This document shows positions 1 to 64,000 of a stretch of DNA of 64,000 nucleotides, in pieces (within the stretch, counting starts at the first letter, position 1; the number at the start of each line of letters is the position of its first letter). This stretch comes from Candidatus Avimonas narfae (GTDB lineage Bacteria > Bacillota > Clostridia > Oscillospirales > Acutalibacteraceae): the NCBI GenBank assembly GCA_904395335.1, contig CAJFNR010000025.1, positions 1 through 64,000 on the forward strand. The letters are read 5' to 3'. Made by a program: the position numbers and the translations under genes. The notes below the pieces were generated by a model. The model was given only the letters and a program-made list of their open reading frames with translations. It ran no database searches and was not told where the DNA came from.

Positions 1-134
1 GCTCAAACAACTTCCCCATGAGACCGCTCGGTTGGCTTTCTCCTCTTGAGTTCGCTGTCCAATATGTTTGACAAACCTACATTTTTTGAAAAACGGGAAA
101 CCGGAAAGATTTCGGCATCCCACGGCGGGAAATC

Positions 135-163
135 TTGTAATTTCCTCCGCTATCCAGTATAAT
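135..163 (+). promoter_or_regulatory. Sigma-A-type promoter for the S2P-scpAB operon
   Basis: TTGTAA (135-140) and a perfect TATAAT (158-163) are separated by 17 bp. Transcription would start about 170, roughly 28 nt before the first gene. The remainder of the first 134 bases shows no gene I can support. Confidence 0.7.
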
Positions 164-197
164 AAAACCTCTACTGATTGAGGAAAGGATGCCTGTG

Positions 198-860
198 ATG
201 CTGCAAGATATTCTTAGCGGGAACATGTCCCTGCCTTTATTGCTGCTTGAGTTCATCACCCTCTCATTGATTGTTCTGGTAGTTTTGCCGGTGCACGAAA
301 TGGCCCACGGCTATGTAGCGTACCGTCTGGGGGACCCCACCGCCAAAAATATGGGACGGCTGACCCCGAATCCTTTGGCCCATTTGGATCCCATCGGAAC
401 CCTGATGATCTTTTTGCTTGGCTTTGGCTATGCCAAGGCGGTGCCGGTGAACCCTTATAACTTCCGCAATCCAAAAACCGGTATGGCTTTGACAGCCTTG
501 GCGGGGCCGGTTTCCAATCTGTTGATGGCTGTCCTGGCGGTGGGGCTGTACCGCCTGCTTTCCTTTTTTATAACTTCAGCTTACGTGAATTCCATTCTGT
601 ATTGGATGCTGATTTTGGTTTTTGCCAGTGTCAATGTGGGATTGGCTGTTTTCAACCTGCTTCCCATACCGCCGCTGGATGGATACCGTATTCTTAGTGT
701 TATTCTTCCCGACCGGTGGATATACCTCATCGGTCGATATGAGAACTATCTGATTATTCTGGTGATGTTCCTGATCTTTACGGGGGTGCTCAGCACACCG
801 ATTTCCTTCGTGGCAAACTTCATTTTCCGGGGCATCCTTATGCTGTTCGGACTGGCGTGA
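198..860 (+). CDS. Site-2 protease (M50) family membrane metalloprotease
   Basis: A 220-residue polytopic membrane zinc protease of the compact bacterial S2P class, expected to cut substrates within the bilayer. The zinc motif VHEMAHGY (H33, E34, H37) lies at the end of the first hydrophobic stretch, and the second metal-ligand motif is LLPIPPLDGYRI near residue 160. Four or more membrane segments are visible and there is no PDZ domain, as usual for this short form. I chose ATG 198 because AGGAAAGG (181-188) runs directly into the ATG at 189. The family is often found just upstream of scpA in Firmicutes, as here. The substrate is unknown. Confidence 0.88.
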   Translation: MLQDILSGNMSLPLLLLEFITLSLIVLVVLPVHEMAHGYVAYRLGDPTAKNMGRLTPNPLAHLDPIGTLMIFLLGFGYAKAVPVNPYNFRNPKTGMALTALAGPVSNLLMAVLAVGLYRLLSFFITSAYVNSILYWMLILVFASVNVGLAVFNLLPIPPLDGYRILSVILPDRWIYLIGRYENYLIILVMFLIFTGVLSTPISFVANFIFRGILMLFGLA

Positions 861-865
861 CACCT

Positions 866-1618
866 ATGGAAACCATATCGTACCGGCTTCCGGTTTTCGA
901 GGGGCCGTTGGATCTTCTGCTGCATCTGGTGCAGAAAAACAAAATTAATATCTACGATATTCCCATCGCGGAGCTGCTGGAGCAATATCTGGAGGCCATC
1001 GAGCGCTGGAAGGAAGCCGACCTGGAGGTGGCCAGCGAGTTCCTGGAGATGGCGGCCCGGCTGGTGCAAATTAAGTCCTCGCTCCTTCTGCCCCGGCAGG
1101 AGGAGGCGGAACGGCTCCGGCAGGAGCTGACCGGCGAACTGATCGAATACCAGCTCTGTCAGGAGGCCGCCCGGCGACTGGCAAAGCGCTATATCGGCGG
1201 AGATGTGTTTGTCCGTGGGCCTGAGGAACGGGAGCCGGACACCACCTACCGCCGGCGGCATGAACCGGAGGAGCTGCTGGATGCGTATCTGGCGGCGGCG
1301 GGAAGAGGACGGCGCAAGCTGCCGCCGCCGGCAAAGGCGTTCAGCGGTATTGTATCGCGCACCATTGTTTCGGTATCCTCCCGCATCACCTATGTGTTGG
1401 GGAGGTTGTATCAGGGGCGCCAGGTGACCTGCCGCACGCTGTATGAAGCCTCCCGAAGCCGTTCGGAAATGGTGGCCACCTTTTTGGCACTGCTGGAGCT
1501 GATTAAGGACAAGCGCATCTGGGTAGAAGGAGAGGAGGCCGACCAGCAGGTGCGCATGCGGCGGGCGGATGAAGCTGAGGATGAGGAGCCGGAGGAGGAG
1601 AATACCATTGGAAATTAA
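866..1618 (+). CDS. scpA: Segregation and condensation protein A (kleisin)
   Basis: ScpA is the kleisin subunit that bridges the SMC heads and binds ScpB, helping chromosome compaction and segregation. The N-terminus carries the family signature FEGPLDLLLHLVQ and the SMC-neck binding helix region (LEQYLEAIERWKEADLEVA). The C-terminal winged-helix part is around residues 170-235, and length (about 250) is normal. An in-frame GTG at 857 would overlap the previous stop by 4 nt and is an alternative start. The gene overlaps scpB, consistent with coupled translation. SMC itself is not in the window. Confidence 0.95.
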   Translation: METISYRLPVFEGPLDLLLHLVQKNKINIYDIPIAELLEQYLEAIERWKEADLEVASEFLEMAARLVQIKSSLLLPRQEEAERLRQELTGELIEYQLCQEAARRLAKRYIGGDVFVRGPEEREPDTTYRRRHEPEELLDAYLAAAGRGRRKLPPPAKAFSGIVSRTIVSVSSRITYVLGRLYQGRQVTCRTLYEASRSRSEMVATFLALLELIKDKRIWVEGEEADQQVRMRRADEAEDEEPEEENTIGN

Positions 1619-2189
1619 ACAATACCAGGCGGCGATGGAAGCCGTGCTGTTCTCCGCTGGGGAGCCGGTTCCCCTGTCCCGGCTGGCGGAGGCATTGGAG
1701 CTGGACGAGGAATCCGCCGGGAAGCTGGCGGAGGACCTGCGCCAGGAAATCAATACGAGAACCGGGGGTATCCGCATGGTGAAGATGGAGGACCGGTATC
1801 AGCTGTGTACCAAAACCGAATATGCCTCCTATGTCCGTCGGGCGCTGGACATTCGCCGGAATACGCCTCTCTCCCAGGCGGCGATGGAGGTGCTGGCCAT
1901 CATCGCCTACAACCAGCCGGTGACCAAGGCCTTTGTGGAGCAGGTCCGTGGCGTGGACTGCGGGGCGGTGCTGCAAGGATTGGTGAGCAAAAGCCTGGTG
2001 GAGGAGAAGGGACGTTTGGAGCTGCCCGGACGGCCGCTGCTGTATGGGACGACGCCGGATTTCCTCCGCTGCTTCGGCATCACGGGACTGCAGGAGCTGC
2101 CGCCCCTTCCTCAGCAGGAGGAAAACGGAATGGAGGAAACCACGCTGGACGATGTCATCGAGGAAAACGAAAGCCGTTCGGGGGAGTGA
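1608..2189 (+). CDS. scpB: Segregation and condensation protein B
   Basis: ScpB forms dimers of paired winged helices that bind ScpA in the SMC complex. The protein begins MEIKQYQAAMEAVLFSAGEP, a typical ScpB opening, and contains the conserved QAAMEVLAIIAYNQPVT helix-turn-helix. The TTG at 1608 is the likely start: GGAGGAGGAG (1591-1600) lies 7 nt upstream, whereas the reading frame extended to 1569 adds an Arg-rich stretch not found in the family. The start lies inside the scpA 3' end. Length is 193 residues; the acidic C-terminal tail is common. Confidence 0.94.
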   Translation: MEIKQYQAAMEAVLFSAGEPVPLSRLAEALELDEESAGKLAEDLRQEINTRTGGIRMVKMEDRYQLCTKTEYASYVRRALDIRRNTPLSQAAMEVLAIIAYNQPVTKAFVEQVRGVDCGAVLQGLVSKSLVEEKGRLELPGRPLLYGTTPDFLRCFGITGLQELPPLPQQEENGMEETTLDDVIEENESRSGE

Positions 2190-2193
2190 TCCG

Positions 2194-2865
2194 TTGATTA
2201 TTGTGTATATTTTGTTGGGGCTGGTAGTGCTTCTTTTCCTTCTTCTCCTTTTGCCGGCTCATATCGCGGTGACCTTTGACGGCTCTTTTCAGGCCAGGGC
2301 GGGGATCGGTCCGGTTGTTTTCCGTCTGTATCCGCCTAAAGAAGAAAAGAAGAAAAAGAAAAAAGAAATCTCCTACGAAAAGCCGCCTAAAAAATCGAAG
2401 AAGGAGGAGGGGGTACGCGCCGCCTCCGAGCTGGAACGACTGTGGAAGGAGGAGGGATGGCAGGCGGCATTGTCCTATCTCTGTCGGATGGCCTCCTTCC
2501 TTCTGGAGGCGTTTCAGCGCTTTTTGGATATTCTGGTCATCGACCGGCTGAATATCCAGCTGAGGGTGGCTTCCGGCGATGCTGATATCACTGCCACCGA
2601 TTACGGGAAGGCCTGCGGGGTGCTGTATCCGGTGCTGGCGCTGATCAAAAGCCGGGTCCGGGTACGCCGGGAGCAGCTGTCTGTCCAGCCGGATTTTATC
2701 GCGGAAAAGACGGAGTTCCGTCTGGAATTCCGGGCACACGTGATTCTGATCAAGGTTCTGTGGCAGGGATTGCGACTGCTGATGAGATTTTTGGTCCATA
2801 CTTCCACTGATGGTACGGCGGAACCCGCCGGGGAAAGGATGATAGATAATGGCAGAAAAAAATAA
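2194..2865 (+). CDS. DUF2953-like single-span membrane protein
   Basis: About 223 residues. It opens with a strongly hydrophobic helix (residues 1-22), followed by a short beta-rich stretch, then a very basic linker of roughly 30 residues made mostly of Lys and Glu (about 50-78), then a C-terminal domain with conserved-looking VASGDADITATDYGKACG. This resembles the DUF2953 proteins that sit next to ytfJ/gerW and scpB in Firmicutes, whose function is not established. TTG 2194 is chosen because GGGGAG lies just upstream at 2181-2186; extension to 2044 would read through scpB in another frame. It overlaps gerW by 17 nt. Confidence 0.78.
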   Translation: MIIVYILLGLVVLLFLLLLLPAHIAVTFDGSFQARAGIGPVVFRLYPPKEEKKKKKKEISYEKPPKKSKKEEGVRAASELERLWKEEGWQAALSYLCRMASFLLEAFQRFLDILVIDRLNIQLRVASGDADITATDYGKACGVLYPVLALIKSRVRVRREQLSVQPDFIAEKTEFRLEFRAHVILIKVLWQGLRLLMRFLVHTSTDGTAEPAGERMIDNGRKK

Positions 2866-3304
2866 CGATGTCCAGGGGCTCCTCGGTGTCTCCATGGATA
2901 AGATTAAGCAGATGGTGGATGTCAACACCATCATCGGCGAACCGATCACGGTGCCGGGGGGAACGGTACTGATTCCGGTCTCCAAGGTAGCCTACGGCTT
3001 TGCAGCCGGCGGTTCCGACTGGCCCTCCAAGAGCAATGCCACCCTTTTCGGCGGCGGAAGCGGGGCGGGTATCAACATCACGCCCATTGCGTTCATCGTG
3101 ATCCGGGAGGACGAGGTGCGGATGCTTCATGTGGTATCCAAGCCCGATTCCGGTGACAAGATCGTCAACATGGTGCCGGATCTGGTGGATAAGATCGCTT
3201 CTCTTTTCCCGAGCAAAAACAAGGAAAAGGCCACCCAGACCAAAACGGAAATCACTCCGGACGAGGTGACGGTCACGGAAACGGAGATCACAGAGAAAAA
3301 ATAA
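2849..3304 (+). CDS. ytfJ: GerW family sporulation protein (YtfJ)
   Basis: A 151-residue GerW/YtfJ protein. In Bacillus the homologue is made during sporulation and is needed for normal spore germination. Visible family features are the N-terminal helix LLGVSMDKIKQMVDVNTIIG, the segment VPGGTVLIPVSKVAYGF and a glycine-rich patch near residues 65-80. The C-terminal tail is rich in Thr and Glu and varies in the family. It overlaps the preceding DUF2953-like gene, the common arrangement in clostridia, and precedes a dacF-type gene, also common in sporulation neighbourhoods. Confidence 0.92.
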   Translation: MAEKNNDVQGLLGVSMDKIKQMVDVNTIIGEPITVPGGTVLIPVSKVAYGFAAGGSDWPSKSNATLFGGGSGAGINITPIAFIVIREDEVRMLHVVSKPDSGDKIVNMVPDLVDKIASLFPSKNKEKATQTKTEITPDEVTVTETEITEKK

Positions 3305-3394
3305 ACGCATAAAAGAAGTTTTTTCACCTGCTTTTCCGCCCTGCATAGGCCGAGCCCCTCTTTGCATAGGGATGAAGCGGGCAGGTGGTAAACA

Positions 3395-4555
3395 TTGTTG
3401 AAGCATTGGAAAAAGTTCGGGACATGGATGTCGGTATGGGTGCTGCTGATGACAGCGGTGCCCGGTTGGCAATCAGCGGCGGAGCCCTTCGGCGTTTCCT
3501 CCGCCTCCGCCATTTTGTATGAGCCGGAGCGTGGGCTGATTCTGTATGAAAAGGATATCCATACGCCTCGGTCCATGGCCAGCACTACCAAGGTGATGAC
3601 CGGCCTGCTGGCGTTGGAGCAGGGGGATCTGGACCGGGAGATTACGGTTCCGGCGGAAGCCGTCCGGGTGGAGGGCTCCGCGTTGGGACTGCGGGGCGGG
3701 GATACCATCTCCATGCGGGATCTGGTGATCGGCCTGCTGCTGGAATCCGGCAACGATGCGGCCAACGTCATTGCCTATGTGTTGGATGGTTCGATTCCCG
3801 CCTTTGCGGAGCGGATGAACGCCCGTGCGGCAGAGATCGGTATGAAGGACACTACGTTTGTCACGCCCTCTGGGCTGGACGAGGGGGAGCACTCCTCCTC
3901 CGCCTACGACATGGCTCTGCTGGCGGCGGAAGCTATGAAGAATGAGGACTTTGCCGCTATCTGTTCTCTCAAAACCGCCGTGATTCGTTTCGGCAATCCC
4001 ATGAGGGAAGTGACGGTGCGCAACCACAACAAGCTGCTGTCGCTGTACGATGATGCGATAGGGATCAAGACCGGCTTTACAAAGAAGTCGGGGAAATGTC
4101 TGGTTTCGGCGGCGAGGCGGGATGGCGTGTTGTTGATTGCGGTGACGCTCAACGGCGGCGATTATTGGAACGATCATATGAGCCTGTACGAGTACGGCTT
4201 CCAGCAGGTGGAGTCGGTGACACTGCCGGTACCTGAGTTGCCTGAGCTGCCGGTGGCAGGCGGTGAGTGCGGGCAGCTATCGCTGACGGCGTCCGGGCCT
4301 CCGTCGGCGGTCCTCCCCAAGGGGCAGGCGGATCAGGTGACCTGCCGGGTATACGCGCCCTCGTTTTTGCTGGCCCCTGTGGAAGCGGGAACGGTGGTGG
4401 GCGAGGCGCGGTATTATTTTGACGGAAAAGAGATCGGACGGGTGACCCTGACGGTTTCGGAAGGAACGCCCGCCCGTCCGGTGGCAGGGTACGGCGAACG
4501 CTTTATGCGGATGCTGACCGCCATGCTGAGAGTATGGGCCGGACTGGACGTATAA
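3395..4555 (+). CDS. dacF: D-alanyl-D-alanine carboxypeptidase, DacF/PBP5 type (S11)
   Basis: A 386-residue secreted serine carboxypeptidase that trims the terminal D-Ala from peptidoglycan stem peptides. A signal peptide occupies about residues 1-28. The penicillin-binding motifs are STTK (catalytic Ser and Lys), SGN and KTG (IKTGFTKKSG), followed by the C-terminal beta domain and a last amphipathic helix (FMRMLTAMLRVWAGL) suited to membrane anchoring. TTG 3395 or TTG 3398 is the start. The RBS GCAGGTG (3381-3387) is complementary to CACCTGC at 3325-3331, so it can be folded into a hairpin. Neighbouring gerW suggests a sporulation role like DacF, but vegetative use is possible. Confidence 0.9.
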   Translation: MLKHWKKFGTWMSVWVLLMTAVPGWQSAAEPFGVSSASAILYEPERGLILYEKDIHTPRSMASTTKVMTGLLALEQGDLDREITVPAEAVRVEGSALGLRGGDTISMRDLVIGLLLESGNDAANVIAYVLDGSIPAFAERMNARAAEIGMKDTTFVTPSGLDEGEHSSSAYDMALLAAEAMKNEDFAAICSLKTAVIRFGNPMREVTVRNHNKLLSLYDDAIGIKTGFTKKSGKCLVSAARRDGVLLIAVTLNGGDYWNDHMSLYEYGFQQVESVTLPVPELPELPVAGGECGQLSLTASGPPSAVLPKGQADQVTCRVYAPSFLLAPVEAGTVVGEARYYFDGKEIGRVTLTVSEGTPARPVAGYGERFMRMLTAMLRVWAGLDV

Positions 4556-4571
4556 CAAGGATGGGAAAATC

Positions 4572-5366
4572 ATGAGCGATGAAAGACTGCAGAAAATCCT
4601 GGCGGAATGCGGGATTGCCTCCCGCCGCAGGGCGGAGGAGCTGATTGCCGCCGGCAAAGTGAAGGTCAACGGACGGCGGGCCCAGGTGGGGGATAAAGCC
4701 GATTTGAAGCGGGACACCGTCACCGTGGAAGGAAAACGGTTGTCGGCACCGGAGAAAAAACTCTATTTGATGCTCAACAAGCCGCGGGGATTTGTCACCA
4801 CGCTCCGGGACGAACAGGGGCGAAAATGCGTGGCGGATTTGGTGACGGGAGCCGGGGCGCGCGTGTTTCCGGTGGGGCGCCTGGACCGGGATTCCGAGGG
4901 GCTGTTGCTGCTGACCAACGACGGAGAATTTGCCAATGCCCTGACCCATCCTTCCAGTCATGTGCCCAAGGTATACCGGGTCACCATCCGGCAGGACGTG
5001 ACGGAGGAACAGGCTGCCCGTTTTTGTGCCGGTATGCTGCTTGACGGGCGCCAGACGGCCCCGGCGGAGTTCCATATTTTGCTCAAGGAGCCGACCCGTA
5101 CAGTGGCGGAAGTGGTTCTTTACGAAGGACGCAACCGCCAGATCCGGCGGATGTGCGAATCACTGGGGCTGGAGGTCATCCGCCTGCGGCGGACCTCCAT
5201 CGGCGGGGTTCGCCTAGGGATGCTGCAGCCGGGAAAATGGCGGCCCCTGGAACCGCAGGAGGTCAAGCTCCTGATGACGCAGGCCAATATCAAATCCAAG
5301 GAAGCGCTTCGCTATACCAGACAAAGGAGGGTGGAAGGGAATGATCGCCATTCTGCCCGCCGATGA
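4572..5366 (+). CDS. rluB: Pseudouridine synthase, RsuA/RluB/E/F family
   Basis: A 264-residue rRNA pseudouridine synthase, most like RluB, which modifies 23S rRNA. The N-terminal S4 domain (about 1-60, ERLQKILAECGIASRRRAEE) binds RNA. The catalytic motif is VGRLDRDSEGLLLLTNDG with the active-site Asp, followed by the family KVYRV and GRNRQIRRM motifs. Length is typical. ATG 4572 follows ACAAGGATGGGAAA. Its 3' end overlaps the next small gene by 26 nt. Confidence 0.93.
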   Translation: MSDERLQKILAECGIASRRRAEELIAAGKVKVNGRRAQVGDKADLKRDTVTVEGKRLSAPEKKLYLMLNKPRGFVTTLRDEQGRKCVADLVTGAGARVFPVGRLDRDSEGLLLLTNDGEFANALTHPSSHVPKVYRVTIRQDVTEEQAARFCAGMLLDGRQTAPAEFHILLKEPTRTVAEVVLYEGRNRQIRRMCESLGLEVIRLRRTSIGGVRLGMLQPGKWRPLEPQEVKLLMTQANIKSKEALRYTRQRRVEGNDRHSARR

Positions 5367-5709
5367 ATATGAGCGCCGCCTTCTCTTTGAGAAAGCGGCG
5401 CTTTGCTGCGGGGAATCCGACCGCGCCATGCTGCTGCGCGATGGGGAAACCGTGAAAGGAAGCATCCTGTACCGCCTGGAGGGAAGGCGCGTTATTCTGT
5501 TAAAGCTCAACGGCGATGGCCATACTAACAGGGAGGGACTGATCCGGGCCGCTCTTAACGCCGGGTGGCGGGAGGGGGCTGCTGAGGCCTTCTGTCAGGG
5601 TGGTGAATGGTGCGAATGGGCCCGGAAGCTCTGTTTCGTACCGGAAGGAGAGGGGTATGCAGTCCTGCTAGCGGAATTTTTTGCCCGAAAATGTTCCCAG
5701 GAACGGTAA
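5341..5709 (+). CDS. Small protein of unknown function
   Basis: A 122-residue soluble protein that I do not recognise. It begins MIAILPADEYERRLLFEKAA and has an alternating strand-helix pattern with several Trp, Cys and Gly residues (GGEWCEWARKLCF). This vaguely resembles a small GNAT-like fold, but no acetyl-CoA-binding motif is visible. A strong ribosome site (AGGAGGGTGG then AAGGGA, 5325-5340) precedes the ATG, and the start lies inside rluB. That argues it is real and translationally coupled to it. It is the last gene before the promoter at 5717. Confidence 0.65.
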   Translation: MIAILPADEYERRLLFEKAALCCGESDRAMLLRDGETVKGSILYRLEGRRVILLKLNGDGHTNREGLIRAALNAGWREGAAEAFCQGGEWCEWARKLCFVPEGEGYAVLLAEFFARKCSQER

Positions 5710-5716
5710 AAACTCC

Positions 5717-5745
5717 TTGTCATTTGTAATGGGATAGGATATAAT
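5717..5745 (+). promoter_or_regulatory. Sigma-A-type promoter of the biotin carboxyltransferase operon
   Basis: TTGTCA (5717-5722), a 17-bp spacer and TATAAT (5740-5745): 11 of 12 consensus bases. The predicted leader to the first gene is about 140 nt. I saw no recognisable riboswitch in it. Confidence 0.85.
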
Positions 5746-5892
5746 CTGATATAAATGGCCTGATTCGCGGAAAAGCACGGAGCTGAAAGCGCCGGTGCCT
5801 TTTCCGGTAGCCTCGTCCGCTTGTGTCAGGCCGAAAGGAAGACGTGTAGAATTTGGTGCCCTGCGGCACTTCCGAAAGGCGTGGTTTGGAAA

Positions 5893-7209
5893 ATGGACAT
5901 GCACACTCAGCTGGAAAAGCTCGGCGCGGCGGTAGCGGCCGGCGCCAACTCCCCGGCACGCCGGCGTTTGGAGCAATTCTTTGACGCCGATACCTTTGTA
6001 GAAATCGACCGGCTGGCCCGCGACGGAGATCACCCGGCCGAGGTGGTGGCGGGATATGGCTGTGTGGACGGCAGCCCGGTTTATGCGTACGCACAGGACC
6101 GCGAGGTATGCTGCGGCGCGGTGGGACGCGCTCAGGCGTCTAAAATTCGCAAGATTTACGATATGGCAGCTCAGAACGGTGCTCCGGTGGTAGGTATGTT
6201 CGACAGCGACGGAGCCAAGCTGGGCGAGGGGATCGACGCCATGGATGCCATTGCGGACATCCTGTTGGCCTGCAACAATCTTTCCGGCGTAGTACCCCAG
6301 ATCGCGGTGATCGCTGGCCCCTGTGTCGGGTCCGCAGCGTTGATTGCCGCCAATGCCGATGTGACGGTGGCGGTCAAGGAGACCGATTATTATCTCAATC
6401 CCGGCGACGAATCCGCCCCGGCGTCCCTGTATGCGGAAAATGAGGAAGAGGCGCTGAGTAAGGTCAGGGAACTGATTGCCTTGCTGCCCGCCAACAATCT
6501 GGCGGCTCCCTGTGCTTATGATTTCGACGGCGCTTCTGTCGTGGCCTGCGAGGGAATCGACACCGTGCTGGAAGCGGTGGCGGATCCGGATTCCCTTCTG
6601 GTGATGGGCGGAGATGGCGCCTGCAAAACCGCCCTGGGTCGTGTGGGCGGCCAGTCCTGTGGCATGATCACCCTCTCCGGCGATAAGGTAGAGGGATGCG
6701 CAGCCTCCCGCATCGCGCGCTTTGTCCGTCTTTGCGATGCGTTTTCCCTTCCGGTTCTCACGTTTGTGGACGCGGCGAGCTTTGCTTGTCTGAAGGGCGC
6801 CGCTAAGCTATCCCATGTCTATGCGGAAGCGACCACGGCCAAAATCACTGTCATTACCGGCCGGGCCTATGGTTCGGTGTATATTGCTGCGGCGGGCAAA
6901 GCTGCCGGAGCCGATGTGGTTTACGCCTGGCCGGGAGCGGCGATTTCTCCGCTGAATCCTGAGGCGGCCATCCATATTTTCTGGAAGGATAAGCTGGCGG
7001 GAATGGCCGATCCGGTCAAGGGCCGTCAGCAGCTGGCGGAACAATATGCGGCGGAGAACTGCTCTCCGCTGGAAGCGGCGGCTCAGGGGGCAGTGACGGA
7101 TGTGATCCGTCCGGAGGAGACCCGTTCCCGTCTAATCGCCGCAATGGAAATGCTCTCCGGCAAGCGGGTGTCCCGGCTGCCTAAAAAGCATTCCAACCTG
7201 CCGCTTTAA
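5893..7209 (+). CDS. Divergent CoA-type carboxyltransferase (MmdA/12S-like)
   Basis: A 438-residue member of the crotonase-fold carboxyltransferase family (12S transcarboxylase, MmdA, PCCB), which moves CO2 between biotin and an acyl-CoA. Family anchors are FVEIDRLARDG, GYG, VVPQIAVIAGPC, DKAARF-like SRIARFVRLCDAF, AEATTAKITVITGRAYGS, and the C-terminal VIRPEETRSRLIAAMEML...KKHSNLPL. It is shorter than the roughly 510-residue relatives. The usual GGARIQEG reads SDGAKLGEG, the usual GPCAGGA reads GPCVGSA, and the glycine-rich C-terminal oxyanion loop is reduced to SFACLKGAAKL. First gene of an operon with a biotin carrier and OadA. The substrate cannot be read from sequence; ATG 5899 is an alternative start. 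Confidence 0.82.
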   Translation: MDMHTQLEKLGAAVAAGANSPARRRLEQFFDADTFVEIDRLARDGDHPAEVVAGYGCVDGSPVYAYAQDREVCCGAVGRAQASKIRKIYDMAAQNGAPVVGMFDSDGAKLGEGIDAMDAIADILLACNNLSGVVPQIAVIAGPCVGSAALIAANADVTVAVKETDYYLNPGDESAPASLYAENEEEALSKVRELIALLPANNLAAPCAYDFDGASVVACEGIDTVLEAVADPDSLLVMGGDGACKTALGRVGGQSCGMITLSGDKVEGCAASRIARFVRLCDAFSLPVLTFVDAASFACLKGAAKLSHVYAEATTAKITVITGRAYGSVYIAAAGKAAGADVVYAWPGAAISPLNPEAAIHIFWKDKLAGMADPVKGRQQLAEQYAAENCSPLEAAAQGAVTDVIRPEETRSRLIAAMEMLSGKRVSRLPKKHSNLPL

Positions 7210-7245
7210 TAAACGATTTGATAATCGACGGAAAGGATGACAATT

Positions 7246-7653
7246 ATGAAGCGCTACAATATTACGGTAAATGGTAAGGTCTATGACGTTCAGGTGGAGG
7301 AAGTGGGGGCTTCCGCTCCCGCTGCACCGGCGGCAGCTGCTGCGGCCCCGGCACCTGTTGCCGCTCCTGCGCCGCAAGCGGCGGCCCCGGCTGAGGCGGC
7401 TCCTGCTGCGCCGGCCGCTTCTGCGGAGGCTCCCGCCGGTGCGGAGACCATCAATGCCCCCATGCCTGGCAACATCTTGGATATCAAGGTCAAGGCCGGC
7501 GATCAGGTAACCAAGGGACAGGTGCTGCTGATCCTGGAAGCGATGAAGATGGAAAACGAAATCATGTCTCCCCGCGACGGCGTCGTGGCCGGTGTACATG
7601 TCAACAAGGGCGACAGCGTGGATTCCGGCAAGCTGCTGGTTTCTCTTCAGTAA
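7246..7653 (+). CDS. Biotin carboxyl carrier protein (decarboxylase/transcarboxylase type)
   Basis: A 135-residue biotinyl-carrier protein. An N-terminal beta segment ([20 protein letters not shown]) is followed by an Ala/Pro-rich flexible linker (about residues 22-65) and a biotinyl domain with the motif EAMKMENE; the biotinylated lysine is K101. This is the layout of the 1.3S subunit and of GcdC/MmdC carriers. The upstream ATG at 7237 overlaps the GAAAGGA ribosome site, so ATG 7246 is chosen. A GGCCCT-GT-AGGGCC hairpin lies in the 51-nt gap to the next gene and may balance expression. It is the shared carrier for the two carboxyltransferases beside it. Confidence 0.93.
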
Positions 7654-7704
7654 GCTGGCGGCGGCCCTGTAGGGCCCTTTCCAACAGAGAAAGGAAGGAT
7701 TAAT

Positions 7705-9105
7705 GTGGCAAAGGTCGGAATAACCGAAACGATACTGCGCGACGCGCATCAGTCCTTGATCGCTACCCGCATGACGACGGAGGAGATGCTGCCAGCACTG
7801 GAACAGCTGGATGATATCGGCTATCATTCTCTGGAGTGCTGGGGCGGCGCGACGTTTGATTCCTGTCTGCGCTTCCTGGACGAGGATCCGTGGGAGCGGC
7901 TGCGCATTCTGCGCCGGCATATGCCTAAAACCAAGCTGCAGATGCTGTTCCGCGGCCAGAATGTGCTGGGATACCGTCATTATGCCGACGATATGGTAGA
8001 ATATTTCGTTCAGAAATCGGTGGCCAACGGTATCGATATCATCCGGATTTTCGATGCGCTCAACGATATCCGCAACCTGGAAACCTCCATCAATGCCGCC
8101 CGAAAGGAAAAGGGCGCTCACGTTCAGGTGGCGATTTCCTATACCACCGGACCGGTATACGACATTGAATACTATGTCAATTACGCCAAGGCGGTAGAAA
8201 ATGCTGGGGCAGACTCCATCTGCCTGAAGGATATGGCGGGTCTGCTGGTTCCGTATCATACCTACGACCTGGTGAAGGCGCTGAAGGAAAACGTTAAAAT
8301 CCCGATCCAGATCCATTCCCACTTCACTGCCGGTATCTCGGATATGGTGATGATGAAGGCTATTGAAGCAGGCGCCGATGTGATTGATACGGCGTTGTCT
8401 CCGCTGGCGCAGGGCACCTCGCATCCGGCGACCGAGTCTATGGTGGCTGCTCTGGCGGGAACCCCCTATGATACCGGCTTGGATTTGAAAAAGCTCAATG
8501 AGGTGAGCCGTCATTTTACCGAGCTGCGTCACAAGTATTTGCAGAACGGCCTGCTCAATCCCAAGATGCTGGAAGTGGATACCAAGGCACTGATCTATCA
8601 GGTGCCGGGTGGCATGCTGTCCAATCTGGTCAGCCAGCTCAAGCAAGCCGGCAAAGAGGATAAGCTGGAAGAGGTGCTGCAGGAGGTGCCGCGTGTCCGC
8701 AAGGATGCCGGTTATCCGCCGCTGGTTACGCCCTCCTCTCAGATTGTGGGTACTCAGGCAGTGTTCAACATCATCGGCGGGGAACGCTACAAGATGGTGA
8801 CCAAGGAATTCAAGGGATTGGTGCGCGGCGAGTACGGCCGTACGCCGGTGCCCATGGATCCGGAATTTGTCAAAAAAATCATCGGCGATGAAACGCCCAT
8901 TACCTGTCGTCCCGCCGATATGCTGGAGCCGGAGCTGGAAAAGACCCGTAAGGAAATGGCCGAGTGGTATGAGCAGGAGGAGGACGTCCTCACCTACGCT
9001 CTCTTCGGCCAAGTGGCGGTCAAGTTTTTTGAAAAGCGCCGGAATAAAAAATACGGCATTGACGGCAAGCATTTGAATACGGAAGAACAGGTACATCCGG
9101 TCTGA
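7705..9105 (+). CDS. oadA: Oxaloacetate decarboxylase alpha / 5S-type carboxyltransferase
   Basis: A 466-residue carboxyltransferase of the OadA / pyruvate carboxylase B / transcarboxylase 5S family. It exchanges CO2 between oxaloacetate-pyruvate and biotin. The TIM barrel (about 1-300) shows the metal ligands D13 (LRDAHQS), H204 and H206 (IHSHFTAG) and the modified-lysine motif CLKDMAG (K175). The conserved C-terminal domain follows. Unlike Klebsiella OadA it has no biotinyl domain, which is supplied by the preceding carrier gene. GTG 7705 has AAGGAAGG upstream. Without a beta subunit alongside, it could act in a soluble transcarboxylase or with the beta/gamma pair at 53.6-55.4 kb. Confidence 0.92.
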   Translation: MAKVGITETILRDAHQSLIATRMTTEEMLPALEQLDDIGYHSLECWGGATFDSCLRFLDEDPWERLRILRRHMPKTKLQMLFRGQNVLGYRHYADDMVEYFVQKSVANGIDIIRIFDALNDIRNLETSINAARKEKGAHVQVAISYTTGPVYDIEYYVNYAKAVENAGADSICLKDMAGLLVPYHTYDLVKALKENVKIPIQIHSHFTAGISDMVMMKAIEAGADVIDTALSPLAQGTSHPATESMVAALAGTPYDTGLDLKKLNEVSRHFTELRHKYLQNGLLNPKMLEVDTKALIYQVPGGMLSNLVSQLKQAGKEDKLEEVLQEVPRVRKDAGYPPLVTPSSQIVGTQAVFNIIGGERYKMVTKEFKGLVRGEYGRTPVPMDPEFVKKIIGDETPITCRPADMLEPELEKTRKEMAEWYEQEEDVLTYALFGQVAVKFFEKRRNKKYGIDGKHLNTEEQVHPV

Positions 9106-9167
9106 TCACCGGTCCCGTAGGGGGAGAAGAAGCCAGATGGATTCTCCGTGCCGTTTTCCCGGGGGTT

Positions 9168-9198
9168 AAAAAGGAAGTCCCGTGCGGGACTTCCTTTT
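9168..9198 (+). terminator. Rho-independent terminator of the carboxyltransferase operon
   Basis: The arms AAAAGGAAGTCCC and GGGACTTCCTTTT around a GTGC loop give a near-perfect stem of about 13 bp ending in a T run. Confidence 0.9.
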
Positions 9199-9245
9199 GC
9201 TTGGAAAAGTTTCAGGTTTGTCATCCCTTGTTCATTTTCCGTTTG

Positions 9246-9274
9246 TTGACAGGCATCGTGCCGGACGGTACAAT
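9246..9274 (+). promoter_or_regulatory. Sigma-A-type promoter P1 upstream of yicC
   Basis: TTGACA (9246-9251), 17 bp, TACAAT (9269-9274). It is near consensus and lies just after the preceding terminator, so it probably drives the yicC-remA-gmk-rpoZ run. Confidence 0.85.
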
Positions 9275-9366
9275 AGAGGCAGGTTGGGATGATGGGTAGA
9301 AACCTTTGGTAACTGTAACATTTCCAAGGGAAGTCTATGCACAACTACTGTATGAGGCGGCGTTCA

Positions 9367-9375
9367 TGGTATAAT
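9367..9375 (+). promoter_or_regulatory. Extended -10 promoter P2 upstream of yicC
   Basis: TGGTATAAT (9367-9375) is a perfect extended -10 element with a poor -35 at 17 bp. It is a plausible second start site about 100 bp downstream of P1. Confidence 0.5.
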
Positions 9376-9553
9376 GGTCTCATTGCAAACGACGCGGGGT
9401 GTCCGCGGGCCGGGGAAGTTGGCTGTCGGTCGGAACGACATCGTTGCTGCGATTAGGAATTCTTTTTATCCACCTCCATCTACCCTATGACAAAAGAACA
9501 ATAAATACAGGGAACGCCCGTTCCCCGGATAAGAAAGGCGGCGCATTCCTCGG
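9376..9553 (+). other. Long leader before yicC, no gene seen
   Basis: About 175 nt between P2 and yicC. It can form small hairpins, such as GCGG-ggtgt-CCGC near 9397 and GGGAACG-CCC-GTTCCC near 9511. I could not match it to a riboswitch or small RNA family by eye. No credible short ORF with a ribosome site was found. Confidence 0.4.
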
Positions 9554-10432
9554 ATGATCAGAAGTATGACCGGCTACGGACGGTTTGAAGCCACCAAAAA
9601 CGGTATGGATATTACCGTGGAGGTCAAATCCGTCAATCACCGATACTATGAATTCTCGTCCCGCACGCCCCGTGCCTATGGATTTTTGGATGAAAAGCTC
9701 AAAAGCCATATTCAGCAATCCCTGTCCCGCGGAAAGGTGGAGGCTTCGGTTTGGATCGAAACCGTGGATTCCCCTGCCAGCCAGGTACGGATCGACCACA
9801 CGCTGGCTATGGGGTATATGAAAGCCTATCTGGAGCTGGAGGAACGCTACGGGCTGAAGTATGATCTGACAGCCTCCACGTTGGCCGGCATTCCCAATAT
9901 TCTCACCGTTCACCGGGAAGAGGAAGATGAGGAGGCGGTCTGGCAGGCGGTACGTGAGGTGACGGATGAGGCGCTTCAGCGGTTCATCGCCATGAGAGAA
10001 AAGGAAGGTGCCCGGCTGAGAGAGGATATTCTTTCCCGCCGGGACATGATCCTGAAGGCGGTGGAACGGGTGGAAGAGCGTTCTCCCCAGACGGTGCGCG
10101 AGCACATGGAGAAGGTTGAGGCCCGGATGCGGGATCTGCTGAGCACCGTTACGGTGGATGAGCAGCGCCTGTTGACAGAAGCCGCCCTGTTCGCTGACAA
10201 AATTGCCGTGGCGGAGGAAACGGTCCGTCTGCGCAGCCATTTGGAGCAGCTGGAGCATTTGATGGACAGCAACGAGCCGGTGGGACGCAAGCTGGACTTT
10301 CTGGTGCAGGAGATCAACCGGGAAACCAACACCATCGGTTCCAAGTCTCAGGACATCGAACTGGCCCGGTTGGTAGTGGATATCAAGGCGGAAGTGGAGA
10401 AAATCCGCGAGCAGATCCAGAACATAGAATAG
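9554..10432 (+). CDS. yicC: YicC family endoribonuclease
   Basis: A 292-residue YicC protein; family members have been linked to RNA cleavage and stress adaptation. The opening MIRSMTGYGR is diagnostic. The body includes the SVNHRYYEFSSRTPR segment and the conserved C-terminal block REINRETNTIGSKSQD with the helix ending VEKIREQIQNIE. Length matches the family. ATG 9554 has AAGAAAGGCGG upstream. It heads the conserved yicC-remA-gmk-rpoZ-priA series. Confidence 0.95.
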   Translation: MIRSMTGYGRFEATKNGMDITVEVKSVNHRYYEFSSRTPRAYGFLDEKLKSHIQQSLSRGKVEASVWIETVDSPASQVRIDHTLAMGYMKAYLELEERYGLKYDLTASTLAGIPNILTVHREEEDEEAVWQAVREVTDEALQRFIAMREKEGARLREDILSRRDMILKAVERVEERSPQTVREHMEKVEARMRDLLSTVTVDEQRLLTEAALFADKIAVAEETVRLRSHLEQLEHLMDSNEPVGRKLDFLVQEINRETNTIGSKSQDIELARLVVDIKAEVEKIREQIQNIE

Positions 10433-10469
10433 TGCCGGATAACGCAGGCGGGAGAAAAGAGGAGAAGAG

Positions 10470-10742
10470 ATGAAGCTGATAAACATCGGGTTCGGGAACA
10501 TGGTGTCGGCCAGCCGTCTGGTAGCCATTGTCAGCCCGGAATCCGCCCCCATCAAGCGGGTCATTCTGGATGCCAAGGACCGGGGTTCCCTGATTGACGC
10601 CACATACGGACGCCGGACACGGGCTGTCCTGATTACGGATAGTGACCATGTGATCCTGTCCGCTGTCCAGCCGGAGACCGTTGCCAACCGGTTGAACGAT
10701 CGCGACGAAGAGGAAGAGGAGGAGCTGGAGGATGAGGCCTGA
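10470..10742 (+). CDS. remA: RemA/DUF370 family regulator
   Basis: A 90-residue RemA-family DNA-binding protein; Bacillus RemA activates extracellular matrix and osmoprotection genes. The core [20 protein letters not shown] and [20 protein letters not shown] is fully conserved. The C-terminus carries an acidic tail ([12 protein letters not shown]) beyond the usual core. It lies between yicC and gmk, its standard place in Firmicutes, and overlaps gmk by 11 nt. Confidence 0.93.
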
Positions 10743-11355
10743 AAAGGGCGTGTTGATTGTGCTCTCAGGGCCTTCCGGTTCCGGAAAGGGGACCTTGGTT
10801 AAAAAGCTGCTTGAGCAGCGCGACGACACGGTGCTGTCGGTTTCGGTCACCACCCGTCAGCCGCGTCCCGGGGAGATAGAGGGCGTTCACTACTATTTCC
10901 GTACCCGGAAACAGGTGGAGGAGATGATCGCCGAGGGTTCCCTGCTGGAATATGCGGAATACAACGGCCACTACTACGGAACGCCGGAGCCCCCCATAAA
11001 AAAATGGCTGGAAGCCGGAAAAAACGTTTTGCTGGAGATCGAGGTTCAGGGCGCGGAAAAGGTGATGAATCACCGTTCCGACTTGGTGTCGATTTTCATC
11101 ACCATCCCCTCGATGAAGGAACTGGAGCAGCGCCTGCGGGGACGGGGGACAGAAACAGAGGAATCCATTCAAGGCCGCCTGCAGGTAGCCCGTCAGGAAC
11201 TGTCCCGCGCTTTCCGGTACCAGTACGTGGTGCTCAACGATGAGGTAGACCGGGCCGTCGAGAGAATTCAAACCATTATCGAGGCGGAAAAAATGCGTTA
11301 TGCGTATATGGAAGATTTGATTTTGGAGGTAATGAACGATGCTCAAGCCCAGTGA
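10732..11355 (+). CDS. gmk: Guanylate kinase
   Basis: A 207-residue guanylate kinase, phosphorylating GMP to GDP with ATP. The P-loop is [11 protein letters not shown], and the GMP-binding region includes [18 protein letters not shown] and [13 protein letters not shown]. The sequence is complete and of normal length. Starts overlap both the preceding remA and the following rpoZ, indicating one transcript. Confidence 0.97.
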
Positions 11356-11563
11356 TATCGAAGACATCCGCGGAAAGGAGAGCCGCTATGCCGTGGTGGT
11401 GGGGGTTGCCAAACGCGCCCGGGAGATCGCCGAGGAGGCGGAAGCCCACGGGGAGATACTGATTGAAAAGCCGGTGAGCCTGGCCATCAACGACTTCAAG
11501 AATGGAGACTATAAGCTGATTGTTCCCAAGGAAGAAGAGGAAGAGGCAGTGGACGAGGAATAA
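11339..11563 (+). CDS. rpoZ: RNA polymerase omega subunit
   Basis: A 74-residue omega subunit, which assists assembly of the beta-prime chain. Family features include RYAVVVGVAKRAREIAEEA followed by the KPVSLAINDFKNG segment. A short acidic tail follows. It starts 17 nt inside gmk, the usual clostridial arrangement. Confidence 0.93.
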   Translation: MLKPSDIEDIRGKESRYAVVVGVAKRAREIAEEAEAHGEILIEKPVSLAINDFKNGDYKLIVPKEEEEEAVDEE

Positions 11564-11605
11564 TTGCCCCAACCGATACGGCGCCGGAAAACGAGGTGAA
11601 ACGCT

Positions 11606-14065
11606 TTGCGCCTTCCCAAAATTGCCAAAGTGGCCGTGGAGCAGGCGGCGTTTCACTTTGATAAATTTTACGATTACTGCTTGCCGGAAGCGTTGGAGCC
11701 GGTGGAGCCCGGCTGCCGGGTGTTGGTTCCCTTCGGTGGAGGAAACCGCAAGCGTCAGGGGCTGGTAGTGGGCTTTTCCGAAACTGCCGAGGTGGACCGG
11801 CTCAAGCCGATAGCGGCGGTATTGGATCGGGAACCGCTCCTCAGCCCGGAAATGCTTCAGCTGGCGCTCTGGCTGCGTGAGCGCACCTTCTGCAGCGCGT
11901 TTGACGCTGTTCGGGCCATGCTGCCAACGGGCCTGTATATGCGGATCAGGCCGGTTTACCGCCTGGCGGTGAATCCTTTTCCGGCGGACTGTACGCCGGA
12001 GGAACGGCGAATGCTTGCCGAAGTGGCGAAATCCGGAGAAGGAATTGACCGGGAGAAGCTGCTTAAGCGTTTGGGGCTGTCCTCTGATCATCCTCTGCCC
12101 GATCAATTGGTGGAAAAGGGATGGCTGCACAAGCTGGACTCCGCGGCCAGACTGGTGGGGGATGCTACCCTGCAGATGGTCCGGCTGCTGCTTACCGGAG
12201 ACCAGCTCCGGGAGGAAATAGCGGTTCAAAAATGTACACCGAAGCAAAAAGCGGTTCTGTCCCTTCTGGAAGAGGTGGGGTGCGCTTCGGTGAAAGAGCT
12301 GTGTTATTTTTGTTCGGTGACGCCTTCGGTGCCGGCCGCATTGGAAAAAAAGGGGTTTCTGGAATATTATGAGGCGGAGGTTCTGCGTTCCCCGACAAGG
12401 GAAAGGGACTGTCCGCCTTTGGTATCCACTCGGTTGAATGAGGAACAGCAGAAGGCGTTTGAGGAGCTCCTTCAGCTATACCGGCAGCATCGTGCGGCGG
12501 TTTCCCTCCTCTACGGCGTCACAGGAAGTGGCAAAACGCAGGTGTATATGAATCTCATCGACCAGGTGGTGGAGGACGGGCGGCAGGTTATCGTGCTGGT
12601 GCCGGAAATATCGCTGACGCCGCAGATGATGAACCTGTTCCGCCTCCGCTACGGTTCCCGGGTCGCGGTGCTGCACAGCGCCTTGGCCATCGGGGAACGG
12701 CTGGACGAATGGAAACGTGTGCGCCGGGGGGACGCCCGGATCGTGGTGGGAACCCGGTCGGCGGTTTTTGCTCCCTGTGAAAATCTGGGGTTGGTGATTC
12801 TGGACGAGGAGCAGGAGCATACCTATAAATCGGAATCCTCTCCCCGCTATCACGCCAGGGATGTGGCCAAATACCGTTGTGCCCAGAATGGCGCGCTGCT
12901 GCTGCTGGCTTCCGCCACTCCTTCGGTGGAGAGCTACCACGCGGCGGTATCCGGGCGGTATACCCTGCACACGCTGTCCTCCCGCTACGGCGCCGCCAGC
13001 CTGCCCGAGGTAGAGGTGGTGGATATGCGTGCGGAGCCGCCGGCAGTGGAGGGGGGAGCCCTGAGCCTGCGGCTAAAGGAGGAAATTGACAATTGCCTTT
13101 GTCACGGGGAGCAGGCGATTCTCCTGCTGAACCGGCGCGGTTACCACACGGCGGTGTCCTGCCGCCAGTGCGGCTACGTGTTCACCTGCCCCTCCTGTAG
13201 CGTGTCGCTGACCTATCACCGGGCCAACGGGCGGATGATGTGCCATTACTGCGGGTATTCCCGGGAGCCGGTTTCGGTTTGTCCCGAATGTGGTTCGGAT
13301 AAAATTCGCTATGCTGGGCTGGGTACCCAGCGGGTGGAACAGGAGCTGGAACGTTTATTTCCCGGGGAATCGGTTTTGCGGATGGATACTGATACCACTA
13401 TGTCCCGCTTTGCCTATGAGAGAAAGTTCGGGGACTTCGCCAAAGGAAAATACGGCCTGATGATCGGCACCCAGATGGTGGCCAAAGGGTTGGATTTTCC
13501 CCGTGTGCGTCTGGTGGGCGTGCTGTCGGCGGATCAGTCCCTGTATGGTGGGGATTTTCGCTGCTTTGAGACTACGTTTTCCCTGCTGACACAGGTCATC
13601 GGCCGTGCAGGCCGGAGAGACCGGCCCGGCAAGGCTCTGATCCAGACATATACCCCGGAAAATTACGTCATCGAACTGGCGGCGCGTCAGGATTATCCCG
13701 CGTTCTATGAAACGGAAATTGCAGCCCGGAAAATGATGAAATACCCACCCTACACCGATTTGTGCCTGTTCGGCTTTGTAGGGGAAAAGGAAGAGAGCGT
13801 GCGTGCGGCCTGCACCCGTTTTTTGGGCATGCTAAGGGAAGCGGCGACCGGTCGGTATGCGGGCATTCCGCTGATCGCGCTGGATCCTTCTCCCGCGTCA
13901 GTGCTCAAGGCGGCGGGAAAATACCGGTATAAGCTGCTGGTGAAGACGGTTTGCCATACCCGAACCCGGGAAATGATCGGCAGCCTGTTGAACGCCTTTA
14001 GCCGGGCACCGGAAAACCGCGGTGTCAGCATGTTTGTGGATATCAACCCGGCTTCTATGCTGTGA
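11606..14065 (+). CDS. priA: Primosomal protein N' (PriA replication-restart helicase)
   Basis: An 819-residue PriA helicase, which reloads the replisome at collapsed forks. The N-terminal 3' DNA-binding domain and winged helix occupy about residues 1-260. The helicase domains follow, with Walker A GVTGSGKTQVY, a DEEQ-type motif II (ILDEEQEHTYKS, where DEEH is more usual), two zinc-binding Cys clusters (CRQCGYVFTCPSC and CHYCGY...CPECGS) and GTQMVAKGLDFPRV. TTG 11606 is supported by GAGGTGAAACGC upstream and by the conserved start of the N-terminal domain. Confidence 0.96.
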   Translation: MRLPKIAKVAVEQAAFHFDKFYDYCLPEALEPVEPGCRVLVPFGGGNRKRQGLVVGFSETAEVDRLKPIAAVLDREPLLSPEMLQLALWLRERTFCSAFDAVRAMLPTGLYMRIRPVYRLAVNPFPADCTPEERRMLAEVAKSGEGIDREKLLKRLGLSSDHPLPDQLVEKGWLHKLDSAARLVGDATLQMVRLLLTGDQLREEIAVQKCTPKQKAVLSLLEEVGCASVKELCYFCSVTPSVPAALEKKGFLEYYEAEVLRSPTRERDCPPLVSTRLNEEQQKAFEELLQLYRQHRAAVSLLYGVTGSGKTQVYMNLIDQVVEDGRQVIVLVPEISLTPQMMNLFRLRYGSRVAVLHSALAIGERLDEWKRVRRGDARIVVGTRSAVFAPCENLGLVILDEEQEHTYKSESSPRYHARDVAKYRCAQNGALLLLASATPSVESYHAAVSGRYTLHTLSSRYGAASLPEVEVVDMRAEPPAVEGGALSLRLKEEIDNCLCHGEQAILLLNRRGYHTAVSCRQCGYVFTCPSCSVSLTYHRANGRMMCHYCGYSREPVSVCPECGSDKIRYAGLGTQRVEQELERLFPGESVLRMDTDTTMSRFAYERKFGDFAKGKYGLMIGTQMVAKGLDFPRVRLVGVLSADQSLYGGDFRCFETTFSLLTQVIGRAGRRDRPGKALIQTYTPENYVIELAARQDYPAFYETEIAARKMMKYPPYTDLCLFGFVGEKEESVRAACTRFLGMLREAATGRYAGIPLIALDPSPASVLKAAGKYRYKLLVKTVCHTRTREMIGSLLNAFSRAPENRGVSMFVDINPASML

Positions 14066-14101
14066 CGATAGATGGTATTGGAATGAAAGGAGATTGTTGA
14101 G

Positions 14102-14563
14102 ATGGCGATCCGAAACATTTTGAATGAACGGGAGGATGCTCTCCATCGCGTCTGCCGCCCGGTGACCAATTTTGACGAGAGGCTGTGGCAGCTGCTGGAC
14201 GATATGGCGGAGACATTGCATAAGGCGGATGGCTGCGGGCTGGCAGCCCCTCAGGTGGGGATTCTTCGCCGGGCGTTTGTCATGGACTTCGGCGACGGCA
14301 TCATTGAGGTGATCAACCCGGAAATTGTGGAGCGCAAAGGAAAGCAGGAGGATGTAGAAGGCTGTCTGTCCTGTCCCGGGGAATTCGGTATTACCCGCCG
14401 CCCCCGCCGTGTCAAGCTCAAGGCACAGAACCGTCACGGAGAGGAATTCACCATGGAAGGGGAGGACCTGGTGGCGCGTTGCATCTGTCATGAAACGGAT
14501 CATCTGGATGGAATCCTTTTCAAGGAGCATGTGATCCGGATGCTGGATCCGGAGGGAAAATAG
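14102..14563 (+). CDS. def: Peptide deformylase
   Basis: A 153-residue metalloenzyme that removes the formyl group from nascent proteins. All three motifs are present: GLAAPQVG, EGCLSCPG with the metal-binding Cys, and CHETDHLDG (HExxH). It is paired with fmt, which adds the formyl group to initiator Met-tRNA. AGGAGATTGTTGAG precedes ATG 14102. Confidence 0.97.
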   Translation: MAIRNILNEREDALHRVCRPVTNFDERLWQLLDDMAETLHKADGCGLAAPQVGILRRAFVMDFGDGIIEVINPEIVERKGKQEDVEGCLSCPGEFGITRRPRRVKLKAQNRHGEEFTMEGEDLVARCICHETDHLDGILFKEHVIRMLDPEGK

Positions 14564-14583
14564 CGGAAAGCGAGGAGCGGCAG

Positions 14584-15528
14584 ATGAACATTATTTTTAT
14601 GGGGACGCCGGAGTTTGCCGTTCCCTGCCTGCAGTGCCTGTTACAGGAGAGGCACCAGGTGTCGCTGGTGGTAACCCAGGGGGACAAACCCAAGGGGCGT
14701 GGGCATCAGCTGGCCTTCCCACCTGTAAAGGAGTATGCCTTGGCGAATCATTTGCCGGTTTTTCAGCCGGTGTCCCTCAAATCGGAGGAGGCCTATCAGC
14801 GTTTGGCACAGGAGAAGCCCGATTTGATTGTGGTGACGGCCTACGGCAAAATTCTCCCGCAAAAGGTGCTGGACCTGCCGCCATACGGTTGCATCAACAT
14901 CCACGCCTCCCTGTTGCCTCGTTACCGCGGTGCCGCCCCCATCCAGTGGGCAGTGATCAACGGGGAAACGGAAAGCGGCGTGACCAGTATGCAGATGGCG
15001 GCCGGTTTGGATACCGGCGACATGTTGCTGCGGAGGTCCCGGGAGATACCGCCGGAGATGACGGCGGGTGAGCTGCACGATCTGCTGGCTCAGGACGGGG
15101 CGGCGGTGCTGGCGCAGACGCTCCGAGAACTGGAAACGGGTAAACTGCGCCCGGAAAAGCAGGATGACGCGCTTTCCACCTATGCTCCCATGCTGACCAA
15201 GGATTTGGGACGGATGGATTGGACAAAACCGGCGTCCGAGCTTCACAACCTGATACGGGGGCTGAACCCGTGGCCCTCGGTAACGGTGCCCTTCCGTGGC
15301 AAACGGCTGAAAATCCACAGAACCAGAGTAACAGGCGAAGACAGCAGCCGTGCGGTGCCCGGAACGGTGTTGTCCCTGGATCCCTTGACAGTGGCCTGCG
15401 GGCAGGGCTCCCTCATCTTGGAAGAGGTACAGTACGAGGGTGCCAGACGAATGACTGCGGCGGAGTTTCTACGCGGCCATCCCATGACGGTGGGATCGGT
15501 GATGGAATCGAATAAAATAAAGGAGTGA
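14584..15528 (+). CDS. fmt: Methionyl-tRNA formyltransferase
   Basis: A 314-residue enzyme that transfers formyl from 10-formyl-THF to Met-tRNA. The N-terminal hydrolase-like domain has the motif HASLLPRYRGAAPIQWA, preceded by VVTAYGKILP. The C-terminal OB-like tRNA-binding domain is complete. It starts 21 nt after def, in the conserved def-fmt pair. Confidence 0.97.
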   Translation: MNIIFMGTPEFAVPCLQCLLQERHQVSLVVTQGDKPKGRGHQLAFPPVKEYALANHLPVFQPVSLKSEEAYQRLAQEKPDLIVVTAYGKILPQKVLDLPPYGCINIHASLLPRYRGAAPIQWAVINGETESGVTSMQMAAGLDTGDMLLRRSREIPPEMTAGELHDLLAQDGAAVLAQTLRELETGKLRPEKQDDALSTYAPMLTKDLGRMDWTKPASELHNLIRGLNPWPSVTVPFRGKRLKIHRTRVTGEDSSRAVPGTVLSLDPLTVACGQGSLILEEVQYEGARRMTAAEFLRGHPMTVGSVMESNKIKE

Positions 15529-15532
15529 GGAT

Positions 15533-16231
15533 ATGCCCTTCTTTTTTGTGGATTACTGGTACCTGATCCTGGTGGTTCCAGCCCTGCTGGTATCCATCTG
15601 GGCGCAGTTCAAGGTCAAGTCCACCTTTCAGAAATACAGCCAGGTCGGAACCCGTTCCGGCATGACCGGAAGGCAGGCCTCGGAGGCCATCCAGCGGGAA
15701 AACGGTCTGCAGGTGCCCATTGAGCGGACACCGGGCTCTATGACGGACCATTACGATCCCAGAGGCAACGTGATCCGTCTGTCGGAAACGGTAGGGGATG
15801 TAGCGTCCATTTCCGCTATTGGAGTGGCGGCTCACGAGACGGGCCACGCCCTGCAATACCGGGATCAGTATGCGCCGGTGAAGCTGAGAACCGTCATTTA
15901 TCCGGTCACCAATTTCGCCTGCACTATTTCACCATTGCTGATTTTGGTGGGGCTTGTCGCCTCCATCTCCTTTTTGGCTTATCTGGGGGTGGCGTTTTAT
16001 TCCCTTTCCTTCCTGTTTCAGCTAATAACGCTGCCGGTGGAGTTCAACGCCAGCACCCGGGCTGTGGCAGCACTGCGGGCAGGCGGGATTCTGACGGAAG
16101 AGGAGCTGGACGGAGTCAAAAAGGTGCTGACCGCCGCAGCACTGACCTATGTGGCCGCCATGCTGGTTTCCCTGATGAACCTGCTGCGGCTGGTATTGAT
16201 TGTAGTCGGACGGGGAAGGCGGAACAACTGA
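15533..16231 (+). CDS. yugP: YugP-type membrane zinc metallopeptidase
   Basis: A 232-residue membrane protein with a leading membrane helix, the zinc motif AAHETGHALQY, and several hydrophobic segments from residue 110 onward. This is the YugP/putative neutral zinc metallopeptidase family. It is commonly located between fmt and rsmB in clostridia; its substrate is unknown. The stop overlaps the rsmB ATG (TGATG). Confidence 0.92.
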   Translation: MPFFFVDYWYLILVVPALLVSIWAQFKVKSTFQKYSQVGTRSGMTGRQASEAIQRENGLQVPIERTPGSMTDHYDPRGNVIRLSETVGDVASISAIGVAAHETGHALQYRDQYAPVKLRTVIYPVTNFACTISPLLILVGLVASISFLAYLGVAFYSLSFLFQLITLPVEFNASTRAVAALRAGGILTEEELDGVKKVLTAAALTYVAAMLVSLMNLLRLVLIVVGRGRRNN

Positions 16232-17592
16232 TGGCGGACCGGGCTGGCAACGGAAATCCCCGCCGCGCGGCGGTGGAGGCGCTGCTGCATGTGCACCGGG
16301 ATGGCGGATATTCCCATATCGTATGGGAAAACGCGTTGGAAACGGATCATCTGACGGCGGCAGATCGGGCGCTGGCCTCCCGAATTTTCTGGGGCGTCAT
16401 CGAGCGGCGGCTGACCCTGGATTATCTCATGGACTGTTATTCCAGGGTGCCGGTGAAAAAGCTACAGCCAGCGGTTCGGGAAATTTTGCGCACCGGCCTG
16501 TATCAGTTGCTGTTTATGGAACGGATTCCTGCTTCGGCAGCCGTGAACGAGTCGGTCAAGATGACTCGGTCTATGAAGGTGGGACAGGCCTCTGGCTTTG
16601 TCAACGTCGTGTTGAGAGCGGTGTCCCGCCAGGGGATGTCCCGAATCGAGGCACTGCCGGAGGGGGACGAAAAAACCGAGTTGCTGTATTCCTGCCCCCG
16701 GGAGTTGACAGCTTTCTGGCAACGGGCCTACGGAGTGGAACAGGCCTTGGCGCTCACTCAGGACATCAACCGGGAACCAATAGCCTTTTTCCGGGTGGAC
16801 CTGCTGCATTTCACACAGGAGCGGTGGGAGGATGAGCTGAACCGTTTGAACATTGATCACCGTTGGGAGGACGGCCTGCCGGGATGCCTGTGCGTTTCCC
16901 GGCCTCAGGAGCTGAGAGGGCTGGAACCGCCCTTCCGTCAGGCGTATTACGCCCAGGACAAAGCCTCCCAGTGGTGCTGTGCCGCATTGAATGTCCTCCC
17001 GGGGGAACAGGTGGCAGATGTATGCGCGGCGCCGGGAGGGAAAAGCCTGACCATTGCCCAATCCATGCACAATGAGGGGTTGCTGATCAGCGGGGATATC
17101 CATGAGCACAAATGCCGGATTCTGAGGCAGCGGCTTCAGGAGTTCGGTATCACGATTTCCCAGGTGGTCTGCCGGGATGCGTCGGCTCCCTGTGAGGATG
17201 TGTGGAAAGGATCTTTCCATCGGGTGCTCTGCGATGTGCCCTGCTCCGGTCTGGGAGTGATTGGCCGCAAGCCAGAGATCCGGTACCGCTGGCGGGAAGA
17301 GGTGGACAGTCTTCCAGCTTTACAGCTAAAAATATTGGAGCAGGGTGCGGAAATGGTGCGTCCCGGGGGAGTTTTGCAGTATTCCACCTGCACGCTCAAC
17401 CCGGCGGAAAACGAAGGGGTGGCGGAACGGTTTCTGTCCGCCCACCCCGAATACAGTCCCCGGCTGTTGCCAGCGGCTTTGCAACCGCTGTTTGATGTGG
17501 CGGAAAGAGAACCGTCGCATCACGTGACGCTGTTTCCATCGGTGCATGACTGTGACGGCTTTTTTATCGCCTCCTTTCAAAAAAGGAATTAG
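16231..17592 (+). CDS. rsmB: 16S rRNA (cytosine-967-C5)-methyltransferase RsmB/Sun
   Basis: A 453-residue m5C methyltransferase for 16S rRNA. An N-terminal NusB-like RNA-binding domain spans about 1-140, followed by the SAM-binding site DVCAAPGGKS, the motif CDVPCSGLGV and the catalytic-Cys motif YSTCTLNPAENE. Length is normal. The translational overlap with yugP and the 8-nt gap to rlmN place it in the same transcript. Confidence 0.95.
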   Translation: MADRAGNGNPRRAAVEALLHVHRDGGYSHIVWENALETDHLTAADRALASRIFWGVIERRLTLDYLMDCYSRVPVKKLQPAVREILRTGLYQLLFMERIPASAAVNESVKMTRSMKVGQASGFVNVVLRAVSRQGMSRIEALPEGDEKTELLYSCPRELTAFWQRAYGVEQALALTQDINREPIAFFRVDLLHFTQERWEDELNRLNIDHRWEDGLPGCLCVSRPQELRGLEPPFRQAYYAQDKASQWCCAALNVLPGEQVADVCAAPGGKSLTIAQSMHNEGLLISGDIHEHKCRILRQRLQEFGITISQVVCRDASAPCEDVWKGSFHRVLCDVPCSGLGVIGRKPEIRYRWREEVDSLPALQLKILEQGAEMVRPGGVLQYSTCTLNPAENEGVAERFLSAHPEYSPRLLPAALQPLFDVAEREPSHHVTLFPSVHDCDGFFIASFQKRN

Positions 17593-17600
17593 GGAAGTTT

Positions 17601-18659
17601 ATGGCTTTACAGATGGAAAACTTGAAAAGAGATATGCGCTCCCTGACAGCGGAGGAATGGAAAGCGTTCGCTGAATCCAGGGGATGGCCCGCTTTCCGCG
17701 GCGCCCAGATCCGGCAGTGGCTGGAGAAGGGAGTTCTGGATTCCGACAAAATGACCAATCTTCCGCAGTCCATTCGGGAGGAGCTCCGCAAAACTTTCGA
17801 TGTTTTCGGGGTAAATATTGAAAAAAAGCTTGTATCTCAGGTGGATAATACTGTAAAATATCTTTATGCCCTGCGGGACGGGGAGACAGTGGAGTCGGTG
17901 CTCATGCAGTACCGCCACGGTTGGTCCCAGTGCCTCTCCACTCAGGTTGGGTGTAAGATGGGCTGTGTATTCTGCGCGACGGGGATGGGCGGCTTTGTCC
18001 GTAACCTGACCGCTTCGGAAATGCTGGCTCAGGTGGAGGCAGCGCAGGAAGACAACGGTATCCGCGTGTCCTCAGTGGTGCTGATGGGCATGGGGGAGCC
18101 GCTGGAAAACTTTGATGAGGTGCTCCGCTTTGTGACGGAACTGGCTTCGCCGGGAGGCGTGCAGATCGGGATGCGCCACATTTCGCTTTCCACCTGCGGT
18201 CTGGTGGACGGTATTTACCGGCTGATGGAGCATAACCTGCAGCTGACGCTGTCCGTATCGTTGCATGCGCCCAATGATGAGCTGCGTTCACGCCTGATGC
18301 CAGTGAACCGGCGCTGGCCGCTTCCCGAGCTGATGAAAGCCTGCCGCGAGTATTTCCGTGTGACAGGGCGGCGCATCTCGTATGAATATGCCATGATCGA
18401 CGGTGTCAACGACACCGATGCCTGTGCCGATCAGCTGGCAGCCCTCTTGTCAGGGACGGTCAGTCATGTCAATCTGATTCCAGCCAACCATGTGGCCGGC
18501 TCCCCACTGCAGCGCAGTTCTGCGCGGCGGCTTCGGGAGTTTCAGAATCGGTTGGCCAAGCAGGGAATCAACGTCACTGTCCGCCGGACCCTAGGGGCGG
18601 ACATCAATGCCTCTTGCGGTCAGCTGAGGCGGAAGGAACAGCAGGGAAAGATGGTCTGA
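17601..18659 (+). CDS. rlmN: Dual-specificity 23S rRNA/tRNA methyltransferase RlmN
   Basis: A 352-residue radical SAM enzyme that makes 2-methyladenosine in 23S rRNA (A2503) and some tRNAs. The radical SAM cluster motif is CKMGCVFCATG (CxxxCxxC). The second catalytic Cys sits in the C-terminal motif GADINASCGQLR. No truncation is visible. It belongs to the rsmB-rlmN-prpC-prkC series. Confidence 0.96.
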   Translation: MALQMENLKRDMRSLTAEEWKAFAESRGWPAFRGAQIRQWLEKGVLDSDKMTNLPQSIREELRKTFDVFGVNIEKKLVSQVDNTVKYLYALRDGETVESVLMQYRHGWSQCLSTQVGCKMGCVFCATGMGGFVRNLTASEMLAQVEAAQEDNGIRVSSVVLMGMGEPLENFDEVLRFVTELASPGGVQIGMRHISLSTCGLVDGIYRLMEHNLQLTLSVSLHAPNDELRSRLMPVNRRWPLPELMKACREYFRVTGRRISYEYAMIDGVNDTDACADQLAALLSGTVSHVNLIPANHVAGSPLQRSSARRLREFQNRLAKQGINVTVRRTLGADINASCGQLRRKEQQGKMV

Positions 18660-18698
18660 CAGCCGGGCGCCTGCCCGCGTTGAAAGGGGGAAATACCT

Positions 18699-19427
18699 AT
18701 GAAGGCCTTTGGCAGAACGGATACCGGCCGGGTGCGTTCTTCCAATCAGGATGCGTTTGTATCCGGCTATCTGCCGGGAGGAGGCGTGTTTGCCGTAGTA
18801 TGCGACGGAATGGGCGGCGCCAGTGGCGGAAATGTGGCCAGTGCTCTGGGCATCAAGGTGATTTCCGATCGTTTGTTAGAAGTGTACCGGGAAAATATGC
18901 CGGCAAATTCCATCCACAATTTGCTGGAGAGCGCCATTGCGGCGGCCAATGTGGAGATTTTCGATACCGCCATGGCGGACAATGATCTTCGGGGAATGGG
19001 AACCACCGTGGTGGCCGTGCTCATCACCGAAGGCAAGGTGCATATAGCCCATGTGGGCGACAGCCGGGCTTATCTGCTGACGGAGGACAGGATGGAACAG
19101 ATCACACGAGACCATTCCATCGTCCAGTCCATGGTGGAAAAAGGGCAGTTGACCCCCGATGAGGCCAAGAACCACCCCCGCAAACATTTCATAACCCGCG
19201 CTTTGGGCGTGGAAGAAGCGGTGGAATGCGATTACAATGAGTTTTCCTTCCCGGAAGAGGGGATTCTGCTTCTTTGTACCGACGGCCTGACCAACATGGT
19301 GGAGACCGATGAGATAGAACGACTGGTGCGCGCCGGTGAACGGGAGGACATTCCCGCCCGTTTGATCAACGCGGCCAATATGGCCGGAGGCAGCGATAAC
19401 ATAACCGTTGTTGTAGTGACGCAATAA
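18699..19427 (+). CDS. prpC: PP2C-type Ser/Thr protein phosphatase
   Basis: A 242-residue Mn/Mg-dependent phosphatase that reverses PrkC phosphorylation. Motifs include DTGRVRSSNQDAF, CDGMGGASGG with metal-binding Asp, HVGDSRAYLL and CTDGLTNMVE. GAAAGGGGG is upstream of ATG 18699. It is paired with the kinase gene 24 nt downstream, as in most Firmicutes. Confidence 0.96.
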   Translation: MKAFGRTDTGRVRSSNQDAFVSGYLPGGGVFAVVCDGMGGASGGNVASALGIKVISDRLLEVYRENMPANSIHNLLESAIAAANVEIFDTAMADNDLRGMGTTVVAVLITEGKVHIAHVGDSRAYLLTEDRMEQITRDHSIVQSMVEKGQLTPDEAKNHPRKHFITRALGVEEAVECDYNEFSFPEEGILLLCTDGLTNMVETDEIERLVRAGEREDIPARLINAANMAGGSDNITVVVVTQ

Positions 19428-19451
19428 GCGATTCAGGAGTGATGGGATTTC

Positions 19452-21506
19452 ATGGATAAGTATATTGGAAAGCGCTTGGATGGTCGGTACGAGATCAAGG
19501 AATTGATTGGCGTCGGCGGAATGGCTTATGTTTACAAGGCCTATGACAACATCGACGACCGTACCGTGGCCGTCAAAATATTGAAGGACGAATTTCTGGC
19601 CAACGAGGAGTTCACCCGCCGGTTCAAGAACGAGTCCAAGGCGATTGCCATCTTGTCCCACCCCAATATCGTCAAGGTGTATGACGTCAGCTTCGGCGAG
19701 CGGCTGCAGTATATCGTCATGGAATACATCGACGGCATCACACTTAAGGAATATATCGATCAGCAAAAGGACATCAAGTGGAAGGAAGCGGTGCATTTCA
19801 CCGTGCAGATCCTCCGTGCCCTGCAGCACGCTCACGACAAGGGGATCGTTCACCGGGATATCAAGCCGCAGAACATTATGCTGCTGGCCGACGGCACGAT
19901 CAAGGTGACAGATTTCGGCATCGCGCGCTTCTCCCGCACGGATATCCGGGCTACCAGCAACCAGGCCAAAGCCATCGGGTCGGTTCATTATATCAGCCCG
20001 GAACAGGCTCGCGGCGAAATTACGGACGAAAAGGCCGATATTTATTCAGTGGGGGTCATGCTGTATGAGATGCTGACCGGCCGCCTGCCTTTTGAGGCGG
20101 ACAATGCGGTTTCCGTGGCCATCATGCAGCTGCAGTCGGAGCCCAAGCTCCCCCGCGAGATCAATCCGCAGATTCCGGAAGGCCTGGAAGAGATCACCAT
20201 GAAGGCTATGCAGAAGGATCCGGCCAAGCGGTATCAGTCGGCGGCGGAGATGCTGTACGATATCGATGAATTCAAGCGCAATCCCAGCATCCATTTTGAA
20301 TATAAGTATTTTGTCGATGAAACGCCTACCCGCTTTGTGGAGGCCATCACCCGGGTCAAGGGGGAATCGCCGGAGGAGGAAGAGGCCCCTGAGGAAGAGG
20401 CTGTCAAGAAAAAGGGGCCTCCCGTGATTCCAATTTTGGCGGCGGTTGCCGGTGCCTTTGTATTGGTGGCGCTGTTGCTGGCCGGCGTGGTCTTTATGCT
20501 GGGGGTAGTCGGACCCGAAAGCCAAAAAGACGAGTACTATGTTCCCAACCTCGTGGGCCGAAACTATGAGCAGGAAATCGCCAATAATCAGGAATACATC
20601 GATAACCTTAGCTTCAACGTGGAATATGTTAACAGCGATGAGGTGGCGGAAGGATTGGTCATCAGCCAGGATCCCAAGGAGCAGATGGTCAAGGTGAAAT
20701 CGGTTGTTAAACTGGAGGTCAGCAGTGGCCCCAGAGAGATTGAAATTCCTCAGATTTCGGAAAACGAACATCGGGAAACGGTTCGAGATAAACTGGAAAA
20801 AGCAGGCTTTACCAACATTCGAGAGGTCAGGCAGTCCAGTGATACCGTCGCAGCGGACAATGTGATCAAAACCAGCCCCGCTTATCCGGACAAAGTGTCT
20901 AAGGACGAAGTGATCACCATTTTTGTCAGCACCGGCAAAGAACAGGTGCCGGATGTCACCGTGCTCAACATGAAGGGCGTGGATGTGGCAACAGCGGTAA
21001 AGCAGCTGACGGATTTGGGGCTGACAGTGGACAGCGAATACACCTATGTCAACAGCAACACGTATACCAGCCGGGGAGTTGTGGTGGATCAGTCTCCCGC
21101 AGGGGAAACCTCCGTCAGTCCGGGAACGGAAGTAAAACTGACCCTCAGTTCCGGTTATAGGGATCTCACCATTCCTCTGGCGCTGCCCATGGAAGCGACC
21201 ACTGGCGTGGATATCCAGGTGTATGTGGACGGTACGCTGGATCAGGAGTTGTCCAAGACCGGCTTGTTGCCCAGCGATGTTAAGACGCTTAATCTGGAGA
21301 TCAAGGATGTCCAGAAAGCGGAATATTCCGTTACCGTACAGATTTCTCCAACAGGGGCCAACCGGTATGCCAGCTTTGCTTCCTATAGGGTGAACGGCAA
21401 CACGGGAGAGATTATCGACGGGACGGTTTACCCGTATGAGGATCCTTATTCAACCACAAGAGAGCCCACAACGACCACCAGACCGAATGACCGGGAAGAC
21501 GACTGA
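19452..21506 (+). CDS. prkC: PASTA-domain Ser/Thr kinase PrkC/PknB
   Basis: A 684-residue transmembrane eukaryote-like kinase that senses cell wall fragments and controls growth and spore germination in relatives. The kinase domain (about 10-270) has GVGGMAYVYKA, VAVKILK, HRDIKPQN, DFGIARFS and SPEQARGE. One membrane helix lies near residues 327-352, followed by three PASTA-type repeats to about 570. A further Thr/Ser-rich extracellular segment ends in TTREPTTTTRP, perhaps a wall-spanning tail. Expected partner: PrpC upstream. Confidence 0.96.
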   Translation: MDKYIGKRLDGRYEIKELIGVGGMAYVYKAYDNIDDRTVAVKILKDEFLANEEFTRRFKNESKAIAILSHPNIVKVYDVSFGERLQYIVMEYIDGITLKEYIDQQKDIKWKEAVHFTVQILRALQHAHDKGIVHRDIKPQNIMLLADGTIKVTDFGIARFSRTDIRATSNQAKAIGSVHYISPEQARGEITDEKADIYSVGVMLYEMLTGRLPFEADNAVSVAIMQLQSEPKLPREINPQIPEGLEEITMKAMQKDPAKRYQSAAEMLYDIDEFKRNPSIHFEYKYFVDETPTRFVEAITRVKGESPEEEEAPEEEAVKKKGPPVIPILAAVAGAFVLVALLLAGVVFMLGVVGPESQKDEYYVPNLVGRNYEQEIANNQEYIDNLSFNVEYVNSDEVAEGLVISQDPKEQMVKVKSVVKLEVSSGPREIEIPQISENEHRETVRDKLEKAGFTNIREVRQSSDTVAADNVIKTSPAYPDKVSKDEVITIFVSTGKEQVPDVTVLNMKGVDVATAVKQLTDLGLTVDSEYTYVNSNTYTSRGVVVDQSPAGETSVSPGTEVKLTLSSGYRDLTIPLALPMEATTGVDIQVYVDGTLDQELSKTGLLPSDVKTLNLEIKDVQKAEYSVTVQISPTGANRYASFASYRVNGNTGEIIDGTVYPYEDPYSTTREPTTTTRPNDREDD

Positions 21507-21530
21507 CTTTCCGGGTTTCAGGAGGGAAGT

Positions 21531-22418
21531 ATGGCAGAGAATATCACAGGATTGATTTTGCAGGGTATCAGCGGCTTCTATTTGGTAGAAGCCGCTGATA
21601 CCGTTATGGAGTGCCGTGCACGGGGGCTTTTCCGTAAGGAAGGGATTACGCCGCTGGCGGGGGATCAGGTCACAGTGTACTGCGACGGGGACAGCGCCAC
21701 CATCATGGAGATTCTGCCTCGCAGGAATTCTTTGATACGTCCGCCGGTGGCCAATGTGGACGTACTGGCCCTGGTGGTCTCCCTGGCGGCACCAGCGCCC
21801 AATCTTCTGATTCTGGACCGCATGATTGCCGTCGCGGAACACAAGGAGATTGAGCCGGTTATCATCCTGAACAAAACAGATCTGGCGGATCCCGTTCCAT
21901 TGGAAACGCTGTATCGGCAGGCGGGCTTTCCGGTGTACAGTGTCTGTGCCAAAACCGGGAGTGGGGTGGATTTGCTCCAGTCTTGTCTATCCGGTAAGGT
22001 GGTAGTCTTTACAGGAAACTCCGGGGCGGGAAAATCCAGCCTGCTCAACCGAATGGCTCCGGAGTTGAATTTGGCTACAGGGGATATCAGCCGCAAACTG
22101 GGACGCGGACGGCATACCACCCGCAGTGCCACCCTGTACCACATGCCTTGCGGCGGATACTGGGCGGATACGCCGGGTTTTTCGTCGTTGGATACCACCC
22201 GAGCGGAGCCCATTCGCAAAGAAGAGCTGGCGGAATGTTTTCGGGATTTTACCCCTTACATAGGCCGCTGCCGCTACGCTTCCTGCACCCATACGAAGGA
22301 AGAGGGATGTGCAGTACGGGAGGCGGTGGCGGAGGGAAAGATCGCCGCTTCCCGTCAGGAAAATTATGCAGTCATGTATGAGGAAGCCAAACAGATCCGG
22401 GAGTGGGAACGAGGATGA
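21531..22418 (+). CDS. rsgA: Ribosome small subunit-dependent GTPase RsgA
   Basis: A 295-residue circularly permuted GTPase that helps 30S maturation. An OB fold (1-70) precedes G4 LNKTDLAD, G1 GNSGAGKSSLLN and G3 ADTPGFSS, and the C-terminal zinc knuckle CRYASCTHTKEEGC. Typical length. In many Firmicutes rpe follows rsgA; here thiN follows directly with a 4-nt ATGA overlap. Confidence 0.96.
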   Translation: MAENITGLILQGISGFYLVEAADTVMECRARGLFRKEGITPLAGDQVTVYCDGDSATIMEILPRRNSLIRPPVANVDVLALVVSLAAPAPNLLILDRMIAVAEHKEIEPVIILNKTDLADPVPLETLYRQAGFPVYSVCAKTGSGVDLLQSCLSGKVVVFTGNSGAGKSSLLNRMAPELNLATGDISRKLGRGRHTTRSATLYHMPCGGYWADTPGFSSLDTTRAEPIRKEELAECFRDFTPYIGRCRYASCTHTKEEGCAVREAVAEGKIAASRQENYAVMYEEAKQIREWERG

Positions 22419-23047
22419 GAAGATGTGTGATTTTAGCGGCCGGTCCGGTGGAGGAACCGGCGCTTTTGCTACCGCTGCTGCGGGAGGATGATTGGATTGT
22501 GGCCGCAGACGGCGGCGTCTGTCTGGCCGAAAAATTGGGTGTCCGTCCGGATCTGATCGTGGCGGATTTTGACTCAGGCAGTCGGGAGGAGGCGGAGCGC
22601 CTTGGAGTCCGGCTGCATACCCTGCCTCAGGAGAAGGATACCACCGATACCCAGGAAGCGGCGGCAGAGGCGTTTGAGCTGGGGTATCGCTCGTTTCTGC
22701 TTCTCGGCTGTACCGGAGGCAGGCTGGATCATATGATGGGGGCGCTGTGTGTCATGCAGTGGATCGCTCGGCGGGGGGGACATGCGGTGCTGGCGGATGA
22801 ACACAACCGTTTGATGCTTGTCGGTCCCGGAGAATGGGAAATTGCTCCTCATCCGGGCTGGAAACTGTCTTTATTGGCCTACGGAGGGCCGGTTTCCGGT
22901 GTGACGCTCCGTCAGGTGCGCTATCCGCTGACCGAAGCGACACTTACCACGGATAATCCTATCGGCGTCAGCAATGAATTTGAAGAAAAGCCGGCAAAAA
23001 TCCGATTCCGTTCCGGTTTTCTCCAGATTTTTTTATCGCGGGATTGA
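22415..23047 (+). CDS. thiN: Thiamine diphosphokinase
   Basis: A 210-residue kinase converting thiamine to thiamine diphosphate. Motifs include VAADGGVCLAEKLG, LIVADFDSG, EKDTTDTQEA and GCTGGRLDHMMG, all matching the TPK family. ATG 22415 overlaps the rsgA stop (ATGA) and is preferred over GTG 22403. No thiamine riboswitch was seen, consistent with salvage or housekeeping expression from the operon. Confidence 0.95.
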   Translation: MRRCVILAAGPVEEPALLLPLLREDDWIVAADGGVCLAEKLGVRPDLIVADFDSGSREEAERLGVRLHTLPQEKDTTDTQEAAAEAFELGYRSFLLLGCTGGRLDHMMGALCVMQWIARRGGHAVLADEHNRLMLVGPGEWEIAPHPGWKLSLLAYGGPVSGVTLRQVRYPLTEATLTTDNPIGVSNEFEEKPAKIRFRSGFLQIFLSRD

Positions 23048-23129
23048 CACCTCTTCTCCTGTCCGGTCATATGCTGTATTGAACACGGAAACGCCCGTGG
23101 GATATCGTGCATAAGGACGGTGTTGAGGG

Positions 23130-23273
23130 ATGAGACGCGGAAATCCGGGAATGTGCTTTGCCGCCTTCGGGGCGGGTATGCTGACGGCCTTTTTATGTCC
23201 GACAAAGCTTATGCTGATTATCGTGGCGGCGGTTCTGGTGCTCATGGGGCTATGTCTGATACGAAATCGTTAG
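23130..23273 (+). CDS. 47-residue putative single-span membrane protein
   Basis: A short frame, ATG 23130 to TAG 23273, reading MRRGNPGMCFAAFGAGMLTA and continuing into a second hydrophobic stretch (LMLIIVAAVLVLMGLCLI) with a basic RNR end. It resembles a two-helix hairpin or long single-span peptide. A GAGGG element sits a few bases upstream of the ATG. Its position between thiN and spoVM, 14 nt before spoVM, suggests co-transcription. I do not recognise the family. A longer reading frame in another phase also covers this region and is considered spurious. Confidence 0.6.
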   Translation: MRRGNPGMCFAAFGAGMLTAFLCPTKLMLIIVAAVLVLMGLCLIRNR

Positions 23274-23287
23274 GGAGGTCGGTCGCG

Positions 23288-23377
23288 TTGAAAATTGTCA
23301 CTGTGAAGAGTCCGAAGCTGTTCGCGGGATTTCTCCGCCGTTTGTTTGGTATCAAAAAGGAAAGTTACATAGATTAG
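23288..23377 (+). CDS. spoVM: SpoVM, spore coat anchoring peptide
   Basis: A 29-residue amphipathic peptide starting at TTG 23288 and reading MKIVTVKSPKLFAGFLRRLF followed by GIKKESYID. It aligns along its length with Bacillus SpoVM (26 residues): basic-hydrophobic start, PK at residues 9-10, a mid Gly, an Arg-rich helix and a second Gly. SpoVM recognises the convex forespore membrane and recruits SpoIVA. The ribosome site AGGGAGG (23272-23278) lies 9 nt upstream. Its place after rsgA-thiN matches Bacillus gene order. Confidence 0.88.
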   Translation: MKIVTVKSPKLFAGFLRRLFGIKKESYID

Positions 23378-23425
23378 AAGAAAAAGAAAGATATCAGGCC
23401 AGAAACGGTCTTTTGTCTTTACGAG

Positions 23426-23479
23426 GAAAAAACGCGCCTTCCGTGTTCCCTTTACAAGGGAATGGAAGACGCGTTTTTT
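23426..23479. terminator. Bidirectional terminator between spoVM and the convergent carboxypeptidase
   Basis: An imperfect long hairpin: AAAAACGCG, CTTCC and TTCCC pair with GGGAA, GGAAG and CGCGTTTTTT around a TTTACAA loop. A and T tracts flank it on both sides, so it can serve both strands. Confidence 0.8.
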
Positions 23480-23550
23480 CATGGAGCGTTATATAGGGGA
23501 CGCATTATAACTTCGCACAATATCGTTGGGACTGCCGACACTGTAAAAGA

Positions 23551-24591
23551 CTACTTTTCTGTCAGATAAGAAAAGCCGGCGTCAAAAAGAGCAATGGAGT
23601 TGGTCCATCGGTCATTGGGTTCAGGGGAATTCATGGTGATAGCGATCAGCTCCACACCGTCCTTCTGTGCGGAAGCCGCCAGACAGTAGCCTGCCTCATC
23701 GGTAAAGCCGGTTTTCAGTCCGTTGGCGTAAGGGTAATAGAAACTGCTGCTCACTTTGATGAGGGAATTGCTGTTCTGCCAGGCGGGGGCCGCTTCGCCG
23801 CTCACCAGTAAGTCACTGGCGGCGGGTTTGGAAACGGTCAACCGGATATTGGGGAAGGTGAGGGCGTAACGGGAGATCAGCGCCATATCCATCGCTGTTG
23901 TATAATGGTTATCATCATGGAATCCGTCGGGATTGGCGAAATGGGTATTGACCGCGCCGATTTCCTGAGCCGTGTCATTCATCAGGTCGCAGAAATACGA
24001 TACGGCGGCGGTATCGTCCAGAGATTCGTCCCCGGAAGCGAGGCGACCGACCCGCGCAGCAATCACATAGGCGGCATCGTTTCCGGAGGGAAGCAGCAGG
24101 GCATCCAGCATGGCGGAGAAATTAAGCTGCTGCCCCTGCTCCAAGTGGGCCAAACTGGAACCGAACTGGACCAGGGAAATTTCACTGCCGACAGTGAATA
24201 CTGTATCGGAGGAACAGTAGCGGGAGGCGACGGCGGCAGTCATCAATTTGGTCAGACTGGCGGGATAGCACCGGCTGTCCGCATTGACGCTGTACAGCAC
24301 TGTGTTGTGGGTGCTATCGAACAATACGACACCCGAGGCGGTAATGGCGCTGCTCACCGGAATATTGTCCACCGTGCCGATTGTTGTAGCGGTGGTTGTG
24401 GTGGGAGCTTCTGCTGTTGTGGTGACGGCATCAGACGGGGAGGTAACTTGAGAACCTCCGCCGTCCTCTGACTGTGGTCTGGTAAAATGATAAATTAAGA
24501 ACAGTACGGCGAAAAGAACAAGGACCGATGCCAGAATCGGCAACAAACACCCTTTTTTCTTTGTCTTCTTCTGTGTACGTCTGCCGGCCAT
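23551..24591 (-). CDS. Membrane-anchored D-alanyl-D-alanine carboxypeptidase (S11)
   Basis: A 346-residue PBP5-type carboxypeptidase. A basic N-terminus (RRTQKKTKKKG) precedes one membrane helix (about 15-35), then a Thr-rich linker (TTTAEAPTTTTATTIG) and the catalytic domain. The active-site motifs are SLTK (PASLTKLMTA), SGN (LPSGNDAAYV) and KTG (LKTGFTDEAG). Unlike the gene at 3.4 kb it has an N-terminal anchor and lacks the C-terminal beta domain and amphipathic helix. It is therefore a structurally different paralogue. It lies downstream of spoIID on the same strand with a terminator between. Confidence 0.92.
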   Translation of the reverse strand: MAGRRTQKKTKKKGCLLPILASVLVLFAVLFLIYHFTRPQSEDGGGSQVTSPSDAVTTTAEAPTTTTATTIGTVDNIPVSSAITASGVVLFDSTHNTVLYSVNADSRCYPASLTKLMTAAVASRYCSSDTVFTVGSEISLVQFGSSLAHLEQGQQLNFSAMLDALLLPSGNDAAYVIAARVGRLASGDESLDDTAAVSYFCDLMNDTAQEIGAVNTHFANPDGFHDDNHYTTAMDMALISRYALTFPNIRLTVSKPAASDLLVSGEAAPAWQNSNSLIKVSSSFYYPYANGLKTGFTDEAGYCLAASAQKDGVELIAITMNSPEPNDRWTNSIALFDAGFSYLTEK

Positions 24592-24680
24592 GTCAACCTT
24601 CCTTTAGCGTAATGATTCGAAAAGAGCCCATTTCTTTATTTTTACCATACGAATGAAAAATCCATTGGGAAAGGAAAAAC

Positions 24681-24714
24681 GAAAAGAGCCCCTGGCTCAA
24701 AAGAGCTCAGGGGC
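24681..24714 (-). terminator. Terminator of spoIID (minus strand)
   Basis: On the minus strand, GCCCCTG and CAGGGGC enclose an inner GCTC-TTTT-GAGC hairpin and are followed by a TCTTTT tract. Confidence 0.8.
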
Positions 24715-24799
24715 CATTATACTCTAAAATACCGCCAACGGCAACGATTTCTTACAGAAAAATTGGATACCAGCCATTTCTTTCCATATGACAATGCTG

Positions 24800-25819
24800 C
24801 TAGACAATTTCCACGCCTGTATAGTACGCTTTCAATATTTCCTCATAGTCCGCCCCCTGGCGGGCCATATAATCGGCGCCGTATTGGCTCATTCCCACGC
24901 CGTGTCCATATCCGTGTACGGTAAAGGTAAAAGTGCCTTCAGCGTATCCGACGGTGAAGCAGGCGGAGCGTAGCCCAAGGGCCTCCCGCAGCTGATTGCC
25001 GGTGAAGGATTGGTTTCCCACCGTCAGGGAAAGGACGGTTCCGGCTGAGGACAGGCTGGGAGCACCGGGTATCCAAGCAGCGGGATCTCCCTCCAGCGCC
25101 AACTCCCCGTTGACAGCGGTGAGGGCGGCAGACAGCTCCTCCGCCGTCTTTGTCACTGTGCTTTCATAGGAGGGGGAGAGCTTGTCGCCCGGGCTGGGAA
25201 CCGACGCCAGATATGAATATGCCGTTCCCCACTGGACTTCCGCGCTTTCCGTGGTTCCGGAGCTGATGGCGTGATAGACCGCCATGATGGGCTGACCGTC
25301 GTAGCAGATGCGTTTTCCCAGGACGGCATCCACGGCCTCAGCATATTTTTCATAGGTGGAATCAAAGGCGTCCCCCCACTTTTCCTTCAACTGTTCGGCG
25401 GAATAATAAATGGGAAATCCCCAGGGAGTGGAGGAGAAATCCGCTCCCTGGATCGCCTCATCCGGATGCTCACGGGAGGCCTGCCGCTGGTAACTGTAAT
25501 AGGTATAGGCCGCTACCGCCTGGGCCTTGAGTGCTTCCAGATGATAGGATACCGGCATTTCCGCACTGAGTGTCCCGATGAGAAAATCTCTTTCCGAAAC
25601 CTCCTGGATCGAAGCGCTTTCCTCGTTATACAGCCGAAAGACGGCGACATCCTCCTCGCTGCTTGTCCCTTCGGAAAGCGAGGCGGTCCCATCTGTTCCG
25701 GCGGACGGCGTTTTTTCCTGCTGATCCGATCCGCTTTCCTTCCACCACAGAGAGGGAAGAGGGAGCAGCACCAGCAGAAGATAGAGAGCCATCGCTGAGA
25801 GCAGCATACGTTTCATCAT
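24800..25819 (-). CDS. spoIID: Stage II sporulation protein D (SpoIID lytic transglycosylase)
   Basis: A 339-residue SpoIID, the peptidoglycan lytic transglycosylase that works with SpoIIP and SpoIIM during forespore engulfment. An N-terminal membrane helix (about 5-27) anchors it. The catalytic region contains GTLSAEMP with the essential Glu, LKAQAVAAYTYY, the segment AVYHAISSGTTES, and the C-terminal motif HGYGHGVGMSQYGA. Length is as in other clostridia. SpoIIP, SpoIIM and SpoIIQ are not in the window. Confidence 0.95.
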   Translation of the reverse strand: MMKRMLLSAMALYLLLVLLPLPSLWWKESGSDQQEKTPSAGTDGTASLSEGTSSEEDVAVFRLYNEESASIQEVSERDFLIGTLSAEMPVSYHLEALKAQAVAAYTYYSYQRQASREHPDEAIQGADFSSTPWGFPIYYSAEQLKEKWGDAFDSTYEKYAEAVDAVLGKRICYDGQPIMAVYHAISSGTTESAEVQWGTAYSYLASVPSPGDKLSPSYESTVTKTAEELSAALTAVNGELALEGDPAAWIPGAPSLSSAGTVLSLTVGNQSFTGNQLREALGLRSACFTVGYAEGTFTFTVHGYGHGVGMSQYGADYMARQGADYEEILKAYYTGVEIV

Positions 25820-25994
25820 CGTTTTTCACCTTTCCTTCGTACTGCCTCTTTCTGATGCATTATTTCATCAAAATATTTTCAATTCAATGGAAGCAATAGG
25901 GGAAAATCGAGGGAATTCCCCATTGATTATGCATGAATGCTGTGCTATACTTGCAAATACCCCCTGTCAGCGGGGCCCTCGGAAAAGGGGCGCC

Positions 25995-26023
25995 TTGACT
26001 TTGAAAACGGGAGCCGATATAAT
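25995..26023 (+). promoter_or_regulatory. Sigma-A-type promoter of citrate synthase
   Basis: TTGACT (25995-26000), 17 bp, TATAAT (26018-26023). The predicted start of transcription near 26030 lies downstream of the in-frame extension that begins at 25937, so that extension is not translated from this promoter. Confidence 0.88.
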
Positions 26024-26050
26024 GGATTATCTGAAAGGACGGGTGTTTCC

Positions 26051-27415
26051 GTGGAGTACATCAATGCCGCCATCTCACAGGATACTTTAACATCCTTATG
26101 CGATGAGTTTCGTAAAAATAACCGGATTGAACCGGAGAAATTTGAAAAATATCAGGTGAAGCGCGGACTGCGCAACGAGGATGGCAGCGGTGTGATGGCC
26201 GGACTCACACTGATCTGCAACGTGCACGGCTACGTGATCAACGAGGGGGAGCGCTCGCCGGAGGAAGGACGTCTGACTTACCGTGGCGTGGATATCCGGG
26301 ACCTGGTGTCCGGCTGTATTGCAGAGGATCGCTTCGGTTATGAGGAAACCGCTTGGCTGCTGCTGTTCGGCCGTCTGCCCACCAAGGAGCAGCTGGACCG
26401 CTATTGCCAGCTGCTTTCCGACTGCCGGGAAATGCCGGGCTATTTCGGGGAGGATATGATCGTCAAAGCGCCGTCCCCCAATATTATGAACAAGCTGGCC
26501 CGGTCGGTCCTGGCTATGTATTCCTATGATCAAAACCCGGACGATATCTCCATGGAAAACGTTCTGCGCCAGTCGGTTCAGCTGATGGCCATGCTGCCCA
26601 CCATGATGGCCTGCGCCTATCAGGTCAAGCGTCATCACTATGACCGGGAGAGCATGTTTTTTCACCCGGTAAAGCCGGGTCTGTCCACTGCGGAAACGAT
26701 CCTGTACAATATTCGCGCGGATTCCGCCTATACCCGAGAGGAGGCCCGTCTGCTGGATCTGTGCCTGATGCTGCACGCGGAGCACGGCGGAGGAAATAAC
26801 TCTACCTTTGCTGCCCGGGTGCTGTCCTCTTCCGGCACCGACACCTATTCGGCCATGGCCGCGGCCATCGGTTCCCTGAAGGGTCCCCGTCACGGCGGCG
26901 CCAATATCAAAGTGATGGAGATGCTGGATTACATCAAGGAGGGTGTCCGGGACTGGGAAGACGACGAGGAGATCTGCCGCTTTCTCGAAAAGCTTATCCT
27001 CCGGGAGGCAGGGGATCGCTCCGGACTCATATACGGTATGGGCCATGCTGTTTATACGCTGTCGGATCCTCGGGCAGTGATTCTGAAGAAATACGCCTAT
27101 GATCTGGCGGAGAAAAAGGGCTTTGGTGGAGAATTCCGCCTGTTGGAGGCGGTGGAGCGGCTGACTCCCGGGGTATTTGCCAAGGTCAAGGGAAACGACA
27201 AGGCTATGTGTGCCAATGTGGACCTGTATTCCGGTATGGTTTACCGCTCCCTGGGGATCGACAAAGACCTGTACACGCCGCTGTTTGCCGTGGCGCGTAT
27301 GGCAGGCTGGAGCGCACACCGGATTGAGGAAATTCTGACCGGCGGGCGCATCATCCGGCCGGCTTATAAGGCAGTGGCCCGGCCATTGCCGTATGTGCCT
27401 CTTGCAGATCGATAA
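26051..27415 (+). CDS. gltA: Citrate synthase
   Basis: A 454-residue citrate synthase condensing oxaloacetate and acetyl-CoA. The catalytic triad is visible in MLHAEHGGG, GPRHGGAN with GMGHAVYTLSDPRA, and ANVDLYSG (Asp). The C-terminal substrate arginines lie in GGRIIRPAY. This is the long clostridial form with an N-terminal extension and a tandem RGVDIRDLV segment. GTG 26051 is the start: GAAAGGA is 11 nt upstream and the promoter is just before it. No aconitase or isocitrate dehydrogenase gene lies nearby. Confidence 0.93.
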   Translation: MEYINAAISQDTLTSLCDEFRKNNRIEPEKFEKYQVKRGLRNEDGSGVMAGLTLICNVHGYVINEGERSPEEGRLTYRGVDIRDLVSGCIAEDRFGYEETAWLLLFGRLPTKEQLDRYCQLLSDCREMPGYFGEDMIVKAPSPNIMNKLARSVLAMYSYDQNPDDISMENVLRQSVQLMAMLPTMMACAYQVKRHHYDRESMFFHPVKPGLSTAETILYNIRADSAYTREEARLLDLCLMLHAEHGGGNNSTFAARVLSSSGTDTYSAMAAAIGSLKGPRHGGANIKVMEMLDYIKEGVRDWEDDEEICRFLEKLILREAGDRSGLIYGMGHAVYTLSDPRAVILKKYAYDLAEKKGFGGEFRLLEAVERLTPGVFAKVKGNDKAMCANVDLYSGMVYRSLGIDKDLYTPLFAVARMAGWSAHRIEEILTGGRIIRPAYKAVARPLPYVPLADR

Positions 27416-27463
27416 AAACAGCCTGCCGGGAATTGCGGCGGAGCGGGAAAGGCTTGATGAAGC

Positions 27464-28483
27464 ATGCGAAGGAAAATAGCAACGGTTTTGGCGACGGTGA
27501 TGACAGCGGTAGTGCTGCTGATGCGTATTCTGCTGACACCTCTCATGCAGGACTCGGAAACGGGGCAGTTCCATTTGAGCTATTGGGTGATTGCCGTGAT
27601 GGCCCTTACTGTCGTGGCGATCCTGATCCTGGTGCTGTCCGATCGTAGGCCGGTGGGAGTGGCTGCACGGCCGATGGTGCTGCCGGTTTCCATGGCATCG
27701 GTGGCGGCCGGCGCGGTACTGGTGGTTTCCACGTTGTTCGATCTGTATATCTGGGTGACAACCAAGCAGACCCCCGCCCCCAATGCGTATGTTATCGGAA
27801 AATTCGATGCCGTGTTGCTGGTCCTCACCCTGGCCTTCGGCCTACTGGGCGGAGCATTCCTGGTGCGGATCGGCTTTCATTGGGCCGCACAGGGCAGAAT
27901 GAGACGCGGGGTGTTTGCCCTGTGGGCGCTGGCTCCCTCCCTGTGGGTGTGGATGCGCCTGGCGCGCTATGAAATGTCCTATGCCAGCGCTACCGATGTC
28001 ACCGAAAGTTTCTATGACTTCGTTATGCTGATTTTTACCCTGTTGTTTCTTTTCTCTTTTGCCCGTTATGTATCCGGGGTGAACAGCGGTAGGAGTCCTC
28101 GTGCCGTTTTGGGCTTTGCCCTGTGTACGGCGTTGTTCAGTCTTTCCGGAACGCTGACACGGCTCGCCATGTATCTGATGCAGGACAGCATGGCCTACAC
28201 GTCCAGTGAGCTGGCGGGCTTCAGCGATTTTATGATCGGGCTTTTCGCCCTGATCTTTGCTTATTCGCTGGCCTTTCCCGGCGGCATCGCCGAGGAAGAG
28301 ACGCTCCCTGCGGAAGGGGAGACACCAGCTCCGGCGAACGAGGAAGTGCCCGTGCCGGCATCGGATGTACCTCCGGCTTTTTCTTCGGAAGAAAAAGAAG
28401 AGGATGCCATGGATATCGACAGCCTGATCAATGAGATTCAGCAGGGAAAAGGGACGGATTCAGAGAACGATAGCCGACATTGA
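27464..28483 (+). CDS. Unknown polytopic membrane protein
   Basis: A 339-residue integral membrane protein that I do not recognise. About eight hydrophobic segments are visible, near residues 5-25, 37-59, 72-98, 115-138, 148-165, 181-203, 213-237 and 252-270. A soluble C-terminal tail rich in Pro and Glu follows (about 275-339), ending in DIDSLINEIQQGKGTDSEN. No transporter or enzyme motif stands out. GAAAGGCTTGATGAAGC precedes ATG 27464. Its last 56 nt overlap the convergent gene on the opposite strand. Confidence 0.75.
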   Translation: MRRKIATVLATVMTAVVLLMRILLTPLMQDSETGQFHLSYWVIAVMALTVVAILILVLSDRRPVGVAARPMVLPVSMASVAAGAVLVVSTLFDLYIWVTTKQTPAPNAYVIGKFDAVLLVLTLAFGLLGGAFLVRIGFHWAAQGRMRRGVFALWALAPSLWVWMRLARYEMSYASATDVTESFYDFVMLIFTLLFLFSFARYVSGVNSGRSPRAVLGFALCTALFSLSGTLTRLAMYLMQDSMAYTSSELAGFSDFMIGLFALIFAYSLAFPGGIAEEETLPAEGETPAPANEEVPVPASDVPPAFSSEEKEEDAMDIDSLINEIQQGKGTDSENDSRH

Positions 28484-29129
28484 CGCAGGACAGCGGCTGG
28501 CGCAAAAGAAATGCCGGTGTGGACGGTTCCTGAAGGCTCTCTACCGTTTCCTTATCGCTTTTCTCCAGCAGGCGAAGCGAAAATGCAAGCGTGTGATCGG
28601 AAACCGCCAGGCTGCCGTGATGCAGCCGGGCGGTTTCTTTTGTGACCGCTATGGTATCGCTATCCCAGCAGCGGGCGTCTCCCGAAACGCGTATCAACAG
28701 ATGACGTGCGGTGAATCGCACCTGCACGTTGACTCCGGCACCTGGGCGGGACAGGAACCGGGAGCGCAGCAAACCGACGATGGAAAGCTGCAGCAGACGC
28801 GGCTCAAAGGCGGAGCAGACGCAGCAGCGGTTCATCCGGTAAGAAAGGGGACAGCCCAACGACAGGGAAACCAGCCGGGAGGCCTCCAGCACGGAATAGG
28901 TCATTTCGCCGAGGTTGCCGTACCGCAGGGGGCGGTTGAGTCCGCGGCACTGCAGGACGGAGCGGATTTCCGTTTCCCACAGCAGCTCCAGAGCGCGGCG
29001 CCATTCCTCCGTTTCCTCGGCAGTACATTCCTCCAGGGCGGGCAGGGATAGAAGCTTATCTGCCAGCCAGTCCCGGGCGCGTCCTTCCTCAAAGGCAAAA
29101 GGAAAGAGCGGTTCCTTATGAGTCGTCAT
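28428..29129 (-). CDS. Unknown soluble protein with weak HATPase-like C-terminus
   Basis: A 233-residue protein on the minus strand with a well-placed AAAGGAACG ribosome site before the ATG. The N-terminal half is helical and acidic (LPALEECTAEETEEWRRAL). Residues 90-200 (LSYRMNRCCVCSAF through ARLHHGSLAVSDHTLAF) resemble the end of a histidine-kinase ATPase fold in pattern, but the N, G1 and G2 box residues are not present, so the likeness is speculative. It overlaps the membrane-protein gene tail to tail by 56 bp. An opposite-strand frame at 28431-29051 is judged a shadow. Confidence 0.6.
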   Translation of the reverse strand: MTTHKEPLFPFAFEEGRARDWLADKLLSLPALEECTAEETEEWRRALELLWETEIRSVLQCRGLNRPLRYGNLGEMTYSVLEASRLVSLSLGCPLSYRMNRCCVCSAFEPRLLQLSIVGLLRSRFLSRPGAGVNVQVRFTARHLLIRVSGDARCWDSDTIAVTKETARLHHGSLAVSDHTLAFSLRLLEKSDKETVESLQEPSTPAFLLRQPLSCVNVGYRSLNPSLFPAESH

Positions 29130-29251
29130 GCTGCATCGTTCCTTTTATGGGTGGTGTTTGGCGTTATTATGCCTCCATCCCCGGGAAATATCAGCACTTT
29201 TGGTGAACCTCACAAAATCATGAACAAGTCGTTAATTGTTAAACAAACTTC

Positions 29252-29280
29252 TTGATAATTTATGGGAAACGGTCTAAAAT
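29252..29280 (+). promoter_or_regulatory. Sigma-A-type promoter of gap
   Basis: TTGATA (29252-29257), 17 bp, TAAAAT (29275-29280). An 11-bp palindrome, TTGTTAAACAA (29237-29247), sits directly upstream of the -35 and could be an operator. Confidence 0.78.
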
Positions 29281-29293
29281 AGGGAGCGAATAA

Positions 29294-30334
<1,041 letters not shown>

Positions 30335-30350
30335 TCTTTCTTCTAAAAAA

Positions 30351-30379
30351 CGGTGCAGAATTTTCTGCACCGTTTTTTT
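30351..30379 (+). terminator. Terminator of gap
   Basis: CGGTGCAGAA-TT-TTCTGCACCG, preceded by AAAAAA and followed by TTTTTTT. Confidence 0.92.
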
Positions 30380-30471
30380 ATGCCTTCATCCTGGAATCTT
30401 CGGCATGAAAGCGCCGTAAGACGGGCAGAATAAGGAAAGCAATCGTTTTAGCAGAGAGGTGTGAAGGCAGA

Positions 30472-32082
30472 ATGCAAAAACGGACCGTCGTGGCGTTTTC
30501 CACCATGCTTTTGATGCTTTGCGGCATAATGCTACGGGTCTATCAGCTGACCAGCGGATCTCTGGCGCAGGCCGCGGACCAGCAGGCCAGCATGACGGTA
30601 CAAGTAGCCAGCGCACGCGGCACCATCTACGACCGGAACCTGGTGCCACTGGTTAATACGGAAAAGGAATATAGGGCAGCGGTGGCTCCCACTTCCGAAG
30701 CCGTGGCCGCCCTGAGTGATTGCCTGATGGAATCACAGCAGGAAACGGTACTGGACCGACTGCAGAAAGGGCAGCCTGCCGTGGCGCTGCTGAGCGGCCT
30801 GACACCCCCTACCGAAGGGATTTCCCTTGTCAGTGCGCCGGTACGCTACGGCAAGACGGTATTGGCTCCTCATGTTGTGGGCTATCTTTCCGGAGACGGT
30901 ATTAATGGAGCTGCGGGAATCGAGCAGGCCTATAACGACTGGCTCAATGCCTGCGGCGGGGAAGCCACCGTCACCTATTCCGCGGATGCCATGGGCAAGC
31001 CGCTGCAGGATACGGATCCCAAATTGGTGAATACCCTGGACAACGCCAAGGCGGGAGTTGTCCTGACCCTGGATGCGGATATCCAGAAAATCACCGAAAG
31101 AGTAGCCAAAAACTATATTCAAAAAGGGGCCGTCCTGGTGATGGAGCCCTCCTCCGGCCAGATCCTGTCCATGGTCAGTCTGCCGGACTATCAACCAGAT
31201 ACGGTGGCCGAAAGTCTGGAAAATGAGGACAGCCCTCTTCTCAACCGTGCCCTGTGCAACTATAACTGCGGGTCCGTGTTCAAAATTGTATCGGCGGCCG
31301 CGGCCTTGGAGGCGGGCGTATCCACGGAGTATTCCTACACCTGTACGGGAAAATATAGCATTGAGGAGCTGAACTTCCACTGCCACAACCGTTTGGGGCA
31401 TGGCCAGCTGAATATGCTCCAGGCCTTCGGAAAATCCTGCAATCCCTATTTTATCAACCTCATGCAGCAGGTGGGAGGGGAAAAGCTGTACGATATGGCG
31501 GTAACCTTGGGCTTTGACCGGCCTATTGTTCTGGCGGAGGGACTGAAAACCGCCCGGGCCGTGCTTCCTACGGAAGAAGACCTGCGATCCCCGGCAGAGG
31601 TGGCCAACCTCTCCTTTGGTCAAGGCTCCCTTTTGGCGACACCCGTGCATATGGCCCAACTGGTGGGCACGGTGGTCAACGGCGGGGAATTGGTGCGCCC
31701 CACCCTGTACCGGGGAACCGTGGATAAGGACGGCATACTCCAGGAAGCGGCGCCTACGGCGCCTCAGCACGCATTTTCAGAAAACACGGCCGCCATCCTA
31801 CGCCAGATGATGGCCTATACCATTGAGGAAGGAACCGGTACAAAAGCTAAGCCCATAGAAGGCGGCGCCGGTGCCAAAACCGGTACGGCGGAAACCGGCT
31901 GGGAGGAAGATGGGCAGGAGGTGATCCAAAGCTGGATCGCCGGCTATTATCCCGCTGAGGATCCCCAGTATGTCATAGTGGTGTTGGAAGAGGACGCCGA
32001 TGAATCCGCGGCTCATACTTCAGATGTCTTCAAACAGCTCTGCGAAGAATTTTGTATGCTGGAAAAAGAAAAATCGGAATAA
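30472..32082 (+). CDS. Class B penicillin-binding protein (PBP2/SpoVD-like transpeptidase)
   Basis: A 536-residue peptidoglycan transpeptidase. One N-terminal membrane helix (about 7-25) and a dimerisation/pedestal part with ARGTIYDRNLVPLV precede the transpeptidase domain. Active-site motifs are GSVFK (SxxK), SCN (GKSCNPYF) and KTG (AKTGTAET). It is short, lacks C-terminal PASTA domains, and has a small pedestal. That fits the sporulation-type PBPs of clostridia better than FtsI. Position next to bofA supports a sporulation link, but the exact role is inferred. Confidence 0.88.
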   Translation: MQKRTVVAFSTMLLMLCGIMLRVYQLTSGSLAQAADQQASMTVQVASARGTIYDRNLVPLVNTEKEYRAAVAPTSEAVAALSDCLMESQQETVLDRLQKGQPAVALLSGLTPPTEGISLVSAPVRYGKTVLAPHVVGYLSGDGINGAAGIEQAYNDWLNACGGEATVTYSADAMGKPLQDTDPKLVNTLDNAKAGVVLTLDADIQKITERVAKNYIQKGAVLVMEPSSGQILSMVSLPDYQPDTVAESLENEDSPLLNRALCNYNCGSVFKIVSAAAALEAGVSTEYSYTCTGKYSIEELNFHCHNRLGHGQLNMLQAFGKSCNPYFINLMQQVGGEKLYDMAVTLGFDRPIVLAEGLKTARAVLPTEEDLRSPAEVANLSFGQGSLLATPVHMAQLVGTVVNGGELVRPTLYRGTVDKDGILQEAAPTAPQHAFSENTAAILRQMMAYTIEEGTGTKAKPIEGGAGAKTGTAETGWEEDGQEVIQSWIAGYYPAEDPQYVIVVLEEDADESAAHTSDVFKQLCEEFCMLEKEKSE

Positions 32083-32138
32083 GCGGGGAATATCCGGTCC
32101 ATACTCAGCATATCCATTCGATGAAAGGCGGGAAGATG

Positions 32139-32399
32139 ATGGGAGACGCTTTGAGAAAAGCGCTGTTGAAATCGGAGCAGAAGCCGGACGAGATTCATGA
32201 GGCCATTCGGGAGGTATGTGCCCGTCTGGATATGGTGAACAGGCGCTTTGAGATGGAAAGCGACAGCGATCTGATCGAAGCCTGTATTTACGAGATGGAA
32301 TCGCTGCGGGCGCGGTATCGCTATCTGCTCCGGACCGCCAAAAATCGGGGAGTCAAAGCGGAAGGGCTTCCCTATTACCGGGAAGGGGAAGGAACATGA
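32139..32399 (+). CDS. yaaL: DUF2508 (YaaL-like) small protein
   Basis: An 86-residue helical protein reading MGDALRKALLKSEQKPDEIH, with a conserved central IEACIYEMESLRARYRYLL. This resembles the DUF2508/YaaL family, encoded immediately before bofA in Bacillus and clostridia. Function is unknown. Start: ATG 32139 or 32136, both following AAAGGCGGG; the frame extended to 32052 lacks a ribosome site. It overlaps bofA by 4 nt (ATGA). Confidence 0.82.
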   Translation: MGDALRKALLKSEQKPDEIHEAIREVCARLDMVNRRFEMESDSDLIEACIYEMESLRARYRYLLRTAKNRGVKAEGLPYYREGEGT

Positions 32400-32668
32400 G
32401 CCTGGGGTTGCAGATATTTGTCTATGCGTTGGGAATCCTGGTGGTGGTTGCGGTGGGAATCGCCCTGATAAAATCCAAACGTCCGGTCCGTGGCCTGTTG
32501 AGCTCCGGCATTCAGGGGATTTGTGCACTGGCAGCGGTCAACGTGGCCGGGGCTTTCACTACCGTTTCGCTGGGCTTCAATTTGCTGTCCGGGCTGTGCT
32601 GCCTGGTGTTGGGAATCCCCGGCGTCATCACTCTGTTGGTGCTGAAAGTGATTTTTCAGATCGGGTAA
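32396..32668 (+). CDS. bofA: BofA family pro-sigma-K processing inhibitor
   Basis: A 90-residue membrane protein with hydrophobic segments near 5-25, 35-55 and 62-88. The conserved C-terminal part, VNVAGAFTTVSLGFNLLSG then CCLVLGIPGVITLLVLK, is typical of BofA. In Bacillus BofA holds the SpoIVFB protease inactive until the forespore signal arrives. The gene order yaaL-bofA is preserved. Confidence 0.92.
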   Translation: MSLGLQIFVYALGILVVVAVGIALIKSKRPVRGLLSSGIQGICALAAVNVAGAFTTVSLGFNLLSGLCCLVLGIPGVITLLVLKVIFQIG

Positions 32669-32674
32669 ACTTAC

Positions 32675-32726
32675 AAAACCGTATAAAAACCGGCTGGAAA
32701 CTTCCAGCCGGTTTTTATACGGTTTT
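32675..32726. terminator. 25-bp perfect inverted repeat, bidirectional terminator
   Basis: Two 25-nt arms (32675-32699 and 32702-32726) are exact reverse complements around a 2-nt centre. Each arm contains AAAAACCGG/CCGGTTTTT, giving a U-rich 3' side on either strand. It lies between bofA and the convergent small gene, overlapping the latter's last codon. Confidence 0.9.
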
Positions 32727-32907
32727 ATTCCGTTTTTTCACGTCCTCGCTTGGCCACGTATTCCTGTATTTCCGGGAGAGAAGCCAGGTCCTGCTCGGCG
32801 ATCTCCGCCTGGAGATGGGGCGGGAGGGAAGAGAAGAACTCGTAGCTGGACAAATCCTGTTCCAGCAGGTCGGAAAGGCCTAACCGGTATTGGCGGTCGT
32901 CTGTCAT
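32725..32907 (-). CDS. 60-residue unknown protein, paralogue B of a tandem pair
   Basis: A 60-residue acidic, soluble protein starting MTDDRQYRLGLSDLLEQDLS. It aligns without gaps to the 60-residue protein encoded just upstream. Shared residues are G10-L11, L14-L15, D18, aromatic pair 24-25, S27-L28-P29 and Q33. The C-terminal third is diverged and ends with charged KRGREKTE. It lies 10 nt downstream of its paralogue in the same direction, so the two are co-transcribed. No known family is recognised. Confidence 0.72.
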   Translation of the reverse strand: MTDDRQYRLGLSDLLEQDLSSYEFFSSLPPHLQAEIAEQDLASLPEIQEYVAKRGREKTE

Positions 32908-32917
32908 ATCCCGCCTC

Positions 32918-33100
32918 CTACATACACTCCATGGCGTTTTCCGCCTGCCGTCTCAACTCGTCGGCAGAATCGATGCGGGCGCCGCTGTTGCGCAGCGTAT
33001 CCTGAATATATCCCGGAAGGGACTGATAATAGTGGGCCGCCTCCTCATCGGAGCGCAGCAACGCCTCCAGTCCTCCCGCCGGGGAGGGCGATGGGTTCAT
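32918..33100 (-). CDS. 60-residue unknown protein, paralogue A of a tandem pair
   Basis: A 60-residue protein starting MNPSPSPAGGLEALLRSDEE, with the segment YYQSLPGYIQDTLRNSG followed by ARIDSADELRRQAENAM. A perfect GGAGG ribosome site 8 nt before ATG 33100 decides the start; a longer frame to 33127 would swallow it. It has two predicted helices around a conserved SLPxxxQ turn. I have an impression of similar short helical proteins in gut clostridia but know no function. Upstream, on this strand, is a TATAAT at 33180-33175. Confidence 0.76.
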   Translation of the reverse strand: MNPSPSPAGGLEALLRSDEEAAHYYQSLPGYIQDTLRNSGARIDSADELRRQAENAMECM

Positions 33101-33174
33101 AGAAAAGCCTCCTTTTATCCAATGCAAGAGAAGAATGGAATTCGGACAGGCTTAGTTTGCGGCTTTCTTTTCGG

Positions 33175-33203
33175 ATTATACAGGAAAACGGCGGGAAAGT
33201 CGG
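33175..33203 (-). promoter_or_regulatory. Possible promoter of the tandem 60-residue genes
   Basis: On the minus strand, CCGACT, a 17-bp spacer and TATAAT. The -10 is perfect and the -35 is weak. It faces away from spoIIIAA. Confidence 0.45.
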
Positions 33204-33282
33204 GACAGGCCGGTTCTATCGTGCCAAAACCCGTCATACATATGGACATACCGGGACAAGTCAAGGGAAAGGATGTGCGCGA

Positions 33283-34302
33283 ATGAACGAATATGCTCAG
33301 GCCGTCATGGGCTTGCCTGCCCCGCTCAGGGAAGTGCTGCAGAAAGTTCCCCGGGAAATTGGCGACAGGGTACAGGAAATCCGTCTGCGCCTGGAGGCGC
33401 CGGTAATGCTGTCCACCCCGCAGGGGGAGTGGTTCGTGACAAGAGAGGGACGGGTAACGCCGCGCGCGACAGAAGATACCCTTTTCTGTACCCGTACGCA
33501 GCTCTCGGATGCTTTTCAAATCCTATGCGATTTTTCTGTACATACCCATCAGCAGGAGCTGAGGCAGGGATACCTTGCTGTACGCGGTGGCTGTCGGGCA
33601 GGCGTGGCGGGGACTGCGGTGGTGGAAAACGACCGGATCCAATCCGTCCGTAGCATCACTTCCCTGTGTCTGCGGGTGGCCCGCCGGCATGACGGCTGCG
33701 CCAGGGAACTGGCCCGTTCCTTGGTGCATTCCGCTGCGGGCGGGAAAGCTTCCATGCTTTACAGCACGTTGATCTGCGGTGAACCCGCCAGCGGAAAGAC
33801 AAGCCTCCTGCGCGACCTGGCGCGGGGGCTTTCCTCCGGGGACTATGGTGAAATCCGGCGTGTAGCGGTGGTGGACGAGCGTGGGGAGCTGTCCGGTGCG
33901 GGCGAACTCCCGTTGTGTGATGTGCTGCGCGGCTGTCCCAAAGCGGAAGGAATCCAACAGGCGGTACGCTGCCTTTCCCCCGAGGTGGTGCTATTCGATG
34001 AGCTGGGTAGCCGGGAGGAGACGCAGGCGGTGCTGGCGGGCCTAAATGCGGGTGCCGCTGCCATAGCTACAGCTCACTGCCGGGACATCGGCTCCCTGCT
34101 GCGCCGCCCGCAGATCCGTATGGCCCTGGAAGAGGGGGCCTTTGAGAAGGTGGTATTGCTGCAGGGGCGCAGGCACCCGGGAGAAACTGCGCGGATTCTG
34201 TCTGCGGACGATGTCCTTCGGTGGAAAGACACCGATTCCGTTTCCGACGGGGGACTGGGGCGGCGCTTTTCCGTTCCCGCCGGATGGGGGAATCGGCCGT
34301 GA
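33283..34302 (+). CDS. spoIIIAA: Stage III sporulation protein AA (SpoIIIAA ATPase)
   Basis: A 339-residue secretion-type ATPase of the mother cell-forespore channel. Walker A is GEPASGKTSLLRDLA, Walker B is VVLFDELGS, and VAVVDERGELSG is also conserved. The N-terminal domain carries RVQEIRLRLEAPV and a QGYLAVRGGCRAGVAG segment. GGGAAAGG precedes ATG 33283; the frame extends to 33157 without a ribosome site. A CATACATA element at 33235-33242 resembles a sigma-E -10, as expected for this operon, but its -35 is poor. Confidence 0.95.
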   Translation: MNEYAQAVMGLPAPLREVLQKVPREIGDRVQEIRLRLEAPVMLSTPQGEWFVTREGRVTPRATEDTLFCTRTQLSDAFQILCDFSVHTHQQELRQGYLAVRGGCRAGVAGTAVVENDRIQSVRSITSLCLRVARRHDGCARELARSLVHSAAGGKASMLYSTLICGEPASGKTSLLRDLARGLSSGDYGEIRRVAVVDERGELSGAGELPLCDVLRGCPKAEGIQQAVRCLSPEVVLFDELGSREETQAVLAGLNAGAAAIATAHCRDIGSLLRRPQIRMALEEGAFEKVVLLQGRRHPGETARILSADDVLRWKDTDSVSDGGLGRRFSVPAGWGNRP

Positions 34303-34808
34303 TCCGCCTGTTGGGGTTGGTTCTGATTGCGTTGACAGGACTGGGAACGGGGGTGTATGCCTCCCTTTCCCTCCGGAAACGGGTGGAGCAATTGGAACTG
34401 TGCAGTCGTCTGATCCGATGGATGGAAACCCGTATCCGGTACGCAGCGGCCCCGGTAGGGGAGCTGATAAGGGAAGCAAAAAACGAGCCGGAATTTGACC
34501 GGCTCTCCTTTGTTGCGCAGACGGAAGCCCGTCTTTGCCGGGGAATGCCGCCTTCTTCCGCTTGGCAAAAAGCACTGGAGGAGGACAAAAGCGGATGGCT
34601 TTCCCCACAGGACAGGGAGTTGCTGGCAGGCTTTGGGGCGGGGCTGGGAACTACCGATGTGGAGGGACAGCAGCAGCACTGCCGGTATTTTGCCGAACGG
34701 CTGGAGGAGCAGCTACAGACAGCCAGAACCGAGGCGGCGGTAAAAGGACGGCTGTATATTTCCCTAGGAGTGATGGGCGGGGCGGGAATTTCCCTGCTGC
34801 TGATATAG
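34299..34808 (+). CDS. spoIIIAB: Stage III sporulation protein AB
   Basis: A 169-residue SpoIIIAB with an N-terminal membrane segment (IRLLGLVLIALTGLGTGVYA) and a C-terminal one (YISLGVMGGAGISLLLI). Between them is a helical domain with conserved LCSRLIRWMETRIRY and GLGTTDVEGQQQH, in the pattern of type II secretion F proteins. GTG 34299 overlaps the spoIIIAA stop (GTGA), with GGGGG just upstream. Frames starting at 34221 or 34284 are less likely. Confidence 0.93.
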   Translation: MIRLLGLVLIALTGLGTGVYASLSLRKRVEQLELCSRLIRWMETRIRYAAAPVGELIREAKNEPEFDRLSFVAQTEARLCRGMPPSSAWQKALEEDKSGWLSPQDRELLAGFGAGLGTTDVEGQQQHCRYFAERLEEQLQTARTEAAVKGRLYISLGVMGGAGISLLLI

Positions 34809-34842
34809 AAACCAGGATCGAAGAGAAAGGCGGGAAGCCGCG

Positions 34843-35037
34843 GTGGATGTGGATCTGATTTTTAAAATTGCCGCCATCGGCATCATTGTGGCGGTGCTCA
34901 ATCAGCTGCTGGTCCGGTCAGGGCGGGAGGAACAGGCGATGCTGACCACTCTGGCCGGTTTGATTGTGGTGCTGACCCTGCTGGTGGGAGAAATCGGCGA
35001 TTTGTTCAGCATGGTAAAATCCGTGTTCGGACTGTAA
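34843..35037 (+). CDS. spoIIIAC: Stage III sporulation protein AC
   Basis: A 64-residue two-helix membrane protein: DLIFKIAAIGIIVAVLNQLL and a second helix, TTLAGLIVVLTLLVGEIGDL. It is typical SpoIIIAC in length and sequence, and is thought to form channel parts with SpoIIIAD. GTG 34843 follows GAAAGGCGGG. Confidence 0.94.
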   Translation: MDVDLIFKIAAIGIIVAVLNQLLVRSGREEQAMLTTLAGLIVVLTLLVGEIGDLFSMVKSVFGL

Positions 35038-35074
35038 AGACGAGGAAAGAAAATCCGGAAGGGGGACGGATGCC

Positions 35075-35479
35075 ATGGAAATAGCGGCCATAGCCGGATT
35101 GACGGTGGCGGCGGCCTTTTTGGCAGTGGTCCTTCGCCAACACAAACCGGAATTTGCCCTGGCGGTGGGACTGATGGCGGGTATTGTGATTCTGGCCGTA
35201 TGTCTGCGCAAAGCGGCCCCGGCCCTGGGCAGCCTCAGCGATCTTCTGAACGCCGCTTCCCTTCCGGCGGAATACGGCGCCGCTTTATTTAAGGCGCTGG
35301 GGGTCTGTCTGTTGACCCAGCTGGCCTCCGACGCCTGTTCCGATGCGGGGGAAAAGGCGCTGGCGGCTAAGGCGGAGCTGGCAGGCAAGCTGGCTATGCT
35401 GCTTATCGCCCTGCCGCTGTTTGAAAAAGTGGCGGAAATGGCGGTTTCGCTGATGAACGGACAGGCGGTGAGCGGATGA
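35075..35479 (+). CDS. spoIIIAD: Stage III sporulation protein AD
   Basis: A 134-residue membrane protein with about four helices. The C-terminal half (LCLLTQLASDACSDAGEKAL-like, then KAELAGKLAMLLIALPLFEK) is the best conserved part of the family. It is a channel component. ATG 35075 follows AAGGGGGACGG, and the stop overlaps spoIIIAE by 4 nt. Confidence 0.94.
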   Translation: MEIAAIAGLTVAAAFLAVVLRQHKPEFALAVGLMAGIVILAVCLRKAAPALGSLSDLLNAASLPAEYGAALFKALGVCLLTQLASDACSDAGEKALAAKAELAGKLAMLLIALPLFEKVAEMAVSLMNGQAVSG

Positions 35480-36645
35480 AACGGGAAAAGGTGCTTTGGC
35501 TTCTCCGTTCCCTCCTGCTGATGATTATGCTGACGATGGTGATGTGTCTGCCGGCAGGTGCGGAAGGAGGGGCAGCGGAATGGGACGAGCTGTATCAGGA
35601 ACAGGCGGAGGCCAGCGGTGCCGGAGACCTGCCGGATAATCTGCCGGAGGAGACCCGCCAGCTGCTGGATCAGCTGGGGATCACCAGCATCGACGCGGAG
35701 GGATTTTCTTCCCTGGAACCGCAGGGGGTGTGGAAGGCGTTGGCGGAGCTGACGGGACAGGAGGCGTCGGGACCGCTCCGCTCAGTTGGCGTGGTGTTGG
35801 GGGTGGTGCTGCTCTGTGCTCTGATGGAGGGAATGAAGCAGACCCTGCGTGATCCGAGCGCCTCTCCGGTTTTTCAGGTGGTGTGTGTGTTGGCTGCCTG
35901 CGCGGCGTTGTTGGTTCCCCTTTCCTCCTGCGTGCAGGCGGTATGCCGGGCAGCGGAAAGCACCTCGGTGTTTATGGGCAGTTTTGTACCGGTGTACGCG
36001 GGAATTCTGGTAACCGCGGGGCATGCGGTGACGGCGGCTTCCTATCAAACGGTGGTACTCTTTGCGGCCGAGCTGATTACCCTGCTGGCGACCCATTTGT
36101 TGGTCCCCCTGCTTACGGTGTCCCTGGCTCTGGGGATGGCTGGTTCCTTGGATACGGGATTGCGGTTGGATTCCCTGAGTTCGGCGATCAACAAGGGGGC
36201 CGCTTGGCTGCTGGGAATCACCACGACCCTATTTGTAGGACTGCTGACCCTTCAGGGGATTGTCGGAGGGGCAGCGGATACCCTGTCCAGCCGGGCGCTT
36301 CGGTTTTCCCTCTCCAGTATGGTGCCGGTGGTGGGCGGCTCGCTTAGCGAAGCATTCAGCGCCGTGAAGGGCTGCCTGGGCCTGCTCAAATCCACTGTAG
36401 GCGGCTTTGGTATGCTGGCGACGGCTTTGATTGTGCTGCCGCCTCTTTTGCAGTGTGCTGTGTGGTCCCTGGGGCTCGCCTTGTGTACGGCGGCGGCAGA
36501 GCTTTTCGGTTTGGGACAGATCAGTGCCCTGCTCCGATCCGCTCAGGCGGTGGTCAAAACGCTGATTGCCGTGCTGGCCGCCTGTTCGCTTTTTATGATT
36601 GTGACCACTGCCGTCGTCACTGCGGCGGGAGGCGCCGCCGTATAG
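35476..36645 (+). CDS. spoIIIAE: Stage III sporulation protein AE
   Basis: A 389-residue protein with a signal-like first helix (9-30), an extracytoplasmic segment (to about 95) and six or more membrane helices. Conserved blocks include SFVPVYAGILVTAGH, DSLSSAINKGAAWLLGITTT and RFSLSSMVPVVGGSLSEAFS. It is the largest membrane subunit of the SpoIIIA-SpoIIQ channel. Confidence 0.95.
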   Translation: MKREKVLWLLRSLLLMIMLTMVMCLPAGAEGGAAEWDELYQEQAEASGAGDLPDNLPEETRQLLDQLGITSIDAEGFSSLEPQGVWKALAELTGQEASGPLRSVGVVLGVVLLCALMEGMKQTLRDPSASPVFQVVCVLAACAALLVPLSSCVQAVCRAAESTSVFMGSFVPVYAGILVTAGHAVTAASYQTVVLFAAELITLLATHLLVPLLTVSLALGMAGSLDTGLRLDSLSSAINKGAAWLLGITTTLFVGLLTLQGIVGGAADTLSSRALRFSLSSMVPVVGGSLSEAFSAVKGCLGLLKSTVGGFGMLATALIVLPPLLQCAVWSLGLALCTAAAELFGLGQISALLRSAQAVVKTLIAVLAACSLFMIVTTAVVTAAGGAAV

Positions 36646-36661
36646 AAAGGGGCAAGGGGAT

Positions 36662-37138
36662 ATGGATGCTGTAAAAGCGTGGGCCGCCGGCCTGTGCGCT
36701 GTTTCCATGGGCTGCGTTTTACTGAAAATGCTGGCTCCAAAAGGAGGAATGGGCAAGCTGATCCATCTGATCATCGCGGCGTTTTTTGTCTGCTGCTTTG
36801 CCGCTCCTCTGATGAAGCTGACCGCTTTGGAGGAGTGGGAGCTCCCGGAGCTTTCCTCCAGCACGCAGGCGCAGGCGCTGGAACAGACAGTGACACAGCA
36901 GCTGGAACGTCAGATCGACACGGCCCTAAGGGAAACCGCTAGAACCGTTCTTTCCAATTACGGGATCGAGATGACAAAAATCTCCGCGCAAACGGATACT
37001 TCCGAGGACGGCGGCATATACATTACCAGAATTACCCTTTATCTGGACAAACAAAATATTTCCCAGGCTGCAGCAGCCAAGCAAGTGATGGAACAACGGC
37101 TGGGAATGGAGGTGTTTGTGGAAGAATGGGACGGTTGA
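36662..37138 (+). CDS. spoIIIAF: Stage III sporulation protein AF
   Basis: A 158-residue protein with two N-terminal helices (about 5-22 and 32-55) and a soluble ring-building-motif domain facing the intermembrane space. Its end (QAAAAKQVMEQRLGMEVFVE) is typical. It is one of the ring-forming subunits related to type III secretion proteins. Confidence 0.92.
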   Translation: MDAVKAWAAGLCAVSMGCVLLKMLAPKGGMGKLIHLIIAAFFVCCFAAPLMKLTALEEWELPELSSSTQAQALEQTVTQQLERQIDTALRETARTVLSNYGIEMTKISAQTDTSEDGGIYITRITLYLDKQNISQAAAAKQVMEQRLGMEVFVEEWDG

Positions 37139-37162
37139 AGGAAGAAAGAGTGGTGAAGCCTT

Positions 37163-37732
37163 ATGGAAAAGGAAGCGGGCTGGAAACGGGCGGCGGAGCT
37201 TCTGAAAGGGGGAAAGGGCCAGAAATTCCTGGTGGTAGCCGGCTTGGCCGGTATGGCGCTGATCCTGGTATCCCAGTTCTGGCCGGAACAGGAAACGGTA
37301 CAGGAATCCCCGGATAAAACCGCATCCTCCGTGACGGCGGAGCAGTATGTGGAACAGACGGAAAAGCGCCTGAGCGAACTGATCGGGCATATTGCCGGCG
37401 CGGGGGAGTGCCAGGTGATGGTGACCTTGGAAAACGGCGTGGAGTATGTCTATGCCAGCGAGCAGAAAATCAACAGCGACCGGGTGGAGGATACTGGGAC
37501 CGATTCCAGCAAGCTGTCGGAAAAGGAGGATTCGGAACAATCCGTCATCATGGTGGAAACGGAAAACGGAAAAGAGGGGCTTTTGGTCACAGAACTGCAA
37601 CCCACGGTCCGCGGTGTAGTGGTGGTCTGTGAGGGGGGCGGTGAGGAAGAGGTGGCACAGCGTATTGTCTCCGCCGTGACAACGGCCCTGAACATATCTT
37701 CCAAACGGGTATGCGTATCCCCGGCGGGATAA
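37163..37732 (+). CDS. spoIIIAG: Stage III sporulation protein AG
   Basis: A 189-residue protein with a cytoplasmic basic segment, a membrane helix (FLVVAGLAGMALILVSQF) and a ring-building domain with TEKRLSELIGHIAGAGECQV and GVVVVCEGGGEEEVAQRIV. In Bacillus SpoIIIAG forms the large ring of the channel. ATG 37163 lies 24 nt after spoIIIAF. Confidence 0.94.
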   Translation: MEKEAGWKRAAELLKGGKGQKFLVVAGLAGMALILVSQFWPEQETVQESPDKTASSVTAEQYVEQTEKRLSELIGHIAGAGECQVMVTLENGVEYVYASEQKINSDRVEDTGTDSSKLSEKEDSEQSVIMVETENGKEGLLVTELQPTVRGVVVVCEGGGEEEVAQRIVSAVTTALNISSKRVCVSPAG

Positions 37733-37769
37733 AGAATGCAGCAGCACAACGATTATTAGGAAGGATGGA

Positions 37770-38363
37770 TTGTCGGTGAGCAGTATCTTCGGAAAAAAGC
37801 AGGCCGTTTTGGCGGTACTGGTGGCAGCACTGGGAGTGGCGGTATATCTCAACTATTATTTTTCGGTTCAGCAGCCGGACGTGCTGGAGGCCGGTGCGGA
37901 TACGACCACCACCACCGCCTCCGAAGCGGATGACGGAAAAAATCTGGGAGATGCCCAATATGTCAACAACCCCTCCACCACGCCTTCGGAGACGGAAGCA
38001 ACCGAACCCGCCGGGGACGATTATTTTGCCCAGGCGCGGCAAAGCCGGGAAGAAGCCCGGGAGGAGGCGCTGGATATTGTGAAGGACGCGATGAACGACG
38101 TTAAGGGAGACGAGGCTTCCCGTCAGGCGGCGCTGGAAAAGGCCGCCGCCATTGCCTCCGCTGTGGAGAAGGAAAACGCCATCGAAAGCCTGGTAAAGGC
38201 CAAAGGCTTTGATGACTGCGTGGCCTATTTGACCGAAGGGGAGTGCCAGCTGGTGGTTAAGGCGGAGAGCCTGCAGCCACAGGAAGCGGTCCAGATTACG
38301 GAGATCGTCACCACACAAACCGGCATTGCCGCCTCTCACATTCAGATTGTCCCGGTGAAATGA
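37770..38363 (+). CDS. spoIIIAH: Stage III sporulation protein AH
   Basis: A 197-residue protein with a single N-terminal helix (QAVLAVLVAALGVAVYLNYY), a disordered Thr/Glu-rich linker and a C-terminal YscJ-like domain with KGFDDCVAYLTEGECQLVVK. It spans the septum by binding SpoIIQ from the forespore. TTG 37770 or GTG 37776 is the start, following AGGAAGGA. Last gene of the operon. Confidence 0.93.
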   Translation: MSVSSIFGKKQAVLAVLVAALGVAVYLNYYFSVQQPDVLEAGADTTTTTASEADDGKNLGDAQYVNNPSTTPSETEATEPAGDDYFAQARQSREEAREEALDIVKDAMNDVKGDEASRQAALEKAAAIASAVEKENAIESLVKAKGFDDCVAYLTEGECQLVVKAESLQPQEAVQITEIVTTQTGIAASHIQIVPVK

Positions 38364-38373
38364 GAAAAAGTGG

Positions 38374-38402
38374 TTGCTCCGCTTCCGTTTTGTTGGTATA
38401 AT
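38374..38402 (+). promoter_or_regulatory. Sigma-A-type extended -10 promoter upstream of yqhY
   Basis: TTGCTC (38374-38379), 17 bp, TATAAT (38397-38402), with TGG directly before the -10 (extended -10). It starts just 10 nt after spoIIIAH ends. Confidence 0.78.
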
Positions 38403-38702
38403 AGGCCTAGGGTTTTATAGATACAGGGGAAAAAGGAACCCAGGCCCGAAGGCTTTTCGCCAATCGGAGGGGCTTTTTGCGGCAGGGCCGGTCTTCAGTG
38501 AGGCGAGTGAAACAGGATTCGCTTTTCCTGTTGACGGCGATAGGAGCCGCCCCTTTCCGCTCCTTGCTTCCCATTGAGAGGGATGGCTTTTGGGGATTCC
38601 CAATTTTGTGGGGGGCGGGTATGTCTCCCCTTCATTTATGGCAGACTAAGGAAAAGGATACCGGCCGTGCTGCTGCGGGCCGGACGATAAGGAGGCCGTT
38701 AC
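38403..38702 (+). other. 300-nt structured leader before yqhY, unassigned
   Basis: The stretch between the promoter and yqhY has no supported ORF. Several hairpins can be drawn: GGCCC/GGGCC bracketing about 38431-38486, AACAGGA/TCCTGTT at 38511-38531, CGGC/GCCG at about 38535-38550, and CCGGCC/GGCCGG at 38661-38683 directly before the AAGGAGG ribosome site. No known riboswitch class was recognised and no terminator with a U tract is seen. Confidence 0.5.
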
Positions 38703-39062
38703 ATGGAAGAAAAAGAATTTCGTCGTACGGATGGGAGCTGCGTAATTTCGGAGGAGGTTATCTCTTCCATTGCCAGTGCTGCTGCCGTGGAGGTTCCAGG
38801 GGTGGCCGGCATGGCGCAGCGCCCGGCGGATATCCGCGGCATTATCGGTTCGGCGGCGGCCCGGGCGGTGCGGGTGCTCAACAACGACAGCGAGACCGTT
38901 TTGGATGTATATATTAATCTGAAGCAGGGCGCCCGGATTCCGGATGTGGCTGGCGAGGTGCAGCGAAGCGTGAAGGTGGCTGTGCAGTCCATGACCGGCA
39001 AGCCGGTAACCAAGGTAAATGTGCATGTGGTGGGCCTCAGTCTGGAAGACGATAAGGCGTAA
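38703..39062 (+). CDS. yqhY: Asp23/Gls24 family protein (YqhY)
   Basis: A 119-residue Asp23/Gls24 protein. The order VISEEVISSIASAAAVEVPGV, followed by DVYINLKQGARIPDVAGEVQ and VKVAVQSMTG, is diagnostic. In Bacillus YqhY is linked to acetyl-CoA carboxylase activity control, and accBC lie upstream there. Here accBC are absent and a long leader takes their place. AAGGAGG precedes the ATG. Confidence 0.93.
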   Translation: MEEKEFRRTDGSCVISEEVISSIASAAAVEVPGVAGMAQRPADIRGIIGSAAARAVRVLNNDSETVLDVYINLKQGARIPDVAGEVQRSVKVAVQSMTGKPVTKVNVHVVGLSLEDDKA

Positions 39063-39184
39063 CCACTCCATCGGAGACAGGAAAAGGCGCGCCCTCCGCC
39101 GGTCAGCGGAGGGTTTCTTTCCTTGTCAGGCGAACCTTTACATCGGAGATAGGAAAAACGGACGTGAAATAGCGGAAAGGCTTG

Positions 39185-39607
39185 ATGCAGATGACGCGGC
39201 ATGAATCGAGAGAATTGGCGTTTATCCTCCTGTTCGAAAAGAGCTTTCAGGATGCCCCTGTGAAGGAAATCCTTCTCAGCGCGGGGGAGGCTCGGGATGT
39301 GGAGGAAAACGCCTTTGCTCTGTCTTTGGCGGAGGGGACAGAGCAGCACTGGGAAGAGATTGACGGGGAGATATCATCCTGTTCCCACAAATGGAGCAAA
39401 AACCGCATATCCCGTGTGGCGCTGTCCATCATGCGCCTGGCGGTATACGAAATGAAGTATCAGGACGAAATCCCGGTCAGCGTGTCTATCAACGAGGCGG
39501 TGGAGCTGGCCAAAACCTACGGCGGCGATGACGACCCTTCCTTTGTCAACGGCGTGCTGGGCGGAATCGCCCGGAAAATGGAGCCCGCCGCGGTGGAGGG
39601 GAAATAG
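39185..39607 (+). CDS. nusB: Transcription antitermination factor NusB
   Basis: A 140-residue all-helical NusB, which binds boxA RNA with NusE for rRNA antitermination. Family segments RHESRELAFILLFEKSF, WSKNRISRVALSIMRLAVYE and SVSINEAVELAKTYGGDD precede PSFVNGVLGGI. ATG 39185 or 39191 follows GAAAGG. The nusB stop lies 1 nt before the next start, indicating coupling. Confidence 0.94.
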   Translation: MQMTRHESRELAFILLFEKSFQDAPVKEILLSAGEARDVEENAFALSLAEGTEQHWEEIDGEISSCSHKWSKNRISRVALSIMRLAVYEMKYQDEIPVSVSINEAVELAKTYGGDDDPSFVNGVLGGIARKMEPAAVEGK

Positions 39608-39608
39608 C

Positions 39609-40565
39609 GTGGCCGGCATCCTGGGGCTGGATACCAGCAACTATACCACCTCCGCTGCTGTTTATGATACGAAAGAGCGGCGTTTGTATGGTGAAAAAAA
39701 GCTTTTGCCCGTTAAAGAGGGAGAGCTGGGTTTGCGTCAAAGCGACGCGGTTTTCCATCATGTCCGCCAGCTGCCGGAAAGGATCAAAAGGCTGAGGGAA
39801 CAATATGAAGGACCGCTTCACGCGGTGGCTGCCTCGGATCGCCCCCGGCAGACGCAGGGCTCCTATATGCCTTGCTTCCTGGCGGGATGGGGGCTGGCGG
39901 AGGAGCTGGCAGAGGTCCTCAGGATCCCTCTTTACCGCTTCACCCACCAGCAGGGGCATGTGGCGGCGGCCGCTTTTGGGTCGGGACATGCCGAGCTGCT
40001 GGCCGGGGCCTTTCTGGCTTTTCATGTCTCCGGCGGAACCACCGACGCCTTGCTGATCCGTCCCGATGCGGATGAGGTAATCGTATGCGGGGAAGCGGCT
40101 TCTTCCCTGGACTTGAAGGCGGGACAGCTTATCGACCGGGTGGGGCGTCTGCTGGGGCTTCCTTTTCCGGCAGGCCCTGCTCTGGACCAGCTGGCCGGTG
40201 GGTCCGCCGAGGGGGACAAGCTGCCCCGTCCTTCCCTGAAAGGAGCCAACTGCAGCCTATCCGGCGTGGAGAATCAATGCCGCACCCTGCTGCAAAAGGG
40301 AGAAGAGCCGGAAAAAATCGCCCGGTTCTGTCTTTTAAGCATTGCGGCGGCCTTGGAAGGAATGATCCAGGCGCTTCAGGAACAATACGGAAAGCTGCCG
40401 CTGGTGTATGCGGGGGGCGTGATGTCCAATACGTTGCTACGGCAGCGTCTTGCATCCCGATTTGGGGGATGGTTCGCCCCGCCGGAGCTGTCAGCGGACA
40501 ACGCCTGCGGTATTGCGCTGCTTGGTGCCGTAAAGGAGGAGGGCTTGTCATGCCTGCTCGCGTGA
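39609..40565 (+). CDS. TsaD/Kae1-like (Gcp paralogue) metalloprotein
   Basis: A 318-residue ASKHA-fold protein starting GTG 39609 and reading MAGILGLDTSNYTTSAAVYD. It carries the metal-binding HQQGH motif, HVSGGTTDALLI, LDLKAGQLIDRVGRLLGLPFPAG and YAGGVMSNTLLRQRL, so it looks like a TsaD (O-sialoglycoprotein endopeptidase) relative. It is probably the divergent paralogue found in clostridial nusB-xseA loci rather than the tRNA t6A enzyme, because the neighbouring tsaB/tsaE genes are absent. Its function is unassigned. It overlaps xseA by 16 nt. Confidence 0.8.
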   Translation: MAGILGLDTSNYTTSAAVYDTKERRLYGEKKLLPVKEGELGLRQSDAVFHHVRQLPERIKRLREQYEGPLHAVAASDRPRQTQGSYMPCFLAGWGLAEELAEVLRIPLYRFTHQQGHVAAAAFGSGHAELLAGAFLAFHVSGGTTDALLIRPDADEVIVCGEAASSLDLKAGQLIDRVGRLLGLPFPAGPALDQLAGGSAEGDKLPRPSLKGANCSLSGVENQCRTLLQKGEEPEKIARFCLLSIAAALEGMIQALQEQYGKLPLVYAGGVMSNTLLRQRLASRFGGWFAPPELSADNACGIALLGAVKEEGLSCLLA

Positions 40566-41791
40566 TTACAGTCAGCCAGCTGAACCGGTATGTGCGTTCC
40601 CTGCTGGAGGGAGACCAGAACCTGCTGTCGGTGTACATCAGCGGCGAAATTTCCAACTTCACCAATCACTACAAGTCGGGCCATTTTTACCTGTCGCTGA
40701 AGGACGAGGGGGCAGTGGTCAAGGCGGTCATGTTCCGCGCCTATGCCCAAAAGCTGAAATTTCAGCCGGAAAATGGTATGAAGGTGATTGTGCGCGCCCG
40801 GGTCTCCCTTTATGAAAAGGACGGCGCGTTTCAAATCTATATCGAAGAAATGCAGCCCGACGGCGTGGGGGCTCTGCAGATCGCCTATGAGCAGCTCAAG
40901 GCCCGTCTGGCGGCGGAGGGGCTTTTCGACGAGAAGCGGAAACGTCCGCTGCCCCGTTATCCTTCCCGGGTGGGGGTCATCACATCGCCCACCGGGGCGG
41001 CCGTGCGGGATATTCTCAATGTGCTGGGCCGCCGCTTTCCCTTGGCGCAGGTGGTATTTGTTCCGGTGCTGGTGCAGGGGGAGGGAGCGCCGCCCCAGCT
41101 AATCGCTGCCCTGGCGGAACTCAACCGGCGGCGTGCCGCCGATGTGATCATCATCGGACGCGGCGGCGGTTCCATCGAAGAACTGTGGGCCTTCAACGAC
41201 GAAGGGGTGGCCCGGGCGGTGGCGGCCTCCGCTATCCCGGTGATCTCCGCCGTGGGACACGAAACGGATTTTACCATTTGCGACTTCGCAGCGGATCTGC
41301 GGGCACCGACCCCCTCGGCGGCGGCGGAACTGGCGGTTCCCTCCTCTGCCGAGTTGTTGGTGCGGCTGGAACAAATGAAAACGGCCGCCCTGCGTTCCGT
41401 GCGGCATTGTTGGGATACCTCTGAAAAGCGGCTGCAGGCGCTCCGGGAAAAACGGTGCCTGGCCACGCCTCTTTTTTATGTGGAGGAGCAGTCTATGCGG
41501 CTGGATTACCTGGTGCGCTCCTTTGCGGCGGCGGCACGGGTGCCGCTGACGGCGGCGGACCGCCGTCTGGCCCAGACGGGCGGAAAGCTGGACGCTCTCA
41601 GTCCGCTGAAGGTGCTTTCCCGCGGCTACGCCATCGGTTACCGGGGAAATGAGGTGCTCAAGCGTGCGTCTGACGCGCGGGAGGGGGAGCAGCTGGCACT
41701 GCGCTATGCCGACGGACAGGTGGAATGCCGGGTGGATCGTGTTACCCTGAGCCCCACGCAGGAAAATCAAAGCGAACCGGAGGACCGGTAA
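40550..41791 (+). CDS. xseA: Exodeoxyribonuclease VII large subunit
   Basis: A 413-residue ExoVII large subunit. An N-terminal OB fold (ISGEISNFTNHYKSGHFYLSL) leads to the catalytic core with SPTGAAVRDI, IGRGGGSIEELWAFNDE and SAVGHETDFTI, then a long coiled coil and the C-terminal LSRGYAIG segment. ATG 40550 follows AAAGGAGGA. The same frame runs open to 40085, but that part overlaps the coding frame of the preceding gene and has no ribosome site. Confidence 0.95.
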   Translation: MPARVITVSQLNRYVRSLLEGDQNLLSVYISGEISNFTNHYKSGHFYLSLKDEGAVVKAVMFRAYAQKLKFQPENGMKVIVRARVSLYEKDGAFQIYIEEMQPDGVGALQIAYEQLKARLAAEGLFDEKRKRPLPRYPSRVGVITSPTGAAVRDILNVLGRRFPLAQVVFVPVLVQGEGAPPQLIAALAELNRRRAADVIIIGRGGGSIEELWAFNDEGVARAVAASAIPVISAVGHETDFTICDFAADLRAPTPSAAAELAVPSSAELLVRLEQMKTAALRSVRHCWDTSEKRLQALREKRCLATPLFYVEEQSMRLDYLVRSFAAAARVPLTAADRRLAQTGGKLDALSPLKVLSRGYAIGYRGNEVLKRASDAREGEQLALRYADGQVECRVDRVTLSPTQENQSEPEDR

Positions 41792-41809
41792 AGGAAGGAT
41801 GAAGGCACC

Positions 41810-42100
41810 GTGGCAACGGAATGGACGTTTGAAAAGGCGATGACGCGACTGGAACAGATCGTGGCCGCGTTGGAAAGTGGGCGGTGTACCCTGGACGATT
41901 CCCTCAAGCTGTTTGAAGAGGGGACCCGTCTGACCGCATATTGCAGCCGTCTTTTAAAAAATGCAGAACAGAAAATCCTCAAGCTAACCGCTCCAGATTC
42001 CGGAGCGGCGGATTCTTCCGGAGGAGCGGAAACATCCGAAGAGGAAAAAGGAGAGGAAAAGGAAGAAAGGGGCGAAGCGGATGGCACCGTCCTTATATGA
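41810..42100 (+). CDS. xseB: Exodeoxyribonuclease VII small subunit
   Basis: A 96-residue small subunit. The first 65 residues (FEKAMTRLEQIVAALESG, then LDDSLKLFEEGTRL) are the whole conserved family core. A further 30 residues of Ser/Glu-rich sequence are added at the C-terminus. GTG 41810 follows AAGGAAGGA. It overlaps ispA by 20 nt. Confidence 0.92.
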   Translation: MATEWTFEKAMTRLEQIVAALESGRCTLDDSLKLFEEGTRLTAYCSRLLKNAEQKILKLTAPDSGAADSSGGAETSEEEKGEEKEERGEADGTVLI

Positions 42101-42986
42101 CACCCGGCTGGAAGAACATCGCCGGCTGATCGAGGAAAGCATGGAACGCTTCCTTTTGCGAACGGACGAGGCTGTCCCGCTGGAACTGAACCGCGCCATG
42201 CGTTATGCCTGCGAAGCGGGAGGAAAACGGATACGGCCGGTACTGACGCTGGAATTCTGCCGTCTCTGCGGCGGGGATCCTCAGCAGGCGCTGCCCTTTG
42301 CCTGGGCGGTTGAAATGATTCACTCCTATTCGCTGGCCCATGACGACCTGCCCTGCATGGACAACAGCCCTATGCGGAGGGGCCGCCCCTCCGCTCACGC
42401 CGCTTTTGGCGAAAGTTTGGCGCTGCTGGCCGGCGACGGGCTTCTCACCTTAGCCTTTGAGGTGATGGCAGATGCTGCCCGGAAGGAAATGGCGCCCCGC
42501 TCCGCTCTGGAGGCGGTATACGTTCTGGCCAGGGCGGCCGGGGATTGCGGTATGGTGGGGGGGCAGGTCATCGACCTGCAGAGCGAAGGAAAGGCCATCT
42601 CCATCGGAACGTTGGAGCGCCTGCAGGAGGGAAAGACGGCGGCTCTTCTCAAAGCGGCGTGCGTGCTGGGCTGCCTAGCTGCAGATGAGCATCCGGACAG
42701 CGCCAGGATCCGCGCCGCCGACAGCTTTGGCGAGGGGATCGGCTTGAGTTTTCAGATCGTGGATGATATACTGGATGTCATCTCCACCTCCGAGGCACTG
42801 GGGAAACCGGCGGGAAGTGACGAGGAGAACTGTAAGGCCACCTATGTTTCCCTCATGGGACTGGACCAGGCGCGCTGGATGGCGCGTTCCCGCACCGATC
42901 AGGCAGTGGAGGCCCTTTCTGTCTTCGGCAAGGAAGCGGATTCCCTCCGGCTGCTGGCAGAAAATTTATTGACCCGTCAGAATTAG
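42081..42986 (+). CDS. ispA: Farnesyl/geranyl diphosphate synthase
   Basis: A 301-residue trans-prenyl diphosphate synthase building FPP from IPP and DMAPP. The first Asp-rich motif is LAHDDLPCMD and the second is QIVDDILDV; GGKRIRPVL is also present. Size and the residues before the first Asp motif fit a short-chain (C15) product. It sits upstream of dxs as in many Firmicutes. Confidence 0.94.
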   Translation: MAPSLYDTRLEEHRRLIEESMERFLLRTDEAVPLELNRAMRYACEAGGKRIRPVLTLEFCRLCGGDPQQALPFAWAVEMIHSYSLAHDDLPCMDNSPMRRGRPSAHAAFGESLALLAGDGLLTLAFEVMADAARKEMAPRSALEAVYVLARAAGDCGMVGGQVIDLQSEGKAISIGTLERLQEGKTAALLKAACVLGCLAADEHPDSARIRAADSFGEGIGLSFQIVDDILDVISTSEALGKPAGSDEENCKATYVSLMGLDQARWMARSRTDQAVEALSVFGKEADSLRLLAENLLTRQN

Positions 42987-43009
42987 AATGTAGAAAGGCA
43001 TGAAACGCC

Positions 43010-43489
43010 ATGCTTACTGTGATTCAGGGCTTTTTGGAAAATAAAGTGCTTTTCGCGGCCATTCTCGGGTGGTTTCTCGCTCAGGTGCTCAAGCTGATCC
43101 TGACCTCCATCGCCACCCGGAGACTCAAGCTGGAACGATTGTGGGGGGCAGGCGGCATGCCCAGCGCTCATTCCGCCATGGTGTGTGCCATGACCATTGC
43201 CGCGGCGCGCTTTTATTCCATCAATTCCCCGGCTTTTGCCTTGGCAGTGGTGTTTGCCTTTGTCACCATGTACGACGCCATGGGAGTGCGGCGGGAGGCT
43301 GGCCTGCACGCCCGACTGCTCAATAAATATCTGAACCAGCTGGAGGCTCAGAACGCCGATACCGACGGAGACGGCAAGCCGGATCGTGAGGTGGACGAAA
43401 TCGAGCTGAAGGAATTCATCGGCCACACGCCCCTGGAGGTGCTGGGCGGCGTGCTTCTGGGAATTCTGGTGGGGATCCTCATCCCCTGA
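43010..43489 (+). CDS. yuiD: Divergent PAP2 family membrane protein (YuiD)
   Basis: A 159-residue membrane protein of the divergent PAP2/acid phosphatase family. Features are LAQVLKLILT, the motif GGMPSAHSAMV with the family His, and the final TPLEVLGGVLLGILVGI. Four hydrophobic segments are visible. Possibly an isoprenoid-phosphate phosphatase, given its location between ispA and dxs; this is inference. Confidence 0.88.
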   Translation: MLTVIQGFLENKVLFAAILGWFLAQVLKLILTSIATRRLKLERLWGAGGMPSAHSAMVCAMTIAAARFYSINSPAFALAVVFAFVTMYDAMGVRREAGLHARLLNKYLNQLEAQNADTDGDGKPDREVDEIELKEFIGHTPLEVLGGVLLGILVGILIP

Positions 43490-43527
43490 GTGAAAGCGGC
43501 TCAAACCATACCGGGAGGCGGTATTTC

Positions 43528-45447
43528 ATGGCAGAGCATCCTCTGCTTTCCCATATTCAATCCCCCAAGGATCTGAAACAATTGAAGGAACCGGAGCTTC
43601 GGCAGCTCTGCAGCGAGGTGCGGGAGACCCTGATTGAAACAGTGGCGGAAACCGGCGGCCATCTGTCCTCCAACCTGGGAATCGTGGAGCTGACAGTGGC
43701 TCTGCACTGGGTTTTCGATACGCCTCACGACCAGATTGTCTGGGATGTGGGGCATCAATGCTATGTACACAAGCTGCTCACCGGCCGAGCGGACCGTTTT
43801 CATACCCTGCGCCGGGAGGGAGGGCTCACTGGCTTTCCCTGTCCGCAGGAGAGCGAATACGACACCTTTGTGGTGGGGCACAGCAGCACCGCTGTCTCCG
43901 CCGCCAACGGAATGGCCAAGGCCAAGAAATTGACAGGGGACGACGGCTACGTCATCGCGGTGATGGGGGACGGTGCCATGACCGGGGGAATGGCCTACGA
44001 AGGCCTGTCCAATGCGGGAAGAAGCAAGGATCGTCTCATCGTGATCCTCAACGACAACCGCATGTCCATCAGCCGCAACGTGGGGTTTGTCGCCCGGCAT
44101 CTGGCCGCCCTGCGTTCCCGTCCCCGCTATGTGCGGTTTAAGAACGGGTTCGGTTCTGTGGTGGCAAAAATCCCGCTTTTTGGCCGGGGCACCTATGCTC
44201 TTCTGCTAAAGCTTAAGACCAAGATGAAAAACGCCCTGTACAAAAACAGCCCGATTTTTGAGGACATGGGGTTTTACTATCTGGGGCCGGTGGACGGCCA
44301 CAATCTGTCCGATCTCATCCGGGCTCTAAAGGCGGCACGCAACATCGACCGTCCGGTCCTGCTGCACGTGGAAACGGTGAAGGGAAAGGGATACGGCTAT
44401 GCGGAGCAAAGCCCCGATACCTATCACGGGGTGTCGGGTTTTGATCCCCTGACGGGCAAGACCCCTCCTTCCGGTCCCAGCTTTTCCGCTGTATTCGGCG
44501 ATACGCTGTGCGAGCTGGCCAGGGAGGACGCCCGCATCTGCGCTATCACGGCGGCCATGCAGGGGGGGACCGGGCTGTCCCGCTTTGCGGCTGAATTTCC
44601 CCAGCGTTTCTTTGATGTGGGAATTGCGGAGGAACATGCCGTCACCTTTGCCTCCGGGCTTTCGCGCAACGGGGTCCTTCCGGTGTTTGCGGTGTACTCC
44701 ACCTTTCTGCAGAGATGCTATGACCAGATCCTCAACGACACTGCGATTCTGGGACAGCATATTGTGCTGGCGGTGGACCGTGCCGGCATCGTCCCCGACG
44801 ATGGAGAAACCCATCAGGGAATTTTTGATGTCCCCTTTCTGTATACCATTCCCGGCGTTACTATTTATTCTCCCGCCAGTTTTGAGGAGCTGAGGATTCA
44901 CCTCAAGCAGGCGCTTTACGACGTGAAAGGGATCGCTGTGGTCCGTTATCCCAAAGGGGAGGAATTCCCGGTCCCCGAGGGTTACCGGCCCGACTACAAG
45001 CCCTTTACTCTATTCCGGGGACGCAACGCCCGGATTCTGCTGGTGACCTATGGGCGGATCACCTTCTCCGTGTTGGAGGCTGCGGAACAGCTGGCGCGGG
45101 AAGGACTACCGGTTTCGGTGCTCAAGCTGAACCGCCTGCGGCCTATCGACCCCGACTGCTACCGTCTGGCCCGTACCTTCGACCGCGTCCTGTTTTTTGA
45201 GGAAGGCAGCCGGATCGGCGGCGCCGGGGAGCATTTCGGCACCGGGCTGACGGAGGCCGGTTATTGGGGATATTATGAAATCCATGCCATTGATGGCTTT
45301 GTCCCCGTGTGCAAGGCGGCTTCCGGTTTGCGCTTGTGCGGTTTGGATACCGACAGCATCCGGGAAGCGGTGCGCGCGGCGGAACGCCGTCCGGGTTCCG
45401 TTTCGGAGAAGTCGGAGGAGGCGGAGGGAAAGGATGAAGCTCCATGA
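43528..45447 (+). CDS. dxs: 1-deoxy-D-xylulose-5-phosphate synthase
   Basis: A 639-residue thiamine-dependent enzyme of the MEP isoprenoid pathway. Motifs include SSNLGIVELTVALH, VGHQCYVHKLLTGR, the TPP-binding GDGAMTGGMAYEGL with the partner Asn, and FDVGIAEEHAVTFA. The C-terminal transketolase-like domain is complete. The last 4 nt overlap tlyA. Confidence 0.97.
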   Translation: MAEHPLLSHIQSPKDLKQLKEPELRQLCSEVRETLIETVAETGGHLSSNLGIVELTVALHWVFDTPHDQIVWDVGHQCYVHKLLTGRADRFHTLRREGGLTGFPCPQESEYDTFVVGHSSTAVSAANGMAKAKKLTGDDGYVIAVMGDGAMTGGMAYEGLSNAGRSKDRLIVILNDNRMSISRNVGFVARHLAALRSRPRYVRFKNGFGSVVAKIPLFGRGTYALLLKLKTKMKNALYKNSPIFEDMGFYYLGPVDGHNLSDLIRALKAARNIDRPVLLHVETVKGKGYGYAEQSPDTYHGVSGFDPLTGKTPPSGPSFSAVFGDTLCELAREDARICAITAAMQGGTGLSRFAAEFPQRFFDVGIAEEHAVTFASGLSRNGVLPVFAVYSTFLQRCYDQILNDTAILGQHIVLAVDRAGIVPDDGETHQGIFDVPFLYTIPGVTIYSPASFEELRIHLKQALYDVKGIAVVRYPKGEEFPVPEGYRPDYKPFTLFRGRNARILLVTYGRITFSVLEAAEQLAREGLPVSVLKLNRLRPIDPDCYRLARTFDRVLFFEEGSRIGGAGEHFGTGLTEAGYWGYYEIHAIDGFVPVCKAASGLRLCGLDTDSIREAVRAAERRPGSVSEKSEEAEGKDEAP

Positions 45448-46274
45448 CGGAGAAGCTTCTGGTAAAGCGGCTGGACGTCTTTCTGGTGGAACAGGGGCTT
45501 CAGCCCAGCCGGGAACGAGCCAAGGAGGCTGTTGCCTCCGGGCTGGTTTCGGTTAACGGGGTGGTTTCCCTCAAGCCCTCCCGTCCGGTAACGGTGGAGG
45601 ATGAGGTGATTTGCCGCAAAGGAGCGCCGCGCTACGTGGGCCGCGGCGGTGAAAAGCTGGAAAAGGCCCTGAGGGAGGCCCGGTTGGATGTCCGAGGCCT
45701 GACGGCGTTGGATGTGGGGGCCTCCACCGGAGGTTTTACCGACTGTCTTCTTCAGCATGGGGCGGCGGAGGTGTTCTCTGTGGATGTGGGACACGATCAG
45801 CTGCATCCTTCTTTGAGACAGGATACCCGGGTGCACTCTCTGGAGGGAACAGATATCCGCCGAACCGAATGTATGATGGAGCTTTTAGGCGGGCGCAGGC
45901 CGGACTTCTGCACAGTGGACGTCTCCTTTATCTCGCTGGAGCAAGTGGGGAGCGCTGTCTTTTCCCTGTTGTCTCCGGCAGCTCCTGTGGTGTGGCTGAT
46001 CAAGCCGCAGTTTGAAGCCGGACGCGGCGCGGTGGGAAAGAAAGGCATCGTCCGCCAAAAAAGTGATCATGTCCGGGTGCTGGAAAAGGCCTGTGCCTTT
46101 TTTTATTCCCAGGGATACGGGGTCTGTTGGCTTTCTCATTCACCTATCCGCGGTGGGGAGGGCAATGTGGAATATCTGACCGTCCTGAGGAAGAACGGTG
46201 CGGAGGAAACGATCCGGACTACTGTTGATGAAGTGGTGGAGAAGGCTTGGCGGGAGCTGGGCGGCCGGGGCTAG
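45444..46274 (+). CDS. tlyA: TlyA family rRNA 2'-O-methyltransferase
   Basis: A 276-residue S4-domain/FtsJ-like methyltransferase. The S4 part (KRLDVFLVEQGLQPSRERAK) leads to the SAM site LDVGASTGGFTDCLL, followed by DFCTVDVSFISLEQV and VWLIKPQFEAGR. TlyA homologues methylate ribosomal RNA at cytidine 2'-OH. The dxs-tlyA-nadK-argR-recN order is conserved in clostridia. Confidence 0.95.
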   Translation: MTEKLLVKRLDVFLVEQGLQPSRERAKEAVASGLVSVNGVVSLKPSRPVTVEDEVICRKGAPRYVGRGGEKLEKALREARLDVRGLTALDVGASTGGFTDCLLQHGAAEVFSVDVGHDQLHPSLRQDTRVHSLEGTDIRRTECMMELLGGRRPDFCTVDVSFISLEQVGSAVFSLLSPAAPVVWLIKPQFEAGRGAVGKKGIVRQKSDHVRVLEKACAFFYSQGYGVCWLSHSPIRGGEGNVEYLTVLRKNGAEETIRTTVDEVVEKAWRELGGRG

Positions 46275-46302
46275 CCGTGCCGCGGGGAAAGGAAGAAGAA
46301 GC

Positions 46303-47163
46303 ATGCGCATTGCTTTGGTATGCAATCCGAAAACCAGAGGGATCAAGCAGGCGGCGTTGGCGGTCCGCGGCGAACTGGAGCGCTTGGGCGCCGAAGTTCT
46401 GCTTTCCCGGGACGCGGGGCGGTTCCCTCCGGAGGACGCTGATCAGCTTATCGCCGCCAGTGACGTGGTGGTGGCCCTGGGAGGGGACGGCACCATTATC
46501 CACACGGCCAAACGCGCCGCCGCCTGTAACCGGGCGGTTCTGGGTGTCAATTGCGGGCATCTGGGCTTTATGGCCGGTCTGGAGGCGGATGAGCTGGAAC
46601 ACCTTTCCGCCCTCATCGACGGGAAGTATTCCGTTGAGGAACGCATGCTGCTGCGTGTTCAAGTCCTGCGGGACGGCGGGGAAGCCCGTGCCTATCTGGC
46701 GCTTAATGAAGCGGTGGTTTCCCGTGGATCCTTTTCCCGCATGATTGAGCTGGAGGTGTACAGCGGGGGGGAACCGGTGGTGCGGTACTGCGCCGACGGT
46801 GTGATCATTGCTGCTCCTACCGGCTCCACGGCCTATTCCCTGTCGGCGGGAGGACCGATTATTGATCCCCGGGTGGATTGCCTGCTGATGACTCCTGTAT
46901 GTCCTCATTCGCTCTACGCCCGTTCCTACATTTTCAGTGCCGGGGCCCGGCTTTCCGTTCGCCCTCTCTTGGAGGAGAGGGAAACCTATCTGACCGTGGA
47001 CGGGGAGGAAGGAACCGCCCTGCACCCCGGCGAGGAGGTACACATTTCTCGTGCCGATACGGTGGTGCGGCTGATCAAAATCAAAAGCGGTGATTTTTAC
47101 GACATACTGAATCAGAAACTGATGGACCGCCGCCGTCCGGCGGGAAAGGGGGAGACTGAATGA
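46303..47163 (+). CDS. nadK: NAD kinase
   Basis: A 286-residue NAD kinase making NADP. It has the GGDGTIIHTAKR motif, the following NCGHLGFMA and the conserved APTGSTAYSLSAGGPI. GGAAAGGAAG precedes ATG 46303; an in-frame extension from 46198 runs inside tlyA and is rejected. The stop overlaps argR by 4 nt. Confidence 0.95.
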   Translation: MRIALVCNPKTRGIKQAALAVRGELERLGAEVLLSRDAGRFPPEDADQLIAASDVVVALGGDGTIIHTAKRAAACNRAVLGVNCGHLGFMAGLEADELEHLSALIDGKYSVEERMLLRVQVLRDGGEARAYLALNEAVVSRGSFSRMIELEVYSGGEPVVRYCADGVIIAAPTGSTAYSLSAGGPIIDPRVDCLLMTPVCPHSLYARSYIFSAGARLSVRPLLEERETYLTVDGEEGTALHPGEEVHISRADTVVRLIKIKSGDFYDILNQKLMDRRRPAGKGETE

Positions 47164-47615
47164 AAACCAAGCGTCATGCCAAAATCCTGGAAATTATCCG
47201 CACCCGACCAGTGGATACCCAGGAGGAACTGCTACGCTGGCTAAAGGAAAGCGGATTCGATGTGACACAGGCCACGGTTTCCCGGGACATCAAGGAGCTG
47301 CGTCTAATCAAAACCTTGGATACCGACGGACGGTACCGGTATTCCACCGTCAAGCTGGAGAACGATACCATGTCCTCCAAGTTTCACTCCCTGTTTGCCG
47401 ATGCGGTAGTCAACATTGATTACGCCGGCAACATTGTGGTGATTAAATGCCTTTCCGGCATGGCGCAGGCGGCTTGTGCCGCCATGGATTCCCTGCACTG
47501 GGACAGTGTGGTGGGAACGCTGGGGGGAGAGGATACCTTTATCTGTATCACCAAGGACGAGGGGCGGGCCGTGGAACTGGTGACGGAGCTCAAAAAGCTG
47601 CTGAAAACCCGTTGA
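47160..47615 (+). CDS. argR: Arginine repressor ArgR
   Basis: A 151-residue hexameric arginine-responsive regulator. The N-terminal winged helix (KTKRHAKILEIIRTRPVDTQ through TQATVSRDIKELRLIK) and the C-terminal arginine-binding domain with DSVVGTLGGEDTFICI are complete. In this locus, next to recN, ArgR/AhrC is the usual Firmicutes arrangement. Confidence 0.95.
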   Translation: MKTKRHAKILEIIRTRPVDTQEELLRWLKESGFDVTQATVSRDIKELRLIKTLDTDGRYRYSTVKLENDTMSSKFHSLFADAVVNIDYAGNIVVIKCLSGMAQAACAAMDSLHWDSVVGTLGGEDTFICITKDEGRAVELVTELKKLLKTR

Positions 47616-47640
47616 GCGGGCGGAAAAGGGGCAATGAGGC

Positions 47641-49323
47641 ATGCTTACACGACTGCACATCGAAAATATCGCCGTCATTGAAAAGGCAGAGATCGCCTTT
47701 GAAAAGGGGCTGAATGTGCTGACCGGTGAAACCGGCGCGGGCAAATCCATGATCATCGACGCCATCAATGCGGTGCTGGGGGAGCGGGTCAGCCGCGAAA
47801 TTGTCCGCACTGGCAGCGAACGGGCGGATGTTACGGCGTTGTTCACCGATCTCTCCGGCGCGGCCTGTGCGGCGCTGGAGGAGCAGGGCTACGCCCCGGA
47901 CGAGGATGGCTGTCTGCTGATCCGCCGTACCGTCGGGGCGGAGGGGAAAAGCAGCTGCCGCATCAACGGTCAGCCGGCCACCGCCGCCGTCCTGCGGGAG
48001 ATCGGTCGTTCGCTGGTCAACATTCATGGCCAGCACGACAATCAGTCGCTGCTGGATCCGGAACGGCATGTGGATTATCTCGATCAGATGGGAGGACTGC
48101 TCCCGCTGCGGGAGGATTACAGAGCTTCCTATACGGAGCTGTGCCGCCTGCGTTCCGAGCGCCGGAAGGTGGATATGGACGAAGCCGCCAAAGCGCGCAG
48201 AATGGACATGCTGCGGTATCAGATCGACGAAATCGAGGCAGCCGCTCTGCAGGAAGGGGAAGAGGCGCACCTGATGGAGCAGCGTTCCCTGTACCGCAAC
48301 GCGGAGCGGATTGCGGAATCCGTGGCGGCGGCCAAACAGGCGCTGACCGGTGACGAGGAATCGGACGGTGCCCTGGCCCGGTTGACAGGGGCAGTGGAGG
48401 CGCTGACGGATGCGGGCCGCTATGTCTCCGAGTTGGAGGAGCTGGCCAAACGGGCCCAGGGACTGCTGTATGAACTGGAGGAATGTGTTGGCGACCTACG
48501 CGGTTTCGGTTCCGGCCTGGAATACGATCCCCAGGAGCTGGACCGTATTGAAACGCGGTTGGAGCTGATCAAGCGTCTGGAATCCAAATACGGGTCGTCA
48601 GAGGCCGAGGTGCTGCGTTTTTTGGAACAGGCTCAGGCGGAATGGGAGGAAATCGAACTGTCCGACCAACGGGCCGCCCAGCTGGATACAGAATGTGCCG
48701 CCGCATTGGAGCGGGCGGAGGAAAAAGCGGCCCGGCTGACGCAAGCCAGACGCGAAGCTGCCCTTCATTTTGCTGAGCAGGTGGGGGAGCAGCTGCGTTT
48801 TCTGGATATGCCGCGGGTGCGGCTGGAGGTGGCGGTGGAGCCGGCGGAGCTGTCTTCCCAGGGTGCCGACCGGGTGGAGTTCCTGATTTCCGCTAATCCC
48901 GGCGAACCGGTGCGGCCGTTGGCCCGTATCGCCTCCGGAGGCGAACTGTCCCGCATCATGCTGGCGCTGAAATCAGTGATGGCCGGTGTGGACGATATCG
49001 ACACCCTGATTTTCGACGAAATCGACACCGGCATCAGCGGCCGCGCCGCGCAGAAAGTGGGGCTTCGGCTGCGACAGCTGGGAGAAAATCGGCAGATTTT
49101 GTGCGTGACCCATCTGGCACAGATTGCCGCCATGGGGCATCAGCATCTGCTGATCCGTAAGGAGGTGCGGCAGGACCGGACCTATACGGAGGTAGCGGCA
49201 CTGAATGTCTCCGGACGCGAGGAGGAGCTGGCCCGCATCATCGGTGGCGAGGTCACGCCCGCCAACCTTCAGGCGGCGCGGGAGATGCTGGCAAAAGCGG
49301 AAGAAACGGAAAACAGGGGTTGA
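47641..49323 (+). CDS. recN: DNA repair protein RecN
   Basis: A 560-residue SMC-like ATPase used in double-strand break repair. Walker A is GETGAGKSMIIDAI, the central part is a coiled coil (about 155-365), and the C-terminus has IASGGELSRIMLALK with Walker B LIFDEIDTGISG. The stop codon TGA (49321-49323) lies within the -35 element of the next promoter. Confidence 0.96.
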   Translation: MLTRLHIENIAVIEKAEIAFEKGLNVLTGETGAGKSMIIDAINAVLGERVSREIVRTGSERADVTALFTDLSGAACAALEEQGYAPDEDGCLLIRRTVGAEGKSSCRINGQPATAAVLREIGRSLVNIHGQHDNQSLLDPERHVDYLDQMGGLLPLREDYRASYTELCRLRSERRKVDMDEAAKARRMDMLRYQIDEIEAAALQEGEEAHLMEQRSLYRNAERIAESVAAAKQALTGDEESDGALARLTGAVEALTDAGRYVSELEELAKRAQGLLYELEECVGDLRGFGSGLEYDPQELDRIETRLELIKRLESKYGSSEAEVLRFLEQAQAEWEEIELSDQRAAQLDTECAAALERAEEKAARLTQARREAALHFAEQVGEQLRFLDMPRVRLEVAVEPAELSSQGADRVEFLISANPGEPVRPLARIASGGELSRIMLALKSVMAGVDDIDTLIFDEIDTGISGRAAQKVGLRLRQLGENRQILCVTHLAQIAAMGHQHLLIRKEVRQDRTYTEVAALNVSGREEELARIIGGEVTPANLQAAREMLAKAEETENRG

Positions 49324-49348
49324 CATTTTTGGAAAAGTGTGTTTTAAT
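49320..49348 (+). promoter_or_regulatory. Sigma-A-type promoter of tyrS, overlapping the recN stop
   Basis: TTGACA (49320-49325), 17 bp, TTTAAT (49343-49348). The recN stop TGA is contained in the -35 hexamer. Confidence 0.85.
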
Positions 49349-49351
49349 CCT

Positions 49352-49614
49352 TCCCATAAAGCTGTGAAGGGAACGAGTACTCCTGTTCGGGCAGCGCAGA
49401 GAGCCGCCGGTTGGTGTAAGGCGGTCTGACGGCAGGGGAAAATACATCCCGGAGCTGCGACCTGAAATTCCCTGTGTGCCGGGGATCAGTAGGGAAGCCG
49501 TGTGGGCGCGTTACAGCCCAAAGGCGTTGTTGGACGCCGGAGGCCGGCTTTGCCGGTAAATAGAGGTGGTACCGCGAGTCATTTCGCCCTCTGCTGTAAG
49601 GCAGGGGGCTTTTT
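49352..49614 (+). ncRNA. T-box leader, tyrosine specifier (UAC)
   Basis: A tRNA-sensing leader upstream of tyrS. Stem I distal motifs are seen in CAGAGAGCCGCCGG followed by GGTGTAAGGCGG. The specifier is the TAC at 49443-49445 within GGGGAAAATACATCCCGG, matching tyrosine. The T-box bulge sequence is AGAGGTGGTACCGCG (49562-49576). The terminator GCCCTCTGC/GCAGGGGGC with a TTTTTT run (49586-49614) competes with the antiterminator. Uncharged tRNA-Tyr should stabilise antitermination and raise TyrRS. Confidence 0.93.
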
Positions 49615-49630
49615 TGTTAGGAGGAAGAAG

Positions 49631-50863
49631 ATGAAAAACGTATTTGATGAACTGAAGGACCGGGGCGTCATCGCTCAAACCACCAATGAAGAGGGAATAC
49701 GGGAACTGTTGGGGAAGGGGCCTGTCACTTTTTACATCGGCTTTGATCCCACAGCGGACAGCCTGCATGTGGGGCATTTTGTGCAGATGATGGTGATGGC
49801 GCATATGCAGAGAGCGGGGCACCGCCCCATCGCCCTGATGGGCGGCGGCACCGGTATGATCGGCGATCCCACCGGCAAAACGGATATGCGCCGCATGCTG
49901 ACCCCGGAGATCATCGCCCATCATATTGACTGCTTCCAGAAGCAAATGTCCCGTTTCATTGACTTTTCCGAGGGGCGGGCTCTGATGGTCAACAATGCCG
50001 ATTGGCTGATGAAGCTCAACTATGTGGAGTTCCTGCGGGAGGTGGGCGTCCACTTTTCGGTGAACCGGATGCTGACGGCGGAGTGTTTCAAGAGCCGTTT
50101 GGAGCGCGGGCTGTCGTTTATGGAATTCAATTACATGCTGATGCAGAGCTACGACTTCTATGTGCTCAACCAGAAATATGACTGCCGTCTGGAGCTGGGC
50201 GGAGATGATCAGTGGTCCAACATCATCGGCGGGGTGGAGCTGTGCCGCCGCAAGGAGGGTAAGGAGGTCTATGGTATGACCTTCTCCCTGCTCACCAATT
50301 CCGAGGGCAAAAAAATGGGCAAAACGGAAAAGGGTGCCGTATGGCTGGATGCGGATAAAATGCCGCCTTATGATTTTTACCAGTACTGGCGCAATATCGG
50401 CGACGCGGATGTAAGCAAATGCCTGAAATTGCTGACGTTCCTCCCCATGGACGAAATTCGTGAACTGGAAAAGGCGGAGGGCAGTGCCATTAACGAGGTA
50501 AAGGAGCGGTTGGCCTGGGAAGTCACCAACCTGATCCACGGACAGGAAGAAGCGGACAAAGCCAAAGAGGCGGCCCGGTCCCTGTTCGCCGCCGGGAAGG
50601 TCAGCGACAACATGCCTTCTACCGACATTCCGGCTGAGCAGTTCGCCCAAGGGGCTGTCAGTGTCATCGACCTGCTGATGCTGACAGGGCTGGCTCCCTC
50701 CCGCGGAGAAGCCCGCCGCCTGATCCAGCAGGGCGGGGTTTCGGTAGATGACAAAAAAGTGACCGCCATCGATGAGACGGTGCCGGAAACTTCCTTTGAA
50801 AAAGGGTATGTGGTCCTGAAGAAAGGGAAAAAGGCGTTTCATAAAGCGGTTTATCGGAAATAA
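49631..50863 (+). CDS. tyrS: Tyrosyl-tRNA synthetase
   Basis: A 410-residue class I synthetase charging tRNA-Tyr. The HIGH motif reads HVGH (SLHVGHFVQ), the KMSKS loop reads KMGKTEKG, and the binding pocket shows [13 protein letters not shown]-terminal S4 domain ([16 protein letters not shown]) is present. It follows the T-box leader directly, with AGGAGGAAG before ATG 49631. An in-frame extension from 49502 lies within the leader. Confidence 0.97.
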
Positions 50864-50874
50864 CCATAAAAAGC

Positions 50875-50904
50875 GCGTGGGATTTTCCCCGGAAAATCCC
50901 ACGC
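50875..50904 (+). terminator. Perfect 14-bp hairpin after tyrS
   Basis: GCGTGGGATTTTCC and GGAAAATCCCACGC pair perfectly around CC. No T tract follows (ACAGGCTTTG), so it may be a transcript-stabilising hairpin rather than a canonical terminator. Confidence 0.6.
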
Positions 50905-50958
50905 ACAGGCTTTGAAATGAATGAGCGGGGCAAAAGCCGCCTATGCTTTATCAAGGGG

Positions 50959-50987
50959 TTGTACCCGGCGGAATTATTCCGTATAAT
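50959..50987 (+). promoter_or_regulatory. Sigma-A-type promoter of the sugar transferase gene
   Basis: TTGTAC (50959-50964), 17 bp, TATAAT (50982-50987). Confidence 0.8.
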
Positions 50988-51032
50988 GGCATAGACAAAG
51001 GCCCATCTGAACTGAGTAAAGGAAGATTATAT

Positions 51033-51719
51033 ATGCTGCTAAAATCCTGGGAACAGCTTCCGGAAGACATGCGTACACCGGCTGTCCGGCCGTATTATGA
51101 ACGTCTTCAGAAAAAGAAAGCCGGTTTGATAGCCAAACGGGCAGGGGATGTGCTTCTATCCGCCATTCTGATTGTACTGCTGTCGCCGGTGTTGCTGGTG
51201 ATTTCTCTGGTGATTGTATGCGATTCCCGGGGCGGCGTTTTTTTTCGTCAGAAACGGGTTACCACATATGGCCGGGTATTCCGCATTTTTAAATTTCGCA
51301 CCATGGTAAGCAATGCGGAAAGCCTGGGCTCCCAGGTGACCGTCAGCAATGACAGCCGGGTGACGCGGTGCGGACGCTTTTTGAGAAAGTACCGCCTGGA
51401 TGAGCTGCCGCAGCTGTTCAATATTTTTGTGGGGGAAATGTCCTTTGTCGGAACAAGGCCCGAGGTACCCCGGTATGTACAGGCATACACGGAGGAAATG
51501 CGGGCGACGCTGCTCCTGCCTGCGGGTGTTACCTCACTGGCCAGCATCGAGTTCAAGGATGAGGATACCTTGCTCCAAAACGCCGATGATGCGGATCGCG
51601 CCTATGTGGAGGAAATCCTGCCTCAGAAAATGAAATATAACCTGGAATATTTGAGAGAGTATCGGTTTGGATACGACATCCGCCTGATGTTTCAGACCGT
51701 GGCGGCAGTGCTTCATTAG
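51033..51719 (+). CDS. Bacterial sugar transferase (initiating phosphoglycosyltransferase)
   Basis: A 228-residue monotopic phosphoglycosyltransferase, the class that puts the first sugar phosphate on undecaprenyl phosphate. The membrane-entry segment is SAILIVLLSPVLLVISLVI. Catalytic-core motifs are VFFRQKRV, IFKFRTM, RLDELPQLFNIFVGEMSFVG and TRPEVP. It stands alone with its own promoter and terminator; no glycosyltransferase or flippase genes are nearby. ATG 51033 follows AAAGGAAG, and a longer frame to 50943 would cross the promoter. Confidence 0.9.
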   Translation: MLLKSWEQLPEDMRTPAVRPYYERLQKKKAGLIAKRAGDVLLSAILIVLLSPVLLVISLVIVCDSRGGVFFRQKRVTTYGRVFRIFKFRTMVSNAESLGSQVTVSNDSRVTRCGRFLRKYRLDELPQLFNIFVGEMSFVGTRPEVPRYVQAYTEEMRATLLLPAGVTSLASIEFKDEDTLLQNADDADRAYVEEILPQKMKYNLEYLREYRFGYDIRLMFQTVAAVLH

Positions 51720-51747
51720 AAATACACTGCTGTTGCAGTGGAACATC

Positions 51748-51791
51748 AAAAAGCGTCAGACTTCTTTACTGTAAGAAGCCTGACGCTTTTT
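51748..51791. terminator. Bidirectional terminator
   Basis: AAAAAGCGTCAG-A-CTTCTT pairs with AAGAAG-C-CTGACGCTTTTT, between the sugar transferase and the convergent apgM. Confidence 0.9.
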
Positions 51792-51801
51792 GATATTTCG
51801 T

Positions 51802-53010
51802 TTATTTCCATAACCGGTCGATCAGGGTATATCCTTCTTCCACATACCGTCCGGCGGCTTTGCCGGAGGCTTCTGTAAAGGTGATGGCGTCATTTTTCTC
51901 CGGTTTTTCGCTGCGGAACAGCAAATAAGGGACGGGATCGGAGGAATGGGTGCGGATAGCTAGGGGAGTAGGGTGGTCGGGAAGGATCAGAAGATGAAAA
52001 TCCCCCATGCCCTTCAGCTCTTCCAGTAGCGGTGCCAGAATCCGGCGATCGATTTCCTCTATGGCCAATACCTTGTTTTCCGCTTCGCCGCGGTGGCCGC
52101 ATTCATCGGGGGCCTCCACATGGATGTAGGCGAAATCGCAGCCGCTGCGCAGAGCCTGTACCGCCGCTTCGCGTTTCCCCTCAAAATTGGTATCGATGTA
52201 CCCGGTAGCCCCCGGGACCTCACACACCTGCATCCCCGCTAGCCGTCCGATGCCCTTGATCAAATCCACTGCCGAGATGACGGCGCCTGTCCTGCCGGTG
52301 CGCGCAGCAAAATTTTCCAATCGGGGACGGCGTCCCTGCCCCCACAGCCAGATAGCGTTGGCGGGCGCCTGTCCGCGCCGCATACGCTCCTGATTGACGG
52401 GATGGTCTTGCAGGATTTCCATGCTTTTTTTCATCATATCCAGCAAGGACGCCGCTGCCGGATCATGAGGCAGATAAAAGCCGATCACACGGCCGGTGAT
52501 GTCGTGGGGAGGAGTAACTTTTCCCAACTCACTTTTTCCCCCATGCCAGACGAGACAATGGCGGTAGGCGGTTCCCGTGTAGAAATCAAACTCTCCGCCG
52601 CCGAACGCCTGCTGTACGGCGCGGATCAGCTGATCCGCTTCCTCCGTGGAGATATCGCCGGCACAATAGTCCAAAAGCGTTTTTTCTTCGTAAGGCTCAT
52701 CCTCGGACAGGGTTACCAGGTTGCAGCGCAGTGCCACATCCTCGTCCGACAGCTCAATGCCGATGTTGGCTGCCTCCAGCGGAGAGCGGCCGGTATAGCA
52801 CTGTCGGGTGTCGTAACCCATCACCGTCAGATTGGCCACATCGCTGCCCGGGGACATCCCCTCCTGTACGGTACGGACCAGGCCGATTTCCGCGTGGGAC
52901 ACGAGGGAATCCATGGCGGGCTTATGAGCCTTTTCCATGGGTGTCATTCCTCCCAGGGCAGGACAGGGGGTATCCGCCATTCCGTCGCAAAGCAAAACCA
53001 CATATTTCAT
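51802..53010 (-). CDS. apgM: 2,3-BPG-independent phosphoglycerate mutase (ApgM type)
   Basis: A 402-residue alkaline-phosphatase-superfamily mutase interconverting 2- and 3-phosphoglycerate. Opening MKYVVLLCDGMADTP, metal site PGSDVANLTVMGYD with the catalytic Ser, GRSPLEAANIGI, and the C-terminal YIHVEAPDECGHRGE and LLILPDHPTPL are family hallmarks. Homoserine-kinase-like members share this fold, so the substrate is not fully fixed, but the length and motifs favour ApgM. ATG 53010 is chosen; an in-frame GTG at 53022 is possible. Confidence 0.9.
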   Translation of the reverse strand: MKYVVLLCDGMADTPCPALGGMTPMEKAHKPAMDSLVSHAEIGLVRTVQEGMSPGSDVANLTVMGYDTRQCYTGRSPLEAANIGIELSDEDVALRCNLVTLSEDEPYEEKTLLDYCAGDISTEEADQLIRAVQQAFGGGEFDFYTGTAYRHCLVWHGGKSELGKVTPPHDITGRVIGFYLPHDPAAASLLDMMKKSMEILQDHPVNQERMRRGQAPANAIWLWGQGRRPRLENFAARTGRTGAVISAVDLIKGIGRLAGMQVCEVPGATGYIDTNFEGKREAAVQALRSGCDFAYIHVEAPDECGHRGEAENKVLAIEEIDRRILAPLLEELKGMGDFHLLILPDHPTPLAIRTHSSDPVPYLLFRSEKPEKNDAITFTEASGKAAGRYVEEGYTLIDRLWK

Positions 53011-53129
53011 TGAAAAGCTCACATCCTATTTATAAATTCTCTGTCATGTGGGGATTCCGAACTGCCATAGTCCCAAATTCCTGATGCACCAAAAGCTTTT
53101 TGGAAGAAAGATCTTAGAACTATGAATCG

Positions 53130-53480
53130 CAGTTTGCCACCTCATCCCCCGCTACGCGGGGATCTTCCCCTTAAAGGGAAGGCTTTGGAGAGATCTTCTA
53201 TTATTCTCCCTCCAGGTTTGAACCTCCCCATATATAATTTGTTTTGAGAGCATAAAAGCTCCCTCCGAGCAACCAGTGCAAGTAAAGAGAAAGTCAATAT
53301 TGCCATGGAGTGACAGGAGACAGAGTTTCGGCCGACAATCACCGAGAATTTCCCCCATGGTTGGAGATCCCTGCAGGATAGCCTGCAGGTAAAGGGAACC
53401 GACCCGAGGGGAGGGTCCAGGCCCAGGGACATCCCCCATAGTTTGTCATCAGATATAGAGGCCCTGGGCCAGTATACCAC
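53130..53480. repeat. Intergenic repeat-like element (non-coding)
   Basis: A stretch beginning near 53138 (CACCTCATCC, then CCCCGC-TACG-CGGGG and TTCCCCTTAAAGGGAAGG) that resembles short palindromic sequences commonly scattered in gut clostridial genomes. It continues with CCTGCAGG twice near 53373-53393 and a 9-bp inverted repeat GGCCCAGGG / CCCTGGGCC at 53420-53428 and 53462-53470. It is unlike the flanking genes in composition. A minus-strand frame (53142-53480) has no ribosome site and is not believed. A single copy is visible in this window. Confidence 0.5.
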
Positions 53481-53546
53481 AAAAAAAGAAAAAAAGACAG
53501 GGGATTGCCGACAGTAAAAATTTGTTCATAAATTTCCCGTTAACAA

Positions 53547-53575
53547 TTGAAATTTTGCTTTGGCTGAGATATAAT
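53547..53575 (+). promoter_or_regulatory. Sigma-A-type promoter of the decarboxylase gamma-beta genes
   Basis: TTGAAA (53547-53552), 17 bp, TATAAT (53570-53575). TTAACAA (53541-53547) overlaps the -35. Confidence 0.82.
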
Positions 53576-53646
53576 AACACCATTATTTGTAACATGGGAG
53601 GAAATGGTGATTTCCCCATGGAGAATAGAAAGCTGAGGGTTTGCGC

Positions 53647-54054
53647 ATGAGTTTCCAGTCTTGTTTTCTGGCGGCGGCGTCTGCTGGCGAAGTATTCAGC
53701 GACGCATTCATGACAATTATCATCGGTTTGGTAGTGGTTTTTGCCGTCCTGTTGCTTTTGACAGGAGTATTCAAGCTGTTTGGTGTGGTGGGAAGTTCCG
53801 GCGGAAAAAAAGAGGACAGTTCCGCTGCCGCGCCTGCTGCAACAAAAATTGTCCCTGCTTCGGTGACAGCCGTTCCTCAGGAGGATGACGACGAAATCGC
53901 GGCGGTGATTGCTGCGGCAGTGGCAGCGATTTCACAAGCGGAAGGCAAGCAGTATGCTGTTCGCAGCATTCGGCGTAAAGCCGGGGGAACAGCTTCCGGT
54001 CAGCGGCCGGTTTGGTCAGCAGCCGGCTTGGCTGAAAGCACGCGGCCGTTTTAA
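53647..54054 (+). CDS. oadG: Sodium pump decarboxylase gamma subunit (OadG family)
   Basis: A 135-residue protein with one membrane helix (FMTIIIGLVVVFAVLLLLTGVF), an Ala/Ser-rich linker, the acidic-helical segment DDDEIAAVIAAAVAAI typical of OadG-family chains, and a final ARG/GRPVWSAAGLAESTRPF-type tail. Gamma helps assemble the alpha-beta complex. ATG 53647 has TGAGGG 7 nt upstream. It lies 45 nt before the beta-subunit gene. Confidence 0.88.
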   Translation: MSFQSCFLAAASAGEVFSDAFMTIIIGLVVVFAVLLLLTGVFKLFGVVGSSGGKKEDSSAAAPAATKIVPASVTAVPQEDDDEIAAVIAAAVAAISQAEGKQYAVRSIRRKAGGTASGQRPVWSAAGLAESTRPF

Positions 54055-54099
54055 TCAGCCGTATTTCCCCGGTAATACCTGAAATGTTGTTGGAAAGGA

Positions 54100-55395
54100 A
54101 TGAGGCGGATGGGCGGCTTTTGGGAAGCTATCCAGGGTCTCTGGAACGACTCCGGATTCGCTAGGCTATTTAACTTTGCGGAGGGCGGATGGAAGAACCT
54201 CGTGATGATTGCCATTGCCTGTGTCCTGATGTATCTGGCAATCAAAAAGCAATTTGAACCTCTTTTGTTGTTGCCGATTGCGTTCGGCATGCTGTTGGTG
54301 AACTTACCTTTAAGCGGTGTAATGAATTCGCCCACGAATTCCCTGGTAGCACTGTCACCGGAAGAATTGCAGCATTTTTTAGCCGGACAATACGATCAAA
54401 ACTATCCGGTTTTCGATATGAACGGCGTCTATTATTGGCAGCATTTTGAAACCGGCGGTTTGCTGTGGTATCTTTACCAGGGCGTCAAGTTCGGCATTTA
54501 CCCACCTTTGATTTTTCTGGGGATCGGTTGTATGACCGATTTTGGTCCGTTAATTTCCAATCCCAAGAGCTTTTTGTTGGGTGCGGCGGCTCAGCTGGGA
54601 ATTTTCATTACCTATTTTGGTGCCCGTGCCCTTTCACTGACTGGTATCGAGGCCATCTCCTTTAATGCGCAGGAGGCGGCATCCATTGCCATAATCGGCG
54701 GTGCGGACGGACCGACTGCCATCTATTTAACTTCCAAATTGGCACCGGATTTACTTGGCCCCATTGCCGTGGCGGCATATTCCTATATGGCTCTGGTGCC
54801 CATTATTCAGCCGCCGATCATGCGTGCCCTGACGACAAAGAAGGAACGCTCCGTCGTCATGGAGCAGCTCCGCCCGGTTTCGAAGACAGAAAAAATTCTG
54901 TTCCCGATTTTTGTTACCCTGATCTGTGTATTGCTGCTTCCCAGCGCTGCCCCCTTGATTGGTATGCTGATGTTGGGTAACCTGTTCCGCGAAAGCGGCG
55001 TAGTGGAGCGGCTTTCCAAGACGGCGCAGAATGAATTGATGAATATTATTACTATTTTCCTGGGCATTACAGTAGGAGCTACCGCGAACGCAAACACATT
55101 CCTCAGCTTCCGTACAGTGCTCATCATTGTCCTGGGACTGATCGCTTTTTCGGTTGGTACTGCCGGTGGTGTGCTGTTGGGCAAGGTAATGTACGCGGTT
55201 ACCGGTGGCAAGGTCAACCCGCTGATTGGTTCCGCGGGCGTATCGGCCGTACCGATGGCTGCCCGTGTGTCACAAAAGGTAGGGCAGAAGGAGAATCCCG
55301 GAAACTTCCTTCTCATGCACGCCATGGGTCCCAATGTGGCGGGCGTCATTGGTTCCGCTGTGGCGGCCGGGGTGCTGCTGAGCTTGTTTGGTTAA
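54100..55395 (+). CDS. oadB: Sodium-translocating decarboxylase beta subunit
   Basis: A 431-residue membrane subunit that couples decarboxylation of carboxybiotin to Na+ export. About nine or more hydrophobic segments are seen. The residues implicated in Klebsiella OadB are at identical positions here: D203 (GGADGPTAI), Y229 (AAYSYM), N373 and G377 (NPLIGSAG), S382 (VSAVP) and R389 (AARVSQ). That agreement favours ATG 54100, although ATG 54109 has better ribosome-site spacing. No alpha subunit follows; the nearest candidates in the window are the OadA-like and MmdA-like genes at 5.9-9.1 kb. Confidence 0.94.
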   Translation: MRRMGGFWEAIQGLWNDSGFARLFNFAEGGWKNLVMIAIACVLMYLAIKKQFEPLLLLPIAFGMLLVNLPLSGVMNSPTNSLVALSPEELQHFLAGQYDQNYPVFDMNGVYYWQHFETGGLLWYLYQGVKFGIYPPLIFLGIGCMTDFGPLISNPKSFLLGAAAQLGIFITYFGARALSLTGIEAISFNAQEAASIAIIGGADGPTAIYLTSKLAPDLLGPIAVAAYSYMALVPIIQPPIMRALTTKKERSVVMEQLRPVSKTEKILFPIFVTLICVLLLPSAAPLIGMLMLGNLFRESGVVERLSKTAQNELMNIITIFLGITVGATANANTFLSFRTVLIIVLGLIAFSVGTAGGVLLGKVMYAVTGGKVNPLIGSAGVSAVPMAARVSQKVGQKENPGNFLLMHAMGPNVAGVIGSAVAAGVLLSLFG

Positions 55396-55410
55396 TATCG
55401 GATCAGAAAC

Positions 55411-55444
55411 AAAAAGGGGGACAGCTTGGCTTGTCCCCCTTTTT
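55411..55444 (+). terminator. Terminator of oadGB
   Basis: AAAAAGGGGGACA and TGTCCCCCTTTTT pair perfectly around an 8-nt loop. Confidence 0.92.
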
Positions 55445-55482
55445 CCATGAAATAGTATGACTGCGAAAGGAATGTGAAGGTC

Positions 55483-57930
55483 TTGCCGGAATATCAAACG
55501 CAATTTTTGGAGCTGCGCCGGAGAATTATTGACCGGGAATTTCAGCGCATGAACCCGCGGCAGAGACAGGCGGTATATCACACGGAGGGGCCACTGCTGA
55601 TTCTGGCGGGCGCTGGAAGCGGAAAAACCACCGTACTGGTCAATCGTATCGGCAATATAATCAAGTATGGTCGCGCTTATCTCAGCGAAGAAATGGAGGT
55701 TCAGCCAACCGAGGAGGAAATACAGCTTCTTCAGGACTGCGCGGACGGGAAACATCCGGCGGACGAGTGGGTGGCGAGGCTCTGTGCAGTGGATCCCTGC
55801 CCTGCCTGGCGGATTTTGGCCATTACCTTTACCAATAAAGCCGCGGGAGAGCTAAAGGACCGGCTCACCCGTTTGCTGGGTGAAGAAGGGCGCGAGGTAA
55901 TGGCCTGTACCTTTCACTCCTTCTGTGCCAGGATCCTGCGCCGGGAGGCGGAACGGCTGGAATTTACCACGCACTTCACCATTTACGATACCGATGACAG
56001 CCGCCGTTTGATGAAGCAGTGCATGAAGGAACTCAATATTCCGGAAAAAAACCTGCCTCACAAAGCTGTACTCAGTGAAATCGGCCGTGCCAAGGACCGG
56101 CTGATAGGCCCCTCGGAATTTGCCGCCGAGGCGGGAAGCGACTTTCGGCTCAAGCAGATAGCCTCCTGCTATTCCCTATACCAGAAGCGGCTGAAAGAAG
56201 CCGACGCCATGGATTTTGACGACTTGCTCTACTGGACGGTGCGTCTTTTCCGGGAATGTCCTGACGCCCTGCACCATTATCAGCAGCGCTATCGTTATTT
56301 GCTGGTGGATGAGTACCAGGATACCAATCACGCGCAGTATCAGCTGATCAGCCTGCTGGCAGCGGGAAGCGGCAACCTCTGTGTGGTGGGGGACGATGAC
56401 CAGAGTATATACAAATTTCGTGGTGCCACCATTGAGAACATCCTCAATTTTGAGGAGGAATTCCCCGGCTGCATTACCATCCGCCTGGAACAAAACTACC
56501 GTTCCACCCAAAACATATTGAAGGCGGCCAATGAGGTTATCGCCAAAAACAAAAACCGCAAGGGCAAAACCCTATGGACACAAAATCCGGAAGGAGACCT
56601 GCTCCAGCTGCATACACTGGAAAACGAGGATGAAGAAAGCCGGTTTATTGCAGATACCATTCTGGACGGTGTGTCCGAGGGACGACGCTACAGCGACTTT
56701 GCCGTGCTGTACAGGGCCAATGCCCAGTCCAATGCCATCGAGCGCGCCCTGGTCAAAAGCGGGATCCCCTATCGTATTATCGGAGGACATCGCTTTTTTG
56801 ATACCAAGGAGGTACGGGATGCCATGGCCTATCTGCGGGTCATCAGCAACCCGGAGGACAGCGTCAGCCTGCGGCGCATCATCAACGAACCCAAGCGCGG
56901 GATCGGTGACACGACTATAGACAACGCCGCGGATATCGCGGCGGGGTTGGAAATCTCCCTGTATGAGGTGATCTCCCATGCGGAGGAATACCCGGTCCTG
57001 GCACGGGCATCCGCCAAGTTGAAAGCCTTTACGGAAATGATGGACCGTTTGAGAGAGCAAAACGATGACCCCGATGTCACCATCCATGCTTTATACCGCG
57101 AAATGCTGACGGTTACCGGTTACCAGTCGATGTGGGAACAGGCAGGGGAGCTGGAAGCCGGCCGGGTGGAAAATCTCAATGAGCTGGCTTCCTCCATACA
57201 GGATTATGAAAGGAACAGCGAGGAGGCCATCCCCGAGCTGGCGGGCTTTTTGGAAGAAGCAGCGCTGATGACCGATGTGGACAACTACGATTCCGATGCC
57301 GATACCGTGGTGCTGATGACCATGCATGCCGCCAAAGGGCTGGAATTCCCTGTCGTTTTTCTTCCGGGCTTTGAGGACGGCATTTTCCCGGGAATGCAGA
57401 CGCTTTTCGATCCGCAGGAAATGGAGGAGGACCGCCGTCTCTGTTATGTGGCGATTACCCGGGCCAAGGAAAAACTCTACATAACCAATGCCCTCAGCCA
57501 CATGCTGTATGGCGCCACCGCCCGCAACCGTCCCTCCCGCTTTTTATCGGATATTCCGCCGGAGCTCATAGAGGAGCACCGTTGTCAGCGCCAGTATGCC
57601 CGCCCGCTTTCGTATGACACGTCGCGGAGAGACGAAAAAGGCTTTGCCTCTTCGTTTGCGTCGGCCAGGAGCTCCGGACAATGGACGGCATCGCCTGTCC
57701 GCGCGGTGGCAAAGCAGAAAATCAGCGCCCTGCAGGCGCCGCCTTCTTCTGCTGAGGCATCCTGCTCCTGGCAGGCGGGAGATCGTGTGTTCCACAGTGC
57801 TTTTGGTGAAGGGGTCATTCAGTCGGTATCCTCCATGGGCAACGATCACCTGCTGGATATTCAGTTTGACAAAGTGGGAAGGAAAAAGCTCATGGCCAAT
57901 TTTGCCCGGCTCAAACGTCTGGACGGCTAA
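55483..57930 (+). CDS. pcrA: UvrD/PcrA family DNA helicase
   Basis: An 815-residue superfamily 1A helicase. Motif I is GAGSGKTTVLV, motif II LLVDEYQDTNHAQY, motif III-IV GDDDQSIYKFRGA and EQNYRST, motif V MTMHAAKGLEFPVVF, and motif VI YVAITRAKEKLYI. The C-terminal GDRVFHSAFGEGVI part is the Tudor-like RNA polymerase-contact module of PcrA. An unusual insertion of about 40 residues (YLSEEMEVQPTEEEIQLLQD onward) lies between motifs I and Ia. TTG 55483 is preferred; a GTG at 55474 sits directly against the ribosome site. Confidence 0.93.
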   Translation: MPEYQTQFLELRRRIIDREFQRMNPRQRQAVYHTEGPLLILAGAGSGKTTVLVNRIGNIIKYGRAYLSEEMEVQPTEEEIQLLQDCADGKHPADEWVARLCAVDPCPAWRILAITFTNKAAGELKDRLTRLLGEEGREVMACTFHSFCARILRREAERLEFTTHFTIYDTDDSRRLMKQCMKELNIPEKNLPHKAVLSEIGRAKDRLIGPSEFAAEAGSDFRLKQIASCYSLYQKRLKEADAMDFDDLLYWTVRLFRECPDALHHYQQRYRYLLVDEYQDTNHAQYQLISLLAAGSGNLCVVGDDDQSIYKFRGATIENILNFEEEFPGCITIRLEQNYRSTQNILKAANEVIAKNKNRKGKTLWTQNPEGDLLQLHTLENEDEESRFIADTILDGVSEGRRYSDFAVLYRANAQSNAIERALVKSGIPYRIIGGHRFFDTKEVRDAMAYLRVISNPEDSVSLRRIINEPKRGIGDTTIDNAADIAAGLEISLYEVISHAEEYPVLARASAKLKAFTEMMDRLREQNDDPDVTIHALYREMLTVTGYQSMWEQAGELEAGRVENLNELASSIQDYERNSEEAIPELAGFLEEAALMTDVDNYDSDADTVVLMTMHAAKGLEFPVVFLPGFEDGIFPGMQTLFDPQEMEEDRRLCYVAITRAKEKLYITNALSHMLYGATARNRPSRFLSDIPPELIEEHRCQRQYARPLSYDTSRRDEKGFASSFASARSSGQWTASPVRAVAKQKISALQAPPSSAEASCSWQAGDRVFHSAFGEGVIQSVSSMGNDHLLDIQFDKVGRKKLMANFARLKRLDG

Positions 57931-58023
57931 AAAGCTGTAAAAACTGGCGGTAACGCAAAATCCCCGGCAACATACTATGTAATGAAGCCAAACTTCCACT
58001 ACAATAGAACAGGGGGATTTACG

Positions 58024-58851
58024 ATGCCTGACAGCAATTTTCTCAACGGGACCGGCTGTAAGGAAGCGGTCTGCATCGATGCGGGACGCGTTTATGATTC
58101 CTGCAGCGACAAGGATTGTCTGGAAGATCTGCGGGTGTATTTCACCGAACGGGACCAGATGGTGATCAACCACGCGGTCAGCGTCAGGGCGCGCAACGTC
58201 GAGGTTATTACCACTTACATCGATGTGGAGGCGCTGCCCTTCAACCGTGGATACTATTCCTGCGATCTGACCTTCTTCTTTGAGGTCCAGATGGATGTCT
58301 ATTCCGGTCATGCAGTGCCTTGCACCACAGTCTATGGCGTCAGCGTGTTCCAGAAACGTGTGATTCTGTATGGCAGCGAGGGAAGTGTCAAGGTATTCAA
58401 CAGCGAATTCCGTGACGATCACCACGATGTGCAAGAGGTACCTACCCGCAATCTGCCGCGCTGCAGTGTCCAGGTAGCGGAGCCTATCGTGCTGGCAGCT
58501 CATCTCTGTGACGCCTGCGAATGCTGCAAATGCGGCTGTGACTGTGGCTGCGGCTGCTCCAACATACCGACCTGTATCTGCAATCGGTACGGAGGAAACT
58601 TTGTCGACGACAACGATGGAAAGATCGTCTACGTCACCATCGGCATTTTCACCATTGTCCAGCTGATCCGGAATGTTCAGATGCTGGTGCCGGTATACGA
58701 CTTCTGTGTACCGAGCAAGGAATGCAGCTGCCCGGCCAGCGACAATCCCTGTGATCTCTTCCGCAAGATGAGCTTTCCAGTGGACGAATTCTTTCCGCCC
58801 CAGGATGAGGGACGGGGCAGTAACTGCGGGTGCTCCGACTCGGACAATTAG
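58024..58851 (+). CDS. Cysteine-rich conserved clostridial protein, possibly spore-associated
   Basis: A 275-residue soluble protein. N-terminal residues 14-30 read AVCIDAGRVYDSCSDKD and then CLEDLRVYF, a start style I associate with uncharacterised clostridial proteins. Two beta-rich halves (near 55-160 and 195-235) flank a cysteine cluster of CDACECCKCGCDCGCGC plus CIC, and the tail has four more Cys. This looks metal- or disulphide-crosslinked, perhaps coat-like, but no function is established. AGGGGGA precedes ATG 58024. A CATACTA element at 57971-57977 resembles a sigma-E/sigma-G -10. Confidence 0.75.
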   Translation: MPDSNFLNGTGCKEAVCIDAGRVYDSCSDKDCLEDLRVYFTERDQMVINHAVSVRARNVEVITTYIDVEALPFNRGYYSCDLTFFFEVQMDVYSGHAVPCTTVYGVSVFQKRVILYGSEGSVKVFNSEFRDDHHDVQEVPTRNLPRCSVQVAEPIVLAAHLCDACECCKCGCDCGCGCSNIPTCICNRYGGNFVDDNDGKIVYVTIGIFTIVQLIRNVQMLVPVYDFCVPSKECSCPASDNPCDLFRKMSFPVDEFFPPQDEGRGSNCGCSDSDN

Positions 58852-58908
58852 AAAACAAGCCGCACTTCCTCTTAGGAGGACATAGGGAGCGGCCTACAAA
58901 GCCGTGAC

Positions 58909-58939
58909 AAAAGCCAGCGTCATTTAGACGCTGGCTTTT
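58909..58939. terminator. Bidirectional terminator
   Basis: AAAAGCCAGCGTC-attta-GACGCTGGCTTTT, a perfect 13-bp stem between the cysteine-rich gene and the convergent merR. Confidence 0.9.
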
Positions 58940-59047
58940 CACTTTTGTTTGAGTCAGGCGACTGCCAATCCGAACATGGTATACGCAAAGCAAAAACGGG
59001 AAATGAGTCATTCGAAGCACCATTTTCCGTTTCTTTCTGTGGCTGTG

Positions 59048-59446
59048 TCATCCATCTATCCGTATCAAATTACTGACATACGGCCGTTTGCCGGAAAGCA
59101 CTTCGTCATAGAAATTCTGCTTCCAGTCGATATAAGCAACGCTGTCCTCCAGTTCTTTTATTGAAGCACGCAACGCTTCCTGCTTTTTTGCCAGCATTTC
59201 TTTCCTCAAAAGAATGGTGGATTCCCCCTCGAGACATAGATCCAGATACTCTTTCATTTCCTGAATACTCAGCCCGCATTTTTTGAGGCATGTTAGGTCT
59301 TGGATCCATTTGACATCCTTCTCATCGAAAACCCGGCGATTGTTGCCATCCCGTTTGACGTGGGGAACCAATCCCTCGTTACAATAAAATTTTAAAGTCT
59401 GGTAAGTCATATCCAATTCCCGGCAGACCTGCATCATGGTATACAT
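59048..59446 (-). CDS. MerR family regulator (AdhR/NmlR-like)
   Basis: A 132-residue MerR regulator starting MYTMMQVCRELDMTYQTLKF. The winged HTH (1-70) precedes a dimerisation coiled coil (75-115). C53 in the DLTCLKKCGLSI segment is at the position of the reactive Cys of the aldehyde- and thiol-stress-sensing NmlR/AdhR group, so a redox/electrophile signal is likely. C57 and C22 are additional. ATG 59446 is 9 nt from GGAG. It faces a divergent operator and redox operon. Confidence 0.88.
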   Translation of the reverse strand: MYTMMQVCRELDMTYQTLKFYCNEGLVPHVKRDGNNRRVFDEKDVKWIQDLTCLKKCGLSIQEMKEYLDLCLEGESTILLRKEMLAKKQEALRASIKELEDSVAYIDWKQNFYDEVLSGKRPYVSNLIRIDG

Positions 59447-59523
59447 GGTCATCACTCCTGCTGTTCATAAAAAATTCAAAAAATTATTTTGCAAAGGGTA
59501 TTTACCGATAGTAACAACCGCAA

Positions 59524-59567
59524 ATTATAATCGGTTGTGACAACCGATTGAAGCAATCGGATTATAG
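59524..59567. promoter_or_regulatory. Divergent MerR operator-promoter
   Basis: Plus strand: GTGACA (59537-59542), a long 19-bp spacer and TTATAG (59562-59567). The dyad CCGATTG-aag-CAATCGG (59544-59560) fills the spacer, the classic MerR layout. Minus strand: TATAAT at 59529-59524, with a second dyad, CGGTTGT-g-ACAACCG (59532-59546), in its 17-bp spacer. A third CAACCG lies at 59515-59520. The regulator should act on both its own gene and the operon. Confidence 0.85.
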
Positions 59568-59604
59568 CACAAAAAGAAGTAAAAGGAAAGAGGAGGTTAT
59601 CAGA

Positions 59605-60225
59605 ATGAAGGTCCTGCTTGTCAATGGAAGTTCGCGAAAAAACGGCTGCACCAGTGTTGCCTTGAACGAAGTGGCAAGGGCCCTGCAGGAGGATGGGGTC
59701 GAGACGGAAACCTTTTTTATCGGGAATGAGGCGTTACCGGATTGTATTGCCTGCCGCAGGTGCAGGGAACTTGGCCATTGTGTTTTCGATGATGTTGTAA
59801 ACCGATTTGTGGCAAAGGCCAAGGAAGCAGACGGCTTTGTATTTGGCTCTCCGGTTTATTTTGCTCATCCAAGCGGCCGATTGCTCACGTTCATGGATAG
59901 AGCTTTTTATTCCGGCGGAACGGCGTTCTGCTTTAAGCCGGCGGCGGCAGTTCTTTCGGCAAGGCGGGCCGGAACGACTGCTTCCTTTGATGTAATCAAT
60001 AAATATTTTACTATATGCTCTATGCCGGTGGTATCCTCCACCTACTGGAATCACGTTTACGGTACGGAACCGGAGCAGGTGGCCGAGGATAAGGAAGGGC
60101 TTATGACCATGTATAACATCGGCAAAAACATGGCGTGGATGCTGAAATGCCTGGCCCTTGGAAAAGAAAAGGGAATCGACCATCCCGACAACGAAAAGAT
60201 CTTGACGAATTTCACCAGACCGTGA
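59605..60225 (+). CDS. NADPH-dependent FMN reductase/flavodoxin-fold protein
   Basis: A 206-residue flavoprotein of the NAD(P)H-dependent oxidoreductase/iron-sulfur flavoprotein family. The FMN phosphate loop is NGSSRKNGCTS. The cysteine motif CIACRRCRELGHCVFDD resembles the family's cluster-binding region, and FGSPVYFAHPSGRL and DRAFYS are typical flavin contacts. AGGAGG precedes ATG 59605, just after the MerR operator, so this is the first gene of the regulated operon. The next gene starts 14 nt later. Confidence 0.9.
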   Translation: MKVLLVNGSSRKNGCTSVALNEVARALQEDGVETETFFIGNEALPDCIACRRCRELGHCVFDDVVNRFVAKAKEADGFVFGSPVYFAHPSGRLLTFMDRAFYSGGTAFCFKPAAAVLSARRAGTTASFDVINKYFTICSMPVVSSTYWNHVYGTEPEQVAEDKEGLMTMYNIGKNMAWMLKCLALGKEKGIDHPDNEKILTNFTRP

Positions 60226-60239
60226 TGGAGGTATGTTCG

Positions 60240-61372
60240 ATGGACAAATTTATTTATTCTTACCCTACAAAGGTATACTTTGGTGAAGGAAGCGCAAAAG
60301 AAGCCCTCCCTGCGGAGCTCGGTAAGGTTGGCGAAACGGTTATGCTGGCTTACGGAGGCGGCTCCATCAAGGAAAACGGTATTTATGATGAAATCCGGAA
60401 TCTGCTCACACAGGCGGGAAAGAGTATTGTAGATTTCTCCGGTATCATGCCCAATCCCACATATGCAAAAGTTCAGGAGGGTGCCGCTCTTGTCCGTCAA
60501 CATCACGTGGATTTTATTTTGGCGGCTGGAGGCGGAAGCGTCATTGACTGTTGTAAGGTGCTTTCTGCGCAGTCGGTACTTGGAGTATGGAATACGAGAA
60601 AGGCCAATTTCCGACAGCGGGAATACCGGTGGGCGCAGTCGTTACCGCTTCCGGCACCGGGGCGGAGATGAATGCCGGCGGGGTGATCACCTATGAAGAA
60701 AAAAAGTGGAAGGGCGGTATTTTTGGCATTGCCCCTGCTTTTGCCGTCCTTGATCCGGCATATACCCTGTCTGTGCCGTCCGCCCAGGTTCTTTCCGGTG
60801 CATTTGATACCCTGAGCCATGCGATGGAAACCTATTTCGGTATTTCCGATCAGGACAACGTGTCCGACGAGGTGGCGCTGGCTGTGATGCGGAATACCGT
60901 TGTCAATATGCGCCGCCTGTTAAAGGATATGAACGATCTGCAGGCCAGAAGCAATTTGATGTGGGATTCGGCTATGGCGGAAAACGGTATTTTAAAATGC
61001 GGACGCCTGACGGATTTTCAGGCACATCAGATAGAGCATCAGCTGGGGGCCTATACCGACTGCAACCATGGTCAGGGCTTGGCGGTGATCCATCCCGCCT
61101 ATTACCGCCATATTCTGAAAGATGCCCCTCAAAAATTCAACTGGTTTGCCAAAACGGTCTTTGATGTGGACACCGCTGAAGCAGGTGTGGAGGCATTGGC
61201 CAATTTCATCAAAGAATGCGGTCTGCCCACCAGAATGGGAGAATTGAAATCCAAAGTGGAAATTACGCCGGAGTTACTGCGTCAGGTGGCGGATACCTGC
61301 ACGATCATCAAGTGCAATCCCCGCCAGCTCAGCCGGGACGAGATTTATGAAATCCTCATAGAGTGTATGTAA
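60240..61372 (+). pseudogene. Iron-containing alcohol dehydrogenase, frameshifted
   Basis: A group III Fe-dependent alcohol dehydrogenase (butanol dehydrogenase/YqhD-like). The first part, from ATG 60240, carries YGGGSIKENGIYDEI and LAAGGGSVIDCCKVLSAQ. The rest continues in another frame from about 60580, with TASGTGAEMNAGGVI, the metal-ligand segments DTLSHAMETYFG and IEHQLGAYTDCNHGQGLAV, and a normal end at 61372. The frame changes between 60573 and 60586. The net loss equals 1 nt modulo 3, and roughly four residues appear missing there compared with my memory of the family. The gene is otherwise intact, so recent decay or an assembly error are both possible. Confidence 0.85.
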
Positions 61373-61391
61373 AAAGGGAGGAAGTAAAAGG

Positions 61392-62066
61392 ATGAAAAGA
61401 GCAATCAGTATCGTGATGGTTTTTTTCCTGATTTTTTCTCTTTCCGCCTGCGGACAAGTATCCGAAAATGGAAACCAAACGGAACCCTCCTCCAGCGGAT
61501 CGCTGCAGACGGAGCCTTCTGATACAGTGGGCGCTCAGCAAAGCGAGGCGGAACAAACGGGAGCAACTGCATCGGTGGAAGAGGGCAAAACCCTGATCGT
61601 GTATTTCTCCTGGTCTTCTTCGGGTAATACCGAAAAAATGGCCACTGCGATAAAAGAACGGACAGGCGGAGATATTTTGGAAATCGAGCCTTTGAACCCC
61701 TATCCCACCGATTACAACGAATGCGGCGATGTGGCCAGGGAGGAGCGGGACCAAAACGCCCGTCCGGAAATCGCGAATTTACCAGATTCCATTGAGGAAT
61801 ACGATACCCTTTTTATCGGTTATCCCATCTGGTGGCATACGGCCCCCATGATTATCGGGACCTTTCTGAACAGCTATGATCTTACCGGTGTAGAGGTCTA
61901 TCCCTTTACGCAGTCGGCTTCGATGGATACCGAGCAGTTTGAAAACTCTATGGAGTTTGTGCGGGAGAACGCGGCAGGAGCCACTGTTCACGACGGCTTG
62001 TTTGTAAGAGCCACAGACACGGATGGCATTTACACATATTTGACAGAAAACGGATTTGCAGAATAA
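61392..62066 (+). CDS. Flavodoxin-domain lipoprotein
   Basis: A 224-residue exported flavodoxin. A type II signal peptide with lipobox LSAC (Cys19-20 region) leads to a low-complexity linker and then a flavodoxin domain starting LIVYFSWSSSGNTEKMA, with PYPTDYNECGDVAREERDQN and GYPIWWHTAPMII. Such membrane-anchored flavodoxins may carry electrons outside the cell membrane. It belongs to the MerR-controlled cluster and is intact. Confidence 0.9.
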   Translation: MKRAISIVMVFFLIFSLSACGQVSENGNQTEPSSSGSLQTEPSDTVGAQQSEAEQTGATASVEEGKTLIVYFSWSSSGNTEKMATAIKERTGGDILEIEPLNPYPTDYNECGDVAREERDQNARPEIANLPDSIEEYDTLFIGYPIWWHTAPMIIGTFLNSYDLTGVEVYPFTQSASMDTEQFENSMEFVRENAAGATVHDGLFVRATDTDGIYTYLTENGFAE

Positions 62067-62080
62067 CCAGGAGGATGACA

Positions 62081-62804
62081 ATGGATAGGCCATATTATTT
62101 GCCACATTTTAAGTGCGCTGGACGGAAAAATTACCGGTGCTTTTATGGAGACCGAAGCGAACCGAAAGGCAAGTAACGAATTCGGGCGCATCCGGGGAGA
62201 GTATCAGGCACAGGCTTGGCTGTACGGTACGACCACAACAAAAGAATTCACCGGTTTCAAAAAGCCTGCCGTGGAGGAGTTGACCGGAGAGGTACCGGAA
62301 GGCGACTATGTTGCGGGAACGGAGCTCGGCTTATATTATGTTTCATTGGATACCCTCGGGGAAATCGCCTGGGAATCCGGAACTTATCAGAGAGCGGGTA
62401 GGCCGGATTCCCATGTCGTTGAGATTCTGACGGAAACCACGCCTTTGGCGTACCGGGCTTATTTGCGAAGGCAGGGCGTTTCTTACATCCTCGCCGGGAC
62501 GGATGCTTTGGATTGCAAAGTGGCTGCGCAGAAGCTGAAATCCCTCTTTGGCATTGAAAAAATGCTGATATGCGGCGGCGGAACAGTGAACTGGAGTTTC
62601 CTGGCGCAGGGTGTGGTGGATGAACTCAGCCTGGTGCTGTCCCCTGTGGCGGACGGCAGTCCCCATACCGCTACCGTCTTTGAGCGTATGGAGCAGCTTG
62701 CTCCCGTTGCCCCCGTAGAGTTTCGCCTGAAAAAAGCTGAGATGCTTGAGGGTGATGTGGTACATCTGACTTATTTCGTAAAGAATGGGAGGAGTGTAAA
62801 ATGA
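62081..62804 (+). pseudogene. RibD C-terminal (dihydrofolate reductase-like) protein, frameshifted start
   Basis: CAGGAGG (62068-62074) and ATG 62081 give MDRPY. The reading frame then has to shift at 62093-62098, after which HIICHILSALDGKITGAFME leads into the rest of a RibD C-terminal/DHFR-fold reductase (GGGTVNWSFLAQGVVDEL, FERMEQLAPV). A loss of 2 nt in a TATATTATT-like tract would explain it. Reading from the next in-frame ATG (62145) gives 219 residues but lacks the first strand and substrate-binding part. Recent inactivation or a sequence error. Confidence 0.75.
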
Positions 62805-63493
62805 AAAAGGCCGTATCCCTTTTCCTGGTTTTGATTCTGAGCATGGCTATGCTTGTATCGTTCGCGGCTTGTTCAAGTACTCCCGCAGAACCACCCGAAG
62901 GGGGATGGGAAAATCCGGAAGATGACACCGGACGCCCGGTAAATGAGAGCGCCAAGGCACTCGTTGTCTATTTTTCTGTTCCCGATAACTTGGATAACAG
63001 TTATGTGGAAGTGGACGGAGAGCGTTTGGGCAATACTCAGTATATGGCGTATGTGATTCAGGAAAACACGGGAGCAAATATTTTCCGGATTCTGCCAACA
63101 GTGCCCTATCCCACAGATCATGACGCCCTTTTAGCGGCGGCACAGGAGGAGAGACGGACGGATGCCCGCCCGGAAATGGAAGGAACAATCGAGAATTTTG
63201 ATTCTTATGATGTAGTATTTGTGGGCTACCCCAACTGGAACGCCGATATGCCGAATATTCTCTATACGTTTTTTGAAACCTACGATTTTTCCGGAAAAAC
63301 CATTGTGCCTTTCAATACCCACGGTGGAAGCGGATTTTCGGGAACGCAGCAGACCATCGCTCAGCTGGAGCCGGGAGCAACCATGCTGGAGGGAAAAAGC
63401 ATTTCAAGAAACAGGTTAAAAGCCTTCAGGAGCCGGCGTTCATGCGAAAAATTTGCTGCACAGCCTAACACGAAAAAGCGGTCCGTGTTATAA
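62801..63493 (+). CDS. Second flavodoxin-domain lipoprotein, C-terminus odd
   Basis: A 230-residue exported flavodoxin paralogue of the one at 61.4 kb. Lipobox FAACSS (Cys about 24), then LVVYFSVPDNLDNSYVEVDG, PYPTDHDALLAAAQEERRTD and FVGYPNWNADMPNILYTFF. The final 30 residues (about NRLKAFRSRRSCEKFAAQ onward) are unusually basic and unlike the expected end. The stop falls inside the following terminator hairpin, while another frame stops earlier at 63466-63468. A frameshift near 63415 is therefore likely. The start overlaps the preceding stop (ATGA). Confidence 0.8.
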   Translation: MKKAVSLFLVLILSMAMLVSFAACSSTPAEPPEGGWENPEDDTGRPVNESAKALVVYFSVPDNLDNSYVEVDGERLGNTQYMAYVIQENTGANIFRILPTVPYPTDHDALLAAAQEERRTDARPEMEGTIENFDSYDVVFVGYPNWNADMPNILYTFFETYDFSGKTIVPFNTHGGSGFSGTQQTIAQLEPGATMLEGKSISRNRLKAFRSRRSCEKFAAQPNTKKRSVL

Positions 63494-63508
63494 AGCACGG
63501 GCCGCTTT
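63475..63508. terminator. Terminator hairpin at the end of the redox cluster
   Basis: AAAGCGGTCCGTG and CACGGGCCGCTTT pair with one G-T wobble around an 8-nt loop; the annotated stop of the flavodoxin gene lies in the loop. Confidence 0.75.
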
Positions 63509-63537
63509 GCATGTTCCGGCAACTCTTTTGTTTATCG

Positions 63538-64000
63538 CTATCCGTTTACTCCTTCTTCTGGGGTTTGGGATGCTTGACACGAGGATTTCCCCGTCAGATA
63601 CTCGATGTCCATCCGCACAACTGCGGTGTGGATCAGCATGGGACAGGCGGCATCCAACCCCTCCCGTTTTCGGCGTTCCGATCCATATTTACGGCACAAA
63701 AGCTCCAGCGCCGCCCGTCGCTCGTCCTCACCGTAAACCAAATGGGCCGTCCCAAAGGCCATAGCGCTTTCGTAACGGAAGGTGAGTGCATCCGGGCAGT
63801 TTTCCGCTGCCGTCACAACCGTGAAGCAGACGCGGTCGTCGTGAGCGAGGTTGTCCAGCTTCTGGCCCTGCAGAGCACAGTGAAAATACAGGGCATTGCC
63901 CGACAGCGCATAGGACAACGGCACGCCATAGGGGAGGCCGTCGTCACAGTGGCAGGACAGAACGCCATAGATCCCCTGCGCCAGAATGTCCCGCGCTTTT
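63538..64000 (-). CDS. Pyridoxamine 5'-phosphate oxidase family (FMN-binding) protein, partial
   Basis: A gene entering from the right edge, so its start is outside the window; at least 154 codons are inside. The visible part reads ILAQGIYGVLSCHCDDGLPY and GVPLSYALSGNALYFH, then GQKLDNLAHDDRVCFTVV and ELLCRKYGSERRKR. This is the FMN-binding split-barrel pattern of the NimA/pyridoxamine 5'-phosphate oxidase-like family. These are often flavin-dependent reductases of unknown substrate, which fits the redox context. It ends at 63538, convergent with the flavodoxin. Confidence 0.85.
   Translation of the reverse strand, partial: KARDILAQGIYGVLSCHCDDGLPYGVPLSYALSGNALYFHCALQGQKLDNLAHDDRVCFTVVTAAENCPDALTFRYESAMAFGTAHLVYGEDERRAALELLCRKYGSERRKREGLDAACPMLIHTAVVRMDIEYLTGKSSCQASQTPEEGVNG

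Follow-up and report, generated by a model that had tools for sequence, protein, structure and literature searches.

Two adjacent minus-strand genes, P1 (P0001) and P2 (P0002), lie between bofA and spoIIIAA in the window, i.e. the whole stretch of 64,000 nucleotides that was analysed. They raise the question of whether two such small proteins are related to each other, and whether their location among sporulation genes reflects a role in sporulation. The original prediction of two minus-strand genes of 60 residues each was confirmed at the level of the open reading frames (Table 1), and Pfam matches of the neighbours corroborated the position, with DUF2508 and BofA on one side of the pair and SpoIIIAA, AB and AE on the other.

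Table 1. Coordinates of the features at the P1-P2 locus, numbered along the window
Feature	Coordinates	Strand	Description
bofA	32396..32668	+	convergent neighbour, separate unit; Pfam PF07441, E 8.9e-13
Hairpin	32675..32726	.	24-bp perfect, T-rich tails on both strands; -39.8 kcal/mol, z -9.9
P2 (P0002)	32725..32907	-	60 aa + stop; subfamily II, 'LGLSDLL.QDLSSYE[YF][YF].SLP'
Shine-Dalgarno AGGAGG of P2	32914..32919	-	overlaps P1 TAG stop; from sequence
P1 (P0001)	32918..33100	-	60 aa + stop; subfamily III, '..LL..D..A..Y[FY].SLP.Y[IV]Q..[IL]..'
Shine-Dalgarno AGGAGG of P1	33108..33113	-	from sequence
Putative forespore (sigma-F/G)-type promoter of P1	33153..33181	-	GTATA (33177-33181)-N17-CAAACTA (33153-33159); sequence pattern
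spoIIIAA	33283..34302	+	divergent neighbour; Pfam PF19568, E 1.6e-57

The gene pair and its family

The GGAGG site attributed to the first gene was retrieved, and not for P1 alone, as P2 is also preceded by AGGAGG. The overlap between the latter and the P1 stop codon, which reads ATG-TAG-GAGG, suggests that P1 and P2 are probably co-translated. According to terminator prediction, the hairpin separating the pair from bofA is terminator-like on either strand, and it is the terminator common to the two convergent units.

A gapless fit of two proteins of equal length had been noted. The residues concerned (G10, L11, L14, L15, D18, the aromatics at 24-25, S27-L28-P29 and Q33) do coincide and both proteins have 60 aa, but in a proper alignment a gap of two positions opens after roughly residue 39, P2 being two residues shorter in the loop that precedes helix 4, whose predicted start is residue 46 in P1 and 44 in P2. 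In view of this gap and of the lengths of the relatives (45-74 aa, median 58), the equal length of P1 and P2 is due to chance. Pairwise BLASTP gave no alignment between them, so that homology could not be proved from the two sequences by themselves. When a profile was trained on 93 relatives, excluding P1 and P2's subfamily, it recovered P1 with E=4e-18 and P2 with E=4e-10, the best of 2,000 P2 shuffles against the same profile reaching E=0.01. On this profile evidence, P1 and P2 are homologous, as paralogues of one small SLP family.

Profile searches detected four copies in the present genome, the pair being accompanied by C17:30138-30320 and C3:4307-4459. Clostridial homologues, the search for which had been proposed as a check, were found in 65 of the 150 genomes of the GTDB family, with up to seven members per genome. 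Members were also present in 30 of 243 genomes sampled over the class (~12% of the sampled Clostridia) and in two of 299 genomes of a phylum-wide sample, the present genome being one of the two. Named carriers include Anaerotruncus, Acetanaerobacterium, Anaeromassilibacillus and Candidatus Gallacutalibacter; locus L018 of genome G028 lies within a 158-aa protein and was removed as a false match. Most members are acidic (median pI 4.9; 4.5 here), and the orthologues of the pair within the genus have 60 and 61 aa.

Head-to-tail clusters, usually of differing subfamilies, were observed in about twenty genomes, and single copies were common. P2-like members were paired with P1-like ones in G000, G002, G128, G160, G138 and G064, and other combinations occurred elsewhere. 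The neighbours of the family genes differ in nearly every genome, and the adjacency to bofA and spoIIIAA, whose conservation was to be checked, holds within the genus (G000, G001 and G002) and not beyond. Since head-to-tail pairs recur in unrelated places, this position is a genus-level accident, and the neighbourhood loses its value as sporulation evidence. Among other neighbours, a Nif11-domain protein is encoded just upstream of a family pair and on the same strand (L090 5101-5379, G064:C16). In two relatives, a similar short protein with a TNPTVQPD[DG]KTEM motif and no Pfam match directly follows a family member (L014 1595-1864 and L016 1637-1894).

A lack of homologues and a lack of purifying selection had been named beforehand as refuters of the original prediction, and neither was borne out. 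The dN/dS values found across family comparisons with measurable dS (0.02-0.30) indicate that the P1/P2 family is under purifying selection. The P1 orthologue in G002 is 55% identical with a dN/dS of 0.30, and the P2 orthologues in G001 and G002 gave 0.22-0.23 where dS was unsaturated. AlphaFold2 models of moderate confidence support the helical nature of both proteins, with four short helices each: residues 10-17, 19-27, 30-39 and 46-58 in P1 (pLDDT 79.6), and 11-17, 19-27, 30-39 and 44-58 in P2 (pLDDT 75.2). In these models S27-L28-P29 caps helix 3. The PDB fold search returned no credible match (the best being a SCAN domain for P2, E 1.7), nor did the PDB sequence search, whose top matches were designed barrels, and no match to the models was found in a viral fold library. 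The small binding or adaptor module first suggested is accordingly a conjecture. Against Pfam, NCBIfam and PHROGs, P1 and P2 scored below every family cut-off and no curated entry covers the family.

A pair of tiny neighbouring genes whose translation is coupled might also represent a two-gene toxin-antitoxin or phage-related module. This is extremely improbable, given that P1 and P2 are homologous to each other, that single copies are common, that none of 47 members matched the PADLOC anti-phage models and that phage and plasmid searches yielded one weak phage contig and no plasmid. Judging from the sequence searches, the family is an uncatalogued, multi-copy group of small proteins (about 45-75 aa) from spore-forming Clostridia, helical and for the most part acidic.

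Promoter sequences and association with sporulation

The region upstream of P1 contains a putative promoter of the sigma-F/G type, compatible with either factor, its -10 sextamer being separated from the P1 start codon by 53 nt. It is one of two strict-pattern matches on both strands of the 64 kb window. The pattern originated from the reading of the family upstream regions, in which a CAWACTAA-like element was seen just 5' of the ribosome site. The sequence [AC]A[ATC]A[AC]TA was present within 110 nt in 57 of 90 leader genes, mostly at 20-29 nt from the start, and a G three bases upstream of this -10-like element was found in 36 of the leader genes. When sites were chosen on the -10 alone, G[ACT]AT[AG] occurred at 16-18 nt upstream in 15 cases, compared with a mean of 1.1 for the same spacing in shuffles, none of 2,000 reaching 15. 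With the third -10 position left free, the full pattern was displayed by 19/90 family genes versus 1/261 control genes and 26/4,500 shuffles; the motif having been derived from the same family sequences, these family counts do not amount to a blind test. The remaining family leaders mostly carry the -10-like element alone. In the phylum-level outlier genome, the single member (L234, G535:C72) is preceded by GTATA-N17-CAATACTAA, which fits the family promoter rule.

The -35 spacing and a control on spoIIR are the more independent parts of this evidence. The spoIIR gene is a sigma-F target in C. difficile, where the sigma-F and sigma-G consensus elements resemble each other and those of B. subtilis (PMC3789822). 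The pattern was matched by spoIIR in 14 of 29 relatives as compared with 7 of 261 controls, typically as GWATA-N17-CATACT, with the -10 pattern relieved of its final A after the spoIIR sequences had been read; with the final A retained, the control looked negative. For these genomes, the GWATA-N17-CATACT of the spoIIR loci (L204-L231) provides a usable forespore consensus. SASP genes, taken as a sigma-G control, carried the -10-like element in 18/29 cases and the full pattern in 2/27; their resemblance to the family pattern is stronger in the -10 than in the -35 element.

On the other side of the intergenic region, divergent from P1, CATACATA is found upstream of spoIIIAA at 33235-33242 (within 33200-33260) and resembles a sigma-E -10 element. 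If this reading is right, the sequence between P1 and spoIIIAA would drive mother-cell transcription towards one side and forespore transcription towards the other.

Co-occurrence with spoIIIAE was scored at E<=1e-10, the model's own cut-off (247 bits) being too strict for this lineage. In the GTDB family, spoIIIAE was present in 64/65 family-positive versus 66/85 family-negative genomes (p=1.4e-4), and in 54/54 versus 53/61 when only genomes at least 90% complete were considered (p=0.007). For the class, the figures were 29/30 and 155/213 (p=0.0025). These counts refer to genomes, not to independent events, and partly reflect shared ancestry. The cut-off of NCBIfam TIGR02829 (SpoIIIAE) was reached by none of the 150 GTDB-family genomes despite clear homologues (window 35476-36645 and relatives).

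This shared ancestry is central to another reading, in which the family would consist of general housekeeping or stress proteins of Clostridia, the motif and the association with sporulation being its by-products. Consistent with this, about half of the spoIIIAE-bearing genomes lack the family, the neighbours outside the genus are mostly non-sporulation genes and only 19 of the 90 leaders have the full promoter. However, the promoter pattern lies far above control genes and shuffles, the -35 spacing was recovered without being selected for, no sigma-70-type promoter was found in 32400-33400, and a member occurs in just one of the 20 GTDB-family genomes without spoIIIAE. Housekeeping proteins are on balance unlikely. 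The predicted link to sporulation is thus supported, by way of sigma-F/G-type promoter sequences before P1 and across the family, the spoIIR control and the spoIIIAE co-occurrence rather than by the neighbourhood from which it had been drawn.

We consider it fairly probable that P1 and P2 are acidic, helical spore proteins made in the forespore from one two-gene unit, which bind or stabilise other proteins. The homology of the two genes, their pairing, the selection acting on them, the promoter-type sequence, the association with sporulation and the operon order all find support in the sequences. As to the mechanism, we infer that the pair would be transcribed in the forespore as one unit from the sigma-F/sigma-G-type promoter, transcription stopping at the terminator shared with bofA, and that the diverged tandem copies would be produced together via coupled translation. 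The products would most likely be kept in the spore interior, where amphipathic helices around the SLP turn would bind other proteins and thereby stabilise or regulate these partners in dormancy or outgrowth.

The small size, the acidic charge and the coupled expression of diverged paralogues would also suit forespore regulators, i.e. small helical binders of a sigma factor or of another regulator, with the paralogues opposing each other; Gin/CsfB is an example of a small forespore regulator. A fixed regulatory pair would hardly be expected to occur in up to seven dispersed copies per genome or commonly as single copies, however, and nothing resembling a known family of regulators was found, so that a regulatory function seems improbable. 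Many gut Clostridia spread as spores, but what is known of spore proteins is drawn mostly from C. difficile and Bacillus. The present family, which is constrained, multi-copy, without a curated name and equipped with forespore-type promoters, adds a set of candidate spore proteins across many families of Clostridia. Cultured species such as Anaerotruncus colihominis would allow a direct test.

Antioxidant genes next to family members

Among candidate partners, the antioxidant enzymes of the spore rank first, at low confidence. In the sister species G002 (L003/L078, G002:C36), a gene for an Fe/Mn superoxide dismutase lies directly upstream of the P1-P2 orthologues, and the three-gene unit stands behind GTATA-N18-TACACTA, at the place of the P1 promoter here. 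G001 (L079, G001:C8) has P2 alone, with GCATA-N18-AACACT. The locus thus varies within the genus, from superoxide dismutase-P1-P2 (G002) to P1-P2 (here) and P2 alone (G001). A search of the present genome gave no match to Fe/Mn superoxide dismutase; a loss in this genome or a gain in G002 is therefore probable.

Similar arrangements were encountered elsewhere. The order member-superoxide dismutase-member-member was seen in G151 and member-member-ferritin in G019, and in Anaerotruncus (L146, L147 and L148) a desulfoferrodoxin gene is followed on one strand by three members of three different subfamilies. Superoxide dismutase loci adjoined a member in 2 of 29 cases, for which chance was roughly estimated at ~0.008, the association having been spotted after the fact. 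In C. difficile, sodA is expressed in the forespore under sigma-G (PMC3789822), and the production of SodA is confined to sporulation, the protein being found in the spores (PMC11980386). The link between the family and superoxide dismutase or other antioxidant enzymes is suggestive only. A more specific version, in which the members would be spore-interior partners of antioxidant metalloenzymes (superoxide dismutase, superoxide reductase, ferritin), each paralogue being fitted to its own client and the pair serving other clients where the locus has no enzyme gene, as here, is distinctly doubtful. Were it true, spores of strict gut anaerobes would thereby survive air.

Comparison with known systems

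Nine of 36 members weakly matched the OmdA / YdeI C-terminal domain (PF13376; best E 2e-5), and these matches were colinear with the first two-thirds of the domain. P1 and P2 gave no match to it, however; the individually printed matches were all of the 'LPLGF..ALAQN' subfamily type, another subfamily, their best score was 23.6 against a cut-off of 25.6 bits, and the small proteins stand alone. Residues 23-39 of P2 resemble the ubiquitin binding region UBM (PF14377), a eukaryotic motif, with 20.3 bits, under the cut-off of 23.3; this resemblance most likely corresponds to a shared helix-capping pattern.

A closer parallel in general features is offered by the minor small acid-soluble spore proteins, e.g. 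SspH-SspP and Tlp of Bacillus, which are likewise very small, mostly acidic, lineage-limited, present as several dispersed copies and preceded by forespore-type promoters. On these grounds, the family could belong to the bulk of small proteins in the spore or serve as a store of amino acids. Unlike the minor SASPs, it has a conserved helical core with Y[FY].SLP and recurrent tandem pairs of diverged subfamilies. P1 has no Pfam match, and no SASP family was among the Pfam matches of P1, P2 or 36 members. A folded core around SLP and a strong constraint would be unexpected of a pure store, which makes a SASP-like role very unlikely.

A further comparison is with forespore antioxidant genes such as C. 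difficile sodA. This gene is expressed in the forespore (PMC3789822), and in G002 and G151 family genes belong to the same unit as a gene for superoxide dismutase. The family members themselves are not enzymes, and most genomes, including the present one, lack such neighbours.
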